Assembly (NCBI GenBank): GCA_951394045.1
Contig: OX595987.1
Span: 186,001-250,000, forward strand
From: Nitzschia sp. DOCU1
Taxonomy: Eukaryota; Bacillariophyta; Bacillariophyceae; Bacillariales; Bacillariaceae
Length of the DNA: 64,000 nt
Direction of reading: 5' to 3'
In this document: one piece after another, positions 1 to 64,000 of the stretch
Numbering within the stretch: position 1 is the first letter of the stretch
Layout of the letters: the number at the start of each line of letters is the position of its first letter
Program-made: the position numbers and the translations under genes
Notes under the pieces: generated by a model
Database searches by the model: none
What the model was told of the DNA's origin: nothing
Seen by the model: only the letters and a program-made list of their open reading frames with translations

Positions 1-1145
1 ACATTTAAAGTCGCAATATCCAATTTGGAAACAAAAGCTTGCAAGGACCCACTAGGAGCCTTGAGTAGTTGACTCGAGTAAGCATCCGAATCATCCATGA
101 CTCCTGCGGTTGCTCCCACAATATAAAACGAATTCGTATCTTGTGGATCATCGCAAATGCCCATGACGACATCATTTTGAGCGGTACCAATTCGAACATT
201 GTTTCGTTCTTGTCCCGACTGCAGAGCTAATAATTCTCCCGACGACAAATCCAACAGAGTGACAAATCCATCTTCATCATTGCCTTCTGCATTGCCATAG
301 GCAATTCCTAATCCTCGTGTACTTCCTGCGACTACCAACATGCGATCATTTTTGACCATGACACCTCCCACAAAGACGCGGGGTGGTGTCCCACTAGTTT
401 CTGCATTGACGGGAAATTCATGCCACCACGCATCTTGCAGTGTAATAGGACCCGTGGGCACGCCCAAGAATTCTTCTTGCTGTAGGGACAATTTGCGCAC
501 CGTCATGTCAAAGGAACTTCCATACTTGACTTGATTCATATAGTTTGGCTGATCATAGTCGGCCGTATTTTCGGTAGTGTCGATACTCGTCAACGAAATA
601 CTGTAAATCGAATTTGAGGATTTGACCGTCACCAAAAATTGTGGATATTCAATGCGTCCACTAGCAGTCGGTCGTAATGCTAGAGTATCCAACGGACTGG
701 AAATATCGTCGCGATCCACCAACAAGGCAAATCCTTGCATGGGTTCATTGCCCGAAAAGGCTAAACCGCCCGATTCGGAATTCCCGCCGACCACAAAAGT
801 GGACGGAGCCAAGAATCCAATGGCTTGACAGGTGGTGGTACTACTGGAAGTACCGGTTCCACTAGACGTTAGGACGGCCGCAGCGTCATTGAAATCCCAG
901 TCATTTAAATCGAGGCTTGCCAGGAAGCATTGACTGCTGTCCGTGTTGGTAGTACTATAGAAGGACGTAAAGTAGGCTTGCCCCGACACGTACAATAAGT
1001 GATTGTTGGCATCGTAAAACATGCCGCCAGCAAACGCGTTGCCGGCCGACGGACCACTTTGGACTCCAGACGCTTGAGCGGGCGTCGTCGTTGAGTAAAG
1101 ACATGCTGCCACGGACAGTAGCGACAAGTGTCTCGTTATAGTCAT
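1..1145 (-). CDS. SBBP-propeller surface receptor, N-terminal part (tandem copy, cut by window edge)
   Basis: The frame runs leftward from the ATG at 1143-1145 and stays open to the window edge, so about 381 codons are visible and the 3' end is missing. It matches the first half of the complete gene at 4037-6172 almost base for base. The visible differences are substitutions and a one-codon deletion: a single GTC where the other copy has GTCGTC, near base 560. No stop or frameshift is seen, so this copy may be functional. It begins with the same signal peptide and the same ectodomain motifs (AGGMFYD, VVGGNSESGGL, RGLGIAYGNAEGNDEDGF). As in the complete copy, the product should be an extracellular beta-propeller-like domain anchored by a later membrane segment. 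Function is unknown; the family assignment is by comparison within the window. Confidence 0.85.
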   Translation of the reverse strand, partial: MTITRHLSLLSVAACLYSTTTPAQASGVQSGPSAGNAFAGGMFYDANNHLLYVSGQAYFTSFYSTTNTDSSQCFLASLDLNDWDFNDAAAVLTSSGTGTSSSTTTCQAIGFLAPSTFVVGGNSESGGLAFSGNEPMQGFALLVDRDDISSPLDTLALRPTASGRIEYPQFLVTVKSSNSIYSISLTSIDTTENTADYDQPNYMNQVKYGSSFDMTVRKLSLQQEEFLGVPTGPITLQDAWWHEFPVNAETSGTPPRVFVGGVMVKNDRMLVVAGSTRGLGIAYGNAEGNDEDGFVTLLDLSSGELLALQSGQERNNVRIGTAQNDVVMGICDDPQDTNSFYIVGATAGVMDDSDAYSSQLLKAPSGSLQAFVSKLDIATLN

Positions 1146-1653
1146 GGCAGGTTCAGTGACAACGGCAATGCGAATGTCAATGTCAATGTCACTGGCAATG
1201 TCGAGTCGTCGACCGAGGTTTCGTTGCAGTAGTAGAAGAAGAACAAGTCGATGTCGATCGCTTTTACTACAGTACTACAAGTAGTAGCAACAACAGGTAG
1301 TACTGTAACTCGACAGAGATGGATACGGAAGAGTATTATTTCAGTCGTTCAATCTTTCAATCTTCTATAGCAATAATAATACAGCAAACGTTCAAACGAC
1401 TCCTTGAACAAAGTTGGGGGTCTTTCTCACGAAAGAAGATTATTGATGGGTGTTTCGCGACGATCGACCGCCGAAATAAGAAACGCGAACGGCCTCGAAA
1501 GGATGGCGGATACACCAATGAGATAGTACGCGATGCCTTGGGCCTACAGTACTGACTGACTGTCTTTCCCTTTGCGAACTCGCACGAAACATGCCACTAA
1601 GATTTATGGCAATTGCACTCTTTGGTACAATTTCCACGTAATTTTTGTCCCCT

Positions 1654-1800
1654 GCCTATGTCGTTATTTGTGAAAAATGATATGCCTTGGAGAGAGATCA
1701 TTGAGAAACTATTACCACGAGATCTCCCGGATTTTTGTCTTCGTACGATTCCTTCCTATGCCGTTCTTTGGCAAAAAAGATATGCCTTGGAGGGATCAAC
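1654..1800. repeat. Imperfect direct repeat pair upstream of receptor gene
   Basis: Two imperfect copies of a block of about 46 bp lie about 100 bp apart at roughly 1654-1700 and 1756-1800. Both contain CCTATG(T/C)CGTT and end with GATATGCCTTGGAG. The same pair occurs in the duplicated copy at about 6676-6722 and 6781-6825. Its position in the shared 5' region suggests a regulatory role or an old local duplication; neither is proven. Confidence 0.6.
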
Positions 1801-1832
1801 AATGACCCGCATCTATCGGAAGATAGATAGTC

Positions 1833-2590
1833 ATGTCTGATACTGACAGTGATGAAAGCAACATGATGGCACTGCTGGATCTGTTGTCTGACACAGACGA
1901 GGATGAGGATGAGGAGGAGAGGAACGACCAAACCAGACGTGCCATCATTGTCTTAGGTGGCGGCCTTATGGCCAAACTGAAAGAAGCTGCCTGGCGATCG
2001 TCATCGTCGCGAAGTGCTCGACTAACCACTCCCAGGGTTGACTGGGAGGAACACATGTCCACCCTAAGACACAGAGGCACATTTGCCAATACCTACACGG
2101 TGGAGGAAGAAACATTTAAAAAACTCATGGAGCTCTTACGTGATTCTATGACGTTTGAGGAAGTCAAGGCAATGAACTCGGCTCCTGATGTCGAACCCAG
2201 CCATCTTCCCTGAAGAACTCGTTTGTGCTATAAGCTTGAAGATTGTGGCCGGTGGTCAGAGCCAAGACATACGTGACTGGGCTGGAGTTTCTACCTCATC
2301 CATTGGATGCTGTCGTGATTGGTTCTTTGCAGCAGTTTTGGACTGTGGACAACTAGTAACAGACAAGGCAACCATCGAAGCATACGTGGATAACAAGGGG
2401 CTACATCCCAGGAGAGCCTCCTACTACGGCAGATGAATTAGAAGATCAAGACTTGTTTCCTGTTTTGGAGAACATTCAGGGCATTTCTCACATAAGGGAG
2501 GCGCTTCTAGAACGAGTAGTAGCAATGGGACTCCAGAGGCCATGTCGCAATCTCGAACGACCGGAGGCAGAACAAAACAGAGACGAATGA
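1833..2590 (+). pseudogene. PIF/Harbinger-type transposase relic (frameshifted, internally deleted)
   Basis: Three frames together read like a PIF/Harbinger DDE transposase. Frame one (1833-2213) has an acidic start, then VDWEEH, then FANTYTVEEETFKKLMELL and a segment ending NSAPDVEP. Frame two (about 2190-2436) continues with FPEELVCAISLKIVAGG and the helix-turn-helix-like DIRDWAGVSTSSI. Frame three (about 2400-2590) has GYIPGEPPTTADELE, then a typical C-terminal tail containing PVLENIQG, HIREALLERV and GLQRPCRN, and a TGA at 2588-2590. The central catalytic DDE part is absent, so the copy cannot encode an active enzyme. The order and wording of these motifs fit the family N- and C-termini; the assignment is from memory of the family. 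No clear terminal inverted repeat was found. It sits between the two tandem receptor copies. Confidence 0.65.
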
Positions 2591-2695
2591 AAAAGAGTAA
2601 ATTTGCGTGGAGCTAATTATTATTATTCTAATAATTAATATTCATAGAGTTAGTATTACCACTCTCCCCAGTAGTTCACTCTCCCCAGCCAGCAG

Positions 2696-3759
2696 TTAGT
2701 CACTCTCCCCTGTAGTTTTGAACCCTGCTGTACCCCCATTAGAGCGGGAAATTTTGTTCCTCTTGCCATGACAAAGACCATCACGAGCGACACCAATGTC
2801 ACCACTGCCACTGCTGTCACTGCTGTCACTATCGACAGGGATAGGATTCTTTGCTGTCAAGGCTTGCTTAGAAACAGCAACCTGCTCTCTTTGCTCCTCC
2901 TCCACCCGAAGCGCTTCTCTAAGTTGAGCATGCAGAAGTTTCAGACGTTCTTCTTCCTTCTTCGTCCTCCTTTATAGCCGATCCAATCCCCTTCTATCGC
3001 TGCCTGACAGTTTTGAATTCTTCGATCTTTTGTGATGATCCAGTAATCGTTGTCTTGTTCTGTCGCAGTGGCTTCCAATGCTGTTGGTCGATCTTCTTTG
3101 AATTTTACAATTAGATCACACATTTCCTTCTTGGACTTTCTTGTCCATTCTTTCAAACCGGCAACGTGACAAAACTTTTGCAGGGCCATAGTGTCAATCT
3201 TTCTGGCCTCGATGCAGCAAATCGAAATGAGGCGAGAAGTTTCCCGTGATCCTCCGCAGGGAATTTCCTGCCCACCTGATGTGGCAATCTCGATGCCGGT
3301 ATCAGCATCCTTGTAGTTGTCCTCGAAGAATTTTGCCATTTATTCTATCTTTGCTGTTCTATCCTTCTTTTTTGATGCGGATGTGGCGGGTGCGGGTGCG
3401 GGTGCCGTGGCGGCGACGGCAACGGCAACGGCGGTAGTTGCAGCGGCTGCCCGCGCCGGCTGCGGATTGTTTTGTTGTCGCCTTTCGCATGAGGGACAGA
3501 GAACAAATGTGACGCTATCCGTCTCCTTGCAGCCTGGACATTTGTTTGTGCTGGGTGTCATGTCCCCGAAAATGCATTGCGGATTTGCGCAAGGAGCTTC
3601 GGCGCAAGGAACATCGGCGGTACGAATATTTTGATGAATAGGATTCATGTTACGATACAAAACTGGTTTGTGGTAAATAGTGAGCTGATTCTTGATCGTT
3701 GACGTGGCGGTGGATTGCTGCGACAGCGGCGTCATTGTTGCTCGTTGCAATTCGTCCAT
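2696..3759 (-). pseudogene. Broken reading frame: Cys-cluster, Ala-rich, SAP-like and coiled segments
   Basis: The leftward frame opens at 3759 with a 139-codon part. It carries cysteines in CxxxxCxxxxC, CPGC and CPSC arrangements (zinc-ribbon-like) and an Ala/Val/Pro-rich stretch. It ends in TAA at 3340-3342. The next codon, at 3337-3339, is an in-frame ATG, and the same frame continues for 132 codons (MAKFFEDNYK...) with a SAP-like helix pair around residues 50-75 and a basic end (GGRRRKKNV). A frameshift then leads to a charged coiled-coil-like segment (LRVEEEQREQVAVSKQAL) ending near 2696. I do not recognise the protein. It may be the second gene of the adjacent Harbinger-like element, which often has two ORFs, or an unrelated host gene. 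The in-frame stop and frameshift argue for decay. Confidence 0.4.
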
Positions 3760-4036
3760 TCATTTTCGATCTCATTCATTGGCGAACCTCCCACTCTTGG
3801 AATCAAGCAAGTCGTCATCGTAATCAAACAAGTCAAAGTCCGGTTGATTGCTGTTGATCGATTTTGCCGATGGGTGGAGTCACGGTTGAACTGAATTTGG
3901 ATGGACAGCAAGACGCTGGTTGACTCGGTGAATCAATCGGACCCGACCCGGTTGATCGTGGTTCGCATTCCGGTAACTATACAATTTAAAGGGGATAAGC
4001 TGGAGTAGTGACTTGTATGCCACCACTTCATTTTTT

Positions 4037-6172
4037 CTAAATGACTTCTTTGAGGTTCCTGGCACGGTCCTCATAGCTTCTGGGTTTCAGGTCGTCATAG
4101 CCAAGGTCCAAACCATGTAATTCCGGGTCGTCACGGTATCCCAATGATGGCGCTGAGTTAGTATCCATGAACAAAGCATCTCGAACGACACTGGAATGAG
4201 TAAGAGGAGCCGTCTCATGTGGAGATGGTTCCACATCAGGAAGTCGTCCGCTACTGCTGTTGGTACCCGCCTTGTTGATTCCATAGGCCAGCTTGTGAAG
4301 ATACGTGCCATGCCAGCCCCCTGGTGGAGATTTTCGTAGATCGATATCTTCCACGTCGAATTGTTGTAGGTAGGCAAAAATGGACGTCTTCTGGGCCTCG
4401 GCACGTTTTCGGGCGTGCCGCCGGCCGATGCACAGAATACAGACTCCGCACATCAAAAGGGCCAGGGCAATAATTCCAAAAGAGAGCATCTTCACGGTCG
4501 TGTTATCTTGGCTCACTCCGTTAAAATCCTTGGGCGGTAGCGTCTCTAGAGGTTCGGGTGCAAAGGTGGGTTCTACCGGAGCATCGGTGGGAGCCGCTAC
4601 GGGTTGTCCAATGGGTGCATGATCGCCTTCGGCGGCATCCAAAATAATGACAAAGACGTCCGTGCCTTGTTCAAAGGAATCTCGATTTCGATACAAGGAT
4701 CCATCGGTATGTCCATACAAAATGGCATTGCCATCTCGATCGGCCGCCACTCCACCATGTCGTGACAATTCATCACTTCCATCCGAACCAATTTGTTTCA
4801 TCCAATTACTGCTAGCATCGTTGGTATTGAGCGACACGACCCACAAATCATCCTGGCCTTGATTGGTCAAGATGGAATTCAACCAAATCATGCCGGCACC
4901 ATCTTCGACCCCACCGGCCACATACAGAGTATTGCCCACGACGGAACATCCCGACGCAAAGGCTCCTGTAATCGATGTAGAATCGTCTGGAGACATGCGA
5001 GCGCCCCATTGTCGTGACCATTGAACATTTAAAGTCGCAATATCCAATTTGGAAACAAAAGCTTGCAAGGACCCGCTAGGAGCCTTGAGTAGTTGACTCG
5101 AGTAAGCATCCGAATCATTCATGACTCCTGCGGTTGCTCCCACAATATAAAACGAATTCGTATCTTGTGGATCATCGCAAATGCCCATGACGACATCATT
5201 TTGAGCGGTACCAATTCGAACATTGTTTCGTTCTTGTCCCGACTGCAGAGCTAATAATTCTCCCGACGACAAATCCAACAGAGTGACAAATCCATCTTCA
5301 TCATTGCCTTCTGCATTGCCATAGGCAATTCCTAGTCCTCGTGTACTTCCTGCGACTACCAACATGCGATCATTTTTGACCATGACACCTCCCACAAAGA
5401 CGCGGGGTGGTGTCCCACTACCTGCATCATCCACGGGAAATTCATGCCACCACGCATCTTTGAGTGTAATAGGACCCGTGGGCACGCCCAAGAATTCTTC
5501 TTGCTGTAGGGACAACCTGCGCACCGTCATGTCAAAAGAACTTCCATACTTGACTTGATTCATATAGTTTGGCTGATCATAGTCGTCGGCCGTATTTTCG
5601 GTTGTGTCGACGCTGGTAAGCGAAATACTGTAAATCGAATTCGAGGATTTGACCGTCACCAAAAATTGTGGATATTCAATGCGTCCACTAGCAGTCGGTC
5701 GGAATGCTAGAGAATCCAATGGACTGGAAATATCGTTGCGATCCACCAGCAAGGCAAATCCTTGCATGGGTTCATTGCCCGAAAAGGCTAAACCGCCCGA
5801 TTCGGAATTCCCGCCGACCACAAAAGTGGACGGAGCCAAGAATCCAATCGCTTGACAGGTAGTGGTACTACTGGAAGTACCGGTTCCACTAGACGTTAGG
5901 ACGGCCGCAGCGTCATTGAAATCCCAGTCATTTAAATCGAGGCTTGCCACGAAGCATTGACTGCTGTCCGTGCTGGTAGTACTGAAAAAGGAAGTAAAGT
6001 AGGCTTGTCCCGACACGTACAATAAGTGATTGTTGGCATCGTAAAACATGCCGCCAGCAAACGCGTTGCCGGCCGACGGACCACTTTGGACTCCAGACGC
6101 TTGAGCGGGCGTCGTCGTTGAGTAAAGACATGCTGCCACGGACAGTAGCGACAAGTGTCTCGTTATAGTCAT
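4037..6172 (-). CDS. Single-pass surface receptor with SBBP-type propeller ectodomain
   Basis: 711 aa, single exon, ATG at 6170-6172. Residues 1-25 form a signal peptide ending near TPAQA-SG. The ectodomain (about 27-550) has propeller-like blades: AGGMFYDANN, a Cys-containing blade (SSQCFVASLDL), RGLGIAYGNAEGNDEDGF, NSFYIVGATAGVM and a C-terminal SBBP-like unit (DDLWVVSL ... NWMKQIGSDGSDELSRHGG ... YGHTDGSLY). A Pro/Glu-rich stalk and one membrane helix (about 562-583) follow. The cytoplasmic tail starts with basic residues, then the box FDVEDIDLRKSPPGGWHGTY at 605-624, a second shared motif (THSSVVRDALFMD) and the C-terminus KEVI. Family members in this window share these parts. The ligand and partners are unknown. 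The gene is transcribed away from the triple-repeat receptor at 7177, so the two share about 1 kb of upstream DNA. Confidence 0.93.
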   Translation of the reverse strand: MTITRHLSLLSVAACLYSTTTPAQASGVQSGPSAGNAFAGGMFYDANNHLLYVSGQAYFTSFFSTTSTDSSQCFVASLDLNDWDFNDAAAVLTSSGTGTSSSTTTCQAIGFLAPSTFVVGGNSESGGLAFSGNEPMQGFALLVDRNDISSPLDSLAFRPTASGRIEYPQFLVTVKSSNSIYSISLTSVDTTENTADDYDQPNYMNQVKYGSSFDMTVRRLSLQQEEFLGVPTGPITLKDAWWHEFPVDDAGSGTPPRVFVGGVMVKNDRMLVVAGSTRGLGIAYGNAEGNDEDGFVTLLDLSSGELLALQSGQERNNVRIGTAQNDVVMGICDDPQDTNSFYIVGATAGVMNDSDAYSSQLLKAPSGSLQAFVSKLDIATLNVQWSRQWGARMSPDDSTSITGAFASGCSVVGNTLYVAGGVEDGAGMIWLNSILTNQGQDDLWVVSLNTNDASSNWMKQIGSDGSDELSRHGGVAADRDGNAILYGHTDGSLYRNRDSFEQGTDVFVIILDAAEGDHAPIGQPVAAPTDAPVEPTFAPEPLETLPPKDFNGVSQDNTTVKMLSFGIIALALLMCGVCILCIGRRHARKRAEAQKTSIFAYLQQFDVEDIDLRKSPPGGWHGTYLHKLAYGINKAGTNSSSGRLPDVEPSPHETAPLTHSSVVRDALFMDTNSAPSLGYRDDPELHGLDLGYDDLKPRSYEDRARNLKEVI

Positions 6173-6845
6173 GGTAGGTTCAGTGACAACGGCAATGTCA
6201 ATGTCAATGTCAATGTCAATGTCACTGGCAATGTCGAGTCGTCGACCGAGGTTTCGTTGCAGTAGTAGAAGAAGAACAAGTCGATCGCTTTTACTACAGT
6301 ACTACAAGTAGTAGCAACAACTGGTAGTACTGTAACTCGACAGAGATGGATACGGAAGAGTATTATTTCAGTCGTTCAATCTTTCAATCTTCTAGATAGC
6401 AATAATAATACAGCAAACGTTCAAACGACTCCTTGAACAAAGTTGGGGGTCTTTCTCACGAAAGAAGATTATTGATGGGTGTTTCGCGACGATCGACCGC
6501 CGAAATAAGAAACGCGAACGGCCTCCAAGGATGGCGGATACACCAATGAGATAGTACTGTACGCGATGCCTTGGGCCTACTGTCTTTCCCTTTGCGAACT
6601 CGCACGAAACATGCCACTAAGATTTATGGCAATTGCACTCTTTGGTACAATTTCCACGTAATTTATGTCCCGTGCCTATGTCGTTCTTTGTGAAAAATGA
6701 TATGCCTTGGAGAGAGCTCATTGAGAACATACCAGGTAGTACCACGAGATCTCCCGGATTCCTGTCTTCGTACGATTCCTTCCTATGCCGTTCTTTGGCA
6801 AAAAAGATATGCCTTGGAGGGATCGACAAATGACCCGCGACAAAT
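5025..6845. repeat. Tandem duplication, right copy
   Basis: This is the right copy of the block seen at 1-1815. It includes codons 1-382 of the receptor and about 670 bp of its 5' region. The AATGTC hexamer is present about five times at 6193-6222, against about three in the left copy. Beyond about 6845 the sequence is unique and leads into the promoter of the 7177 gene. Confidence 0.93.
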
Positions 6846-7176
6846 CTACCAATCAAAAAGTCCCCAATGGCGTACAAGAACCGCGACGAAACGACACGAT
6901 CCATAGGATGTCTTGGACGACCCGACAAGGCCAAATCCGGCGACAGAAAAAGCAGTTTGCAGTTGACGGAGTGAGTGAGTCTTTTCCAGCAACAACAACA
7001 GTTGGAAGATCCATCACTTTTGCTTTGTTTCTGGATTGCAATTGCAAACAGCAAGCCAAGCCAAGTTGACTATAATAATAAAGTACAACCAGACAAGGCC
7101 GACGACAGAGAAGAGCAGAGCAGAGCAGAGAGCAACACTAACGCCTAACGCCCATTCTCACTAAAACATTTTCACA
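6173..7176. promoter_or_regulatory. Divergent intergenic region between two receptor genes
   Basis: About 1 kb lies between the ATG codons of two divergently transcribed propeller receptors. It should hold both promoters. The left two thirds belong to the tandem duplication. The part nearest 7177 has a purine-rich GCAGAGCAGAGCAGAG run (7115-7131) and an AT-rich CTATAATAATAAAG at about 7070-7083, which could be core-promoter sequence. No convincing ORF was found. Confidence 0.5.
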
Positions 7177-10100
7177 ATGAAGTTCGCATCGGGCGTGACC
7201 GCCGCCTTGACGCTGACCGCCACGTCGTTTCCCGTCACGATCGCCGCCTTGCCGAGCTTTCAGACGGGGCCCAACAATGGCGCTGTCTACGCCGCTGGCC
7301 TAGTGAGTGATGATAACACGGGCTTGATTTACATGACTGGAATCACCTACGACCCAAGCTTTGGATCCAATTCCCAAGGTTCCACCACACGAACCTCCAA
7401 CTGCTTTGTCGCCAGCATGACCATGGATGGCATGTCCGAGGATTCCCCCAATGATTTAGTGACCATGGTCTATGGCGCCGATGACAATAACGCGGATGCG
7501 TGTCGTGGCATTGCCGTTCTTTCTGCAGAGCAAATTGTCGTGGTCGGAAATGCCGATCCAGGAGGTCTCTATGCCGGTGGCACCTTGGCAGCACAAGTCG
7601 GCTTTGGCATGACCTTGTCGAGAGACGACCTCACACAAATTCAAGGAAGTTCGCTCTTTGATGGAGACCAAGTGCCCTATCCTCAAGCCATTGTCGTGGA
7701 CCCCAGCGATCCCGACAGTATCTTTGTGGCCAGCATGACGTCACAAACGTCGACGGAAAACACCGTCGATGAAGCTTATCCAAACTGGACGCACAAGTTC
7801 AAGCACGGAACGAGCTTTCTCATGACTGTCGAAAGATTGCAATACACCACGCAAGGTACAGGCAATACCTTTCATGGAATTCTCGATGGCGTCGATCCTA
7901 CCACGGCCATTCCCACATTGCAACGAAAATGGATCAAGACCTATGAGACCGACGCCGACAGTGCCCCAGGTTCTTCCGTCTATGTCGGGGGCATGATTTG
8001 GAAAGATGGCGTCGGGTTGATTGTGGCAGGAAGTACATCCGCCATGGGAATCGCCTATGGTCCCGCCGAAGGAGACGATGAAGATGGATTCATTTCCATT
8101 CTCGATCCCAGCACGGGAGAACTCGTACAAGGACGCAAGAATAATCAACGATTCGGTACCGGCGAATTCGATATTGTCATGTCCGTCTGTGACTCTTGGG
8201 ACGAACCCAATGCCTTTTATATTGTGGGAGCCACCAAAGGTGACATGGATGGAATTCGTGACAACGATCAACCGGTTGTGCCAGGATCTCTACAAGCCTT
8301 TATCAAAAAAGTCAATTTGGACTCTCTTCATGGATTTTGGACCGTACAACATGGAGCACAATTGAACATGGAAGTTACCGAAACCACAGCTGTCGGTTGT
8401 GTGGCCTATGATGATGTCGTCTATGTGGCAGGTGTCGTCTCGGGCGGCGCCGGGATGATTGACGGACAAAAAGTCAAGCGTTCCAGTGGAGGAGATGATA
8501 TATGGGTCGCGCAATATGCCGCCACTGACGGTAACGTCAATTGGATGATGCAAATTGGCAGTGAAGGAAATGAAAATGTTGCACGACAGGGCGGCATTAC
8601 CATCGATGAAGATGGAAATGCCATTGTCTATGGAGATACCACTGGTTCGCTCTTTCGAGAACGAGCCGTCTCGGACGAGTCGGACTTGTTTGGTATCATG
8701 CTCGATTATGGAACTGGATTCTATGCCACCACCATTGGAGGTGATGCGCCGGATGATCCTGACAATGAGTTGGTGGATTATGAAAATACCGATGACGAAT
8801 ATGGTGAAGATGATGACGAATACTATACAGCTGCACCTGAAATTGGAAAGACAGATCCGGAAAACCTCCCCTCGGAGGCTGCCGTGAACAAGTTTGCCAA
8901 GATGCATCAAAGTGGTCCCAATAGTGGAGCCATTTATGCGGGCGGTATTGCATACGATGCAGCATCCGATCAAGCCATTATTGTCGGTATTACTTACACA
9001 GATAGTTCTGGCAGATTGATTGATCAACCCAGTTGCTTGATTGCCCGTATTGAAATTGAAAGTATGGAAACCAAAGCTTACAACATTTTGGGAACCGATG
9101 GTATATTGGAAGCCTGTCGTGGAGTCGCCATTACACCTGCCAATAACCTTTTGTCATCGACCGTTGTGGTCGTGGGCAACTCCGAAGACGGTGGCTTGTT
9201 CAATGACGACGACGACCTTCAAATTGGATTCGGAATGAGTCTCAGCGGGGACGACCTCAGTCTCCAACAAGGGGCTTCGCTCTTCTCCGCCGCCATTCCT
9301 TATCCTGAAGCAGTCATTACTGACGGTTCCGTCATTTACGTTGCTTCCATGAACTCCAATGACCGGACCGAAAATATCCAAGAAGTCGGATCTTCTGGCT
9401 TTCCCAATTGGACCTATCGCAACAAGTACGGCAAGGGCTTTACTATGGCCATTGAAAAGCTAAACTTGGCAGACTATTCAAGTATCTGGAGCCAAAACTA
9501 TCCCATCCAAGCCGAATCGGATGGAACTTTGAACTCGGTATTTGTCGGAGGACTCATCCTCAAGTCCGACAGGTTGATCGCTGTTGGAAGTACTCGTGCC
9601 AAGGGCGAAGCCTATGGCCCCGCCGAAGGAGACGATACCGACGGATTCATTACCATCTTGGATCCCAACACGGGACAGTTGTTGAGCGGCGTGAAAAACA
9701 ATGCCCGCATTGGATCCATTGCGGATGATGTCGTGAGCGAGATTTGTGACATTCCTCAAGACCCCTCTTCCTTCATTATTATCGGTGCCACCAAGGGCGA
9801 TGTCGGTGGCATTCGAGGAGGAGCGGGAGTTCCTGAAGGCTCTCTGCAATGGTTTGCCAAAAAGATCAACATGGAATATCTCACCGAAGAATGGACCATT
9901 CAAGGTGGAGCCATCTTCCCCAATACCAACTTGCCCACATCGGCCTTTGCCGTTGGATGTGCTGTCCGAGACAATGTCGTCTATGTGGGTGGTACCGTCG
10001 AGAACGGCGCTCAACTATTGGATGGATCCGGCACACCCCAACAATCCATGGGCGGCAATGATGTGTTCGTCGCCCAATTGGACCTCAACGATGGATCTAT

Positions 10101-12300
10101 CAACTGGGTCAGTCAAATTGGATCCGTCGGCGACGACCAATTGGCCCGCAATAGCGCCATTACGACCGACAAGAATGGAGATGTCCTCATTTATGGAGAC
10201 ACTACTGGTCCCTTTTATCGCGAGCGAAATGTCAACTCCAATTCCGATATTTTCTTGGCTGTTCTCCAGGCTGCGGATGGTGACTTTGCCGTCAAAGGTA
10301 CTGCCGCTCCCGGATCCGGCCCTGCTACCAATCTCGACAAGTATGTACCGACCGCAGCCCCGGTTGCACCGCAGACTCTGGATGAGGCCTTTGATAAACA
10401 AGGCGATGTCATCCCTGACGATATTGTGGCTCTTCAGCTTGGCCCCGATGTCGGTCCGTCCTATGCCGGCGGCATGGCCTACGACCGCCGCACCAATTCC
10501 ATTTACTTGACGGGCGCCACCTATGGAGCCTTTGGGGGATGGCAAGTTCGTCCTTCCACGGCATCATCCTGCTTCTTTGCTCGAATCGACCTGCCTGAAC
10601 TCGAACTCATTCAACGAGAGTCCTATGGGGTGGACAACTATCCCGATGCTTGCACGGCCATTTCCCCGAATTACTTCAACAAGGAGCGTAATGCCATTAT
10701 GATTGGATCCACCGAAGCCGGTGGTATCTTGACCGACCTCTCTGCAAACGAAAACCGCCAAAACGGTATCGCCATTGACTTGTCGTTTTCGGATAAGTTC
10801 AACTTGGTGGGAGGATCTGTGGTTGGCGATGAATTCCCAGTTACTTTCCCCGTCGATCTTGTCGTGGACGGGGACAGCTTTTGGGTCGTCTCCATGACCT
10901 CGTACGAATCCAAAGTCAATGCCGACTTTAACAAGGTCAAGCATAACAAGTTTCCTGACCTGACCAACGGAGGCGTTCTCAAGTATGGAAAGGACTACAA
11001 GATGTCGATCGAATCCTTCAAGGTGACTCGATCAGGCGATGGAAATCCTTTTGCTCAAGGGGCGGCTCAGACATTCCAGTCTCAGTTCGTGCAACAAGTC
11101 GGCTTGGACAGCGAGCACGATGGAATTGCTGTTGCAGCTATGATCCCCGTCGGAGACGTGCTTGTAGTGGTTGGAAGCGTCAATGACAATGGTAACATGG
11201 ACGGTTTCATGGCCAAGATTAATCGCAATGATGGCACTTTGGAACTTGGTACTGGCAATGCCGTTGGATACTACAAGGCCGACAAACGCAGTGACGACTG
11301 GCTCATGAGCGCGTGTGCAGACCCCAACGACCCCAACTTCTTCTACGTCGTTGGAGCGTCCTCCGGCAAGATTGAGGACAAGAAGAAGCCGAAGCACGAG
11401 GCTGTTCATGCCATCGTCTCCAAGGTTGCGGTCCAGGATTTGAGAGCGATTTGGGAGAAGCGATTCGAGGTGACACATTCGAATGCTAGCCGAAAGGGCA
11501 AGTACGCCGCTTCTGCCTACGGTTGCGACGTGGTAGCTACCGAAAATATTCTCTACGTGGGTGGTGTGGTCGAAGATGGCGCCATTTTGGCGGATGCTCT
11601 CACCGGAAGATCACCCGCTGTATCGGCGGGAGGTGACGATATCTTTGTGGCCTCGCTCTCCACCTTGGACGGCCAGTTGAGTTGGCTCAAGCAGGTTGGA
11701 TCGAATGGCGATGATCACATGGCCCGTTCTGGAGGCATCAAGGCGGATGCGAATGGCAATGCCGTTCTCTTCGGTGATACTGATGGAGACTTCTTCCGTG
11801 ATCGATTCAGCGACCAAACCAAGGATCGATTTCCGGATCCCTTCATCATGATGTTTGACAAGCACTACGGAATCCATCAGTCGCCGTTCGTGGGCCCCAA
11901 GATCTCGGGCAGCTCAATACCCACGGAATTTTTCAACAGCTTTACCGAAGGCAAGACCGGAGCCCAGATCTTTGGTGACATTGTCCTGGCTCTTGTGCTC
12001 TTATTTGCGGTCTACTATCTTTACAAGAAAGGATATTGCAATAATTGCAGACGCAAGACGAAGCAACCTTCTTCAATGTACGATGCCTCGCCCGCCGATA
12101 CAGAATTCGAGGACCAACCCACCGTATCCTTGACCAAGAGTGCTCGGGGGTTGGGATTATTCCGCGACAATCCTAAAGACGACTCGCTCGGTGGCCCCAA
12201 TTTGAACTATCGCGATGACGCGGACGACAATGGCGACCTCGTTGGAAACTTCCACAAGACCTATTCCGACTTGCCCCAAAATGGCAAGGAGATCATCTAG
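7177..12300 (+). CDS. Giant surface receptor with three tandem SBBP-type propeller ectodomains
   Basis: 1707 aa, single exon. A signal peptide (about 1-24, ending near TIAALPSF) is followed by three copies of the family ectodomain at about 25-530, 570-1045 and 1085-1570. Each starts with a GPNNGAVYAAG/GPNSGAIYAGG/GPDVGPSYAGG motif and ends with an SBBP-like unit (DDIWVAQY, NDVFVAQLDL, DDIFVASLS ... QIGS/QVGS ... YGDTTG/FGDTDG). The linker after copy one is very acidic. Copies one and two are closer to each other, with GPAEGDDEDGF and GPAEGDDTDGF; copy three is diverged. One membrane helix (about 1597-1616) precedes a tail of about 90 residues. The tail lacks the FDVEDID box of its paralogues but keeps GLGLFRDN...NYRDD and the C-terminal KEII. 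It looks like intragenic triplication of a one-domain ancestor. Function unknown; probably cell-surface binding. Confidence 0.93.
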   Translation: MKFASGVTAALTLTATSFPVTIAALPSFQTGPNNGAVYAAGLVSDDNTGLIYMTGITYDPSFGSNSQGSTTRTSNCFVASMTMDGMSEDSPNDLVTMVYGADDNNADACRGIAVLSAEQIVVVGNADPGGLYAGGTLAAQVGFGMTLSRDDLTQIQGSSLFDGDQVPYPQAIVVDPSDPDSIFVASMTSQTSTENTVDEAYPNWTHKFKHGTSFLMTVERLQYTTQGTGNTFHGILDGVDPTTAIPTLQRKWIKTYETDADSAPGSSVYVGGMIWKDGVGLIVAGSTSAMGIAYGPAEGDDEDGFISILDPSTGELVQGRKNNQRFGTGEFDIVMSVCDSWDEPNAFYIVGATKGDMDGIRDNDQPVVPGSLQAFIKKVNLDSLHGFWTVQHGAQLNMEVTETTAVGCVAYDDVVYVAGVVSGGAGMIDGQKVKRSSGGDDIWVAQYAATDGNVNWMMQIGSEGNENVARQGGITIDEDGNAIVYGDTTGSLFRERAVSDESDLFGIMLDYGTGFYATTIGGDAPDDPDNELVDYENTDDEYGEDDDEYYTAAPEIGKTDPENLPSEAAVNKFAKMHQSGPNSGAIYAGGIAYDAASDQAIIVGITYTDSSGRLIDQPSCLIARIEIESMETKAYNILGTDGILEACRGVAITPANNLLSSTVVVVGNSEDGGLFNDDDDLQIGFGMSLSGDDLSLQQGASLFSAAIPYPEAVITDGSVIYVASMNSNDRTENIQEVGSSGFPNWTYRNKYGKGFTMAIEKLNLADYSSIWSQNYPIQAESDGTLNSVFVGGLILKSDRLIAVGSTRAKGEAYGPAEGDDTDGFITILDPNTGQLLSGVKNNARIGSIADDVVSEICDIPQDPSSFIIIGATKGDVGGIRGGAGVPEGSLQWFAKKINMEYLTEEWTIQGGAIFPNTNLPTSAFAVGCAVRDNVVYVGGTVENGAQLLDGSGTPQQSMGGNDVFVAQLDLNDGSINWVSQIGSVGDDQLARNSAITTDKNGDVLIYGDTTGPFYRERNVNSNSDIFLAVLQAADGDFAVKGTAAPGSGPATNLDKYVPTAAPVAPQTLDEAFDKQGDVIPDDIVALQLGPDVGPSYAGGMAYDRRTNSIYLTGATYGAFGGWQVRPSTASSCFFARIDLPELELIQRESYGVDNYPDACTAISPNYFNKERNAIMIGSTEAGGILTDLSANENRQNGIAIDLSFSDKFNLVGGSVVGDEFPVTFPVDLVVDGDSFWVVSMTSYESKVNADFNKVKHNKFPDLTNGGVLKYGKDYKMSIESFKVTRSGDGNPFAQGAAQTFQSQFVQQVGLDSEHDGIAVAAMIPVGDVLVVVGSVNDNGNMDGFMAKINRNDGTLELGTGNAVGYYKADKRSDDWLMSACADPNDPNFFYVVGASSGKIEDKKKPKHEAVHAIVSKVAVQDLRAIWEKRFEVTHSNASRKGKYAASAYGCDVVATENILYVGGVVEDGAILADALTGRSPAVSAGGDDIFVASLSTLDGQLSWLKQVGSNGDDHMARSGGIKADANGNAVLFGDTDGDFFRDRFSDQTKDRFPDPFIMMFDKHYGIHQSPFVGPKISGSSIPTEFFNSFTEGKTGAQIFGDIVLALVLLFAVYYLYKKGYCNNCRRKTKQPSSMYDASPADTEFEDQPTVSLTKSARGLGLFRDNPKDDSLGGPNLNYRDDADDNGDLVGNFHKTYSDLPQNGKEII

Positions 12301-12837
12301 AATGGATCCAGGGAACGAGGGGCAACTTATCACACCAATCAATGAGGGCAAGGAACGACAAAGACGAGAACGCAAGGCCTCGTCTGCCTACCAATGCATA
12401 TCATATCATGTACTCAATAGAAAACAATTCATATAATGCATACATCATACCACAACCAATGGAAAAGTTTTCCTTCACAGGGAGCCTGACACAGAACTAC
12501 TAGAAAAAGCAAGGAGGTCTTGCCGTTTGACGGTACACGCCACTCAATACAGACAACTACTACTACTAGATAGCAGCAAAACGAAGTGGAGAGAAAGCCA
12601 CTCTTCTAATAGAAGCATGCGACAAACCTAGAAAAGCGCATGAAAATGGATTCCATCTTGGGATTAAAAGTTGCGTCGCAAACGTCACGCCGTCTTTTGT
12701 TTATCCTAGCTAGGTAGCTAGCTAGCTCGACAACTCCGCATGGCGATTGCCGGATATAGACTTAGATAGTCCAAAATGGTAACAGTCAGTATCGTCCACG
12801 AACGAGCGCCCGCGTTAGCGAAACCGCCGTCTGATAT
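12301..12837. other. Intergenic spacer
   Basis: No gene is seen between two convergent genes. It contains a short GCTA-type run near 12707-12730 (TAGCTAGGTAGCTAGCTAGC) and is otherwise unremarkable. It should hold both 3' UTRs. Confidence 0.6.
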
Positions 12838-14548
12838 TCATTCCACTTGCTCCTTATGCGCTGGTAACGTCAAGGAAGTATCCGATAGACCATCTTCCTT
12901 TTCGTCGTCATGGTCGTTATTCGTTGTTCCTGCAGCTGCCGTTGCTACACCCTCGCCTTGTCCACCGTCGGCAACGTTTGAAAAGATCACAAGCGGCGTT
13001 TGTGCACTTTTGATACACTCGTCCCACCTTGGCATCATGAATAGAAAAGCAATACCGGCAGCTTGACAGGCAATCAAGGTTGACAATCCATAGGTTTGTT
13101 GAATCGAGTCTTGTTCGACAATAATCGAAAAGATGAGTGGAGGGAACCAAATAAAAATGACGGTACAATAAATGAAAAAGCCAGCCAATTCGGATTCTTG
13201 ACCGTGTGGCATCAAAAAGGAAAAGAGTAATTGTTCTCCGGAATACCACCATCCCATCAAAATACCCCACACAAAACAATATACATTTCCCATGACTACA
13301 AAATTGCTTTCGGCCAATCCATCGACATTGACCATAGCAAAGGTCGTCCACAGGACCATTCCTCCCAAGGCAAGTTTGGAACTAATGATTGGATTGAATC
13401 GTCGACACACCAATACATTCATAGTCAAACCCGGCATGGTTCCCACCAATGCCAATAAAAAGGCAATCCCGACTTGTGTCGCATCAAACTTGAGTACATT
13501 GACCAAAATCGTGACGGCAATCGCCAAGAGCGCCGATGTGCCGGCTTCTCCCACAATGACTGCCAAAAAGAACCACTTTAGAGTTTTGGATTGTTGAAGA
13601 ATGGCGTATGCCGTTCTCCAATTTTGTCGAAAGCCTTCCCACAGCAAGGCATGGCCTTGTGGCAAGGCATGCCGATGGGGCATGGTAGGAAAGCACTTCC
13701 ACGCTCCTCCAAACGCTAGCCACATCCACAAGGATATAATAACTTGTCCCAATTGTGCCGTTTGTACCGTATCGAATTCAAAAGCCGTCGCCAATGCCAC
13801 CACCACAATCATCAGAAACATTTCTCCCCCAAATTGTAAAATATAAAAGACGCGATTGAATTTCACAAAGGTTTCTTCGCTGACATCCCACCGAGCAATG
13901 TCTGGTAAATACGCATTACTAATGGAAGAATGCATTTGATACAAGGCCGTCATGACGGCTTGTAGTATAGCCATGCCGAACCATGTGGATGACACGGTCC
14001 CAATTTGGGCTGCGTTGATCAAGACCATGCCACAGGCCACGATTTGACCGACGCGTTTTCGATGCGGCGTAAAGTCAATAATGGCGCCAATCGTCGGCAA
14101 CAGTAGAGCGGCCAACAGAGAAGCAAAGGTAGCAATGTTGGTAGACAAGGCGCTGGGTTTAAAGCCGTAAATGCGTTCCGAGCAATCATCGATAATTTCA
14201 CCTTGAGCATCCACGCAACCCGCTTGTTGATTTGCCAGAAAGATAAAACTAGAACTCAAAAAGACGTTCGACACAAACACAGAGCCGTGGCCCATGGAAG
14301 CCTTAGCGGGGTTGAGAGCAAGACTCACAGCACTAATAGCAACTAGACGCCCCATGACTTACCAAAGCAAACCCCTGGGCCTTGGACTTGCCCTGAAATC
14401 GAAGGCAGCCGCAACATTTTGGAGCTTCTGTCACGTTATCGGTAACAGCCACGCCACCAGCATCAATGCTGCAGGCGGCCTGTTCTTGCGACGGGGGCGA
14501 GACAACCGCCGTTCCTTCTTCCACAACCGAATCCTCGGGGATAGACAT
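12838..14548 (-). CDS. Atg22/UMF1-like MFS transporter (vacuolar exporter type), two exons
   Basis: Proposed exons are complement 14363-14548 and 12838-14301, joined across a 61-nt intron (14302-14362). The donor GTAAGT follows a TTG codon and the acceptor ends GCTAAG; the phase is 0. The joined protein is about 549 aa. A hydrophilic N-terminus with CCGC leads into ...QGFAL-ASMGHGSVF, then about 12 hydrophobic helices and an acidic tail. The layout and the motif ALLLPTIGAIIDFTPHRKR between early helices fit the Atg22-like branch of the major facilitator superfamily. Characterised members release amino acids from the vacuole during autophagy. If the intron is ignored, translation would start inside it at 14355, with MGRLV. 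Substrate is unknown. The 61-nt intron is short, but its donor is perfect and both flanking frames join cleanly. Confidence 0.8.
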
Positions 14549-15017
14549 GGCGATAGTAGATGATAGACGGATAGTAGTTGAATCAGGGTCAACTACCGGT
14601 CAAAGAGGCATTCAACACATCTCCAACGATTGTCGATTGCAACGGGGCGGAACCTTGGGTCCGAGCGAAAACCCGTGAGGCATATTTTTAAAAAGAGAAC
14701 CGGAAGGTCGATGCTCATTAATTAAATGAAATCGATATATGCGCCCTTCTTCGTTTGGTGGCAAAGGACAGAAGTAGCGTACGTACATAAGCTACATACG
14801 TACTATATGTACGTTTGACAGCGAAAGAGGGCTGGTTCAACACTGCCGCGTGGAAGCAACCCCTAAAGATCGCCCATCGTCGGCACGATCTTCTTCAACT
14901 TGCGCATCGACGACGATGGAGGATCAATGCCCAAATCATCACATTCATTCCGACGGCGTTTTATCTTAACCCTACCTGGGAATCACCTCAAACTACTGTT
15001 ACTGTCTAACAAGAGAG
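14549..15017. promoter_or_regulatory. Divergent intergenic region
   Basis: About 470 bp lie between the Atg22-like gene (leftward) and the plastid-type protein (rightward), so both promoters should be here. A TACGTA-rich stretch (about 14778-14815) contains repeated ACGTAC/GTACGT steps. No ORF is supported. Confidence 0.45.
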
Positions 15018-15662
15018 ATGAAAATCCAAAGTACCACCATTCTCCTCTTGACGTCTGCTATTACTGTCGTTGACGCATTCTCGCCAGTCGTCGTCGTGGC
15101 GCCGACAAGGAATCATCATGTCTCGTCGTCGCCGAGGACACGTTCCACCATCATGATTGACAATCGTCAAAGCCACTCCTCATCAACACGTCGATATCTA
15201 TCGGATTTTGATTTTCCTTCCGCCATGCCGGCAAAACCAAAACTTTCGCCACAACAGAAAATGGAACAATCGGCAGATGAGTTCATTGAAACCATGACGG
15301 TAGCTTTAGGTGAAGGCGTAGAGGCTCCGCCCGAATTGGAACAATTACGTCAACTTCGAAAAACTCCAGGAACAACCATGGCGCAATTGGCACACAAAAT
15401 TTATGAACTCATGATTGAACGGGGCATGCGTTACGATGAAGCACCCGAAACGGGAACATTGACGCCGACCGAATTCAATATTCCTGACAATCTGCATGTC
15501 CAGGAAGTAAAGGACGAGTTTGGACATTTGTATAAATATGGCATGATGTTGATGGACCGAGGATTATTGACGGCGGATCAAGTCAAAGAGACAGTGTTGG
15601 AACGACTTATCAAACGAACAGGACTCACGCCAGAAAAATTCGACGAGTGGCTAGGATATTGA
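15018..15662 (+). CDS. Probable plastid-targeted protein of unknown function
   Basis: 214 aa, single exon. Residues 1-20 form a signal peptide followed directly by Phe-Ser-Pro (VVDA-FSP). This matches the ASAF-type junction that directs diatom preproteins through the four plastid membranes. A Ser/Arg-rich, Asp/Glu-poor transit-peptide-like stretch reaches about residue 60. The mature part is helical and charged, with ADEFIETMTVALGEGVE, a repeat-free middle and a C-terminal helix pair ending TPEKFDEWLGY. I do not recognise the fold. The plastid prediction follows established diatom rules; the biochemical role is unknown. Confidence 0.8.
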   Translation: MKIQSTTILLLTSAITVVDAFSPVVVVAPTRNHHVSSSPRTRSTIMIDNRQSHSSSTRRYLSDFDFPSAMPAKPKLSPQQKMEQSADEFIETMTVALGEGVEAPPELEQLRQLRKTPGTTMAQLAHKIYELMIERGMRYDEAPETGTLTPTEFNIPDNLHVQEVKDEFGHLYKYGMMLMDRGLLTADQVKETVLERLIKRTGLTPEKFDEWLGY

Positions 15663-16727
15663 GAATGACGAGGATCGTCGAGAGTGAGACAAGTTGTTAT
15701 GCGATTCAGCATTGGACGTTTGGAGTCTAGACAAAAATTCGATAGTAGAGTGTCGACAGCTCATTGCTACTATGAACCAGCGCGGGTCATTGTTCTCGTC
15801 GCTGCCTTCTACATTGTTGTCCAAGGAAGTACTACTAGTCCTGATTTTAACAATCATACTATTAGCTAGATGACGGCATAAACAGTTGGAGACGATCTAG
15901 CTAGTCTACTTAAAGATGAATTGCCTCTTTTGCACAAGATTTTCGTCCTCAAATTCGTGGTGGTGGGACAAAGTTGGAATTCTTGCTTCTCTGGGCTAGT
16001 CGCCATCATCGTTGTCAACCAGCAGCGTCATTTGTTGAACAACAGCTGCTGCTACTGCTATCCACCGGATTGTAGTTGTATTAGTATCTCTGACTCCCAG
16101 TCACGTTCCCATCACCACTTTTCGCTTAGTGGATGACGAAGAAGCTATTGCTACTCTTGGAAGGAGCTCTATGATGACCGTTCTCCGGCCTGCCTGTGCC
16201 GATGTTGAAGGCGGAAACGCGGAACACATTTCTCACGCGAATCGCAGTTCTCATTGTTGACGTGGTGTTGAGGCCAAAGTGGTACCGTTGAGTACAGTCG
16301 ACAGCTCCTTCGAACTATGGGAAGCAGAACAAAATCTATTGCGCTCCTATGTTTCAATCACGAAGAAGCCTTGGGCCGAGTATTGATAATAGACCCACTT
16401 ATGGACAAAGAAGCAAAGCCTAAATGCACGTTCTGAAGACATCTTCTTGGGCTATCTAAACTGGGAGCAAAGGGCCCGTATAAATCTGAAGCCACCATGT
16501 ATTTTCGTGATATACACAAATGTCCTTTAAATGATGGCAGCCGTTGGATATAAATGACACAATGATTTATGAAAATATCATTGGCAAGACCATAAACACC
16601 TTCGTCGCCTTCGAATTACGTGCAAAACGTAACGGTTCCAAGAGGATCGCCATTCATTTCACAAAATGAATGGGATGTTCTCCCGGCCACTCTCACGCTT
16701 ATTCCTTCCAAAAAGCAACACGAAACG
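15663..16727. other. Intergenic spacer of about 1 kb
   Basis: Only short unsupported frames are seen. It is rich in TAGTACTACTAG/CTAGCTAG-like steps that recur in many spacers of this window. I found no RNA gene or repeat copy here. Confidence 0.5.
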
Positions 16728-17537
16728 ATGTTTCCTAAAGAGGATGCTTCGGACACCGACAGTCCAAGCTGCATCATGGTCGAGCTGCAAAACGCCAGCG
16801 AAATCTTTCGCGGTCTCCCAGTTGTGCCCAATATGGAGGTCGGCAACAGTAGCTTGTCGACCGAGGCTGTCCCCCCGCGGCCTTGCCTGGCCACAGAAGA
16901 AGCGTCGCATGCGAAACAAGCTAAATCCGTATCCTTTCGACTGAGACCCAGTGGTGATGCGGGCGATGTCAATGTAACGCACTGTCGTTCCGTCGATCAG
17001 ATGTTGCAAGACAATGAGGTCTGGTACAGCAAAGCCCAGATTCATGAGTTTTACAAGCAAGCCACGAGACAAGCCAAGTGCTACTCAACGCGCAATAAAA
17101 AGGAGGGTTTAACTTCTCTGGGGTCAGTACTCCAGCGATTGTATGAGGAGGCCGAAGCGGCATCGCAACTCTCGGATATTCTTAATGGGAAAACGGCAAG
17201 TGAGCTCTTGGAAGGAGTGGGTGCCGAGGAATCACGAGGATTGGAATCATTCCTAAGTCCCTGCATCAAGCGCCGGCGAGCGACCCATGTTCATGGGGTC
17301 CTCACGATTCAAAACGCTCTCCATGCAAATACCTTGGACCAGGACACCGTCACCCAAGTGTTACGGACACGATCTCTTCAGACTAGTCGAGCTTCTCGCG
17401 TTCTGTCGCGACTGCTGGCCCATGGCGACTATCTTCAGTTAACGCAGATTCTACGGGAGGAACTACAACAACAAGACGCTGTTCAATCGAGATCTACCCC
17501 TTGCAGAACGTTGGGGTCATCGATTCTATCGTCGTGA
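16728..17537 (+). CDS. Diatom 'VWY...RGLE' family protein, function unknown
   Basis: I start at the ATG at 16728, giving 269 aa. The frame is open further upstream to a TAA at 16593-16595, but no ATG lies there; the codon at 16620 is GTG. The protein has the arrangement seen in a large diatom-specific family: a phosphosite-like SVSFRLRP, then NEVWYSKAQIHEFYKQA, later EESRGLESF followed by basic residues, then a C-terminal helix with a spaced Ser/Ala pattern (VTQVLRTRSLQTSRASRVL). Function and location are not known for the family. A short upstream coding exon cannot be excluded. No signal peptide or membrane segment is seen. Confidence 0.7.
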   Translation: MFPKEDASDTDSPSCIMVELQNASEIFRGLPVVPNMEVGNSSLSTEAVPPRPCLATEEASHAKQAKSVSFRLRPSGDAGDVNVTHCRSVDQMLQDNEVWYSKAQIHEFYKQATRQAKCYSTRNKKEGLTSLGSVLQRLYEEAEAASQLSDILNGKTASELLEGVGAEESRGLESFLSPCIKRRRATHVHGVLTIQNALHANTLDQDTVTQVLRTRSLQTSRASRVLSRLLAHGDYLQLTQILREELQQQDAVQSRSTPCRTLGSSILSS

Positions 17538-18178
17538 CATGACGTGTCCTATCATTGGGAGAATGCTGGTTTCCGCGGGTTTACTTGTTATCTTAGCAAA
17601 CTAATAGCAACTGTAGCAATTTCTATGCTATAGTTTATTTACTACCAGTAGTTGCCGAGGCCACCACTGCAAGTAAAGTAGTTCGAGCAACAACCGCTTC
17701 CAATTGCGCTTTCAACGGATACCCTGCTCAAAGCCGAACGTGTCATTGCCAACAAAAAGTAACCATCGATCGATTTTCTGGTGTGTTCATACGGTAACTG
17801 GTAGGACATGGACTGTCGCAATATCCGTACCTGGCATGGATGACACCTTGTGCTGCACAATAATACTTTAGAATATCGAAGTAATACTGCAGCAGAATTT
17901 TTGACACTCGCCGGAGAAGGAAATCGTGGGCTTCTCATTCATTCCTCCCAATCTCGCGAACAAATATCTACCGCTACTCGCGGCACCACAGAAGACGTTG
18001 AAGATAGGACTCTATGGGAGTAAGAGCAAACAACTCTTACCATAGAGTTTGATCCTGCTGATACCTTACCAATACTTCATTGTAGCAATAAGTCTACTAC
18101 TAGAGTAGGTTTCGCTCTCTCTCCAAATCTACCTACTTTTAGGACGAACTACCGGTACCCTGTTTACTTAACATAATT
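17538..18178. other. Intergenic spacer with a long hairpin
   Basis: No gene is supported. At 18009-18048 a near-perfect hairpin is present: ACTCTATGG plus GTAAGAG pairs with CTCTTAC plus CATAGAGT around a CAAACAA loop, with a two-base bulge. It lies about 130 bp left of the first CTTGCCA motif of the neighbouring putative element. Confidence 0.5.
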
Positions 18179-18460
18179 TTTGCCAAGCGCTTAACAGACC
18201 ATTCGGCCACCCTTGCCAAGAACACATAGGGTTCTTGCCAAGTACTTATCAACACGGCCAGATTCTTGCCAGGAAGCACTTATGGAATATTCCTTTTTTC
18301 CTTCCCTGAAATCTTGTTGTGTGTTGCCGGCAGCTCCACAAGACTGCCTCATTCACTACCCATCAATCTAGCACCCACAATACCAAGCTACATTTGCACA
18401 CAATACCATTTCACAAGAAAGCCTCCTCACCTTTCTCACCTCTCTTGTTTCGTCTCCCTC

Positions 18461-19209
18461 ATGGCACGCAGCCCTCGCCAACACAACAACCATGGAGCCA
18501 TTCAAAGGCAAAGACAGCATTCTTCCAGCCAATTCAAATGGTCAACAGAATGGCGTAGCCCCCATCTGGTCATGTTTCTATCCCATGTAAAGGACGGTAT
18601 CACAGCTGCCATGTCAAGCCACGGGCTTCAGCTTTCCCCGACTGATGCTGCATGGCTCCAGGACCATCAGGGTCATTTCATGAGTTTCCTACCTTGGACC
18701 ACCAGGGAAGTCCAAGATGCATATTCTTCCTATCTACGCCAGCAGCAGCTTCCCCGGTCGGAGGACAGCAAGGCTGCTTTCATCAACCACTACATGTTGT
18801 CCAAGCACACCATCATCGACAGGTCCCCACGCATTGCCGCCAGTAAAGCTGACAGCTATCACTCCAACTGTGAGAAATTCCTTAGAAAATTTTGGTTTTT
18901 CTTGGCATTTGTGGGTGACTACACCAGCATGATTCTTCTTTTAAGGCACCCCCCAGGCAACGGACACAGTCCCAGCATGTCGGTAAGGTCAATTCATGCA
19001 TTTGTGAACCATAAATTCCTCCCATAGGAAAAGATCCTCTAATCCAAAAACGACACATACCCCAAGCCTTCCCTCACTAACCTGGAGGCAACCATGCAAA
19101 AACATTGTGAAATTTTGGAGTATAGGCCACGCCAGGGCCAAAAAGGATGCCAACAAGCGGTAGAGTGCGTGTTGACTCGTCGGCACTTGAAAATTTCAAG
19201 GATCCCATA
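18461..19209 (+). pseudogene. Tyrosine-recombinase-like ORF relic (Crypton-like N-terminal domain)
   Basis: The frame starts at ATG 18461 (MARSPRQHNN...) and runs to TAG at 19025-19027. The same frame holds further coding-like sequence beyond it (KPSLTNLEATMQKHCEILEY...), interrupted by one TAA at 19040-19042. The segment around residues 135-180 reads YHSNCEKFLRKFWFFLAFVG, then DYTSM, a PP and HSPSM followed by an IHAFVNHKF-like helix. This resembles the N-terminal core-binding domain of Crypton-type tyrosine recombinases, where a F-W-x-F pattern precedes a P-S-M motif. The catalytic R...H-x-x-R...Y part is not seen. A splice from GTAAGG near 18981 to an AG near 19073 would remove both stops, so an intact two-exon gene is possible. 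The assignment is tentative. Confidence 0.35.
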
Positions 19210-19391
19210 GGAAAAGATCCTCTAATCCAAAAACGACACATACCCCAAGCCTTCCCTCACTAACCTGGAGGCAACCATGCAAAAACATTGTGAAATTTTG
19301 GAGTATAGGCAACGCCAGGGCCAAAAAGGATGCCAACAAGTAGTAGTGCCGGTGTGCAGGTGTGCGCTTCCAGAAATTTTCAAGATCCCAT
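19021..19391. repeat. 183-bp tandem duplication inside the element
   Basis: The block starting CCCATAGGAAAAGATCC at 19021 is repeated from 19204 with about 80-90% identity, diverging toward the end (after GGATGCCAACAAG). The period of 183 bp is a multiple of three, so the upstream reading frame is kept, including the shared TAA. Confidence 0.88.
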
Positions 19392-19435
19392 GGCAGAAGA
19401 TCTACTAAGCCCGTGGGACACAAGCCCAGTGGGTT

Positions 19436-19979
19436 ATTGTCATCACAATACCCAAATGCCTGCTAAAATGCGTAGAGTCTACAGGGAATTAAAGTACTGC
19501 AGCAATGAATATTGTCCCCACAATATCCAACCTGCGTCAGCTAATATTGTAACAACAATACCCAAATGCCTGCTAAAATGCGTGGAGTCTACAGGGAATT
19601 AAAGTACTGCAGCAATGAGTATTGTCCCCACAATATCCAACCTGCGTCAGCTAATATTGTAACAACAATACCAAAATGCCTGCTAAAATGCGTGGAGTCT
19701 ACAGGGAATTAAAGTACTTTAGCAACGAGTATTGTCCCCTATTGTCCCCACAATATCCAAAATGCGTAGACTCTACAGGAAATTAAAGTACTGCAGTAAC
19801 GAATATTGTCCGCACAATATCCAATCTGCTCGAGCTAATATTGTGATTACAATATCAGGGTCATGCATTGTTACATTGTAGGCACAATATTAGTTGGTCT
19901 GTGGTATTCCGTCCTGCTGAAGGTGTTGGTATTGTCCCCACAATACCCATGCTGGGTAATTGATTATTGTGAGTATAAT
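19436..19979. repeat. Left array of palindrome ATTGT-N4-ACAAT
   Basis: Ten perfect palindromes, each with exactly four spacer bases, lie at 19436, 19511, 19546, 19621, 19656, 19741, 19805, 19840, 19875 and 19931. An imperfect one (ATTGT-GAGT-ATAAT) is at 19966. Most extend to AATATTGT...ACAATATC. The commonest spacer is CCCC; AACA, CATC, CCGC, GATT and AGGC also occur. The copies sit on a larger unit of about 110-120 bp. The fixed spacing with variable spacers looks like a dimer-binding site, for example for a transposase or repressor. Confidence 0.9.
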
Positions 19980-20086
19980 ACTGAGGTGGTAGAGGATACT
20001 ATTAAAGCTCTGCAGTATCTAATCTAATCTAATCTTGCTTCTATAATTTGACTCTTATGTAATCTTATTTTGTGTCATGTACTAAC

Positions 20087-21956
20087 CTAGGTGGCCTTAC
20101 GTTTCTTGTTGCTTTCTTGTTTCTTGCTGCCTTCCTTTTTCTCCATCTTTTTATAATCTTTCTCTGCCATCTCTGAATGTTTGAGCTTCTCAAACATTTG
20201 GCCGGTTCCCATTGCAACCATCTTGGCAAGGGTTTCTTTGGCAAATCCTTTTTTCTGCTTCGACGGTGGATGATGCAACCATTCACGTCGGTAGAATGCC
20301 TCATCGGCCAGCTCTGCCAACCTGTCCACCTCCTTGTTGAAGTATTCAAAGAATACTTCATGGTGTTCTGTCAGTCTAACATGCTGAATTGGCATGTAAA
20401 GAGTGCTGCTACTATCCAAGCCGATAGTCCCTTGCTTCCTGGTGTGGTAGGTAGAATCAATGTAGGCATGGATCCCTACTCTCCAGTCTTGTCCACCCGA
20501 GCCAACCTAGTGCCCGGAAGCATCGGCGCAAGTGGCGGTCAACTGGGATTCCATGGTTCCTCCCTGTCACAGCAGCCAAGATGAGAGAGGCCGACTTGAG
20601 ATGGAATCCATAGAAACGACACATTTCGGCGGGTGTCAAAGGCAGGCGGTCGTTCTTGAGAATCTGCTTCAGCATTGGTACTACAAAGTAGGCATTGCTG
20701 GCAGCCTTGGAAGCCCGGGCACAAATTGAAGCATACTCTTCAATGGAGATGGAAGCCCAGTCCTTGAAAGTAAAGTTGCCATAAGTGGGCGACCTGAAAA
20801 CAGCTCCCCAGAGAAGTACAACAACCTTGTCTGCCACTCCAGCTGCACCCTTGATGAGACAGACGGCTTGGGCAAACCGTGTCCAACATCCAGAACATTT
20901 CCCACAGCCCTTGTAGGGTTTGCCAGGATTACTCATATCACAGAATGCTGTGAAAGCACTGAGCCATTGGGACCGAACACTGGTGATTTGATGTTGTTTA
21001 TCAAGTTCCGAGGAGAGCTTCCTTAGGCTTGCAAGTTCGGCTTCAACTTGGGCTTTCTTGGCCTCTGTGGCCCTGTCCATTTCATAGCGATACCAATCCT
21101 GCGATTGGTATATAGTTGAGCCAATCGGCCACTGGTTGGGATCAAGTTCCTTTGTAACATCTTCAAGGGTGCGATTGTAACAAGTTGCTCCAAAATTTTT
21201 CTCCCTTTCCAGCATTTTCTCGGGGCTAAAGTCTCCTGTCGCCTGCAATGCAAGGTATCTTTTGGTCTGGGGGGATGCCTGTTCATGGACGTAGACACGG
21301 ACCATTTTCCCAATCTGGAAGCAGTGTTTGCTAAGAGCAGTGGTTTGCTGGTTGTTGGTTGTCAAGGCATGTACTTTGTTTTGCTCGGGTCTTGGGTATT
21401 CCCAGAGATTCTTGGCCGGTGCTTGCTTTTTTGAAGCATGTTTCTGGGAATCAACTGCTGGATTGGCAATTGAGCCATCCAATGTTAGCTGCCGTAGTTG
21501 TCGCCTGGATTTGGAGTAACTCTTCTTTTTGGGGGTGTTTTTTGATTGTTGACTGGCTGCGACTGCTGTAAGGGGTGGGGCTTTGGGAGGTGTGGGTCCG
21601 AGAAGAAGATCAGATTCAGGCTTGAGGTCTGGTGCTGGTCTGAGTTGATTGGCTCTCCTCCGGAACTTTTGGTAGACAGAGGATAAGAGCTGAAACCAAA
21701 TTTTATGAGCAATTTTGTTGGGTATAATTTCTCCTTTGATGTTTGTCGGACGGAGATCGAGGCCCCATGACTGGAATACCTTCCATATTTCAAACAAGAG
21801 AGATTGCCGTTTGGTTCGCCTTTCTGCATGGGAGATCATGAGAGCTGTCTTAGCCAGCTCATTCAAAAGATCAGTTCTATGGAGGAGCAATGATTCAAAG
21901 GCTTCCAGGGTTGGGGAACCCTTCCGCAGTGCAAGGGTGGGTGGGTCGATCAACAT
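20087..21956 (-). CDS. HhH-GPD (endonuclease III-like) ORF of the putative element, frameshifted near its 3' end
   Basis: The ATG is at 21954-21956. The first frame encodes 499 aa (to 20457); the C-terminal part continues in another frame to 20087. A one-base shift near 20500 would join ...FRALGW to ...QDWRVGIHAYID... and the basic tail ending NKKRKAT. Residues 1-340 are unrecognised and charged. A Cys cluster CGKCSGC plus a fourth Cys lies at about 351-366. About residues 410-485 match the helix-hairpin-helix/GPD core of Nth/MutY glycosylases: FYGFHLKSASLILAAV in place of LPGVGRKTANVVL, then GIPVDRHLRRCF in place of AVDTHIFRVC. Lys454 and Asp473 align with the catalytic Lys and Asp, at nearly the same spacing. 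The C-terminal iron-sulphur cysteines of Nth are not seen. A base-excision or strand-nicking role is inference. The frameshift may be real decay or a missed tiny intron. Confidence 0.6.
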
Positions 21957-22061
21957 GGTAATATTGTGAGAGGAGTGTTGTTGTTACAATACAAATCCGA
22001 AATTTGAAAAACGACTGTTACCAGCCCTACAGGTTCTACGTATTTTAGCAGGCAGAATAAC

Positions 22062-22257
22062 ATTGTGCCTACAATATCGTTGGAATGATTTTTATGTACC
22101 GCCCTACAGGTTCTACGTACTTTAGCAGGCAGAATAACATTGTGCCTACAATATTGTTGGAAACGACAAGCATATTGTGCCTACAATATTGTTCGAAACG
22201 ACATGAATATTGTGCATACAATATCAGTGGCAATAGAGTGGATATTGTGCATACAAT
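22062..22257. repeat. Right array of palindrome ATTGT-N4-ACAAT (inverted relative to left array)
   Basis: Five perfect copies lie at 22062, 22139, 22174, 22209 and 22244, with spacers GCCT (three) and GCAT (two). Two carry the flank CCCTACAGGTTCTACGTA...TTTAGCAGGCAGAATAAC. The reverse complement of this flank (TGCCTGCTAAAATACGTAGA) matches the left-array unit TGCCTGCTAAAATGCGTAGA. The array begins about 105 bp upstream of the HhH-GPD ORF start, so it could also control that gene. Confidence 0.9.
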
Positions 22258-22415
22258 ATTGTTAAAAGGGGAGGGGGGGGGTTGTCGATTGACCATCATT
22301 TCCTGAGGGTCTTGTAAGGGTCTTGTAACACGACTTCTTCGAAATTTGGGGGTTGGCAAAGTTTGGCAAGGATGCCGACGATTCTTGCCAAACTGAGGGG
22401 GTCTGGCAAGATTGC

Positions 22416-22793
22416 CTGGTACATTTCTACATACGTGGGTTCCGTCTACCACTAGTAGAGGGTTTGTTTACTACGTAGACGCTGAAGTATTTCCGGTCCT
22501 AGTGGGCGCTACTGCTGCCATTGGCGCGGCCTACCTGCAGCTCCAACTACAATGCTGCTCTTGACCAGTTTCCAATCTGCTACTAGAGTGACTACTATTT
22601 CGCTACTTCTTCACAGGTAGCTACCGGTACTATCTTTCGTTGTCGAGCCGGATTAGCAGCACGTGCGCAAAACCAATCCCTGATGGTCAACACTCAAGGT
22701 CCTTGCTTTGGGGTGTCGTCGTCAACCATACTAATTGTTGTTGGTTGGGTGTTCCCGGCCGTTGTGATAGAATCAGCGGCGAGTGCTGCCATC
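22416..22793. other. Intergenic spacer
   Basis: About 380 bp between the putative element and the decayed membrane-protein copy. No gene, RNA or repeat is supported. Confidence 0.5.
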
Positions 22794-23770
22794 TTATTCA
22801 CAAAGAATGGTCTCGTTCAATGAGGTCATTTTCAAACCTCTCTTGCCACCAATAACTTTGTATTTTGCTCTTTCGCTATGTGGGTCGCTCGAACTGCTTC
22901 TGCTACTACTACTCTGATGAGCCTCGTTGTTTAAAAAACCTTGTCCTGCCATCAAATACGAGGAAATCAAGCAAATGGCGACAGCGCATAAGATACGGGG
23001 GGCCAATAGTATTTACAAACTGTGTTGTTCTTATTGAAAGCAAGAAGGCTCGTTTGAATACCATGGTGGAACTCGCGACCAGCAGCACCACCAAGCCCAA
23101 TATCATTCCCTCAGCCCAGTTGTTGGAAGCCTTGTTGACTTGTTGATTGCGGTGAGAAGTGGTGTGTCGTTAAATCACCACGAGCCGTCCTACTACGTAG
23201 AGTGCGGCTGGTGGCAGCAGTCATGTCTCTTTGTCTCCGCGGCCAGCATCAGTACCAACGGCACCTACGGACCAAGAAGGTGGCAATGTGTACCATCAGC
23301 AAGAATACTCTGACGAAAAGAAGACATGTTCTCGGCGAAGAAAACACCTGTCGGTCCAGTAATAATAATAATAATAATAAGAAGGCCACAACCATACTAG
23401 ATTTTTTCATCGCGGGGGCGGTAGAGGTACTAGCAGCAGGCGGCGTTATTCCTTCATCCACCACCATCGGTGTCAGGCGTTCCCCGCGAGGAGTTTATTG
23501 TTGAAGAACTGGACGTAGCCCATCAGCATGCCGGCAAAAACGTATCAGCAGTATAAACCGTCCGCCCCCACCAAAGATAAATCCAAAAAGCAACAAGAAA
23601 GGCTTCCAATAAACTGCGCGGCAGGAGTAATAACGGCGACGCCATTGATGAATCGGGAGAGCAGGAAACGGCTCTCCCATTATGAACTTGACGGAAGAAG
23701 CACCACACCCACCATCATGAACCTGGCGGCGCACCCCCTTGGGGACACGACGAGCGACAAGCAACGTGAC
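22794..23770 (-). pseudogene. Decayed inverted paralogue of the 24429-25190 membrane protein
   Basis: Several leftward frames, in order from 23770 to 22794, resemble successive parts of the intact protein: GFIFGGGGRFILLIRFCRH against GFLFGSMVEAAYIASLRHG; LLFVRVFLLMVHIATFLVRR against YLFVDVLLLVYMVFMARAII; QVNKASNNWAEGMILGL against QVALNSANWTVGMLLGL; and a last helix (LCAVAICLISSYLMAGQ). At least three frame changes separate them. An AAT trinucleotide run (about 23360-23380) lies inside. It lies head to head with the intact gene. Confidence 0.7.
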
Positions 23771-24428
23771 TGCTGGTGATCCTGAAAGATACTAGTAGGA
23801 CCCTGAGATGAAAATAGAAGCGGTTCCGCCAGCATTGCTGCATCAGAGAAAGTGGCACGCCGTATCCAGTACTGCTTCTTTTAGCAAAAGGGTGTCATCG
23901 ATGAATGAGAGATGAATGCTTCATTTTTGTTCTTTTCCTCGTTCTCTCGATCTTCCACATCACACGTAATTCTGAAGGAATCTGCCAGAGCATCAAAAGG
24001 TGTCATCATTTTTTGATGCAGTCGTCGTCGTCTCGTTTCTCTGATATATTCAGGTCATTCCTGGGGGGGTGTCATGATTTTTGATGCTGGTCTTGCCTCG
24101 TCTCCCACATTTATTGTTGGTTCCTCGTTCTTCTTCCAAGGGACGTTGTGTTTATCGAACGGCAGTTTTGACACTGACTGTATTGTACAAATCACACCAT
24201 AATTTTATGGAATAAATAATGGAAAGAACCCTTTTATTAAAAGGCCGAGAGTCATTGGTGTCAAGAAAGCCCAAAGATCAGGTACGTACCCGCTGGTACC
24301 GTTTCGACACCTTCGTTGGAAGGTAAAAAGAACCCTTTGGGGAAGCTTGTTGCGTTGTGAACTTTCCATGCAAGGCCGCTTCTCATCACAAAAAAGCCAA
24401 AAAAAATTTCAAAGCACACCCACCAACA
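23771..24428. other. Intergenic spacer
   Basis: About 650 bp with no supported gene. The pair GGTGTCATCATTTTTTGATG and GGTGTCATGATTTTTGATG (about 24000 and 24070) is a short direct repeat. It should include the promoter of the gene at 24429. Confidence 0.5.
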
Positions 24429-25190
24429 ATGATGGTATTATCCTCTGAAACCAACATCGAAGCCTCCGCCGCAATGGAGCCACTCCTTGTTGTAAGCAGA
24501 TCAAGTCAACTGGCGCCTCCTCCTCAAGGCGGAGAAGAGTCATTTTTCTCCAAGGTAGTTAAAATCGCACTTGGTGGAATCAAGGTCAAGTTTCTGCTTG
24601 CTGGGTTTCTATTTGGCAGCATGGTGGAAGCTGCCTATATCGCTAGCTTGCGCCACGGCTACGTCAAATTCGTTATACCCCAACAAGTTGCTTCAGATGG
24701 AGAAGTGGTGGATCAACCTGCCGTTCACCACCACGCCATGCCTCGTCAGGTTCAAGTGCAAACCTTGAGTGACCTTTTCTTTTACGAAATGTCCTATCTG
24801 TTTGTGGACGTTCTACTTCTCGTCTACATGGTTTTCATGGCCCGAGCAATCATCAAGAAGCGCAGACACCGCGGCGAGTCCCGTAGCTCCGCCGGTCAAG
24901 TTGCCCTTAACTCGGCAAACTGGACTGTGGGCATGTTGCTTGGCTTGACGTTCTCTCTTGCCTTGGCTGTGGGCGCAAAGTTGGTACTTCTTGAACGTTT
25001 CTGGCAAGTACTTGCGAGCATTGCACTTGGTATATCAGTCTGTTTCTGTGGCTACCTGGTGGTAATCGAATTCGAAATCTTCTTCTTCTCCGAACCAGCA
25101 CAGCCAGAGCAAATCGCTGCTGCTGAACGCCGGGAAAAAGAAGAGCGGTCCGCAACGGAAGGGCCGTCGTACGTCGCACACATCGTATAG
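24429..25190 (+). CDS. Small four-helix membrane protein, function unknown
   Basis: 253 aa from the ATG at 24429. An in-frame GTG at 24357 gives a longer frame, but there is no upstream ATG. Residues 1-40 are hydrophilic. Four hydrophobic helices follow: about 47-67 (VKFLLAGFLFGSMVEAAYIA), 115-135 (YEMSYLFVDVLLLVYMVFMA), 160-180 (WTVGMLLGLTFSLALAVGAK) and 184-210. The first loop contains HHHAMPRQ, the middle loop is basic (IIKKRRHRGESR) and the C-terminus is charged (AAAERREKEERS). I do not recognise a family. Two decayed inverted copies flank it, so it is the surviving member of a local expansion. Confidence 0.75.
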   Translation: MMVLSSETNIEASAAMEPLLVVSRSSQLAPPPQGGEESFFSKVVKIALGGIKVKFLLAGFLFGSMVEAAYIASLRHGYVKFVIPQQVASDGEVVDQPAVHHHAMPRQVQVQTLSDLFFYEMSYLFVDVLLLVYMVFMARAIIKKRRHRGESRSSAGQVALNSANWTVGMLLGLTFSLALAVGAKLVLLERFWQVLASIALGISVCFCGYLVVIEFEIFFFSEPAQPEQIAAAERREKEERSATEGPSYVAHIV

Positions 25191-25689
25191 TTCAACATTG
25201 GAGAGAGCCCGGTATTGGTGTGGTCTTCGTGGGGCGGCACGAGATCGAAATGTGGTTGCATCGGGAATGAAGCATGAGAAGACTAGGCGCACACCAACAT
25301 CATAGGGGGGTCTACTAGTTACTAGTAGTTGTGAATGGAGCGAAGAACAAGAAGAAATGGGGCGAATGAGGTCGATCATGATGCTCCTACTTTCGTTGCT
25401 TTGGCTCCTGCTGGTACGGTTTGCTGTTGTGGTGGCAGGCTACCACCATCATCAAACAAATGCAAGCAAGGTGGCAGCATGTTGGTGCCTTTTGCCAAGA
25501 AATCCACCTGGTGGTGCTGCGGATCGTCGCCCCTGCTTCTTGACGAATTACCAAAACCAAGGGCGAGCAAAATAATATCCGTGTTACGGCCTATAGCCTT
25601 TCTCAATTAAATGTATTCAGGCATCGCTCGAGCTTCTGCTGCTCTAGTAAGAGCCTCTTGTTGTTCGACCTCGCACTGTGAGGAGGATT
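25191..25689. other. Intergenic spacer
   Basis: About 500 bp, no gene supported. A short hydrophobic frame near 25357-25460 (LLLSLLWLLLVRFAVVVAG) is probably incidental or a scrap of the flanking membrane-protein family. Confidence 0.4.
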
Positions 25690-26220
25690 CATTCTTTCAA
25701 CGTACGCGGAAATCAAGCAAATGCCCACAAGATACAAGATTCGGGGGACCAGCAGTTTGTCTAAATTGCATTGTTGAAAGACTCAGCGGACTCCTAGCAT
25801 GACGGAACTCAGGAGATCCGAATACCATTCCTACAGTCCAGTTGGCCGCCTTGGTTGCGATACGAAAGGGTGTATCGTTATACCACCAGCGGTAGTGGTA
25901 GACGCCACCACGTCGTTCTTGTCCAACGTCTCGTTGACCCCCAACATCCCCAGCACCAGCACCATCCTTGCGCCGGTGCATTCGACGGCGACTCCGGGGC
26001 AACAAGGCGACAGTATATAATCATTTGGGGAAAGAAGACATTCGAAGTCCAAGTTCTCGCCGCCGCCATGGAAATCTTCATCGTGGCGGCATTGCCTGCT
26101 GCAGAAGTAGGCGTTGCTATTCCTTCATCTGCCGCTGCGGTAGTGTCAATGCAAATCATCTCCTGTCCTGCAAGTCCTCGCGTCATCTCATTTACGACGT
26201 TCGCAGACATTCTCTGACTA
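25690..26220 (-). pseudogene. Second decayed inverted paralogue of the 24429-25190 membrane protein
   Basis: Leftward frames carry KAANWTVGMVFG (about 25827-25860), which matches SANWTVGMLLG of the intact gene. TMQFRQTAGPPNLVSCGHLLDF matches the TTQF...GPP...CRHLLDF of the first relic more closely than the intact gene. The region near 26040-26115 resembles 23400-23480 at the nucleotide level (TTCATCG...GCGGGAG/GTTATTCCTTCATC). Stops and shifts interrupt every frame. Confidence 0.6.
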
Positions 26221-26523
26221 AAATGAATGAATGAATCGAAGGAATCGCTTCGCCTTTGCGAGGTCGAATTTAGAGCTTTCTCATACCTACCACTTCCCAA
26301 TCTACAAACTGTATGTACGAACGTGCTACAGGTAGGGCTCTCCCATCTCCGGTCATTCACCCGAAGAAGATACGGTACGGTGCGAGCTTTTTCACGCCTT
26401 TTGCTCTTTGCGGATCACACTGGTTTCTTATGATTCTGATACAGCCTGGTTTCTTTTCATTGCGATCATCATTACACCCCACTATCATCATTCTAGAGGG
26501 CTAACTAACTGCAACAATTCACA

Positions 26524-28296
26524 ATGATAATGCATGCAACAGCGCTGTTCTTCTTATTGCTGTCGTTGTCGCCCCTGGCGCAAGCCTCGGAGCAGCTTCC
26601 TTTCTGGAAATCTCTGGAACCCCCGGATGTCTTTCTCGAGGTGAATGGTGTCACTCAAATTCAAGATAGTCTGTTCTTGGCGGGTTCTCGCCATACGACT
26701 AATGACCCAGCTGAATATTGTTGGTTGCAAGAATTGAAAACCCAAGGCGGTAAAATTGACCCAGTAGCAGAATCTCTTCTCCAAGGGGATTCGTCTTGTA
26801 GCTTTCAAGCCTCCACACAATTTCAGGGACAACTTGTATTGCTGGCCATGACGGCCGATGTCGGCGCCTTTTTTCAAGTAGGCCCAGAAATGAATCAGGA
26901 TTTGTCGAATAGCATTACTACCCGGCGTGTAGCAGTTCCCTTGCAACCAGGTTCCACGCCCGTCGGGGTAGTAGCTTCCGATAACCGCAAAATGATCATT
27001 GTGGCGTCGACAACTCCTCAGGATTTGTATTTGCATGCCTTTAAGCTAGATAATGGAGAGTGGGGGATCGTGTGGGAACAAGCCTTTCCTGATCTGGTTA
27101 GTGCGAATGAAAGCTTTAACTATGCGGGCATGATCTTGTCAAAGAACTTTGTCACCATTGCCGGAAGCACTCATGGTACTTCGAATATGGAAAATTCTCC
27201 CCAAGAGAAATCCATGCTCGGGTTTTACAAGCGTTTTTCGGATGTTTTCGTGACTCAAGTCCTCTTGGATAATGGTGAACTTGTTGCAGACAATGGATTT
27301 GCTGCGTCGCTAACGCGTTTGACGGATCCTAATGACCTGAATGAATATGCCTATGGTATTTGCGGCATCAAAAACAAAGCGGCTGCCTACATTGTCGGTC
27401 AAGTCGTCAGAGAGAATCAGGATGGAGGTTTGGTGGGTACCCCCTATATTACTCTAGTAAATTTGGAGCCATTTGAAATCCTTTTGAGTGAGGAATTGCC
27501 AGAAATCCAAGCTGGTCCCGACTTTTTAAGGTTGACACATTGTATTGTCGATGACAAGAACAATGTCATTGTGGCAGGACATTATTCTCCATCTTTACCT
27601 TCGCGTCATGAAGGAAGTAACATGATCCCGGGTTCTCGTCGTCGAAGCCTTCTTCAAGACAATGATAGTCCCATTGGGCTTGCAAAAATAAACGACTTGG
27701 GAGAGGTGCTCTGGAACCGTACCCTCGCAGAGAAAACAGAGGAACAGCAAGTGGCTGGATTGGTAATTGATCCAGTTTCCAAGCAAACCATTCTCATTGG
27801 TGATAGTGTTGCCACGGGAATTGCCATGGTGATTACCGTGGAGGGAACCGCGTCCGTGCCTCCAACTGCCCAGGAGACGACTGAAGAAGTGGTACCGGAA
27901 GGAAATCAGACTGGACAAGCAGGACACGTGGTATTGGTGGTACCGGAAGAAGAATCCTTATCCGTCCTGAACATTGTGTTGATTTCAGTGGGCGCGTTCC
28001 TGTTCTGCTTCTTGGCCCTTTTTGGTTGCGCTCATTTGAATCGTCGCAACCGACAAGCCACTCATCAAAAACAAGTGATGAATGTCTTTAGGTATTTGTA
28101 TCCCTTTGATGTGGAAGATATTGATGTTCGCAAGAGTCCTGCCGGAGGATTCCATGGCACGTACAAGAATAATTTGGCGCACGGTGAAAACATTGCCTCT
28201 GCGGCTGGCGAGAATGGTAGTGTCGCGGATAACTATACGTTCATGAGTCCAACAGCCACGTATTCAGAGACTGTGCCCTTGAGCACTATGGAATGA
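26524..28296 (+). CDS. Single-pass surface receptor of the SBBP-propeller family (diverged)
   Basis: 590 aa, single exon, ATG at 26524. There is a signal peptide to about residue 21 (LAQAS). The ectodomain (about 25-460) is shorter and more diverged than in its paralogues. Recognisable blades remain: GVTQIQDSLFLAGSRHTTND, CSFQASTQF, NYAGMILSKNFVTIAGSTHG, YAYGICGIKNKAAAYIVG and AKINDLGEVLWNRTL. One membrane helix lies at about 480-500 (VLISVGAFLFCFLALFGCAHL). The cytoplasmic box FDVEDIDVRKSPAGGFHGTY at 528-547 is almost the same as in the 4037 gene, although the ectodomains differ. It lacks the second tail motif and the K-D/E-I/V-I terminus, ending LSTME instead. The box being better conserved than the ectodomain suggests a shared intracellular partner. 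Confidence 0.9.
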   Translation: MIMHATALFFLLLSLSPLAQASEQLPFWKSLEPPDVFLEVNGVTQIQDSLFLAGSRHTTNDPAEYCWLQELKTQGGKIDPVAESLLQGDSSCSFQASTQFQGQLVLLAMTADVGAFFQVGPEMNQDLSNSITTRRVAVPLQPGSTPVGVVASDNRKMIIVASTTPQDLYLHAFKLDNGEWGIVWEQAFPDLVSANESFNYAGMILSKNFVTIAGSTHGTSNMENSPQEKSMLGFYKRFSDVFVTQVLLDNGELVADNGFAASLTRLTDPNDLNEYAYGICGIKNKAAAYIVGQVVRENQDGGLVGTPYITLVNLEPFEILLSEELPEIQAGPDFLRLTHCIVDDKNNVIVAGHYSPSLPSRHEGSNMIPGSRRRSLLQDNDSPIGLAKINDLGEVLWNRTLAEKTEEQQVAGLVIDPVSKQTILIGDSVATGIAMVITVEGTASVPPTAQETTEEVVPEGNQTGQAGHVVLVVPEEESLSVLNIVLISVGAFLFCFLALFGCAHLNRRNRQATHQKQVMNVFRYLYPFDVEDIDVRKSPAGGFHGTYKNNLAHGENIASAAGENGSVADNYTFMSPTATYSETVPLSTME

Positions 28297-29332
28297 AATG
28301 AAGTGATCATATGGGAACGGAGCGAGGGGAATCGAACACAATCTACTTACATATTGATAGCATCAATGATGGTTCATGTTTTCATTTAGTCTCATTCTTA
28401 AAACTATATCCGCCATTATGTCTTCTTCTAGTCTAGTAGTCTATCAGTAAGTAGCTAATGTAGGAATTACGATTCAAGGAAGCAAGATTATGAGTAATCA
28501 TACCCAATCGCAGCATGCAGCGACCAAACCAAGAACGGCATGGTCGGGCGACGCCTGGTATAAGTAGAAGTGGCTGGTAAGGATGCTGATAGTAGTAGTA
28601 GAATGAAGAATAGCATTCTCCAGCCATACCCTGATATGATTGCAGGCTCAGCCAGCAAGCTAAATGCCGACTTGTTGCGTGTGAATCATTTCAGGGCCGG
28701 TTCCTCGTCGTTCCTCGTCTCCCGCCGGCGGCCGCGTCTTCTTTCTTGGTGTGAACGAGCGAGCGAGGAGTGGACTATGAAGCACAACTCGGCGACGAAG
28801 TTCTAGCTAGGTACTAGAGTAGTAGCTGTGATTGTAGAATGAAACTACAACTATTACTCTGTCGTTATACTTAGTAATGCTATGCTACCAATCAAGAGAG
28901 GATACCTGCGACCTTCCGGTAGCTATCGACATCCGATGTGGGGACGATACTCCAGCTAGACGTGTATGACCCGAAATGACCCACCCCAGATAGTGACGTC
29001 ATGCCTGCGACAGCCCATACCGCCTTTCCGCCGTTGGACGTGTCGCGCTAATCTTGCCGCGATGAGAAGTGCGGAACGGAAATCCAACGAAGCAAGGGGA
29101 GCGAAGTACGAATGAATGTCTTGTTTCCATTCTTAACTCTTGCTTATGTTGAAACCTGTCTCTACTACATCCTTTTAATACTCGAGAGACTTTATCTAAA
29201 AGAGCTAGCTGAGCGTTGCATTTCAGAAACTGGTGTCAAGTCGCCTTGTGCCAGCGTTAGTTTGATCATCGTCGGCCTCGTCGTCCATCCATCCATTCAT
29301 CTGGCGTTATCATAACACAAGAACACAAAACG
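28297..29332. other. Intergenic spacer and promoter of the TMEM184-like gene
   Basis: About 1 kb with no supported gene. It contains a perfect palindromic TGACGTCA at 28994-29001 and many TAGTA/CTAG steps. Nothing else was recognised. Confidence 0.5.
28994..29001. promoter_or_regulatory. Palindromic TGACGTCA (CRE-like) site
   Basis: This perfect 8-bp CRE lies about 340 bp before the ATG at 29333. In diatoms TGACGT-type elements bind bZIP factors and mediate CO2/cAMP responses in carbonic-anhydrase promoters. Use here is inferred from sequence only. Confidence 0.4.
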
Positions 29333-31972
29333 ATGTCGTCAACTACCGATGAAAAGCTGAATCGAAGCGGCAATCTAAGCATGTCCCCCACTCCCTTTCG
29401 GGGCGTCATGGCCTTGGAGGAAAACGCGCCGCCGCCGTCCGTTCCGGGCGTTGCCAGTTCCAGTGCCGAGACTTCTGCAAATGCAACTGCCGGCCCGGTG
29501 TCCAACAACCCACAAGATGCGCTAGTGGAATCGTCCACAGCTGCAAATGCTGCTTCTGCTGCTTCTTCATTAGCGCCCAGGGCAGCGTCGCCTCTGACGC
29601 ACAATAACAGCAGCAGTAGCAGCAATGGCTTTATAAAAGCCGCGCCCGAATTGCCTGCTTCTTCCCATACTCCTCTGTCGCCTCAATTAATGAGATCTCG
29701 CAAAACAAAGGCGGCGCGCAAAACCGAGAAGCATCGTCGGAAACGGCGTAATAGCAAAGACAATACAACGCCAACCAAAAAGGTTTCTTTCTTTGGCAGC
29801 CAAAAGTGCTGTGATCGGACCTTGGTACGATCCACCTTGTCGTGCATGAATTTGTTGGCGCGTATTCTAGTTTGGTGTTCGGCCATGGCATCGGTAGCCA
29901 CTGTCATTTGGTATTCTTATGAACTCAAAAAGCATGGGTACGTACCATGTGCAACAAACGGCACTATGGAGGTTAACAACAGACACTCACCTATTTCTAT
30001 TTCTACAAACAGCACCGACCCACATTTAATTGCTTGGTTCTCTGCCGGCGCCTTTGTCTTGTTGGGTTTTCCGATTAGCATGTACGGAATTGTCATGCAC
30101 CTTGCCAATTACAATCAACCCAACGTGCAAATGTATGTCGTACGCATTTTGTGGATGGTACCCATTTACAGTATTGAATCATGGTTGTGCTTACGATACA
30201 AGGACTACGCCATATACATTGAAACGCTACGAGATTGCTACGAATCTTATGTATTGTATAGTTTCTTGCAATTCCTCATCCAAGTATTGGGAGGAGAAGA
30301 AGCACTCATACTCATGCTCAAGGACAAATCGCCGACACGAGGAGTTCACATGTGGGGATTACAATGGTGTGTCAAGCCATGGCTCATGGGACAACCCTTG
30401 CGCAAAACATATGAAAGTGCACCTCCCACCGTTACCACTACCACCGACGCGCCGTCGGCATCTTCCCCCCGGACACTGAAACGCGTTCATTGGACGTCGC
30501 CCTTTTTTGTCAAGTGCAAATTCGGCGTCTTGCAATATGTACTGTTGAAATTCATTTGCAGTATTGTGGTTGTCATATTGGAACGAAATCAAATCTACAA
30601 GGAAGGAGACTTTACTCCCAAGGGCGGATACCTCTATATTTGTATTCTGACCAATCTCAGTCAATGCTGGGCATTGTATTGTTTGATTTTCTTCTACTAT
30701 GCCACAAAGAACGAATTGTCAAGTATTCGACCCGTGGGAAAGTTTTTGAGTGTCAAAGCTCTGGTGTTTTTTACATGGTGGCAATCCGTCATGATTAGCA
30801 TGTTGTATCAAATGGATTTGATTCCACATTATCATGGAGGAACGAGTGGTTTGGGATTTGGACCAATCCATGATGATCATACTGATGATGCCATTGGAAT
30901 CGAATCAGCAACATCGTCTTCTGGAAGCGCATTTATGCCTCTGAGTGCCGAAGAAGCCTTGGCGTTGGATGAATATGGAGGAAGCGTCTTGACAGATTCT
31001 TCGTCTTCAAAATTATTTTTGGGATCATCATCGTCGTCGTCGACTTCGTACTATGCCAACATGAAACAGCAACAACAACAAGATTGGTCCGCAGAAGATG
31101 TTGCCAAGGGAATGCAAGATTATTTGATTTGCATTGAGATGTTCATGGCGGCAATTGTTCACATTTTTGTCTTTCCGCATACCGAATACGATTCTCAAGA
31201 AGTCGAAGCTCGGACGCGTGCTTTGAATCAAACGCCTCACAAGGATTGGAACAAACGACTGGGACGCAAATGGAAGGACTGGGACAACAAGTCAGGATGG
31301 AGTGGGACGACCAATACTTCGAGCGATGCTGTGGAATTGAGTAAAGTGGGTCAATATCATCATCAGAATCACCACACGGCTAGCACCTTGCATGAGGTGG
31401 GCTCAGGAATGTCGACGGGTTCATTTGATGAAGAAGATGATTTGCGGATTCATCCACTCGATCGTCTAGGAGAAGAATCTCGAGAATATGGCGACGATGA
31501 AGAGGAAGAAGGCGATGACGAAGGACGGGAGCGCAAGCCGCTGCTGGCTTTGGATCCTATACTTCCAGATACAAACGCCGACGATGACGACGACGAAGAT
31601 GGTGGTGGGTCATCATCCATGTATTCCTTGGAATCTAGCGTCCTACACGACGGTGATTTGTCTCCAACAGATGGCGATTCGGGCTATGATTTGGAAAATC
31701 CGTCTCATGCACGAGCGCCATCCGTCGCCTCTTCGGCTCCTTCCGCCACACACAAGCCTAGCTTTGTTCGGGCCCTCCTGGACTCGGCTATTCCGCAAGA
31801 CTTGCGAGACAACACAGTAGGCATCATCAAGGGAGACTATGTGGTGGAAAAGAAGACCCTGCTTCATCATGCTGCAACTTCCGACAGCTACGACTTGTTT
31901 TCTCGGGTCAGCAGACCTCGAGGACTGAAGCCAACTTCAATCTATACCAAGTCTAGCCATTCATCGGACTAG
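29333..31972 (+). CDS. TMEM184 / OST-alpha (DUF300) family membrane protein
   Basis: 879 aa, single exon. Residues 1-165 are low-complexity (Ser/Ala/Pro) and end in a strongly basic stretch (RSRKTKAARKTEKHRRKRR). The membrane domain (about 170-610) has seven or eight helices with family hallmarks: AGAFVLLGFPISMYGIVMHL, RILWMVPIYSIESWLCL, a loop with YESYVLYSFLQFL, then ALVFFTWWQSVMISML and LICIEMFMAAIVHIFVFPH. Two internal variable loops are Thr/Pro-rich and Ser-rich. The C-terminus (about 640-879) is acidic with Asp runs and ends in a KGDYVVEKKTLLHHA-like segment. Relatives are organic-solute transporters or endomembrane proteins; the substrate here is unknown. Fragments of its 3' end recur at 31980-32340 and 35497-35572. 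Confidence 0.9.
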   Translation: MSSTTDEKLNRSGNLSMSPTPFRGVMALEENAPPPSVPGVASSSAETSANATAGPVSNNPQDALVESSTAANAASAASSLAPRAASPLTHNNSSSSSNGFIKAAPELPASSHTPLSPQLMRSRKTKAARKTEKHRRKRRNSKDNTTPTKKVSFFGSQKCCDRTLVRSTLSCMNLLARILVWCSAMASVATVIWYSYELKKHGYVPCATNGTMEVNNRHSPISISTNSTDPHLIAWFSAGAFVLLGFPISMYGIVMHLANYNQPNVQMYVVRILWMVPIYSIESWLCLRYKDYAIYIETLRDCYESYVLYSFLQFLIQVLGGEEALILMLKDKSPTRGVHMWGLQWCVKPWLMGQPLRKTYESAPPTVTTTTDAPSASSPRTLKRVHWTSPFFVKCKFGVLQYVLLKFICSIVVVILERNQIYKEGDFTPKGGYLYICILTNLSQCWALYCLIFFYYATKNELSSIRPVGKFLSVKALVFFTWWQSVMISMLYQMDLIPHYHGGTSGLGFGPIHDDHTDDAIGIESATSSSGSAFMPLSAEEALALDEYGGSVLTDSSSSKLFLGSSSSSSTSYYANMKQQQQQDWSAEDVAKGMQDYLICIEMFMAAIVHIFVFPHTEYDSQEVEARTRALNQTPHKDWNKRLGRKWKDWDNKSGWSGTTNTSSDAVELSKVGQYHHQNHHTASTLHEVGSGMSTGSFDEEDDLRIHPLDRLGEESREYGDDEEEEGDDEGRERKPLLALDPILPDTNADDDDDEDGGGSSSMYSLESSVLHDGDLSPTDGDSGYDLENPSHARAPSVASSAPSATHKPSFVRALLDSAIPQDLRDNTVGIIKGDYVVEKKTLLHHAATSDSYDLFSRVSRPRGLKPTSIYTKSSHSSD

Positions 31973-31979
31973 GTAGGTA

Positions 31980-32340
31980 GAACAATAGACTCGCCGGCTC
32001 TGGCTTTGGATCCTGTACTTTCAAAGACAGGCACTGAAGACGATGATGGCGACGACGAGGATGGTGGTGGGTCATCTTCCGTGTGTTCCTTGAAATCGAG
32101 TGTCCTACACGAAATGATTTCCGTCGCCTCTTCGGCTCCTTCAGCCACACACAAGACAATATAGCTTTGTTTGTCGGACCCTGCTGGATTCGGCTACGCT
32201 ACAATATTTGCGAGACAGTGGAGTGGACATCATCAAGGGAGACTACGTGGCGGAAAATTCGACCATGCTTTATCATGCCGCCACGTTCGACAGCTACGGC
32301 TTATTCTCGGGTCAGCAGGCCGCGATTGAAGCTAATTGTC
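31980..32340 (+). pseudogene. Decayed tandem copy of the 3' end of the TMEM184-like gene
   Basis: This segment repeats about 31540-31960 of the preceding gene in the same orientation with mismatches and deletions. CTTTGGATCCTGTACTTTC, the GACGA-rich Asp run, GATGGTGGTGGGTCATC and the KGDYV-coding part (ATCATCAAGGGAGACTA) are all recognisable. Frames are broken, so it is not coding. Confidence 0.85.
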
Positions 32341-32668
32341 TGCATGGAACGCTGTTGGACAAGCCGTCAATGTCCAAAACAAGGCCACATGGCAACGACG
32401 TATTTTGTTTTAGGGAAGCTTGCCAAGACGATTCAATCAGGTAGCAACAATTCGGCGCCGGGTACATCGTCGTGATGACAATAACGTCGAGGATTGACGA
32501 AACCAACATTTTCGATGTGCATGAAGTCAAGCTCGAAGATATTTTGCGACGGGTAGAAATGCTGAAACGGATTCCTAGGGCATACTACCGACGGCTGCTT
32601 TCGTCACCACAACAAGCGCCGCAGCAAACTAATCAATTTATCTAACTTGGGAGCGCCAGGATACCAAG

Positions 32669-32848
32669 GTCCGATACGAAGTCAACTCGGAGGGTGTGAA
32701 GATTTCGAGTATCTTTGCCAGTTTGGAAGCGAACAAGGAACGTCTCCTTTTGGATGACTATGGAGTCAGTCAGACCTCTTTGGAACAAGTCTTCAACGTG
32801 CATGCTGCCGAAGCGGAGAAACTCAAATTAGGCACAAACGACCATTAA
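32669..32848 (+). pseudogene. ABCA-type transporter C-terminal fragment
   Basis: An open stretch of 59 codons ending in TAA at 32846-32848 encodes KISSIFASLEANKERLLLDD followed by YGVSQTSLEQVFNVHAAEAE. This is the conserved C-terminal segment after the second nucleotide-binding domain of subfamily A ABC transporters (Leu-Glu-x-x-x ... S-x-T-x-L-E-x-V-F). No Walker or signature motifs are found upstream in the window. It is therefore a dispersed scrap, or a very 3' exon separated from its gene. The flanking 32490-32640 may be further decayed sequence of the same gene. Confidence 0.8.
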
Positions 32849-33129
32849 TTTGATAATGCCTGCTGAAGACGAGGAGAGTGATCATCACCAATTCAAGCAC
32901 ATGAGTGCGGGACCACTGTTTGCGAAGAAAAATATGATGCGCAAAACGGAAGCGTCGCCAAGAACCGATTTGAAATAATAGTAGGACTACAACGTATTTT
33001 GTTCGGAGCAATAATATGTTATGTGTCGTGCGAGAAACGATGCAACCTAGCTAGCTACTTCTCTACCGGTAGATTTATCATCTATCTATTCATCGAACTT
33101 TTGGCTTCGTTTTTGTGTTCTCACACAAA

Positions 33130-33508
33130 AAGTTACTGAGCCCCACCGCTACGTCAAAGCAGTTCGATTTCGGAGGGGGTGGGCCACAGCTGCTCCGCCC
33201 GGTAGAGACAACAATCCACTTCACTCGACGGCGTAGCCGATTCCAATTCTCCACGCACCAGCACAGGTTACACTTAAACTCTCCGTGACGAGACACGTAC
33301 GCGAGTGGAGGACGTTTTAAAACCGGAACCACAAACCGGTTGCGTTGATCAGGCTGTTTGTGTGCGGGGAGAATCGGAATCGGGGTCGAGATCACGGATC
33401 AGGATCGTTGCTCTGGAAAATGTTGGTATTGTAGAACAACGCCAGACGCCTGCAAAAGGAGGAAAGAACAAGGTGAGTAGCACTGCGGGAAAGAAATATG
33501 ATCAAACG
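33130..33508. repeat. Dispersed repeat, copy A
   Basis: About 380 bp shared with copy B at 43085-43422 (roughly 90% identical over most of the length) and, for its first part, with copy C at 35568-35700. Landmarks are GCTGCTCCGCC, GTAGAGACAACAATCCACTT, CGACGGCGTAGCCGATTCCA, GGACGTTTTAAAACC and GATCAGGATCGTTGCTCTGG. It is not tRNA-like and has no convincing ORF. The repeat type is not recognised. Confidence 0.8.
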
Positions 33509-35496
33509 GCACCGTCAAGTCGCAAAAACGCAAGTTTGGAGTGCACGTACCGTTCCGAAGGGCGCCACCACATGAATCATTCCTCGGCCAACACCAACAC
33601 AACAATCAAACATTTCATCCAACAACTTTCTTCCAGGGTCTGCTTCGGCTCCGTTTGCCTCAGGGAGCTAGCGTCATGGTTCAACCGAATCCGGAGGGCT
33701 CTCCAGAGACTGAGTCCACGTACACCCCCAATATTGGCTTCCTTCAGGACGAGTGTTCCAGGGCGGTCCGGCACAAACCGGACCTTCACCATGGATTTCT
33801 CCTCCTTCAGGCTGTTATCTCGCTACAGCTGAGCCGCACCATCAAAATGATAGTGATCGCCGCAGTAGAGGTCTGTTCATAGCAGAGTGAAAAGAAAGTT
33901 GATGAAGAAAGCTGATCATCGTTACGATGCGGATTGCTCCCTTCGCAAAAAAGTGAGGTCGATTGAGTGAAAAAGTGATGCATTTGTTGGAAGGAATGCT
34001 GAGATCCGAGCCGTTTCTGCTGTGGTTTGCGAGCAGTTTCGTGATTTTTCCCACGATGAAGCAGTTTCGTGATTTTTCCCACGATGAAGCCCCACGGTGG
34101 CTGAAAGTAATCCACATTCAAATCCGCCAGTTCGCCCAATCCACAGAGTATGGTTTCTGAGGCAAGGGCATAAGCTAGAAAACATTTGACGCTGTTTGTT
34201 AAACACGATTGATATGCCTTACGTCAATCGTTCGTCGACTAGACGGACTACATCAGAAAGATAGCAAGCTAGAGAAGTGGGCCGATCGCTGTCCAGCTGG
34301 ATGCTACAATCACACCCAAGCTGTAAACGGCAAGCTATGGTTGATTTGAAGACGCTTGTAAAGTTTTGTCAATTTACGATAGGTAGTTAGAAACTTAGTA
34401 GCCCTTTTTCAATGCCCTCATCGACCCATGGGAAAAACGGTCGGCCACGCGGTCTATCGTGGGTTCGTTTTTTCGATGACGCTAACTCACTCTGTGATCA
34501 AAAGGAGACCATGAAAATTTAATCTAGAGTCAATGTCAATATAAAGAACAATATTGTAAAGAGCGACCTTGCCAGAAAGGGTAAGCAAAGTTAGATTGTA
34601 ATAGAGGGAAGATTGTCGCCCGCCGTGATTTCACTATAAATTTATGTGTAAGCAGTCGAGGTAATCAAAATCACTCAAGATCAATTTCCCTTTAAGTAAA
34701 TGCATATGCCCTCTTGGAGGCAGCCGAGGGGATGCAATGCGATTTCCCGAGATTTCACTACTCGCAATTTGGTGACACAAGATTTTACAACAAGCGATTT
34801 CGCAACAACCGCTTTCGTACTGGGGGCACTTATCGAATCTCAATTCCCTCAGCGACAAATAGAGCCGATAGTAGTGCAAAGCATTGCAGCAGAGTACGTA
34901 GATAGCTGGCTACTACGGTAGCTACGACTGCAGACTACTGCTAGCTCCCTTGTCTTACTTTTGTTCTAGCTTCTGTGGTTACGTAAGCCAGACGACCGCA
35001 GCTTTCTCACTTCTACAAGCGACGGTATCACGATAATACGAGCATCCACGTGGGCTCTCGTTCTTTCTATCGGAGGGATAGTAAAGAACGTACTGTCAGC
35101 AGCAACAATCATGACTACTATTAGCTAGTAACAACTATGTATTGTCTCATTCCCTGATATTTGTTGTGGCGACACCGTCCTACCACTTGTTGATGTTGGC
35201 CGCGAATCGTTCCATTAGCTAGTAGTAGCGTAGGTCTGGGAACGGCCGCCCGACCGTTGCAGAGTTCGAGGAGAGAATCGTATCCAATGTTGCTGACTGA
35301 TGATCCTCGTGGTCCCGCCATCAAGAACAAGTCGCAAGAGTGAGCCATAGGCGGAGGCTTTGCCAGGCCGGTAGCACTGCTACCACTTTGCCGCCGCTTC
35401 GAGTATGTAGAGAGCTGACTAATATTTCTACAGACTACTAGTCCTCTGGTTCTAACCTTTGTCTCATCCCGTAGTTAAGGTAACCAAATGGGATAC
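33509..35496. other. Long spacer without a supported gene
   Basis: About 2 kb. Short frames exist at 33541-33882 but lack support. A 28-bp unit, TTTCGTGATTTTTCCCACGA plus TGAAGCAG, is repeated back to back at about 34037-34092. The rest is AT/GTA-rich with no RNA gene recognised. Confidence 0.5.
34037..34092. repeat. 28-bp unit, two tandem copies
   Basis: TTTCGTGATTTTTCCCACGA and the next eight bases occur twice in direct succession. The only difference seen is at the very end (GAAGCAG against GAAGCCC). Each contains the inverted pair TCGTG...CACGA. Confidence 0.85.
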
Positions 35497-35572
35497 AAAT
35501 GCCGACGATGACGACGACGAAGATGCTGGTGGTTGGTCATCATCCATGTATTCCTTGGAATCTAGCGCCCCA
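35497..35572 (+). repeat. Fragment of the TMEM184-like 3' coding region
   Basis: About 75 bp nearly identical to 31572-31645, including GCCGACGATGACGACGACGA and TCATCATCCATGTATTCCTT. It ends at CTAGCGCC, where it abuts copy C of the dispersed repeat. Confidence 0.88.
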
Positions 35573-35700
35573 CCGCTACGTCAAAGCAGTTCGATTTCGG
35601 AGGGGGTGGGCCACAGCTGCTCCGCCCGGAGGAGAGCTCCCTCTACCGACATACGGGAGGGAGATCCGCCTAGTAGAGACAACAATCCACGCAGTTGTTG
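35568..35700. repeat. Dispersed repeat, copy C (longer at its start)
   Basis: It shares CACCGCTACGTCAAAGCAGT and the next bases with copy A. It carries about 45 bp (GAGGAGAGCTCCCTCTACCG ... GATCCGCCTAG) that is missing from copies A and B, then GTAGAGACAACAATCCAC. It ends early compared with A and B. Copies A and B may be deletion derivatives of this longer form. Confidence 0.75.
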
Positions 35701-36247
35701 TGAGCACGACTTGGACCGCCAGTGGACTAACAGAGCGTCTCGGGCCAGTGCTCGGCTTGCACACCACATCGAACTTGCTGCTGATACACCCGTTGCTTGC
35801 CTTCTTGAGCTCGTCGCCCGATACATCAATAGCATTAGCCCAAAACGTTTGGGCTGATCCACCGCCTTTGCGGCTCACTGTTGCTATTTCGTCTACCTCC
35901 TGTTGCTGCGCAAGAAGCGCACTCTTATTTACACCAGCGGCCACATCTTCGCCAGTCGCTGTTGCTGTTGCGGCTGCTTCCATTCAATTCCGCAAAGGTC
36001 GAGCTCGTACCCACTGGGGCGTTCGTAAAAAGTTTCTCGTTTTGGCCGCGAGACATCGGGAGTATTTTGCAAAAATGCCTTGTGAGCGCAAGGGTAATAG
36101 AGTACCAACTGTCCGACTTTTGGCGGAATCGATAGGACGTCGTCCTGACTGGGCGTTTCTCTAGACAACCACGAACGATCCAACGATTCCGGCGCGCAAA
36201 AGGTGGAGAAACCCAAAACCCGACTTGTCGAGTCGTATTTTCTCGTT
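35701..36247. other. Spacer without a supported gene
   Basis: Frames on both strands (for example leftward 35576-35983) overlap the dispersed repeat and have repeat-like composition. I do not call a gene. Confidence 0.4.
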
Positions 36248-37338
36248 TTAAATCTTTTGATTGTTCACAGCCGACTTTGTTTGGAGTTGATCGCCGTCTT
36301 CTTCGTCGACAAGATCGGCTGTGGCTGCCCCCTCACCTTTTGCACTTGGAGAATTCGTTGCCCCGCTTTGAATACTACTAGCTACAACAGCGGCAACAGC
36401 CACTGTCATGGTGTTGCTTTTCCAAAGAACCGTCGACGAACCAGTTAGTAGAGGAAGATCGTTGTATGCTCTTGTCGGGCAGACGCGGCGCCGATAATAC
36501 GGATCGTAAATTTTTCTTTGGAATCTCTGTTCAAGGACGACCGACGGGATACACTCGTAGAACGAGGACGTGGTGAGGTTTGGTTTTGGCTTGCTGGATT
36601 CACTATCCGAGCCTAACTTTGCCAAGTATTGTTGATTGCGTCGAATACGAGCTTGTCGAAGACTTTTAATAGTCGTAGAAAGTGAGTGAGAGTCAATGTC
36701 AAAGGATGCAACTATCAAAAGATGTTGAACGTACCGTTCGTACTCGGATAATCCGTCATTTGCCTCTTCTTCGTCGTCATCATTTTAACTTTCATCGTCA
36801 TCATCATCGTCATCAGAAGAGTCTTCCTCTTCAGAGTCCTCATCTTTTTCGTTGCCTTCACTAGGATGGTCTGGAGGATTCTTTTCCTCGTCTTGCGGAT
36901 CATCCTGAGAGTTAACATCAGCTGCATCTGAATCGTTCTTGTTGGAATTTATGGCAGATGCTGCATTGCTATTTTCCACACCGCGATTATCATCATCATT
37001 CTGACTGTCCACCTGGGGTTTCGCGGCTGGTTTACAATCTTCCTTGAAAATAGGCATGAATTGCGTTCCTTTTCGGTATCGTCGCCATTGTCGTTAAGAC
37101 TTGCTGCCGTTCCCACAATTCCTGAACTTGCTACGGACGTGTAAATGCCGCATACGGCAAATCCCCCCAGTGTCCAAAGTTCAAAGATACGAGTAGAACT
37201 GCTGGAAAGGAGTACCCACTGAGTCGTCCACACAACGACCACCAGATACAATTCCAGTGGAATCATCATCAGCAGATATTCCTGCACACAAAGAACGATC
37301 TTCGAGTACCACCAGCAGTAGAAGTAACCCATTGCCAT
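36248..37338 (-). pseudogene. Broken membrane/acidic protein with an R-I-x-RNQxYLxxLG motif
   Basis: Leftward reading starts with a hydrophobic frame (37338-36949) holding three likely membrane helices (LLMMIPLELYLVVVVWTT, LWTLGGFAVCGIYTSVA). It shifts frame near 37050 into an acidic stretch (37057-36785) ending DDDDDDDES-stop. The same frame continues past that TAA as EEANDGLSEYERYVQH, then SLRQARIRRNQQYLAKLG, and remains open to 36248. The RNQxYLxxLG pattern is common in diatom and plant proteins of unknown function. One frameshift and one in-frame stop suggest a recent pseudogene, but an intron at the shift cannot be excluded. Confidence 0.45.
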
Positions 37339-38122
37339 TGCTCTCGGGTGCTGAGCCTTGTCAAACGTATTTCAGCCATAGTATCACCATCAGTTGTAGA
37401 AATTGAAGCACCGTAAACGTTCCACGCCCGGTACGAGACAATCATTGATGACAGGTTGCGCGATTGGAGCCTTTGTGGCTGTCAAGACGAATGCCTGGCA
37501 CGAACTCGCCGGCAATACTCGTCTCAATGGTCGAGAGAAAGAATGCGCCCAGAGGAACCGACTCTCCGTCGGGTTTCCATTCGACCATTCGAAGAAGACC
37601 GCGTCGGGAAGATAGATGGTCGAAGTTGGCGTTCGACTCCAACGACACTTGATGCTATTAATCGCGGCAGGCCCTGAAGAGAGACCGAAAGATTCAGGGA
37701 CTGAAAACTCGATGCATCGGTCTCTTGTGGAGTCGTGGACGCAGCCGATTGCAACCGATCCCAGCATTATCGTTTGGAGCGAGTACCATCCAGTTTGCAA
37801 GTATGGTAGCAGCAAGCTAGCTGTATTACTACAGTACATTCATGACGGGTGCTATTGTCGTCGGACTCCTCGAATGTTTTGCTGGCCCGCAAAAAGTGCG
37901 CTGCGAGGCGAAAGTTTAATCAGACGGGTCGATTTCAGCTGCGCGTCCTTTTGGAGCATTATCCGGCTTCCAACACCAAACACAAACCCTGAACAAACAA
38001 ACAAACTAAGTAAGTAACTCTTTGCAATGTAGAGAAGATCACTAAACTGGCTGGAAAGGTCGAATACAAACTTTAGTAGTGGCTGGAGGCTACGGTGGTT
38101 GTTGGTCAAAAAATCTTCATGA
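37339..38122. other. Spacer, possibly more of the decayed gene, plus a U6-like scrap
   Basis: Leftward frames at 37390-37839 alternate in coding-like quality (for example SSRRGLLRMVEWKPDGESVP, 37442-37648) and may be the 5' part of the broken gene to the right. At about 38011-38040 CTTTGCAATGTAGAGAAGATC resembles the U6 core of the intact gene 180 bp away. Confidence 0.35.
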
Positions 38123-38133
38123 TTATATATTTT
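38123..38133 (+). promoter_or_regulatory. TATA box of the U6 gene
   Basis: TTATATATTTT ends about 18 bp, and starts about 28 bp, before the inferred RNA start at about 38151. That is the expected place for the TATA element of a type 3 RNA polymerase III promoter. No clear PSE-like element was recognised further upstream. Confidence 0.7.
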
Positions 38134-38150
38134 GCGCCCTCTTTTGTTCG

Positions 38151-38262
38151 ATGCCCAGGTTTCGGCCTGGGCATTAAACAAACGCTTTACAATACAGAGA
38201 AGATTAGCATGGTCCCTGTGCAAGGATGACACGCAAAATCGAAGAGAAGCAAACCTTTTTTT
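38151..38262 (+). ncRNA. U6: U6 spliceosomal snRNA
   Basis: The RNA starts with a 5' stem-loop (TGCCCAGG-TTTCGG-CCTGGGCA) and then has the invariant ACAGAGA box at 38194-38200. This is followed by AGATTAGCATGG (including the AGC triad), CAAGGATGACACGCAAAA and a terminal T-run at 38256-38262. The length is about 112 nt, close to the usual 100-112. ACAGAGA pairs with 5' splice sites and the AGC triad helps form the catalytic core with U2. Between them the canonical GGCCCCTGCGC reads GGTCCCTGTGC, two C-to-T changes in the U4-pairing/internal stem region. TATA, 5' stem and T-run are all in place, so the gene looks functional. Confidence 0.95.
38256..38262 (+). terminator. RNA polymerase III T-run terminator
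   Basis: Seven consecutive T directly follow the U6 3' sequence, which is sufficient for Pol III termination. Confidence 0.85.
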
Positions 38263-38977
38263 GATACCTTGTGGTTCTGAAGGGTGCCTGCCTACTTTGG
38301 TTGCTCCTGAGATGGATGTGGTAGTGAGCATTAGCCTTTTGCGTCTTTTGAAAAGCGTGTCAAGATGTTCGAATCGAATAGACGAGTAAGAAGCAAACAA
38401 AATCGTATGCCAAATGGTGGGAACGGCGCTGATGGTTGCAGTCGTCGTTCAAATGCTCATGTTAGGAGTTCCTCGACTACTAGTAGAGGGCAGTGATAGG
38501 CAGGACGCCGACCAAGCATCAAGCCAGTGCTAGCAGTTTAGTATTACTATGGTAGACCAACTCAGCAACGATTGGGGGGTCCTCCTGACCCAGCAATTCC
38601 AGTCGCCCCTATTACAAGTATTTAATAGTACTAGTACTAGTAGTAGCTAGGGTAACGCAGTTTGTTCTTTCCATCGACATTGTATAGTAATTGTATAGTA
38701 TTCCTGTAATTCATGGATGCGGCATGACCTCACTACAACTCGTTCCCGCAGTGGGGAGATCGATAAGCCGAGGATGGTCTATTCATTGATACAGAAAGAA
38801 GCGAAGCAAGGCCCAAGTCAGCAAAGAAGTGCACAATGCAAGATCTATTGATGTATGTATAAAAGTCTATCGAGTTTTGTGTATGTCGGTAAGATCGTTG
38901 CGATCTCTACAATGAAGGTCACGGTGCAAAACAAACAGGCGACACAACAGTCGTCCAACAGCACCGCAGTTGTCAGT
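38263..38977. other. Intergenic spacer
   Basis: About 700 bp with no supported gene. CTACTAGTAGAG, ACTAGTACTAGTAGTAGCTA and similar steps recur near 38478 and 38632. Confidence 0.5.
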
Positions 38978-39877
38978 CTATGCTCGGCGGCGACTCCTGA
39001 CAGCGGCTTCGTCTTGCTGCTCCTGTTGCTGATGCAACAAAAGGCCGCACTCTTCGAGCTGCCGAAGAGTGCCCTCTAGATTGCCCGGCTGGTGATGGAT
39101 AAAGATGCCTCCTTTGCGTTCCCAATCGTCTTTGAGAGACAATCGATCATCAATCAAGACATGACCTGGCCCACTTTCGTAGTGCTTGTTGCTAGACCAG
39201 CAGGTAATAACCCGGCAAACATCTTCAGCACTGCTGCTACTGCTTCCCTTGAGAGGTCGATGCCCATGAGTCCATGGGCAAGCCATGTCAACGTGTTCGA
39301 TGGGACGCTCCTCCTGCTGGCCTAGTTCTCGCAAGCACCATCGAAACTTTTCAGCTCTAGAGCTTGGGTGAATCGGCACACCCGTCAAGATATCGGGTTG
39401 CAAGTGCTGAATCGCTTGCCATAATTGCCGTCCCTCGCTGGTCCAAGGCAGATTCTCAAAGAACGCATCGGCTTCCCTGACAGTCTTCCACATACTTGAC
39501 TTCTCCAAGTCGGCAAGTTGAGGCAGGAACTTGGTGTCTTTGGGGTAGAGTTGACGGATGCCGTGTTCAAAGTCTACTAGAACACCATCCAAATCGCAAA
39601 AGACCTTGAAAGGCTTCTTGGCAGCCGCTCGCTTCTTGGCGCGGGCCTTCTTCTCCTCCGTGTAGACAGAGCTTTCGACTTCTTGGGCGAACGGTGGCAT
39701 GGAAACCGAAACAGGAAGTGCAGTAGAAGGATGCTGGGGCGTCGCCTCGATGATGGGAAGGGACATGATGGGGCTGGAAACTGGCAACATCCAAGCATCG
39801 CACGTCGATAAGCTTGTTGCCGCCAAGGCCAGCAGTCTTCGAGCTGTGGAAGAACTGGTTCGAGATTTCGTCGTCAT
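38978..39877 (-). CDS. HAD-superfamily phosphatase-like protein with secretory/plastid presequence
   Basis: 299 aa from the ATG at 39875-39877; the open frame reaches 40060 but only with a GTG. Residues 1-28 look like a signal peptide (RRLLALAATSLSTCDA) followed by Trp. In diatoms an aromatic +1 residue is compatible with plastid import, but Phe is usual, so the compartment is uncertain. The core starts at about residue 90 with motif I, FCDLDGVLVDF (Asp95, Asp97), has a DILTGVPIHP motif II-like strand and ends with VLIDDRLSLKDDWERKGGIF, motif IV. These fit a DxDG-type HAD hydrolase, perhaps 5'-nucleotidase-like. The substrate is unknown. It is divergent to the thioesterase gene at 40526. Confidence 0.8.
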   Translation of the reverse strand: MTTKSRTSSSTARRLLALAATSLSTCDAWMLPVSSPIMSLPIIEATPQHPSTALPVSVSMPPFAQEVESSVYTEEKKARAKKRAAAKKPFKVFCDLDGVLVDFEHGIRQLYPKDTKFLPQLADLEKSSMWKTVREADAFFENLPWTSEGRQLWQAIQHLQPDILTGVPIHPSSRAEKFRWCLRELGQQEERPIEHVDMACPWTHGHRPLKGSSSSSAEDVCRVITCWSSNKHYESGPGHVLIDDRLSLKDDWERKGGIFIHHQPGNLEGTLRQLEECGLLLHQQQEQQDEAAVRSRRRA

Positions 39878-40525
39878 CTTTATCTTTGTTGTGTGTAGAA
39901 GAACAAGTGTTTCAATGCGGTATCGTACGTCAAACAAGAAATGAGAGATGTACGATGATGTAAGAATGGAATGATGGCCCAAGAACGCTGTTGCGGGTGC
40001 TGGTGGGAATGAGCGCGGTGGCGTTTCACTCCATGATACTTCGGAGTTGACCGAGCACACTGCCAGTTCGCCGTTCTAATGATGGAAAGGATACCACCAC
40101 CCATCCACCCAGCGGGAATTCCGTATCCGTTCCCACTCTTGGGAACAGATACGCCGCATCACCTTCTTTCGTTGGCGATGTAGATGCAGTCCTTTATTGG
40201 GAAAGCGACTGCAATCCAAATGGAAATGACGACATCATCGGCATGCCACGTCCTTTTCTTCCTTCGCGCCAAAAGAGTTAATAAATATGATTCGATTGAT
40301 TTAGTCGCGAGAGTCAACTTTCGGAGCTGACGACGTCATCTCATGATCCCGGATGGTAAGCAAGACTTCACATGACGTCACGTCCTTCGATCTCTCCCGG
40401 CGCGCTTTCCCGCCAAAATAGTGTGACCATGGAATGAATAGTCGAAATAGATCTTGGTCGTTTCGGCATCACCGCGGAGTAAAAGGACTCCCAAGGAGAA
40501 AGAGTGCTACGATGCTACTACTACC
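39878..40525. promoter_or_regulatory. Divergent promoter region (HAD / thioesterase)
   Basis: About 650 bp between divergent start codons. It contains GCTGACGACGTCATC and a perfect TGACGTCA (40373-40380) close to the thioesterase. No gene is supported in between. Confidence 0.55.
40373..40380. promoter_or_regulatory. Palindromic TGACGTCA (CRE-like) site
   Basis: This perfect CRE lies about 150 bp before the thioesterase ATG. A near-match GACGACGTCA lies at 40329-40338, and the site is followed by a second CGTC half. Regulation by a bZIP factor is inferred. Confidence 0.45.
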
Positions 40526-41518
40526 ATGGCGCCACGACCTCACTCTGGAGGAAGCAGTTCATCTGAAAAAGTGGTGGACGCTGTTTTGCATCGATTCGTC
40601 AAGGCAGCTGCCCTTCAACCAGGCAGCCAACCAGGCTTTAGCCATGCTCTGAAACTGAGTTATCAAACCATTGACAAGACGCGCATTTCGGTCGGCCCAA
40701 GATCCTTGACGTACCGCTACCGGTTGTCGAAGGATGTGACCGAGTACACGGTGGGACTCTTGAGCGCCCTCATGGATGAGTTGAGCACATGTGCTTGTTT
40801 TCCAGTGGGGTTGCCTTCGACAGGGGGAGTTTCGTTGCAGATGCAGACGGAGCTGGCGGAAGAAATCGAATTGATGGACGAAGAAGAAATCGACGTGGTC
40901 AACATAGTGACCAAGTTGGGGCGCACAATATCCTTCACACGAACCGAATTTGTCGCTGTTCGTACCGGTCAATTGATTGCCTTTTCGTCGCATGTCAAGT
41001 ACATGCCCACGGGGAGTAAGGTTGCGGATGTGATATGGAACAGTCCGTGGTGTTCTAGTCTATGGGACAGGGTCTATTTACAAAAGGCAAACGCGTCGTA
41101 CTATGACGACAAGCCTTTGTTTCAGGATGTGATTCAATCGCACTTGGAATTTCACGGTATGGGCCGAGCGACATTTCGCTGTACGAGAGCACACACCAAT
41201 CCTTTGGGCTCTTTGCATGGGGGCTGTCATGCCATGGTCATGGAAGCTGTGGGAATACACTTTGTCAAGGCCTTTTGTGGCGGAAATAATCATGACAGGG
41301 TAATTTTGCAGGCCATTCAAATTGACTTTTTAGGTGCCGTCCCCATGGGTTCGGTGGATGTCATTTGTGAGAGCATCTCTGTAGGATCGGGGAAAGCTAA
41401 TGCTAATGCCAATTCAACGAGAACGACACTCCAGATACGAGTGCTGCTCAAGAGAGGAGACCGGATTTGTTCCGATGGGAAGCTGAGGTTTGCGCTAATA
41501 ATGAATAGCCGACTCTGA
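40526..41518 (+). CDS. Hotdog-fold acyl-CoA thioesterase-like protein
   Basis: 330 aa from the ATG at 40526; the frame is open further left only with a TTG start at 40454. The N-terminal half (about 1-190) resembles a degenerate first hotdog (ALMDELSTCACFPV ... SLQMQTEL ... DVVNIVTKLGRTISFTRTEF). The C-terminal half holds the PaaI/ACOT13-type catalytic loop TNPLGSLHGGCHAMVMEAVG (about 222-241) followed by QAIQIDFLGAVPMGSVDVIC and LQIRVLLKRGDRICSDGKLRF. Such enzymes hydrolyse acyl-CoA. The double-hotdog layout suggests one active and one structural domain. No targeting peptide is obvious. The preferred acyl chain is unknown. Confidence 0.82.
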   Translation: MAPRPHSGGSSSSEKVVDAVLHRFVKAAALQPGSQPGFSHALKLSYQTIDKTRISVGPRSLTYRYRLSKDVTEYTVGLLSALMDELSTCACFPVGLPSTGGVSLQMQTELAEEIELMDEEEIDVVNIVTKLGRTISFTRTEFVAVRTGQLIAFSSHVKYMPTGSKVADVIWNSPWCSSLWDRVYLQKANASYYDDKPLFQDVIQSHLEFHGMGRATFRCTRAHTNPLGSLHGGCHAMVMEAVGIHFVKAFCGGNNHDRVILQAIQIDFLGAVPMGSVDVICESISVGSGKANANANSTRTTLQIRVLLKRGDRICSDGKLRFALIMNSRL

Positions 41519-41541
41519 TTCGTAACCATGGCATCACGACG

Positions 41542-42684
41542 ATGACCGATGCAGCTCCCGACATGAAGGCGCAAGAAGAAGACAAGTATGACATCCTGAC
41601 GGCATTAGAAATGCTAGGGGCGTTCACTGGACACGGCCTGCTGGCCACAGCAAGGAGTGGAGGAAAGATGCGGTGCCCACGGCCAGTTGGCCACAGTAAG
41701 GCGTGGAGGGAATATACGGTGTCCACATTAAATCTTGGCTCAAATCGTTGAGTGCAACAGAACTCGTGGCATTGCAAGAATTGGAAGGGGATCGTACTAT
41801 TTCGATTGAAGGACTCTAGGCCTGGAGAAATATTGCCGATGGTCAAGTCGTCGATGGAACAACACAAAGGACAAGCCGAGAATGCTGCTGGAGACGAAAA
41901 GTCATCCTACTTTTGTATATTTTGTCTCCCTCCAAGAATGCTTCTGCTACTTTACCAGAAGAACGCCCCATTCATTCAATGAAGTTCAGAGGAACCCAAA
42001 GAACTGGAAGAAACCAACAAGCAGGAACAACTGGAAGAACCTGCCTCCAAGGATTCGAAATTGTACAATGTGCAATTGGTCTTGCAAGCACTTCGCATCA
42101 ATTTGACGAGTTGGGATTTGATTACAACACTTGGCAGCCTTGGAAATGGGCACCGTGGACATGAATGCTTGCAGCCGCGGCCAATGGAGCCTTTAAATTG
42201 CAATTTCAATCAGCCAGAAACAGCTGTTCGTTTGGACGAAGACAAGACGACGAAATCTGGTAGCTTGAGGGCGAGCATGGCTGCCACTGCCACCAGAAGC
42301 CTGATCACGTCATTGCCTTGTCCCATTGAAACCACGCAGGTGAAGATTCTTTGTTCTCCCTACCACGTGAGAAGAAGATTTCACACCGGTGTGGCGACGG
42401 GTCAACTCAATACCTTCGATTTGAGCCTCCAAGAGGAGGTCGACTCGAAGGGCAAAAGAGGCTACGGGCAAGAAGCGGAATTCGAGAAAACAGTGACTAT
42501 TCTTTGGGGCGATCGAACGGTAACGTCGATCAGCCATTTGGATTTTGAGTTGGGGCTTCAAAGCAAGACGCACAGTCTCAAAGACAGTGGTCTTGTTATG
42601 ACTCAAGTTGTCCCAGAGCGAAAAACAACAGTACGTCGGCTTCTTTCTAGCGTCCAGTCAAATGTTTATTTGAAGCTGATCTAA
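41542..42684 (+). pseudogene. Decayed gene of unknown function
   Basis: Coding-like segments lie in order on the plus strand but in different frames: KYDILTALEMLGAFTGHGLL (41587-41646), LSATELVALQELEGDRTISI (about 41745-41805) and EEPKELEETNKQEQLEEPAS leading into LYNVQLVLQALRINLTSWDL (about 41990-42125). The long open frame then runs to TAA at 42682-42684. It is acidic and Gln/Glu-rich, then mixed. Stops and frame changes separate the parts. I do not recognise the family. The 207-codon frame at 42061-42684 could still be expressed. Confidence 0.35.
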
Positions 42685-43084
42685 ACCATTGATTCTCGTC
42701 AGGTTATGCACCTTACTATTGCAATCATATCCTCTAGCCGAAATGTCGTCACCGAACAGGAACTCGATAATCGTTAAGCGTACGATGGAAAAATATCCTA
42801 TTTCTCTGATGGCGGCAAGTCTCCGGCTGCCTTCGTCTGTCTCTTTCTACGATTATTATTTTGTCCTGCAAGATCTTACAATGACGAGTCAAAAGTGCGC
42901 ACGGAATCCTTAACTTCAACACCGGGGGACGTTCGAATCTGGAAACACAGAAACATTGGGATTTTTCTAAAATATAGGCCCCTTCGATTGAATAGTGATC
43001 TAGGATTAGCTATGCTTGATTCTTAATTCATAGAACCTTTAGCTTCAGCTGTTGGAATGGCAACGAATGACTAGCCTAAGTTCG
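42685..43084. other. Intergenic spacer
   Basis: About 400 bp with no supported gene, RNA or repeat. Confidence 0.5.
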
Positions 43085-43422
43085 ATATGGATGGGGTAGA
43101 CCACAGCTGCTCCGCCTAGTAGAGACAACAATCCACTTCACTCGACGGCGTAGCCGATTCCAACCCTCCACGCACCAGCACAGGTTACACTTAACTCTCC
43201 GCGACGAGACACGTACGCGAGTGGAGGACGTTTTAAAACCACCGGAACCACAAACCGGTTGCGTTGATCAGGCTGTTGGTGTGCGGGAGAATTGGAATCG
43301 AGGGTCGAGATCAGGATCAGGATCGTTGCTCTGGAAAAAGTTGGTTTCAGACGCCTGCAAAAGGAAGAAAGAACGGGGTAAGTAGCACCGGGGGAGAAGA
43401 AATGTGAAAGTATGATCAAACG
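43085..43422. repeat. Dispersed repeat, copy B
   Basis: About 340 bp matching copy A (33130-33508) in the same orientation, from GACCACAGCTGCTCCGCC to TATGATCAAACGG. It lacks the first part (CACCGCTACGTC...) of copies A and C. A tract near 43228-43250 shows a three-base insertion relative to A (AAACCACCGG against AAACCGG). Confidence 0.82.
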
Positions 43423-43448
43423 GAATGCCTGCAAAACAAAGAGAGGAT

Positions 43449-44343
43449 TCAGTGGTCCAATGGAACAAACGTCGCTTGGAACACTCGGGCCGAACGGCGG
43501 CGCCCTCCAATCACAGTCGAGCCCAAAGCTTTCTGGGCTCGCTGTAATTCTGCGACCAATCGTTGTTCTTGGGTACGTGCTTCGGCCAAGGCGGCAAGTC
43601 GAGGAGATCGTCGTGGTGATGGAACCGTAATATCTTGAGCCAAATCAGGAATAGTGCTTGGTGTGGGAATGACTTGTTCCACTTCCTCGTCATCGTGGAA
43701 ATCCACAACTACCACCATTTGGGTTCCGTCGTCGTCGTCATCGTCATCGATGGATTCACCATAGAGAATGCTTCCATCCCATTCCAATTCAGAGTCGATG
43801 GAGTAGCATAGAGAATTGTTGTCATTGTCATCGTTTTCATTTTCAATTTTAATAGACCCATCATCTTCGTTGACCTCATGCAAAACGAGAGCTTCCTTTC
43901 TCAATCGCTCCAATCGCATGATTTGGTCGTAGACCGACGTACCACTGTAGGTATCGTCATCATCTTCGTCGCCCATAGGAATCAAATAATCATAGAATGT
44001 CTCTTGGTACTTTTCCATGTCTTGGCGCCATTCGGGAATTGCATAAAATTGGTCGTCAATCTCGTCGGGGACGCCGACACAAGCGACAATCAATCCGCAC
44101 CCGATAACGACGACAGAGAGAGACGCCCAAAGATGAACGAGCAAAGAAGCCAGTAACAAGAATACAAGGAACAAACTCCCAAAGCAAGGCAAATCCCATG
44201 GCGATTCCACGGCAGATGCACTTGACAACAGAGATAGCATTCACGGCTGATTGCAGCGGCACGAACAGCATGACGGCCAAGCCAGCAAGAATCACAATCG
44301 TCTCATAGACGAAAAACAAGAGGAGGATAGGGATGTCAATCAT
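43449..44343 (-). CDS. Membrane protein with acidic tail and basic SPRL-type C-terminus (frameshift near the third helix)
   Basis: Two overlapping leftward frames make sense only together. The first starts at ATG 44341-44343 with two or three hydrophobic helices (IPILLLFFVYETIVILAGLA, FALLWEFVPCILV). The second continues with LLLASLLVHLWASLSVVVIG and a helix, then a hydrophilic domain (PDEIDDQFYAIPEWRQDMEK), acidic Asp/Glu runs and a basic segment (SPRRSPRLAALAEARTQEQR). The switch lies near 44160-44185. It is either a one-base indel or a sequencing error; no GT-AG pair of usual size fits. Read as one gene it encodes about 290 aa with three or four helices near the N-terminus. Family not recognised. 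A start at 44240 would drop the first helices. Confidence 0.55.
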
Positions 44344-45229
44344 GGTAGAAGTAGAAATAGTTGAATCGCTTTGCAAAACAGTCTCCTTTGAGAAGTTGTG
44401 AGCGCTGTGAGCGACGAAAAAGTGAAGCAGTTTCTGCGTTTTTTGGATCGGTTTGCCGCCGGAGTAGAGCACGATGCAGCATCGTGGAGGACTCCGACGT
44501 TTTGACCATCGCCAATCTCTTCCAATATCCATGCTAGCATTCAATCTTGTTTATTGTTGTTTATCCTCTAAAAACATGTTGATCGTTCGATTGTTAGTTT
44601 GCCTTGCATTTCAAATTGGATTTGGCGAAAAGACGCGAGATGAGGTGCACTACTACTGATGCGCTCGGAAAGATTTCGGAGCGGAATTTCTACGGTAAAA
44701 CTCGTGGATTTCGGCCAGTACATGTTTAGTGGAGGACCTTCTTCTCGGAAATGACTGACTCGATGGACTACGGGTTGACTGCATGGACTCAAGAACTGGC
44801 ACAGCAACAGGCGTCCTGCCATTATTGACCGCCGCAGTAGTTAAGTTGTACCACTTCTTTCTACTCATGAAGTCTCTTTTTCGGTGGTACGAACTATGGA
44901 ATATTGATTTCTACTATAAACACTTAGCTTCGACGAATGCAATGCCTTCTCTGGGAATGTTAGTGTAGATCTATAATGAAAAGACTGGCGCTACTGCTAC
45001 CTGCTAGCTAGTAGTCCGACAAAGGGCTGGATTTGGTATAGGGCTAGTCCTCGAAATTGGAAAAACTCCTCGTCGATAATGCGCTTGTGCTTGCCCATAG
45101 TTGCATGACTTATTTTGGCTCATCTGCAGTCGGAACTGCGTCGTCTCTGCCGAAACGACGACATGGGGGATCGACCCACCGCTGCGGCAATCATTTCGCA
45201 AGCTAGTTAGTAGTAGTAGGCTTTAGATG
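44344..45229. other. Intergenic spacer
   Basis: About 890 bp; no supported gene. CTAGCTAGTAGTCC and TAGTTAGTAGTAGTAG steps are present near 45004 and 45204. Confidence 0.5.
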
Positions 45230-47431
45230 TTATATGATATCTTTCCCCCACGGTTTCGTTTCATCCTTCCCCTGCCCTGAAGAAAGCTGCTGTTCTAATC
45301 GGCCGATATCTTCAAAGTCGTCGTCATCAAAGTCGTCGTCATCATCGCTTTCCTCTTCGGATCCAATGCGAAAGTTGGGATCCTCAAGAATGTTGGAATC
45401 AGGATCATCCTCCTCCTCGTCATCATCGTCGGGACGATGGCGTCGCCGTGGCGTTTCATAGTCGACAAACAACGAGTCCTTCACAATGGAAGAGTGGGAA
45501 AGTCGAGGTTCATTCGAAGTTCCCAAGCCCTTGCCCTTGGCCAATTGACCAACGTAGGTTCCGTGCCAGCCGCCAGTAGCAGAATGTCGGACTTCGACGT
45601 CTTCCAAGTCAAAGGCATGCAGATACGAAAAGACCAACGCTCGTTCCGTGACCTTTTCTTGTTTGCGGGATCGCAAACAGTAACCCACAACAAGCACTAG
45701 AATCAACACGGCAATGCCCACGACCATTCCAATACCGTCACCATTGCCCGTATTGTCGATAATGGGTCGATTAGGCGGCGCCGGATGCCCACCCCCCATT
45801 CCATCGCTCTCGGATGCCGTGTCGGTTCGTTTCGGTACTAGAATCTGTGCAGAGCCGCCATTGTTTTCACTACCGGAAGTTTCCGTTGTCGTCCAAAGAA
45901 CGGATCCATCGTCTTGAATGGCCACGACAAAGATTTCAGTACCCTTGTGATTGGTCGTTTGCAAATCACCCGTCGTGTCACCAAACAAGATAGCGCCATT
46001 ATCCACCGCCACCAAGCCCGACCCTCCATGTGCAAGTCGGTCATTGCCTTGAGTTCCCACTTGACGAACCCAGAGTGTGTGTCCATCACGGACTTGGGCC
46101 TTGACAATGAATATATCGTCTTGGCCCAGACTTGTCGTTTGGCCTCGATAGGAACCACCGTTTTCCACAATACCCGCCATGTAGACAAAATCGGAATTGT
46201 CGGCAACCCCCACACCACATGCCAATCCAAAAGCATTATCAGTAAACAGATAATCTTCGTGCCAAAGCGTTTCGAGTGTTGTAGCATCCAATTGGGCCAT
46301 GAACGCGACACTTTTACTATTGGCATTCTCTAAATTGACATGGCGTCCGACAATATAAAGTTCCGTGGCACTATCGCCAGCACTGCAGACCGCTTCAATG
46401 TAGGTGTCTGTATCGGATCCGATACTATATCGTTGGATGCCTTCTCCTCGTGATGACGATGTCGAGGTTGGTAATTTCCAAGGCTGTCCATTGGTAGGGT
46501 CGACTTTGGAAAGGAATCCATTCATGCAATATTGAAAGGTCCTCTTGTTATACTCGGTGGCATTGCCATCCATTTCTTGTGCCGTTCCAAACAAATTTCC
46601 TCCCCCACGTGTACTTCCTGCAACGACCAGGGCTCCTTGATTCCAAATCATATTTCCCAAAAGTATCGAATAAGAGTGCTGTTGTTGTGCCGTACTCGAA
46701 GATAATCCAAAGGGTTTTCGCCATCCTGCTTTCAAGAGAACATCCTGGGGATCGTCTCCATCCCCGACAGCCAATAGATTCAATCCGATGCGTTCAATAT
46801 GTAAAAAATATTGTGTGCCAAACTTGAAAACACCACCTGGCGTCAAATTGGGCGTTGAGTCCGACATGCCTTTGAAACTTTCCGTCAATTGTTTGGAATC
46901 TGAGTGCATGGATGCTACAAAGACGTACTCGCCATTGTGCACGGGGTCTCGTACCAAGGATCGAGGATATTGCACTTGATCTTCATGCAAGAGCAAACCT
47001 TTTGGCAGAGTCACTTTTGTGCCTTGTCCGTCTTTCCATTCAACGGGCACTACCAGGCCGTACTGAGTGGCCTTGGTGGAGCCTTTATATCTCGTGTCGG
47101 TAAAGAGACCACCCTCTTCTGTCGTCGCCAACACTAGCGCAAGTTTCGTCGAATCGGCCAACATAATGCCCTGACAAATGGCGGGTTCTGGCAAAACGAC
47201 TTTACTCAGGAATTGCATGCTGGAGCGCTTCAGGATGCCCACCCAACATCCGTTAGGGCCAAGTTGCCCAGTAATATACAGCAAGTCCTGCAGGGGCTCC
47301 CAGGCCATGCCCCCCGCAAATGTCTTGTCTCCAAAATTGGACTGAACTCCAGCATTAGCAGCATAACACTCACGAGGAGTCGTCCAGCACGCCAGGAAAA
47401 GCAGCGAGAATAACAGTGGCTGCTTCGTCAT
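45230..47431 (-). CDS. Single-pass surface receptor of the SBBP-propeller family
   Basis: 733 aa, single exon, ATG at 47429-47431. The signal peptide reaches about residue 24 (ECYAANAG). The ectodomain (about 27-560) has FAGGMAWEPLQDLLYITGQL, a CWVGILKR Cys blade, VVAGSTRGGGNLFG, ATELYIVGRHV and the SBBP-like end (DDIFIVKAQVRDGHTLWVRQ ... GSGLVAVDNGAILFGDTTGD). A Pro-rich linker and a Val/Ile-rich helix (about 570-592) follow. The tail keeps the family box as FDLEDVEVRHSATGGWHGTY at 607-626, then LSHSSIVKDSLFVD, long Asp/Glu runs and the C-terminus GKDII. The tail motif order is the same as in the 4037 gene. Ligand unknown. It lies about 17 kb from the nearest other family member. Confidence 0.93.
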   Translation of the reverse strand: MTKQPLLFSLLFLACWTTPRECYAANAGVQSNFGDKTFAGGMAWEPLQDLLYITGQLGPNGCWVGILKRSSMQFLSKVVLPEPAICQGIMLADSTKLALVLATTEEGGLFTDTRYKGSTKATQYGLVVPVEWKDGQGTKVTLPKGLLLHEDQVQYPRSLVRDPVHNGEYVFVASMHSDSKQLTESFKGMSDSTPNLTPGGVFKFGTQYFLHIERIGLNLLAVGDGDDPQDVLLKAGWRKPFGLSSSTAQQQHSYSILLGNMIWNQGALVVAGSTRGGGNLFGTAQEMDGNATEYNKRTFQYCMNGFLSKVDPTNGQPWKLPTSTSSSRGEGIQRYSIGSDTDTYIEAVCSAGDSATELYIVGRHVNLENANSKSVAFMAQLDATTLETLWHEDYLFTDNAFGLACGVGVADNSDFVYMAGIVENGGSYRGQTTSLGQDDIFIVKAQVRDGHTLWVRQVGTQGNDRLAHGGSGLVAVDNGAILFGDTTGDLQTTNHKGTEIFVVAIQDDGSVLWTTTETSGSENNGGSAQILVPKRTDTASESDGMGGGHPAPPNRPIIDNTGNGDGIGMVVGIAVLILVLVVGYCLRSRKQEKVTERALVFSYLHAFDLEDVEVRHSATGGWHGTYVGQLAKGKGLGTSNEPRLSHSSIVKDSLFVDYETPRRRHRPDDDDEEEDDPDSNILEDPNFRIGSEEESDDDDDFDDDDFEDIGRLEQQLSSGQGKDETKPWGKDII

Positions 47432-47989
47432 TCTTGATTAATTTGAGCAAGTGCGTTGCTTTGCCCCTTGTGGTCTTTACAGCTAGTTGTGATAGCAGTA
47501 GCCGTTATATCAGAAGTGGAAGCTCTGTAGCTAGCTTTCACGAGTGTTAATGGTGGTCCTCGTAGTGACAACTCCCCCTTTCAGAGAAAGAGAGGTCTAA
47601 CGAATGCCTCGTTGCCGGTGCCCGCAATTTAGTTTCCCCGCCAAAAATTGGACTCCCATTCTCATTGGTCGATCGTGGCAATGTTCTTCGCTTTGCATAA
47701 AACGGCGCGCTGACACGACTGCGCGCACGACCCACCACATCGTATTGTACCGTAGATAGGAGTGCTACCGTCGGTGGGAAGTCTGCTGTTGCAGTTGACA
47801 GCCATCATTCGATCCAAAGTCCCTTTTTTTCAAACGTGGCAAGATTATTACAAAGATGATCCATACAGCAGGGACAAACAAAGATGATGACAGAACGGCG
47901 CTAGTAGAGGACGACGACGACGACGCGGCCTCCTGAATGGCGGCATTCTTCCTCCAAGATGAAGGGTGCACCGTGGCGGTTTCAATGCT
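47432..47989. other. Intergenic spacer
   Basis: This should hold the receptor promoter (right of 47431). No gene is recognised. Confidence 0.45.
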
Positions 47990-49010
47990 CAAGACTAATG
48001 GTTCAGCCCCCAAACACGTCATATTCCTCTCCCGATGGTTGCAAGAAGTTGACCATGTTGTCGCAATCGCTAGTATCGTCGTTGTCTACTTGCTTGTTGT
48101 TGATCCCGATCTTTTCTGAGACGACCACAGCAAAGACCCCCAGCATTTTGTATACGGATGACATGGACACAGGAACAGGAGCAACGTGTTTTGTTTATTT
48201 GGTGCAGTTGTCGCCAGGGGCTTTGTATGTCTATATAACTTTGGATTCGATTCGAGAGCAGCAGTCAGCCTTTTGGGATCGTCTTACAGTATCCGTACCA
48301 AGAATTTGAATCTAATTGACGTCTGGGAAGCAGCAACAATCAGCTCAACTACAATGTCAGTACTATATACTGCCAAACATGGCAATAAGGACCAACCTTT
48401 GGCGGGTGTGATCGTGATAGTGAAGAACATCACGTTTCTGGATGGAAAGCAACGTCGGGCTTTGAAGACTACTGGACCGACAACCTCGACTACTCCTGAC
48501 TAATTGGTCAGCCCCCAACATGTGCCATGTCCTTTCCTGATGGTTGCAAGACGTTGACCAGGTCGTCGCAATCGCTACCGGTAGTGTCGTCTTTGGGGAT
48601 TTGCGCATCGGCGTTGATGGGGGTCATGATTTAGTACTTGCTAATTGATCCCGAGCTTTTCTGAGAAGAAGATATTAACGGCCAGCATGATTCAAAAGGA
48701 CAACACATACACAGGAACAGGAGCTTGTTGGTTGTTTGGTTCTAGACTCTATCCAATGATTTGTGTGCATCTATGACTTTGAAGTCAGCAATCAGCCTTT
48801 TGGGGTCGTCATTTGAAATCCGTACCAAGAAGAATTCGAATTAACGTTTGAGAAGTATCAGCTATCAGCTACTACTGCAATGTCGATGGAGGCAATAAGG
48901 AGCGGCGGCGGCGGCGGGCTTGTTGACGCTAATAGTGAACTTAACGTTTCGGAACGGAAAGTAACGTCGGGGCTTTGAAGACCAACCGTACGGACAACTT
49001 CTACTTCGTC
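47990..49010. repeat. Diverged tandem duplication, period about 510 bp
   Basis: About 47995-48495 and 48505-49010 share ordered blocks: GGTCAGCCCCCAA-CA...GTCATA/GCCATG; CCGATGGTTGCAAGA-GTTGACCA; GTCGCAATCGCTA; TGATCCCGA-CTTTTCTGAGA; ACACAGGAACAGGAGC; CAGCCTTTTGGGATCGTC/GGGTCGTC; CGTACCAAGAA; and GAAAGTAACGTCGGGGCTTTGAAGAC. Frames are broken in both. It may be two relics of an unrecognised gene. Confidence 0.75.
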
Positions 49011-50840
49011 TGCCGAGAACTAATTCTTCAAGCTATTCTAGCAGTGATGGACGATCGAGACGAGGATGATGATCAAAGCTTTTGTCGTTTTGTGGCTGTT
49101 TCTCGCCGTGCTTGGGAGTATCTTTGGGTCAATGAAAAGCATTCCCGGCGCGTTCATTCCTAGTAACGGTACCGTCTCGCCTAGCTTTTATTTGGATAAA
49201 GGAGGCACTCAGCCAGTCGAACCCTTTATTGAAAATGGCTCGACTACCTGTTAACGCTGCCAAGAGCGATTCCATGCATGCACACTTTGCAGTTGATGAT
49301 TGCAAAAAGGATTGGGGGGAATTGCATCGATGTGGTATACACGTCGCCCTTGCAACGATCCATTCTATCGTCATGGACTGTACTGGAAGTAGCTAGAGGT
49401 ATTCCATGCCTTGTATATTCGGCTTGAAATGAAAACCTATCGATCCCATCCCGTTTGTCGTTTGCACTTTGAGTCTCCGTCTAGGAAAATCTCAAGGTGT
49501 TTCAAAGAAAAGAGAAAGAATATTTCAACGGTGACGGAAAGGGAAAGAATGATTTTGTTTTCAGGTAGAATGGTGACGATGACGACTGTTTAGCTTTGTG
49601 AACTGAAATGAATGATAATGGAAATAATCGGGAAACTCTCATCGCTTCAGAAAACTTCGGGATAGAGCTTGGATAGATATAAAACAGGTTCCTCCAAATC
49701 TCGTATTGTACATGCTGGTTTGGCAACGAGCTCTCCGCTTGTTGCATTATTGCGCTCCGCCCGCACGCCCTTTGAGCATCGTTGTTTGCTTCATTCACGT
49801 GGTAACATTTGTCATTCCACCTTTTAACAAGGTTCACCAAGACTGGTCCGATGCTGCTGCTGGGAGGAGTGTCCACTAACACGTTGTCGTTTGGAACCAT
49901 ATTCCGCCACCTTTACCCACGATATTAGCGAAACTCTGGTGTATTGTTGTTGCTGTCGTTATCGTTATCAGGACGCCTGGTCAATGACGACGACCATGCT
50001 CTGCTCTTCTTGTCCGAGTTATTATTCACTCCTCCGATCCATTTGAGGCCGGGGCAGTGGGCCGTCGAAAAGCAAATTGTACGACGAACACAGGTCCTTG
50101 CTTATCAAAACAATGCCGACGTTGCTTCCGTCAACAACTCGGGTCGATTAGTCTTGACTGTCACATGGAAGATGTAGGGAGTGTCGTCGCATTATAGGTC
50201 CCATAGAGATTGCGTTGAAGAATGATGCTGCCATGTCGTCTCTAGCCACTCAGCTATCCTTGTAACACGTGCAGTCGTCAGGCCAGCTGACATGAGATGA
50301 CATACATGACGACGATATCCTTTGTCTTCATCATCATCAATAGCACAGCAACGATCTCTTGGTTGAGCTCCAAAGATCGCAAGGTGCGCAATGACGAAGG
50401 ACGAGTTGATTCTCACTTCGTGAAGTTTTTGGGTGTCGTCGTCCTTTTCTGGTTCTACTTCCAAGCGTTTCAAGGTATCTTCCCAAGCGAAATGAGGAGT
50501 TTGGAGTTTTGCCGTTATTCCGATTATGGGTCCTGTCACAAACGGGCTGGCCGGCTCGCGTGCCACCCACTCGGAACTTTGGGATGCCGGCACCTTGCAT
50601 TCCTAAAGTTCCGGCTTTTTGACACCTCCGCTGTACAACTCCGTACTCGGTACACATGACTCACCGCAAGACTCTCGACAGAGGAACTTCCTCCCGACCT
50701 CATCCGTCATGGATGATGTGCCGGCCGATCCAAAAAGGAAATCAAAATCAGTTGTCTCGTCGTCGTTTTGGTTGTGGACGAGCTCACAATTTTTGCGTTT
50801 TGACTTTTGGATTACAAAGCAATCAAAGTTATTATTCACC
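49011..50840. other. Long spacer upstream of NRT2
   Basis: About 1.8 kb of short unsupported frames. The part nearest 50841 should hold the NRT2 promoter and 5' UTR. No known nitrogen-responsive motif could be assigned by eye. Confidence 0.45.
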
Positions 50841-52402
50841 ATGTCTGAAGTTGATACTGGAGCTCCCGTAAGTCTTCCGGTGCGGTTCGGCTATTGTGCC
50901 TTGAGAATGCCTGCCTCACACTTTATCGTCCTTTCTTCTTCTTCTCGTTTCTTTAGGTCGAGTGGAAAAAGTACGAAACGTACGCCTTGGAAGTCGACCC
51001 TGATCAAGATGACAAGGCCACGCAAATCAAGCTTTGCAACTTTTCTCGGCCCCACATGAGAGCCTTCCACTGCTCGTGGCTTGCTTTCTTTTTTGCCTTC
51101 TTTATCTGGTTCGCCATTGCCCCTCTTCTCTCGGAAATCCGCGACACTTTGGGTTTGACCAAGGAAGAGATCTGGACCTCCTCCATTGTCGGTGTGGGAG
51201 GAACCATCTTTATGCGTTTCTTGCTCGGGCCCTTTTGCGACAAACTGGGGGCACGCGTGCTCATGTCCATCGTTCTTTGCTGCGCCTCGATTCCTACGGC
51301 CTGCACTGGATTCGTCAACTCGGCTACTGGCCTTGCCATCCTTCGTCTCTTTATCGGAACCGCGGGAGGTTCCTTTGTCATGTGCCAATTCTGGACGTCT
51401 CGCATGTTCACACGAGAAGTCGTGGGTACTGCCAATGCGACTGTCGCTGGGTGGGGAAACTTGGGAGGTGGAGTCACCCAACTCGTCATGGGATCCGCCC
51501 TCTTTCCCCTTTTCAAGATGTTTTTCGATGGTGACGCCGAAAAGGCCTGGCGTACTGTCTGCGTCGTTCCTGCCGTTGTGTCCTTTGGAATCGGCATCAT
51601 GATCTACTATGTTTCCGACGACGCCCCCAAGGGAAACTTCAACGAATTGAAGAAACACGGACAAATGCCAGAGGTATCTGCCGCTGCTTCGTTCCGTACC
51701 GGAGCTTTCAACTTGAACGCTTGGATCCTCTTTGTTCAATATGCTTGCTGCTTTGGGGTCGAGTTGACCATGAACAACGCCGCTGCTCTTTACTTCAAGG
51801 ATGAATTCAACCAAACGACCGAGTCCGCCGCCGCCATTGCTTCCATCTTTGGATGGATGAACTTGTTTGCTCGCGGTTTGGGTGGAGTCGGATCTGACTG
51901 GGCCAACGCCAAATTAGGAATGCGTGGACGTCTTTTGATTCATTCCTTCTGCCTTGCTGCTGAGGGAGCCTTGGTTATTGTCTTTGCCAACACGGGAAGT
52001 TTGGGAGCTGCCATTGCCGTCATGGTCTTCTTCTCCTTGTTTGTCCAAGCTGCGGAAGGCACCTCCTTCGGCATTGTTCCTTACATTGACCCTCCTTCCA
52101 CTGGAGCGATCTCCGGAATTGTTGGTGCTGGTGGAAATGTTGGGGCGGTGTGCTTTGGATTAGGATTCCGAAACTTGCCCACATACAAACAGGCCTTTGT
52201 CCTCATGGGCGGCTGCATTCTTGCGTCTTCCGCCATGTCCGCCCTTGTTTTCATCAAGGGACACTCGGGTGTTTTCTGCGGAAAGGATGATCCTGTTCCC
52301 ACCAAGACTCCTCAAACTTTGGCTGTCCCCGAGCCTGATGCTGAAAAGGCGGACGAAGTCAATGCGGAAGAGCCTGCTCCTGCCAATGAAGCCGATGCTT
52401 AA
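50841..52402 (+). CDS. NRT2: High-affinity nitrate/nitrite transporter, NNP family of the MFS
   Basis: Exons are 50841-50867 and 50957-52402, with an 89-nt phase-0 intron (donor GTAAGT, acceptor TTTAG). Exon one has only nine codons (MSEVDTGAP). The protein is 490 aa with 12 predicted helices. It carries nitrate/nitrite-porter signatures: WFAIAPLLSEIRDTLGL after helix one, an RFLLGPFCDKLGAR loop (G-x3-D-x2-G-x-R type), AGWGNLGGGVTQLVMG in helix five and GNVGAVCFGLGFR in the C-terminal half. The hydrophilic C-terminus is Ala/Glu/Pro-rich. It imports nitrate with protons or sodium at the plasma membrane for assimilation. Diatom NRT2 genes are normally induced by nitrate or nitrogen lack; a control site was not identified here. 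Confidence 0.95.
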
Positions 52403-53407
52403 ACGGTTTTTCTTTCTTGTTTTGAGAGATTTAAGTCCTGTCGAGTTGTCCTTTCCTTGCTATCAGGAATGACTTCTCCAGGAGATACTTGATGCATGTA
52501 AATTTGTAAATAGAATGTGACGTTTGGAACCTTAACCTTGTTTTGGAGGACGCACGGACCTCTCGTTTTGTTGTCGTAAAGGCGGCGTTTGCCTTGGATG
52601 AGACTCGGTAGCTGCTGGAAAACTATCGAGCAGCCGGTACGCTTTACAATCACGCCATTTCAACCATTTGGCCGAAAACGCGGAATGACATGGAGCTGTT
52701 CCGCCCGAAACCCACCAATCAACAGGATGGTGTGTCACCCCGTCTACTACTACACCATACTTTACAACTTTGTAACCTACAGCAGCTAACATTAGATTCC
52801 TACTACCAGCTAGAACGGGGTAACTAACTACGGTTTACGGATGCTGACTTCAGCTGGGGCTTTCACAGACGATTACGTACTTGACTCTGTACTATGAATG
52901 CCAAAGTACCGCGGTACGTATTAATGACTTCGCGCGTATCCGGCACGCGCGTCGCCACGTGGGCCCCAATTTTAATCCAACCAGTCAATAACGAACAAAG
53001 TCACGATACATTTACATAACAACACATCGTTGGCAGGCGAGTACCTAGTTGCTGTTTTGTATGACTTCATGGACTACAAGTGGTTGTCGACCCGACGCCG
53101 GGCAGTACTGCGGTCATTCTGCTATGACGAATGATCGATGCAAGAGGATTGCCCACAACGACGACAACGATCCTTTGCAGCATGAGAAAAATGACAGTGA
53201 CTACACTTTCAGCAGCTTTGACCGACTAAATGTAAGAGTATACCGAGTAATCACTCTATTTGCAAATTGAAGCCACACGCGACGCAACGTTTCGAGAAGA
53301 AGACGACGACGAGTGACCATCCTTTCGGCGCCATGCCTTAAACGGGGGTGCAGCGTTATTATTGCCGCTAGGCAATGCCAACACCACACCGTGGCTTGTT
53401 TCTCCTC
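52403..53407. other. Intergenic spacer
   Basis: About 1 kb with NRT2 3' sequence at its left. No gene is supported. GTACCGCGGTACGTA near 52909 and GCGCGTATCCGGCACGCGCG near 52932 are local palindromic stretches. Confidence 0.45.
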
Positions 53408-53854
53408 CTAAACGTTTACCGGGCTGCGGCTGCTGCAACCACTGTGGCGGTATTTCCACAATCGCAATGACTGTTTTTGGGAAGACGACGACGGCATGGT
53501 CCTTGAGCCTTGCAAGCCTGTGAATGATCCTTTCATTCCAGTTCGATTGTGTTTCAAAATTCTACCAAGAATGAGACTCAAACTCCGACCGTAGAGGAAG
53601 ACGGCCAAGACGGCTGGCTGACACAAAATTTCCGACGGTGGGGCGGTTCCAGCACCGACACTAGTAGTATTATACGCTTCGACTCGATTGTTTCCAAATT
53701 GCGTAGTATCTTTGATGGATGACGACGTACGAGGGCGTACTCCATCAAACATCGTGCCAACGTGGACGCGATTAAAAGTCGATTTGACAGACAAATAAGA
53801 ACAATGACAAGCATTGCGAAATTCCATGGAAGATTTACGTTTTGATGCCGCCAT
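53408..53854 (-). CDS. Hypothetical small protein (weak)
   Basis: 148 codons from an ATG at 53852-53854 (MAASKRKSSMEFRN...). It contains one moderately hydrophobic stretch (PAVLAVFLYGRSLSLILGRI) and is Ser-rich. No family is recognised and no coding signal beyond length supports it. It may be a chance frame in a long spacer. Confidence 0.2.
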   Translation of the reverse strand: MAASKRKSSMEFRNACHCSYLSVKSTFNRVHVGTMFDGVRPRTSSSIKDTTQFGNNRVEAYNTTSVGAGTAPPSEILCQPAVLAVFLYGRSLSLILGRILKHNRTGMKGSFTGLQGSRTMPSSSSQKQSLRLWKYRHSGCSSRSPVNV

Positions 53855-54175
53855 CTATCCGTCGGCGCTCGGATTCGTTCCACCTGATTCCTTTGACAAC
53901 AATGACGTTTCTATGTTTTGCCAGTTGTGCTTGGAATCGACGGCATTTCCCCTCCAAAATAGCTACCGTTCACCGTTGAATGGCGGTTCCACTCTTGTCA
54001 ATGGCGGCAGTCCGGCCATTAGTCTTCCAATGGGGCATTCGTCCCGGCCCCGATCTTCAGCACAGGTGACCTTGACTCTTGGGGTCCCCCCGTAAGGCCA
54101 CTGCTAATGCTACCAACTCAAGCCGTGCTAGTGTGCCCCCATCGGCAGCGGCCCCTTCCGCCGAATTGTTTGAAG

Positions 54176-54440
54176 TTATGCTTTATTTGAGGCACTCGTC
54201 CCAAGGAATATTGTGGGTATCTTGCCACCGCCAACAGTCAACGACGACATTGAACAAGAATTTCTGCTGTCAGGAACGCTTGCTCGTCTTATTCTCGTTC
54301 TTCTACTACTAACGACCCCAGCAGCAGTTATGCTTTATTTGAGGCACTCGTCCCAAGGAATATTGTGGGTATCTTGCCACCGCCAACAGTCAACGACGAC
54401 GACGACATTGACAAGAATTTCTGCTGTCAGGAACGCTTGC
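54176..54440. repeat. Tandem duplication of about 150 bp
   Basis: GTTATGCTTTATTTGAGGCA at about 54175 recurs at about 54327. Both copies continue through CTCGTCCCAAGGAATATTGT, GGGTATCTTGCCACCGCCAA and CAGTCAACGACGAC to the TTTCTGCTGTCAGGAACGCT segment. The second copy has an extra GACGAC. Confidence 0.9.
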
Positions 54441-55139
54441 TCGTCCTCTTGTTCTTCTAGAGTAGTACAGTACCACTACCCCCAGCAGCAGGGGGTACTC
54501 ATTCCTTTCGGTAGATATCACTGATTCAATGCAATAGTCAAATTTCCGCCGCCGCTCCGGTTTGTGGCAGTTTGGCAATTGTAGGAGGTAATAGTTCTGA
54601 CTTCGGTCGAAGCAATGATAGATATATGCAAATTCCAAGTACGTAGTTTGAAGAATGGCCGCTATTAGAGCTACCGTAGTCGAAAGCGAAGAAAAATCTT
54701 TTTTGTCTCTCATTTTTCTGGCCACTCCCTCTCCAATCGTTTTGACACGATCGATCGGGCGCTTCGTATCATAATACCGGAGTATCCCGCTATGTAAATA
54801 TCTTTTGATTGCGCGCGGGGCACCAGTCCCTCTTAACTTCGCCTTCGAGTCACAGACAAGCTAATTAGTTTCCGCTTTCATCCATCATAGAAACGAGAAT
54901 GCTGGCCATCAAATGTCGCGAAGGATGGACATGAGATGGGAACTGAGCGATTGGTAGGCGAAAAGAAGAAATTTGGAAACTCACATCCATCGGAGACGAA
55001 AGTTCGTCATTCAGAAAGGAGGCGAAGGATCTTATCCTTCAAACCACCGCAAATCTCTGTCGACCACAATCTCACGACCGCTTGTCATATCAAGCATAAA
55101 CAACATATTAACAAGAAGTTAAAAAAAGACTGGTGCACC
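54441..55139. promoter_or_regulatory. Upstream region of the H+-ATPase
   Basis: About 700 bp. An in-frame ATG at 54936 would add 68 residues, but their composition (basic, low in hydrophobic residues, KHKQHINKKLKK) looks like translated 5' UTR. It is treated here as upstream sequence. No other gene is supported. Confidence 0.5.
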
Positions 55140-58100
55140 ATGAGTTCTGACGACGTCAAGCCTCCACCGCCAGAACAGTACGATGAGGAAGAGGCGAGGG
55201 ATACGGTCCCTTCCATGCACGGTAGGCCTGGCCGGGCGAAGGTCTTTTCTGACATTACCGGCATGATGCCTCCCGAGAACACGATTCTGGTCTCAGGACC
55301 CCGAAGTCGTCCCGGTAAACGTACCAAGACCGTTTCTGATATCACTGACCTTGTCATTTCCAAGCACGTTCAGGGCGGGCGAGAGCAGCCCAGTCGTCGT
55401 CGTCAAAAGAGCTCGTCCGATGTGATCGTCAAGTTCGGCCAGATCCCCACCCTTCGCTTTGATGATCTCAAGCTAGCCGAAGAAGTCCAGACCTATGGAG
55501 CTCATCGCGATCGTGTTGAGCAAGGAAGCGTCTCAGAGAAGGATTTTACCGAAATCATCGAAGAGAAGGAAGAGTTTGAAGACGAGTTTGAGTTCAACCA
55601 CAAGGGCCTCACGTCGGCAGAAGCTGCCGAACGACTTGAGAAGTATGGACGCAACGAGCTCCCCGAAAAGAGTGACCCCAAGTGGCTCGTCTTTTTGCGC
55701 CTCTTGTGGGCGCCCATGCCGATCATGATTTGGATTGCCGTTATCATTGAGATCGGCATCCAGAACTACATTGACATGGGCATTTTGCTCGCGATTCAGT
55801 TCATCAACGCCTCCATCAGTTTCTACGAGACCAACAAGGCCGGCAACGCCATTGCCGCTCTCAAGAACTCCCTCAAGCCCCAGGCAACCTGCAAGCGTGA
55901 CGGTTCCTGGCAGGTCATTGATGCCAGATTGGTCGTTCCTGGAGACATGGTCTTGCTTGGAAGCGGATCGGCCATTCCGGCAGATTGTCGTGTCAATGGC
56001 TCCGAGATTGATGTCGACCAGGCCGCCTTGACGGGAGAATCGTTGCCCGTCACCTTCTACAAGGGCGACTCTTGTAAAATGGGATCCACCGTCGTCCGTG
56101 GAGAAGTTGAGGTAAGGCCAAACGAAGCTATGCCAGCGGATACTGTCGGTCGACGATCTAACACTTTTAATTGTTTTAGGCAACTGTTGAGTTCACCGGC
56201 GCCGACACTTTTTTTGGCAAAACTGCTTCGCTACTTCAAGAGACACACGAGTACAGTAACTTGCAGAAGATCCTTATGAAGATTGTGATGGTGCTGGTAG
56301 CCGTTTCCGTCACCCTCTGCTTGATTAACTTCATCTACTTGTTGGTCATGGGAGAAACTGTCAAGGATGCCCTTTCTTTCACGATTGTTCTCCTCATTGC
56401 GAGTATTCCTCTCGCCATTGAAATTGTCACGACCACTACCTTGGCCATTGGCTCTAAAGACCTTGCACACCAAGGTGCCATTGTCGCCAAGCTATCTGCC
56501 ATTGAAAATCTCGCCGGAATGAGCATTCTTTGCTCGGATAAAACTGGTACACTCACTTTAAATAAAATGGTCCTTCAAGATGATACGCCGATCTACTCGC
56601 CGGGCGAAAACCAGGAATCCGTGCTGGAATATGCAGCCCTTGCGGCAAAATGGAAGGAGCCCCCACGTGACGCTCTTGACCGCCTGACACTTGGTGCTGT
56701 GAACATGGCCCTGTTAGATAAGTACGAGCAGCTGGAATATCTTCCATTCGATCCCCAAATCAAGCGTACGGAAGGAACCGTCAAAAACACTGAGACTGGG
56801 GAGGAATTTAAGACGTCCAAGGGAGCTCCGCACATTATCTTGGCCTTGCTTCCGCCTTCCGACAAAGAAGTCCGGCATGCGGTTGAGAAGGACGTGGCCC
56901 GGCTGGGTACATTGGGTATCCGTTCTCTGGCCGTTGCGAAGTGTGATAGTACTGGCATTTGGAAGATGATTGGCCTATTGACTTTTCTCGATCCTCCACG
57001 CCCTGACACAGAGCAAACAATTCGTGAGGCCAATGCTGCGGGCGTCCAGGTCAAAATGATCACTGGAGACCACTTGCTCATTGCCAAAAACACGGCCGCG
57101 ACTTTGAAAATGGGTGACCGAATTTTCCCACCCGAGAGACTTCCTATGCTCGACCCCGAAACGAAGGCGAAACCTGACAATCTCAGTCGAGACTATGGCG
57201 ACCTTTGTTTGGTTGCGGACGGATTTGCTCAGGTTTATCCCGAGCACAAGTACCTCATTGTCGAATGTCTTCGTGAAATGCACTATGTAAGTTTCACTTT
57301 CAAAGGAAATGTATTCGTGATCAGCAGATTGAACTCTAACGTTTCTCTCTTCGCACAATTTTTCAGACCGTTGGAATGACAGGCGACGGAGTAAATGATG
57401 CGCCCGCTCTGAAGCGTGCCGACATTGGAATCGCCGTTGCAGGATCAACTGACGCAGCTCGTGCCGCTGCCGACATTGTGCTCACTGAAGAAGGGCTTGG
57501 AACTATTATCCATGGCATTACCGTTGCCAGAAAGATCTTCCAGCGCATCACAAACTTCATCAATTATCGTATTGCCGCGACGCTCCAGCTCCTTCTCTTC
57601 TTTTTCATTGCCATCTTCTCCTTCCACCCGAGTGACTACACTGAACCCCCTGCCGATGAACTCCAAGAAGGTTACCCTTGGCCCGAATTCTTCCACATGC
57701 CCGTGCTCCTACTGATGTTGATTACAGTGTTGAACGATGGCACGCTTATTACGATCGCTTATGACTACGCGGAGGCCTCGCCAATGCCCAACCGCTGGAA
57801 TCTTCCAGTGCTTTTTGTCGTGAGCTCCGTTCTCGGCGCCGTGTCGTGCCTGAGCTCTCTGTTGCTACTTCATTTCTTGCTTGACAGCTGGAGCCCGGAC
57901 AGTCTCTTTCAGAAGCTTGGTTTGACCGGAGTTCAGTACGGCCAGATCACAACTGCCATTTACTTGAAGGTGTCCGTCTCTGACTTCTTGACGCTGTTTA
58001 GCGCTCGTACAGGGGGCTCCTTCTTTTGGCAGGTGACGCCTGGTCCTCTGTTGATGCTCGGAGGTGTGCTCGCCTTGACCGTGTCGTCTTTTGTGAGCAT

Positions 58101-58451
58101 TTTTTGGCCGGTTTCGTTCCCGGACGACATTCTAACGGCGGGACTTAAGGACGACCTTGGCTTGTTTGGGTTTGTATGGATCTACTGCATTTTCTGGTGG
58201 TTCATTCAAGACGCGATGAAAGTCTTGACATACTCGGTAAGTTGCCCCCTCGATGCTCAGTTCAAAATGGTGACTTTCTGTTTGCCAGGTCCACTTATCC
58301 CTTGTTTCTCCTATTTTTTTAGTTCATGTATAAAACGAACTTTCAAAACATTTCCATCTCTGGTGCAGTGGTCCTTCCCGAGTCTGCTAAGAAGCTTATC
58401 GCAGAATTGGCGGCCGCTCAGGTCGACGACAGTAAAGCCCATCATCATTAG
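55140..58451 (+). CDS. Plasma-membrane-type H+-ATPase (P-type, subfamily IIIA), four exons
   Basis: Exons are 55140-56111, 56180-57286, 57367-58236 and 58323-58451, about 1025 aa. The introns are 68, 80 and 86 nt, all phase 0 with GTAAG donors. Residues 1-165 are a hydrophilic extension with three spaced basic-Ser-Asp motifs (AKVFSDIT, TKTVSDIT, KSSSDV; Ser at about 37, 66 and 93). Then come the actuator motif LTGESLP (about 297-303), the phosphorylation motif DKTGTLT (Asp444), GAPHII in the nucleotide domain, TGDGVNDAP (about 698-706) and the membrane helices. ATEVEF-type sequence (ATVEFTGADTFFGKTASLL) at the first splice join confirms it. The C-terminus is short and ends KAHHH. It pumps protons outward to energise secondary transport. 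Start 55140 is preferred over the in-frame ATG at 54936. Confidence 0.95.
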
Positions 58452-58699
58452 TCGGAATCAATCAGTTTCATGTTAAGAATGTTTGGATAACACTCCACCG
58501 AGAAGCAAAGTCCCGGATAAATTTATATAGGAAAATTTCGCATCCACTCATTTCTCCAATAGTCACCAGACGACCTTCCAAGCCGTTCACATATTAACAA
58601 TCTCAATCATCTGCTCGGACCGTTTCTTTCCCAAATTAGAATTTTCGCCTGGTCCCTTCTCTGGAGAGTACCTGTGACCTACTCTAGAGTATAGTTCAT

Positions 58700-60271
58700 C
58701 TAAATGATGTTGCTCTGGTCATCGGCGGGTCTACTAGTGGAGGACGCGAGATCCTCTGGTTGTTCAACGGCTTCATAGTACAACGTCTCGCGTCGTGCGG
58801 GTGAGCGTGGAGCTGAATCATTCTCCTCGTCCTCCTGCAAAAGAGCTTCCAACTGTACTCTGCCGGAAGAAGACGACAATATGGATCGCCCCTCTGGTAG
58901 TATTGCGTCATTGTTACCTTCCACTGATAGTAGATCAAATCCCCCCAGCAGAGTTTGTGGAATAGGCATCGATCGAGGGTACCATGAATACTTGCTTCCC
59001 GTCCATCCCATCATGGCCGGCACTAGAAGACTCCGAACCACGAACGTATCTAGCAGCACAGCAGTCGTCACGATGAAAGCCCATTGATCCAAAGCAGGAC
59101 TTTGACTGGCAAGCAAGGAACCAAACGCCAAGGCCATAATGACGCCTGCCGACGTGATAATGCCACCCGAAGCATCCAAACCAGCCGCAATCGATGATTC
59201 GTGACCGTACTTCTCCAGCCACCGAAATTCCAAGACCCGTGTCACCAAGAACACATCATAGTCCAAAGCTAGACCGACCACGATGGAGAAACTCATAATC
59301 GGAACCAACCACGACAATTCAGGATCGACCGCCGTAAAGGATCGAATATGCCATCGGTCCCAAATGCCATCTTGGTACACGAGGACTGCCATACCAAAAG
59401 AGACTGCAAGAGTAAAGGAAATGGACACAATCGAGCGTAGTGGCGGGACAACTGATCGAAAGACCACTCCCAAAAGACAAAAGACAACACCTAGCGTGCT
59501 TGCGACCACCCACGGAAAGCTCGAGTAGACGGCGTGGACCGCATCTTGCGCAATAGCCGCCGTGCCGTCAACATAAACTTGCACCTTGGATTGTGAGTTT
59601 TTCGTGTGTTGATTCTTCATCCAATAATCCACGCGACGCCTCGTCTCTTCTAGCCAAGCAATGCCTTCCTCATCAAAGGGCGAAACCGATTCCAGTTCTA
59701 CCACAAAATAAGTGGTATAGCGATCCGATGACAACATTTGCTCATCTAAAAAGTGAAGGCATCGAAGCGCATCATTGTCGCACCCCTCAAGATTCGAATG
59801 CACATGGACTTGATCATCTGTTGGACCGCACTTTTTCGAAGCCAAATATACGGAGTAGGGGACTGGAACATTATTCGCGACTGAAATCCCAACAAAACTA
59901 GCGCCTGCAATGATTTGGCTGTTGTTATTTTTCGCCAGCAAAGCCTTCAACAAGTCGTGTTGGAGATCAAAGGCCTGCGGCGTATCCATGGTAGTATTGC
60001 TTGGAGTACCATCCATCACAATTCGAAAGGGTGCGAGCTTCCCGGGGCCAAAATTTCCGCCTCCACGGTCGGTAGGATCCACCAAGCGATGGTATACTTG
60101 GAGAGACGGTGCATCTTGGGGCAGCAATGATTCGAACGACAAATCGGACGAATCCAAGCGACGAGAATTCCAAGCGACGGGCCAAAGCAGGAACTGAAGA
60201 ATAATCAGCACAATAATGATGGATTTGTAAGGATGCAGGACTTGCTTGGCAAGTCGAAACCAAAGACTGTC

Positions 60272-60308
<37 letters not shown>

Positions 60309-62110
60309 GATTCACGTTGAAAGGAAGCATCATCTTCGCGAACATTCAAAAGTGGTTGTTGCAACGAGGCGTCTTCATCAATGGCAGAGACATCGAGTGA
60401 TGACAATAGGGGTTCAGTAGTAGTCATGACATTGCGCTGGTTCCAAGTCGATGGCGATGTTGATGATAGTCGTAGCCCGTTCTTCAACAAAGGAGTATAG
60501 AGTAGTGCTGGAATGACCAGTAGATTCATTAGGATTGCCGACGCGATTGCCACTGCTGCACCCACCCCCACCGACTGCAACATGGGCAGTGGCAATGCTA
60601 CCAATGCCAAAAATGTACACAACAAGGTCGTCCCGGATACCAAAACGACTTGTCCAGCCTGTTCCAACATGATTTGAATGGATTCTGCCGTTGTTGTAGA
60701 TGTTGTTTTTGCCATTGCTTCTAAAAATCGTGCCAATAAAAACAAGGAATAATCAATGCCCATGCCCAACGTCAGACTCATCATGATACTGGGTGTAAAT
60801 TGTGTAATTTGCATGTGGTTGACCACCAACGAATTCGTGCAAATACTCCAAGTCGCCACTGTTGACAACATTCCACAAAGCGGAATCAACAAGAGACTTG
60901 GCAAAATTTGCAGATATGGACGTAATTTTTGTCTCCAGTTCGTACTAGTGCTTGTACAAAACAAGGACTGAGATGACTTTTGTGATACAAGCGTCAGAGC
61001 CACCAATAAGAGTGCTAGTGGCAAGACTAGAGCATCCATTCGTTTCAAATCTCGTTGCGTCGATACTCTCAAATCGTTGGAAAAGTAGTTGAGACCCGTA
61101 AATCCCACATTTACATCTTGTGCTTGTTGTTGTTGTTGATATGAGTAATAGTACTCGTTCATGGCATTCATGAGAGCATCCATTTGTCGTTTTGGAGAGC
61201 TACTAGAGGCGTTGCTCCCCCGTAAGTGTAGCGCCACTTGAAGAAAGGTAGTGCGTTCGTCCTTGGACATGAACGGCCTTGACAACAAGGAAAGATTGGC
61301 ATGTCGAAATTCATAAAAGGAAGCGACTTCAACGCTGCTACTGTTGGACGACGATGTCGATCCAAAGACTCGTTTATTCAAAAAGGATTGCAGGCCCAGC
61401 GACGACTGTTCGGCGTAGTCATGATGCACTAGACTCGTATTAACATGTTTGTCGTTCAACTGAAGTACAATCAGCAAGGTTGGATTGGTGCTTCCCGAAG
61501 GAGCCTCTGGAAATTGTTGTTGCATGATCGATTGCGCGGCACTGCTGGGAGATCCTGCAATCGGAGTGTGGAATGTGGAATCCGTCTTGGAGAGCAAACT
61601 CTTGAGTGCAAAGATCCCAGCTGGCCACAACACCAGCACCATCAACAGCAGAAGATATGGATACGACAGTCGGATCATACAATTCCAATGATAGCAGATA
61701 CTACCGGGTCGTCGTCGTGAAGAAGTAGTCGCACTGGGGCTGGCGTCGACATTCTGGTGAGCTTCGGACGGCGCTGGGGACGGGCAGACCTCCGCCTGGT
61801 GCTGGCCTTGCCCCACAGGTGATTCACCGTCATCATCACCATCACTATTAGCAACAGCAGCATCATTCGATTCCATAGACGCAGTTCTTGTATCGCGCAA
61901 ATCCAAGCTTTCCTCTTGCGACACATCACTCGTGTCGAGTGCTCGCCGCAAAAGCTCGGACGACTCGGCCCGCAATTGCTCCAGCCGAGGACTCGCTTTT
62001 GACATTGATGATGATTCGTCTTCTTGCATTGTAGAGGTAGTAGAAGTAGTAGAATCCATGTCTGCAGTATACTGTAGGACTAGAGTGCATTGAGCATAAG
62101 TCGTGTCCAT
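58700..62110 (-). CDS. RND/MMPL-type membrane transporter
   Basis: 1136 aa from the ATG at 62108-62110 (context ACCATGG); the open frame reaches 62173 only with GTG, and 62057-62059 is an alternative ATG. A Ser/Asp/Glu-rich cytoplasmic N-terminus of about 140 residues precedes helix one (YPYLLLLMVLVLWPAGIFAL). Two large extracytoplasmic loops alternate with two six-helix bundles. Each bundle carries the MMPL/RND helix-four motif: SLTLGMGIDYSLFLLARFLE and SIVVGLALDYDVFLVTRVLE, with the Asp-Tyr pairs expected for proton relay. A CAG-encoded run of about 12 Gln sits between the halves. Relatives export lipids or hydrophobic compounds. The cargo here is unknown. Confidence 0.9.
60273..60307 (-). 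repeat. CAG trinucleotide run coding poly-Gln in the MMPL gene
   Basis: About 12 uninterrupted CAG codons (CTG on the plus strand) encode a Gln run in the cytoplasmic linker between the two halves of the transporter. Pure repeats of this kind often vary in length between alleles. Confidence 0.92.
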
Positions 62111-62921
62111 GGTCGCATGGTTCTCAACGCTTGTCTTCTCTTCATCACGTCTTCTTGTCGGATGCAAATCCACCTGTACGTCGATCCGTCACAGATTTCG
62201 TCCTCCACAGAGAACTCGAAGGATTCGACTCACGGATTCATTCCACAGACAGCTCCCGCCAGAATGAATCATCCCAAACGCTGTCATGACGTCATCTTCA
62301 TTCATCCTTAGGCGTCCTCAACTTGAACTTTTGGATACGGCCCTCCGCGCTTGAAAAAGCCCCTTTGTTATGCCCAAGGAAGACGAAGGCCTGCGAACTC
62401 ACTGCTGCTCGTCCGATTAATACCAGCCCACGTCAGCCCTTTGTTACAAACCCGAACTCGAACCTGCTTCTACATCTTCTACGGAAGGGCTAGAGAACTA
62501 AGGATAAGGCACCAAGTCGCAATGCGCCACCAATCTGGCGACGAAGTGTCTGGTTCTATCCTCCGTCCGAGAGCGGGGCCGGATTCCAGTGAACTACTGA
62601 TCAGGATCGTTCGAAAAGAAAGATGAGGATCCGCTATCAGGCTAGCAAGACCCCAAGTCATGTCAGGAGACTTGCTTGCTACCGGCAGCTAGCTAGCTTA
62701 GAGTAGAAGCTTTGTTAGACCAGAAACAAGTTAATAGGTGATAACGAACTACTCTAGTAAAAGAAACTAGATGTTGTAGATGTAGATAATAAAGAAGTCT
62801 AAGTTACTGTATCAATTGAATGCATGAAATGTAGTCGTGCATGGGACCAACGCGGCCCGTAGTGGCCTAATAGATTGTCATCGATCGGATCAGCGAATGA
62901 TGCATATACACTCCATCGTGC
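62111..62921. promoter_or_regulatory. Spacer between the MMPL and heat-shock factor genes
   Basis: About 810 bp holding the MMPL promoter and the heat-shock factor 3' UTR. It contains a perfect TGACGTCA at 62287-62294 and a GCTAGCTAGCTTAG run near 62690. No gene is supported. Confidence 0.55.
62287..62294. promoter_or_regulatory. Palindromic TGACGTCA (CRE-like) site
   Basis: A perfect CRE about 180 bp upstream of the MMPL ATG. See the sites at 28994 and 40373. Function is inferred. Confidence 0.45.
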
Positions 62922-64000
62922 TTAGGCAATCATCTGTTCTAGCAAGTCGCCAAAGACGGCATCGTCTTCCACATCCGCGATATCAACCTTATCTTCGGGG
63001 AACTCAAAGTCTTCAAAGAAGGCATCGGCCTCCTGCTCCAACAAAGCATCAACACTAGAGATCGTCCAGTTACCGGCCGAAGGCTGGAAAGGATCCAAAT
63101 AATGGAAGGGCTTGGTGAAAGCATCCAAAACATCATCATTGTCGTCACCGGCCTGGAAGGCGCTAGCGGGGATCATCATGGACATCATGTTCTTAGCTGA
63201 TAACGGCACCGGAGGAGTCAGTTCCATCGGTAATTGAGCGATAGTCTTATCCATGCAGATACTTCGTTCCAGCGATGAGACGTAATCAGTACTTGATCCG
63301 CTGAGGAAATCGTTCTTCTCGACTGACACCGCCGGCTTCTCCATGCTGGGGTTAGTAGTCACCCATGGCATGGCCCAAAAGTCGGGCTCTTGTTCAGGGT
63401 TGGATCGGGCGCGGACACCGGTTCCCTTGACTTTGATGCGCTGAATGTTATGCGACAAAAAGACACGATCGCGGAGGAAGAGCTCATGGTAGTAGCCACC
63501 TCGATCGCGTCCGCGCGTTAGGCGTTGGAAGCCATAAAGATTCAACTGGCGCTGGAAGCTAGCGAGTTTGGAGAGCTTGAAGTATTGAGGAAGCAGAGAC
63601 ACAAACTCCTTTGGCTTGTGGACCAAGAAGCAGCGTCCGTGGGGTTGCCAAGAGACGATGTCTTCCATGCCAAGCGCAACAGCGGCGTCTAGCATATCAT
63701 GGAGTTTTAGCGGGAATGGTGTGGTGACACCCCCACGCACTGGATGTTCCTCTTCATAATCGGCAGAGTCATCATTAGCGTGGTCATGATAGTCGTGTTG
63801 CACTGTGATGTGGTGGTGCTGGGCCTGAACCTTCTGGAGGGGGGATTCAGATTCCGCTTGCTCCGAGGAAGAGTCGTCCGAAACAGATTGAGCGAGCTCC
63901 TTGAAAAGAACCGACGATTGCTGCTCTTGCTGGAGCTGTTGCTGCTGTTGAAACAGACGGATGGCCGTGGCCGGATAAGGACGGCGGTTGCCAATGTTCG
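62922..64000 (-). CDS. Heat-shock factor (HSF-type DNA-binding domain), 5' end outside the window
   Basis: The frame is open from the right edge to TAG at 62922-62924 (about 358 codons visible). There is no ATG between 63803, which is GTG, and the edge, so the start lies beyond the window. The visible N-terminal part is Gln-rich (RLFQQQQQLQQEQQ) and then acidic. The HSF domain follows: TTPFPLKLHDMLDAAVALGM, IVSWQPHGRCFLVHKPKEFV, then LPQYFKLSKLASFQRQLNLY, GFQRLTRGRD and the wing GGYYHELFLRDR. This fits the large diatom HSF family, in which K-x-x-S-F-x-R-Q-L-N-x-Y-G-F is the recognition helix. The C-terminal region is acidic with FFEDFEFPEDKVDIADVEDD, a likely activation segment. No heptad-repeat oligomerisation region is obvious. 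Confidence 0.92.
   Translation of the reverse strand, partial: NIGNRRPYPATAIRLFQQQQQLQQEQQSSVLFKELAQSVSDDSSSEQAESESPLQKVQAQHHHITVQHDYHDHANDDSADYEEEHPVRGGVTTPFPLKLHDMLDAAVALGMEDIVSWQPHGRCFLVHKPKEFVSLLPQYFKLSKLASFQRQLNLYGFQRLTRGRDRGGYYHELFLRDRVFLSHNIQRIKVKGTGVRARSNPEQEPDFWAMPWVTTNPSMEKPAVSVEKNDFLSGSSTDYVSSLERSICMDKTIAQLPMELTPPVPLSAKNMMSMMIPASAFQAGDDNDDVLDAFTKPFHYLDPFQPSAGNWTISSVDALLEQEADAFFEDFEFPEDKVDIADVEDDAVFGDLLEQMIA

Follow-up and report, generated by a model that had tools for sequence, protein, structure and literature searches.

The window, a stretch of 64,000 nucleotides from the diatom Nitzschia sp. DOCU1 (contig OX595987.1), carries a copy of a 9.4-kb Crypton-like DNA element that has lost internal parts and is non-autonomous. 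A three-way comparison of the window, C4 and C10 copies identified it as a twice-deleted derivative (Table 1), and all genes are intact in only one of the three element copies. In the fullest copy, L022, a tyrosine recombinase (YR) gene runs rightward, while the two cargo genes, for a dioxygenase candidate and for the complete HhH-GPD protein, run leftward. Three palindrome arrays are placed on the 5' side of both cargo genes and in the stretch separating the recombinase from the cargo. There are four ATG ORFs of at least 180 aa in L022: these three genes and a 206-aa antisense ORF. A Pfam search of the YR, dioxygenase candidate and HhH-GPD proteins found neither a reverse transcriptase nor a DDE transposase. 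GTAG is present at both junctions in 3/3 copies, and the element ends, compared among inserted copies, carry CTAC/GTAG sites rather than palindromes; the inverted array units sit inside these ends. Copy counts should be read as minimum values, since the genome searches scored only the best candidates. An earlier note on this DNA had proposed a mobile element with a base-excision-type protein beside palindrome arrays, extending from 19430 to 22265; the mobile element, protein and arrays are upheld, while the extent must be widened to 18105-22453.

Table 1. Features of the deleted element copy, in window coordinates
Feature	Position	Strand	Basis or remark
Whole Crypton-like element, deleted copy	18105..22453	.	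4349 bp by end marks; three-copy homology continues to 22458
Tyrosine recombinase gene remnant	18461..19027	+	188 codons from ATG across deletion junction near 19020 to stop
183-bp tandem repeat, about two copies	19020..19411	+	BLAST and TRF; 7.6 copies in L022
Array 1	19436..19979	.	Ten perfect and one one-mismatch ATTGT-N4-ACAAT
Dioxygenase-like gene 3' remnant	20087..20498	-	tblastn C3:206090-206512, 96%; last ~136 codons and stop
HhH-GPD ORF, 499 aa	20457..21956	-	Residues 1 to ~486 authentic; NTHL1 match from full-length copy
Codon GAC of Asp473	20538..20540	-	Alignment and frame reading
Codon AAG of Lys454	20595..20597	-	Alignment and frame reading
Array 3	21977..22257	.	Five perfect and one one-mismatch palindromes; directly 5' of HhH-GPD ORF

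The recombinase remnant in the window is 97% identical to residues 1-193 of the L022 YR and contains one internal stop. The recombinase of the fullest copy is apparently complete, as residues R338, K374, H449, R452, H475 and Y484, which we take to be the catalytic R-K-H-R-H/W-Y set, are invariant in all eight aligned YRs. A YR relative is present in Nitzschia inconspicua, and none was found in IMG/VR. No Pfam domain matched the YR, DUF3504 and GCR1_C included, and we assign the element as Crypton-like only. In the consulted part of the Crypton literature (PMC3212892), most CryptonS elements of oomycetes and Phaeodactylum share TATGG termini, and some Cryptons carry an extra gene, a C48 peptidase. 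Like the elements in that text, ours has a YR as the sole mobility protein found, apparent short terminal direct repeats and a stramenopile range; it differs from CryptonS as described there (PMC3212892) in its CTAC/GTAG junctions, its HhH-GPD and dioxygenase candidate cargo, its palindrome arrays and a YR without a Pfam domain. Two other Crypton families of this genome (C1, C5) have other leftward cargo, and the parts of them that were read contain no ATTGT array. The C1 family has one GCTCGT-N4-ACGAGC palindrome per repeat in seven near-identical 181-bp repeats, which by itself says little.

The full HhH-GPD protein has 576 aa, and the window copy is without the C-terminal ~90 residues owing to the deletion at 20498. 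We rejected the window ORF as a full-length protein; its tail past residue ~486 is an out-of-frame reading into the tail of another gene. The HhH core with Lys and Asp that had been recognised in the window is confirmed by alignment of the full-length sister protein, in which Lys454 and Asp473 align with the Lys and Asp of NTHL1/EndoIII, presumably the catalytic residues of those enzymes. The full-length protein matches NTHL1 with E=6.9e-7 (K-D interval ungapped) and EndoIII with E=2.3e-5, and the NCBIfam nth model with E=0.0014; with Pfam PF00730 it scores 14.0 and 16.3 bits, under the gathering score of 26.2. The Fe-S cluster of the Nth subfamily has the form Cys-x6-Cys-x2-Cys-x5-Cys, and these cysteines are absent from the HhH-GPD protein, which has a single Cys (479) past Asp473. 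The element protein is like Nth/NTHL1 endonuclease III in its HhH with Lys, the Asp 19 residues on and the aligned helices that follow, and unlike it in the missing Fe-S cysteines, an extended N-terminal portion that includes a C-x2-C-x2-C knuckle, and its location on a mobile element. Its AlphaFold model, built from four sequences, has a mean pLDDT of 38.7 and is unusable. The only relative found outside, P0001, is 403/404 identical to the C10 version and therefore belongs to the same lineage and is not independent support; none was found in IMG/VR. The HhH-GPD protein was also considered as the transposase and rejected, because the element encodes a YR. Glycosylase nicking as the engine of movement, the mechanism suggested in the earlier note, is likewise not sustained: the fullest copy has its own YR with an intact catalytic set, the ends are CTAC/GTAG rather than palindromes, and a second cargo gene is mostly gone from the window.

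This second cargo gene encodes in L022 a protein of 621 aa that shows the H-x-D ... H ... R pattern typical of 2-oxoglutarate/Fe(II) dioxygenases (H417, D419, H479, R491). A relative from another part of the genome, with 31-32% identity, retains the four residues, which are invariant in A3 and A5 (two families only), and on these motifs we regard the protein as a candidate 2-oxoglutarate/Fe dioxygenase. The window remnant contains R491, and H417, D419 and H479 are gone. No Pfam, NCBIfam or PHROG model matched the candidate, PDB gave implausible weak matches only, and the AlphaFold model (mean pLDDT 29.7) is unusable. Relatives come from its own genome only, with none among the 7995 protein-database candidates that were scored and none in IMG/VR or GTDB genome contigs. 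Tet_JBP (PF12851) matched neither the L022 protein nor anything in the Nitzschia genome, the latter result being weak since the control was likewise silent.

A comparison of the C4 and C10 copies yielded dN/dS values of 0.19 for YR, 0.13 for the dioxygenase candidate (378 codons, C10 being without the 5' part) and 0.31 for HhH-GPD (398 codons, the C10 gene being truncated). These ratios, each from one copy pair, suggest that the YR and the cargo genes are under purifying selection. For HhH-GPD there is a second pair, C4 versus the window, with dN/dS of 0.44 on five changes.

We verified the 15 perfect ATTGT-N4-ACAAT sites reported for the 64-kb window, ten at 19436-19944 and five at 22062-22257, on the two sides of one leftward ORF. 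The shuffled window contains 0.10 ± 0.30 perfect sites, and 0/100 shuffles reached 15. One-mismatch sites at 19966 and 21977 extend the two arrays. The inversion of the flanking unit also stands, as the 30-nt TGCCTGCTAAAATGCGTAGAGTCTACAGGG has 80-83% complementary inverted copies on the opposite side in L005, the sister copy on which this was measured. Motif arrays lie in noncoding parts and are concentrated in the element family. In array 3 the palindrome arms are constant between C4 and C10 (0/60 positions differ) whereas 56/251 other positions (~22%) differ (P=2.5e-6 after exclusion of 41 gap columns). Array 1 exhibits no arm constancy in the same pair (16/87 arm, 52/288 linker and 12/36 spacer positions differ), in an alignment with 204 gap columns whose register is lost because the two copies have unequal numbers of repeats. 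Between C4 and the window, one arm base of array 1 differs (1/100).

In scans of palindrome pairs with gaps of 0-30 and 36-66 bases, clusters turned up at ten loci, namely three element copies and seven piggyBac or piggyBac-flanked places, and the control gave none. The earlier note had asked whether arrays always accompany the ORF and had named ORF-less arrays at unrelated loci as a refuting outcome; with seven such loci, the arrays are not tied to the HhH-GPD ORF. At these seven, piggyBac transposons seem to have captured pieces of the arrays, and the captures comprise two events, of different array types, in two piggyBac subfamilies. An array-1 piece is present in four copies of piggyBac-A. 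The recipient is recognised as piggyBac by a DDE_Tnp_1_7 match (E=5.6e-48 at L008) and by TTAA ends in 4/4 copies, and differs from other piggyBac in that part of a Crypton array is lodged between its two convergent genes. Seven array-less relatives of piggyBac-A appear in the match table, picked where both sides were adjacent, and five of these were read. Array-3-type units occur at three loci flanked by piggyBac-B, one of which (C4:3332 kb) is placed solely by its flank match to the two other B loci, the B transposase being unread. Three array-less piggyBac-B relatives are in the match table, of which two were read and the third leaves ~70 bases of room. The captures fit portable cis elements without proving function, and two pick-ups by another kind of transposon suggest that the arrays may be useful to jumping genes.

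Our preferred reading, held tentatively and at somewhat less than even confidence, is that the two cargo proteins erase host silencing marks and are aimed by an array-binding protein, and that piggyBac hijacks the sites. The recombinase would mobilise the element through site-specific recombination, with CTAC-N4-GTAG as its targets. The silencing mark, in the simplest case 5-methylcytosine, would be oxidised by the dioxygenase candidate; the glycosylase would excise the oxidised base, after which repair would restore cytosine. A dimeric protein encoded by the element, a cargo protein or the recombinase, would be aimed by the palindromes, confining the effect to the element, and gene-less elements with kept or stolen arrays, such as the window copy and piggyBac, would be served in trans. 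Demethylation, array binding and benefit to carriers are inferred here. In support, matches to C5-methyltransferases exceed the cut-off at six genome loci, and the consulted part of PMC9998398 provides a precedent in diatom DNMT5a loss and young TEs. Counting against it are the unmatched sequence of the dioxygenase candidate, the unusable models of both cargo proteins, the low Pfam score and missing Fe-S cysteines of the HhH-GPD protein, the varying arms of array 1 as aligned, the excess of single palindromes and the different cargo of the two other Crypton families; moreover, piggyBac copies with arrays could be carrying them as hitch-hiking filler.

The palindromes could instead be operators through which an element-encoded regulator, or else the recombinase, controls the cargo genes and transposition, with the cargo repairing DNA, for example excision damage, rather than demethylating it. 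Arrays directly 5' of both cargo genes, 5-bp arms that suit a dimeric regulator, the frequent spacing of 35 bp and a HhH-GPD protein nearest to NTHL1/EndoIII, classical repair enzymes, agree with such self-regulation. Alone, however, it leaves unexplained the uptake of arrays by two piggyBac lineages and a dioxygenase-like partner apparently under purifying selection, and we consider it unlikely. We give a similarly small chance to the palindrome binding a host transcription or replication factor, as a promoter or enhancer from which any mobile element gains, with the cargo independent. Single palindromes are in excess genome-wide (203 forward sites versus 19 for the backward-read control); ~72 of the 203 lie in the ten array loci and ~131 remain, as compared to ~81 by scaling the window shuffle value, and the piggyBac captures fit an enhancer equally well. 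Yet clusters were seen only in element and piggyBac settings at the gaps scanned, and in the piggyBac copy L008 the array sits between the ends of two convergent genes rather than at a promoter.

Array 2 is gone from both deleted copies, which retained arrays 1 and 3, as would be expected if the arrays were bound by the tyrosine recombinase or served circle formation, like phage integrase arm sites. These copies number only two, however, and piggyBac, which moves by a DDE transposase at TTAA ends, would not be expected to need such sites; we judge such an accessory role decidedly improbable. Least probable in our estimate is that the arrays have no function and are unstable tandem repeats, a class prone to copying, that error-prone gap repair placed in piggyBac, the arm constancy of array 3 being chance or recent homogenisation. 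The filler and short shared letters at the capture junctions (judged by eye) and the varying arms of array 1 as aligned are what such a history would leave; array 3 arms unchanged amid ~22% divergence, and two captures of different array types, argue against it, as does the near-identity of array-bearing piggyBac-A at four loci, a lineage that has therefore spread recently.

VANDALs are Mutator-like transposons. The removal of silencing marks at array-bearing sites, which we prefer, can be compared with the VANC/VANDAL system of Arabidopsis, in which VANC binds short motifs in tandem repeats (consulted parts of PMC5735166 and PMC10398659). Both systems have a family-specific short motif in tandem repeats of noncoding transposon parts; here the motif is a palindrome and binding and demethylation are only proposed, and a search of PMC10398659 found no mention of the term "glycosylase". 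Transposons with a putative anti-silencing dioxygenase are already known in fungi, where DNA transposons carry TET/JBP and the gene has passed between transposon lineages (Kojima 2025, PMC12730594, consulted in part). As in these, a DNA transposon here carries a 2-oxoglutarate/Fe dioxygenase, in our case a candidate, of a kind thought to lift methylation silencing. The fungal elements have DDE transposases or are Helitrons, with no glycosylase partner by a term search of the consulted text, whereas ours has a YR, its candidate is without a Tet_JBP match, and the cis array, not the gene, crosses superfamilies (PMC12730594). By listing of the open-access literature we found no paper on a transposon pairing a dioxygenase with a base-excision glycosylase, or on a Crypton with such cargo. 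The fuller claim, that the element has a complete oxidise-then-excise demethylation route of its own, self-aimed by palindromic address arrays that an unrelated transposon superfamily twice stole for demethylation in trans, is to us rather doubtful. If true, it would provide a self-contained, sequence-addressed DNA demethylation module open to test and a route towards locus-specific demethylation tools, and the array-bearing and array-less piggyBac sisters in one genome would be a natural experiment on silencing escape driving transposon spread.

Two further long copies of the element occur in the genome that contains the window (52 Mb in 63 contigs): L022 on C4, which is the fullest, and L023 on C10. 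C14 carries at least one more copy, reduced to a short remnant. Three-copy comparison fixed the element ends, with homology extending to window position 22458; between the same end marks the copies measure 9359 bp (C4), 7454 bp (C10), and 4349 bp (window). In all three copies the left junction reads CTAC-N4-GTAGG and the right junction CTACCACT[A/G]GTAG, so that GTAG is repeated at both ends; as read from inserted copies, these junctions fit a CTAC-N4-GTAG target site. The C14 remnant (~690 bp, 94% identical) comprises the left end and the start of the recombinase.

Coordinates and orientation of the features described
Feature	Location	Orientation
Element copy in the window	window 18105-22453	
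Long ORF between the arrays	window 20457-21956	leftward (-)
One-mismatch palindrome	window 19966	
One-mismatch palindrome	window 21977	
183-bp tandem repeat, ~2 copies	window 19020-19411	
183-bp tandem repeat, 7.6 copies	L022:3063-4461	
782-aa ORF (recombinase)	C4 copy L022	rightward
621-aa ORF (dioxygenase candidate)	C4 copy L022	leftward
576-aa ORF (HhH-GPD protein)	C4 copy L022	leftward
Stretch with element remnant (L033)	C14:517079-520435	
335-aa gene of array-bearing piggyBac	L008:4788-5792	
361-aa ORF, first locus (L045)	G000:C1:4436273	
361-aa ORF, second locus (L052)	C13:130768	
Crypton-like family (L027+L053)	C1:2671380-2681500	
Crypton-like family (L034+L054)	C5:2791492-2800500	

Two deletions have shortened the window copy. 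The first, with its junction near 19020, took out most of the 782-aa gene; the second, at 20498, removed the bulk of the 621-aa gene together with array 2 and the end of the 576-aa gene. The long leftward ORF that the earlier note placed between the arrays is present and is a truncated 576-aa ORF: residues 1-486 agree with the full version at 483 positions, after which it runs out of frame. In the C10 copy a deletion likewise fuses the 621-aa and 576-aa genes. Arrays 1 and 3 are retained in all three copies, and a 183-bp tandem repeat lies between the recombinase and array 1.

Database searching found seven relatives of the 782-aa protein, among them one from the diatom Nitzschia inconspicua; within the genome the protein has 18 matches, the distant ones 29-38% identical. 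No Pfam domain matched it. R338, K374, H449, R452, H475, and Y484, which make up the tyrosine recombinase catalytic set, are invariant in all eight aligned recombinases (the L022 protein, five of those seven relatives, and two families from the same genome). Since the element encodes a tyrosine recombinase and no reverse transcriptase or DDE transposase was found in it, we classify it as Crypton-like, an assignment made from gene content. CryptonS elements have been recorded in oomycetes and one diatom (PMC3212892).

A recount returned the 15 perfect ATTGT-N4-ACAAT sites reported earlier in the window, 10 to the left and 5 to the right of the ORF, where shuffling expects 0.10. The arrays are prolonged by two one-mismatch palindromes, and the palindrome spacing is often exactly 35 bp. 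The inverted relationship between the flanking units also holds: in the sister copy L005, comparing the left unit with its right-hand form over 30 nt gives 80-83% complementarity.

Comparison of the C4 and C10 copies shows, at the level of codons, that the genes are under purifying selection, with dN/dS values of 0.19 (recombinase, 782 codons), 0.13 (dioxygenase candidate, 378 codons), and 0.31 (HhH protein, 398 codons); for the last of these, C4 versus the window gives 0.44 on five changes. Between the same two copies, dS varies along the element (recombinase 0.07, dioxygenase gene 0.11, HhH gene 0.31), which points to a mosaic history.

The palindrome arms of array 3 are constant between C4 and C10, with 0/60 differences as compared to 56/251 elsewhere (linkers 50/227, spacers 6/24; Fisher P = 2.5e-6; 41 gap columns set aside). 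When only perfect sites are marked, the counts are 0/50 and 56/261. For array 1 the same comparison gives no support for arm constancy (arms 16/87, linkers 52/288, spacers 12/36; 204 gap columns); because repeat numbers differ, palindromes are not matched to palindromes throughout this alignment. C4 and the window differ at 1/100 arm positions in array 1. Given these counts, we claim arm constancy for array 3 alone.

The 576-aa protein matches NTHL1 (E = 6.9e-7, residues 437-522) and EndoIII (E = 2.3e-5) in a PDB search, and NCBIfam nth at E = 0.0014; the Pfam HhH-GPD score, at most 16.3 bits, is under the cut-off of 26.2. Lys454 and Asp473 align with the Lys and Asp of NTHL1 and EndoIII, bearing out the catalytic-type pair proposed earlier. 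Inspection of the sequence found no Nth-type Fe-S loop, as there is a single Cys downstream of Asp473. The AlphaFold model was unusable. Among 7998 candidates scored, the one full-length relative was P0001 (84% to the C4 protein). Because it agrees at 403/404 residues with what survives of the C10 version, we assign it to that lineage, as a member whose gene is intact. The C4 protein and P0001 are ~95% identical over residues 346-530, the HhH-GPD core preceded by a C-x2-C-x2-C knuckle, versus 73% over residues 106-190. The knuckle of the L022 protein (CGKCSGC, residues 351-357) lies immediately ahead of the core and may be half of a CXXC-type zinc finger.

The 621-aa protein had no relatives among 7995 candidates scored and no credible family or PDB match. 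Within the same genome, a 361-aa ORF found on C1 and C13 shows 31-32% identity to it, and the two share H-x-D (H417, D419), H479, and R491. The distances between these in the 621-aa protein, 60 and 12 residues, suit 2OG/Fe(II) dioxygenases with a double-stranded beta-helix. The assignment is made at the level of motifs. Since roughly one in three alignment columns is invariant anyway, conservation of the four residues is suggestive of a 2OG/Fe(II) dioxygenase but is not proof. The 361-aa ORF lies inside a 2.5-kb stretch that may be mobile too, since it is 99.96% identical on the two contigs; the stretches read there contain no perfect ATTGT palindromes.

Two palindrome-pair scans (gaps 0-30 and 36-66) found clusters at ten loci in the genome, the three element copies and seven others, and none in a backward-read control. 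Genome-wide, then, arrays also occur away from the HhH ORF. Single palindromes number 203 versus 19 in the control; about 72 lie within the ten loci and about 131 outside, where about 81 are expected (window shuffle value, scaled). There is therefore an excess outside the arrays, and a host factor may use the site too.

Four of the seven other loci (C2, C3 twice, and C10) are piggyBac copies, all with TTAA and shared terminal repeats; the 936-aa protein of L008 matches DDE_Tnp_1_7 (E = 5.6e-48). A second gene in L008 encodes a 335-aa protein with a weak match, slightly under the Pfam cut-off, to the P2X7 C-terminal domain (E = 1.2e-4). The array piece in the four copies spans about 232 bp and consists of two 110-bp units with 94-96% identity to array 1. 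Among the matches listed, seven related piggyBac copies have the two sides adjacent, and the piece is absent in all five of those read, and the capture junction is located to within a few bases. The array-bearing copies are 99.9-100% identical across long shared blocks (99% in one). The remaining loci, at C4:196 kb, C4:3332 kb, and C13:1220 kb, have 3, 4, and 3 palindromes in units of 68-69 bp, about 79% like array 3, and share flanks. The C4:196 kb and C13:1220 kb arrays adjoin piggyBac sequence that resembles the first subfamily at about 85%. Two relatives that were read have no array. Because both the source arrays and the insertion points differ, sequence comparison shows two captures by piggyBac. 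A second motif, TGCCTGCTAAA, occurs on either strand 6 times in L022, 3 in L023, 2 in L007 (a piggyBac copy with the array-1 piece), and 4, 4, and 5 times in the array-3-type loci L055-L057, indicating that it travels with the arrays.

Loss of DNMT5a in Phaeodactylum accompanies methylation loss and overexpression of young transposable elements (PMC9998398). With C5-methyltransferase matches over the cut-off at six loci here, five of them strong, host DNA methylation is available as a target of escape. We infer that the dioxygenase candidate would oxidise and the HhH-GPD protein would excise, with the arrays bound as the address, and that piggyBac would benefit from carrying them. TET/JBP dioxygenases aboard fungal DNA transposons are thought to lift silencing, and the same author notes that the oxidised bases are taken out by thymine DNA glycosylase (PMC12730594); in a term search of that paper, neither a transposon-borne glycosylase nor a Crypton came up. 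In Arabidopsis, VANC proteins bind to short motifs that lie within tandem repeats in the noncoding DNA of transposons, causing methylation loss (PMC5735166, PMC10398659). The element would join both systems, combining oxidation, excision, and address. Among the open-access papers listed for these topics (20 of 460 in one case), none, judged from its listing, describes a transposon with a glycosylase, a Crypton with such cargo, or HhH-GPD in transposons. Transposon-borne anti-silencing is already known; what would be new here is the two-enzyme cargo and an array passing between superfamilies.

Two more Crypton-like families share the layout of a rightward recombinase and large leftward cargo, of 1311 aa on C5 and 791+524 aa on C1. 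The cargo contains an H-x-D motif (LHKDELND on C5), and the C1 family has seven 181-bp repeats, each with one GCTCGT-N4-ACGAGC palindrome.
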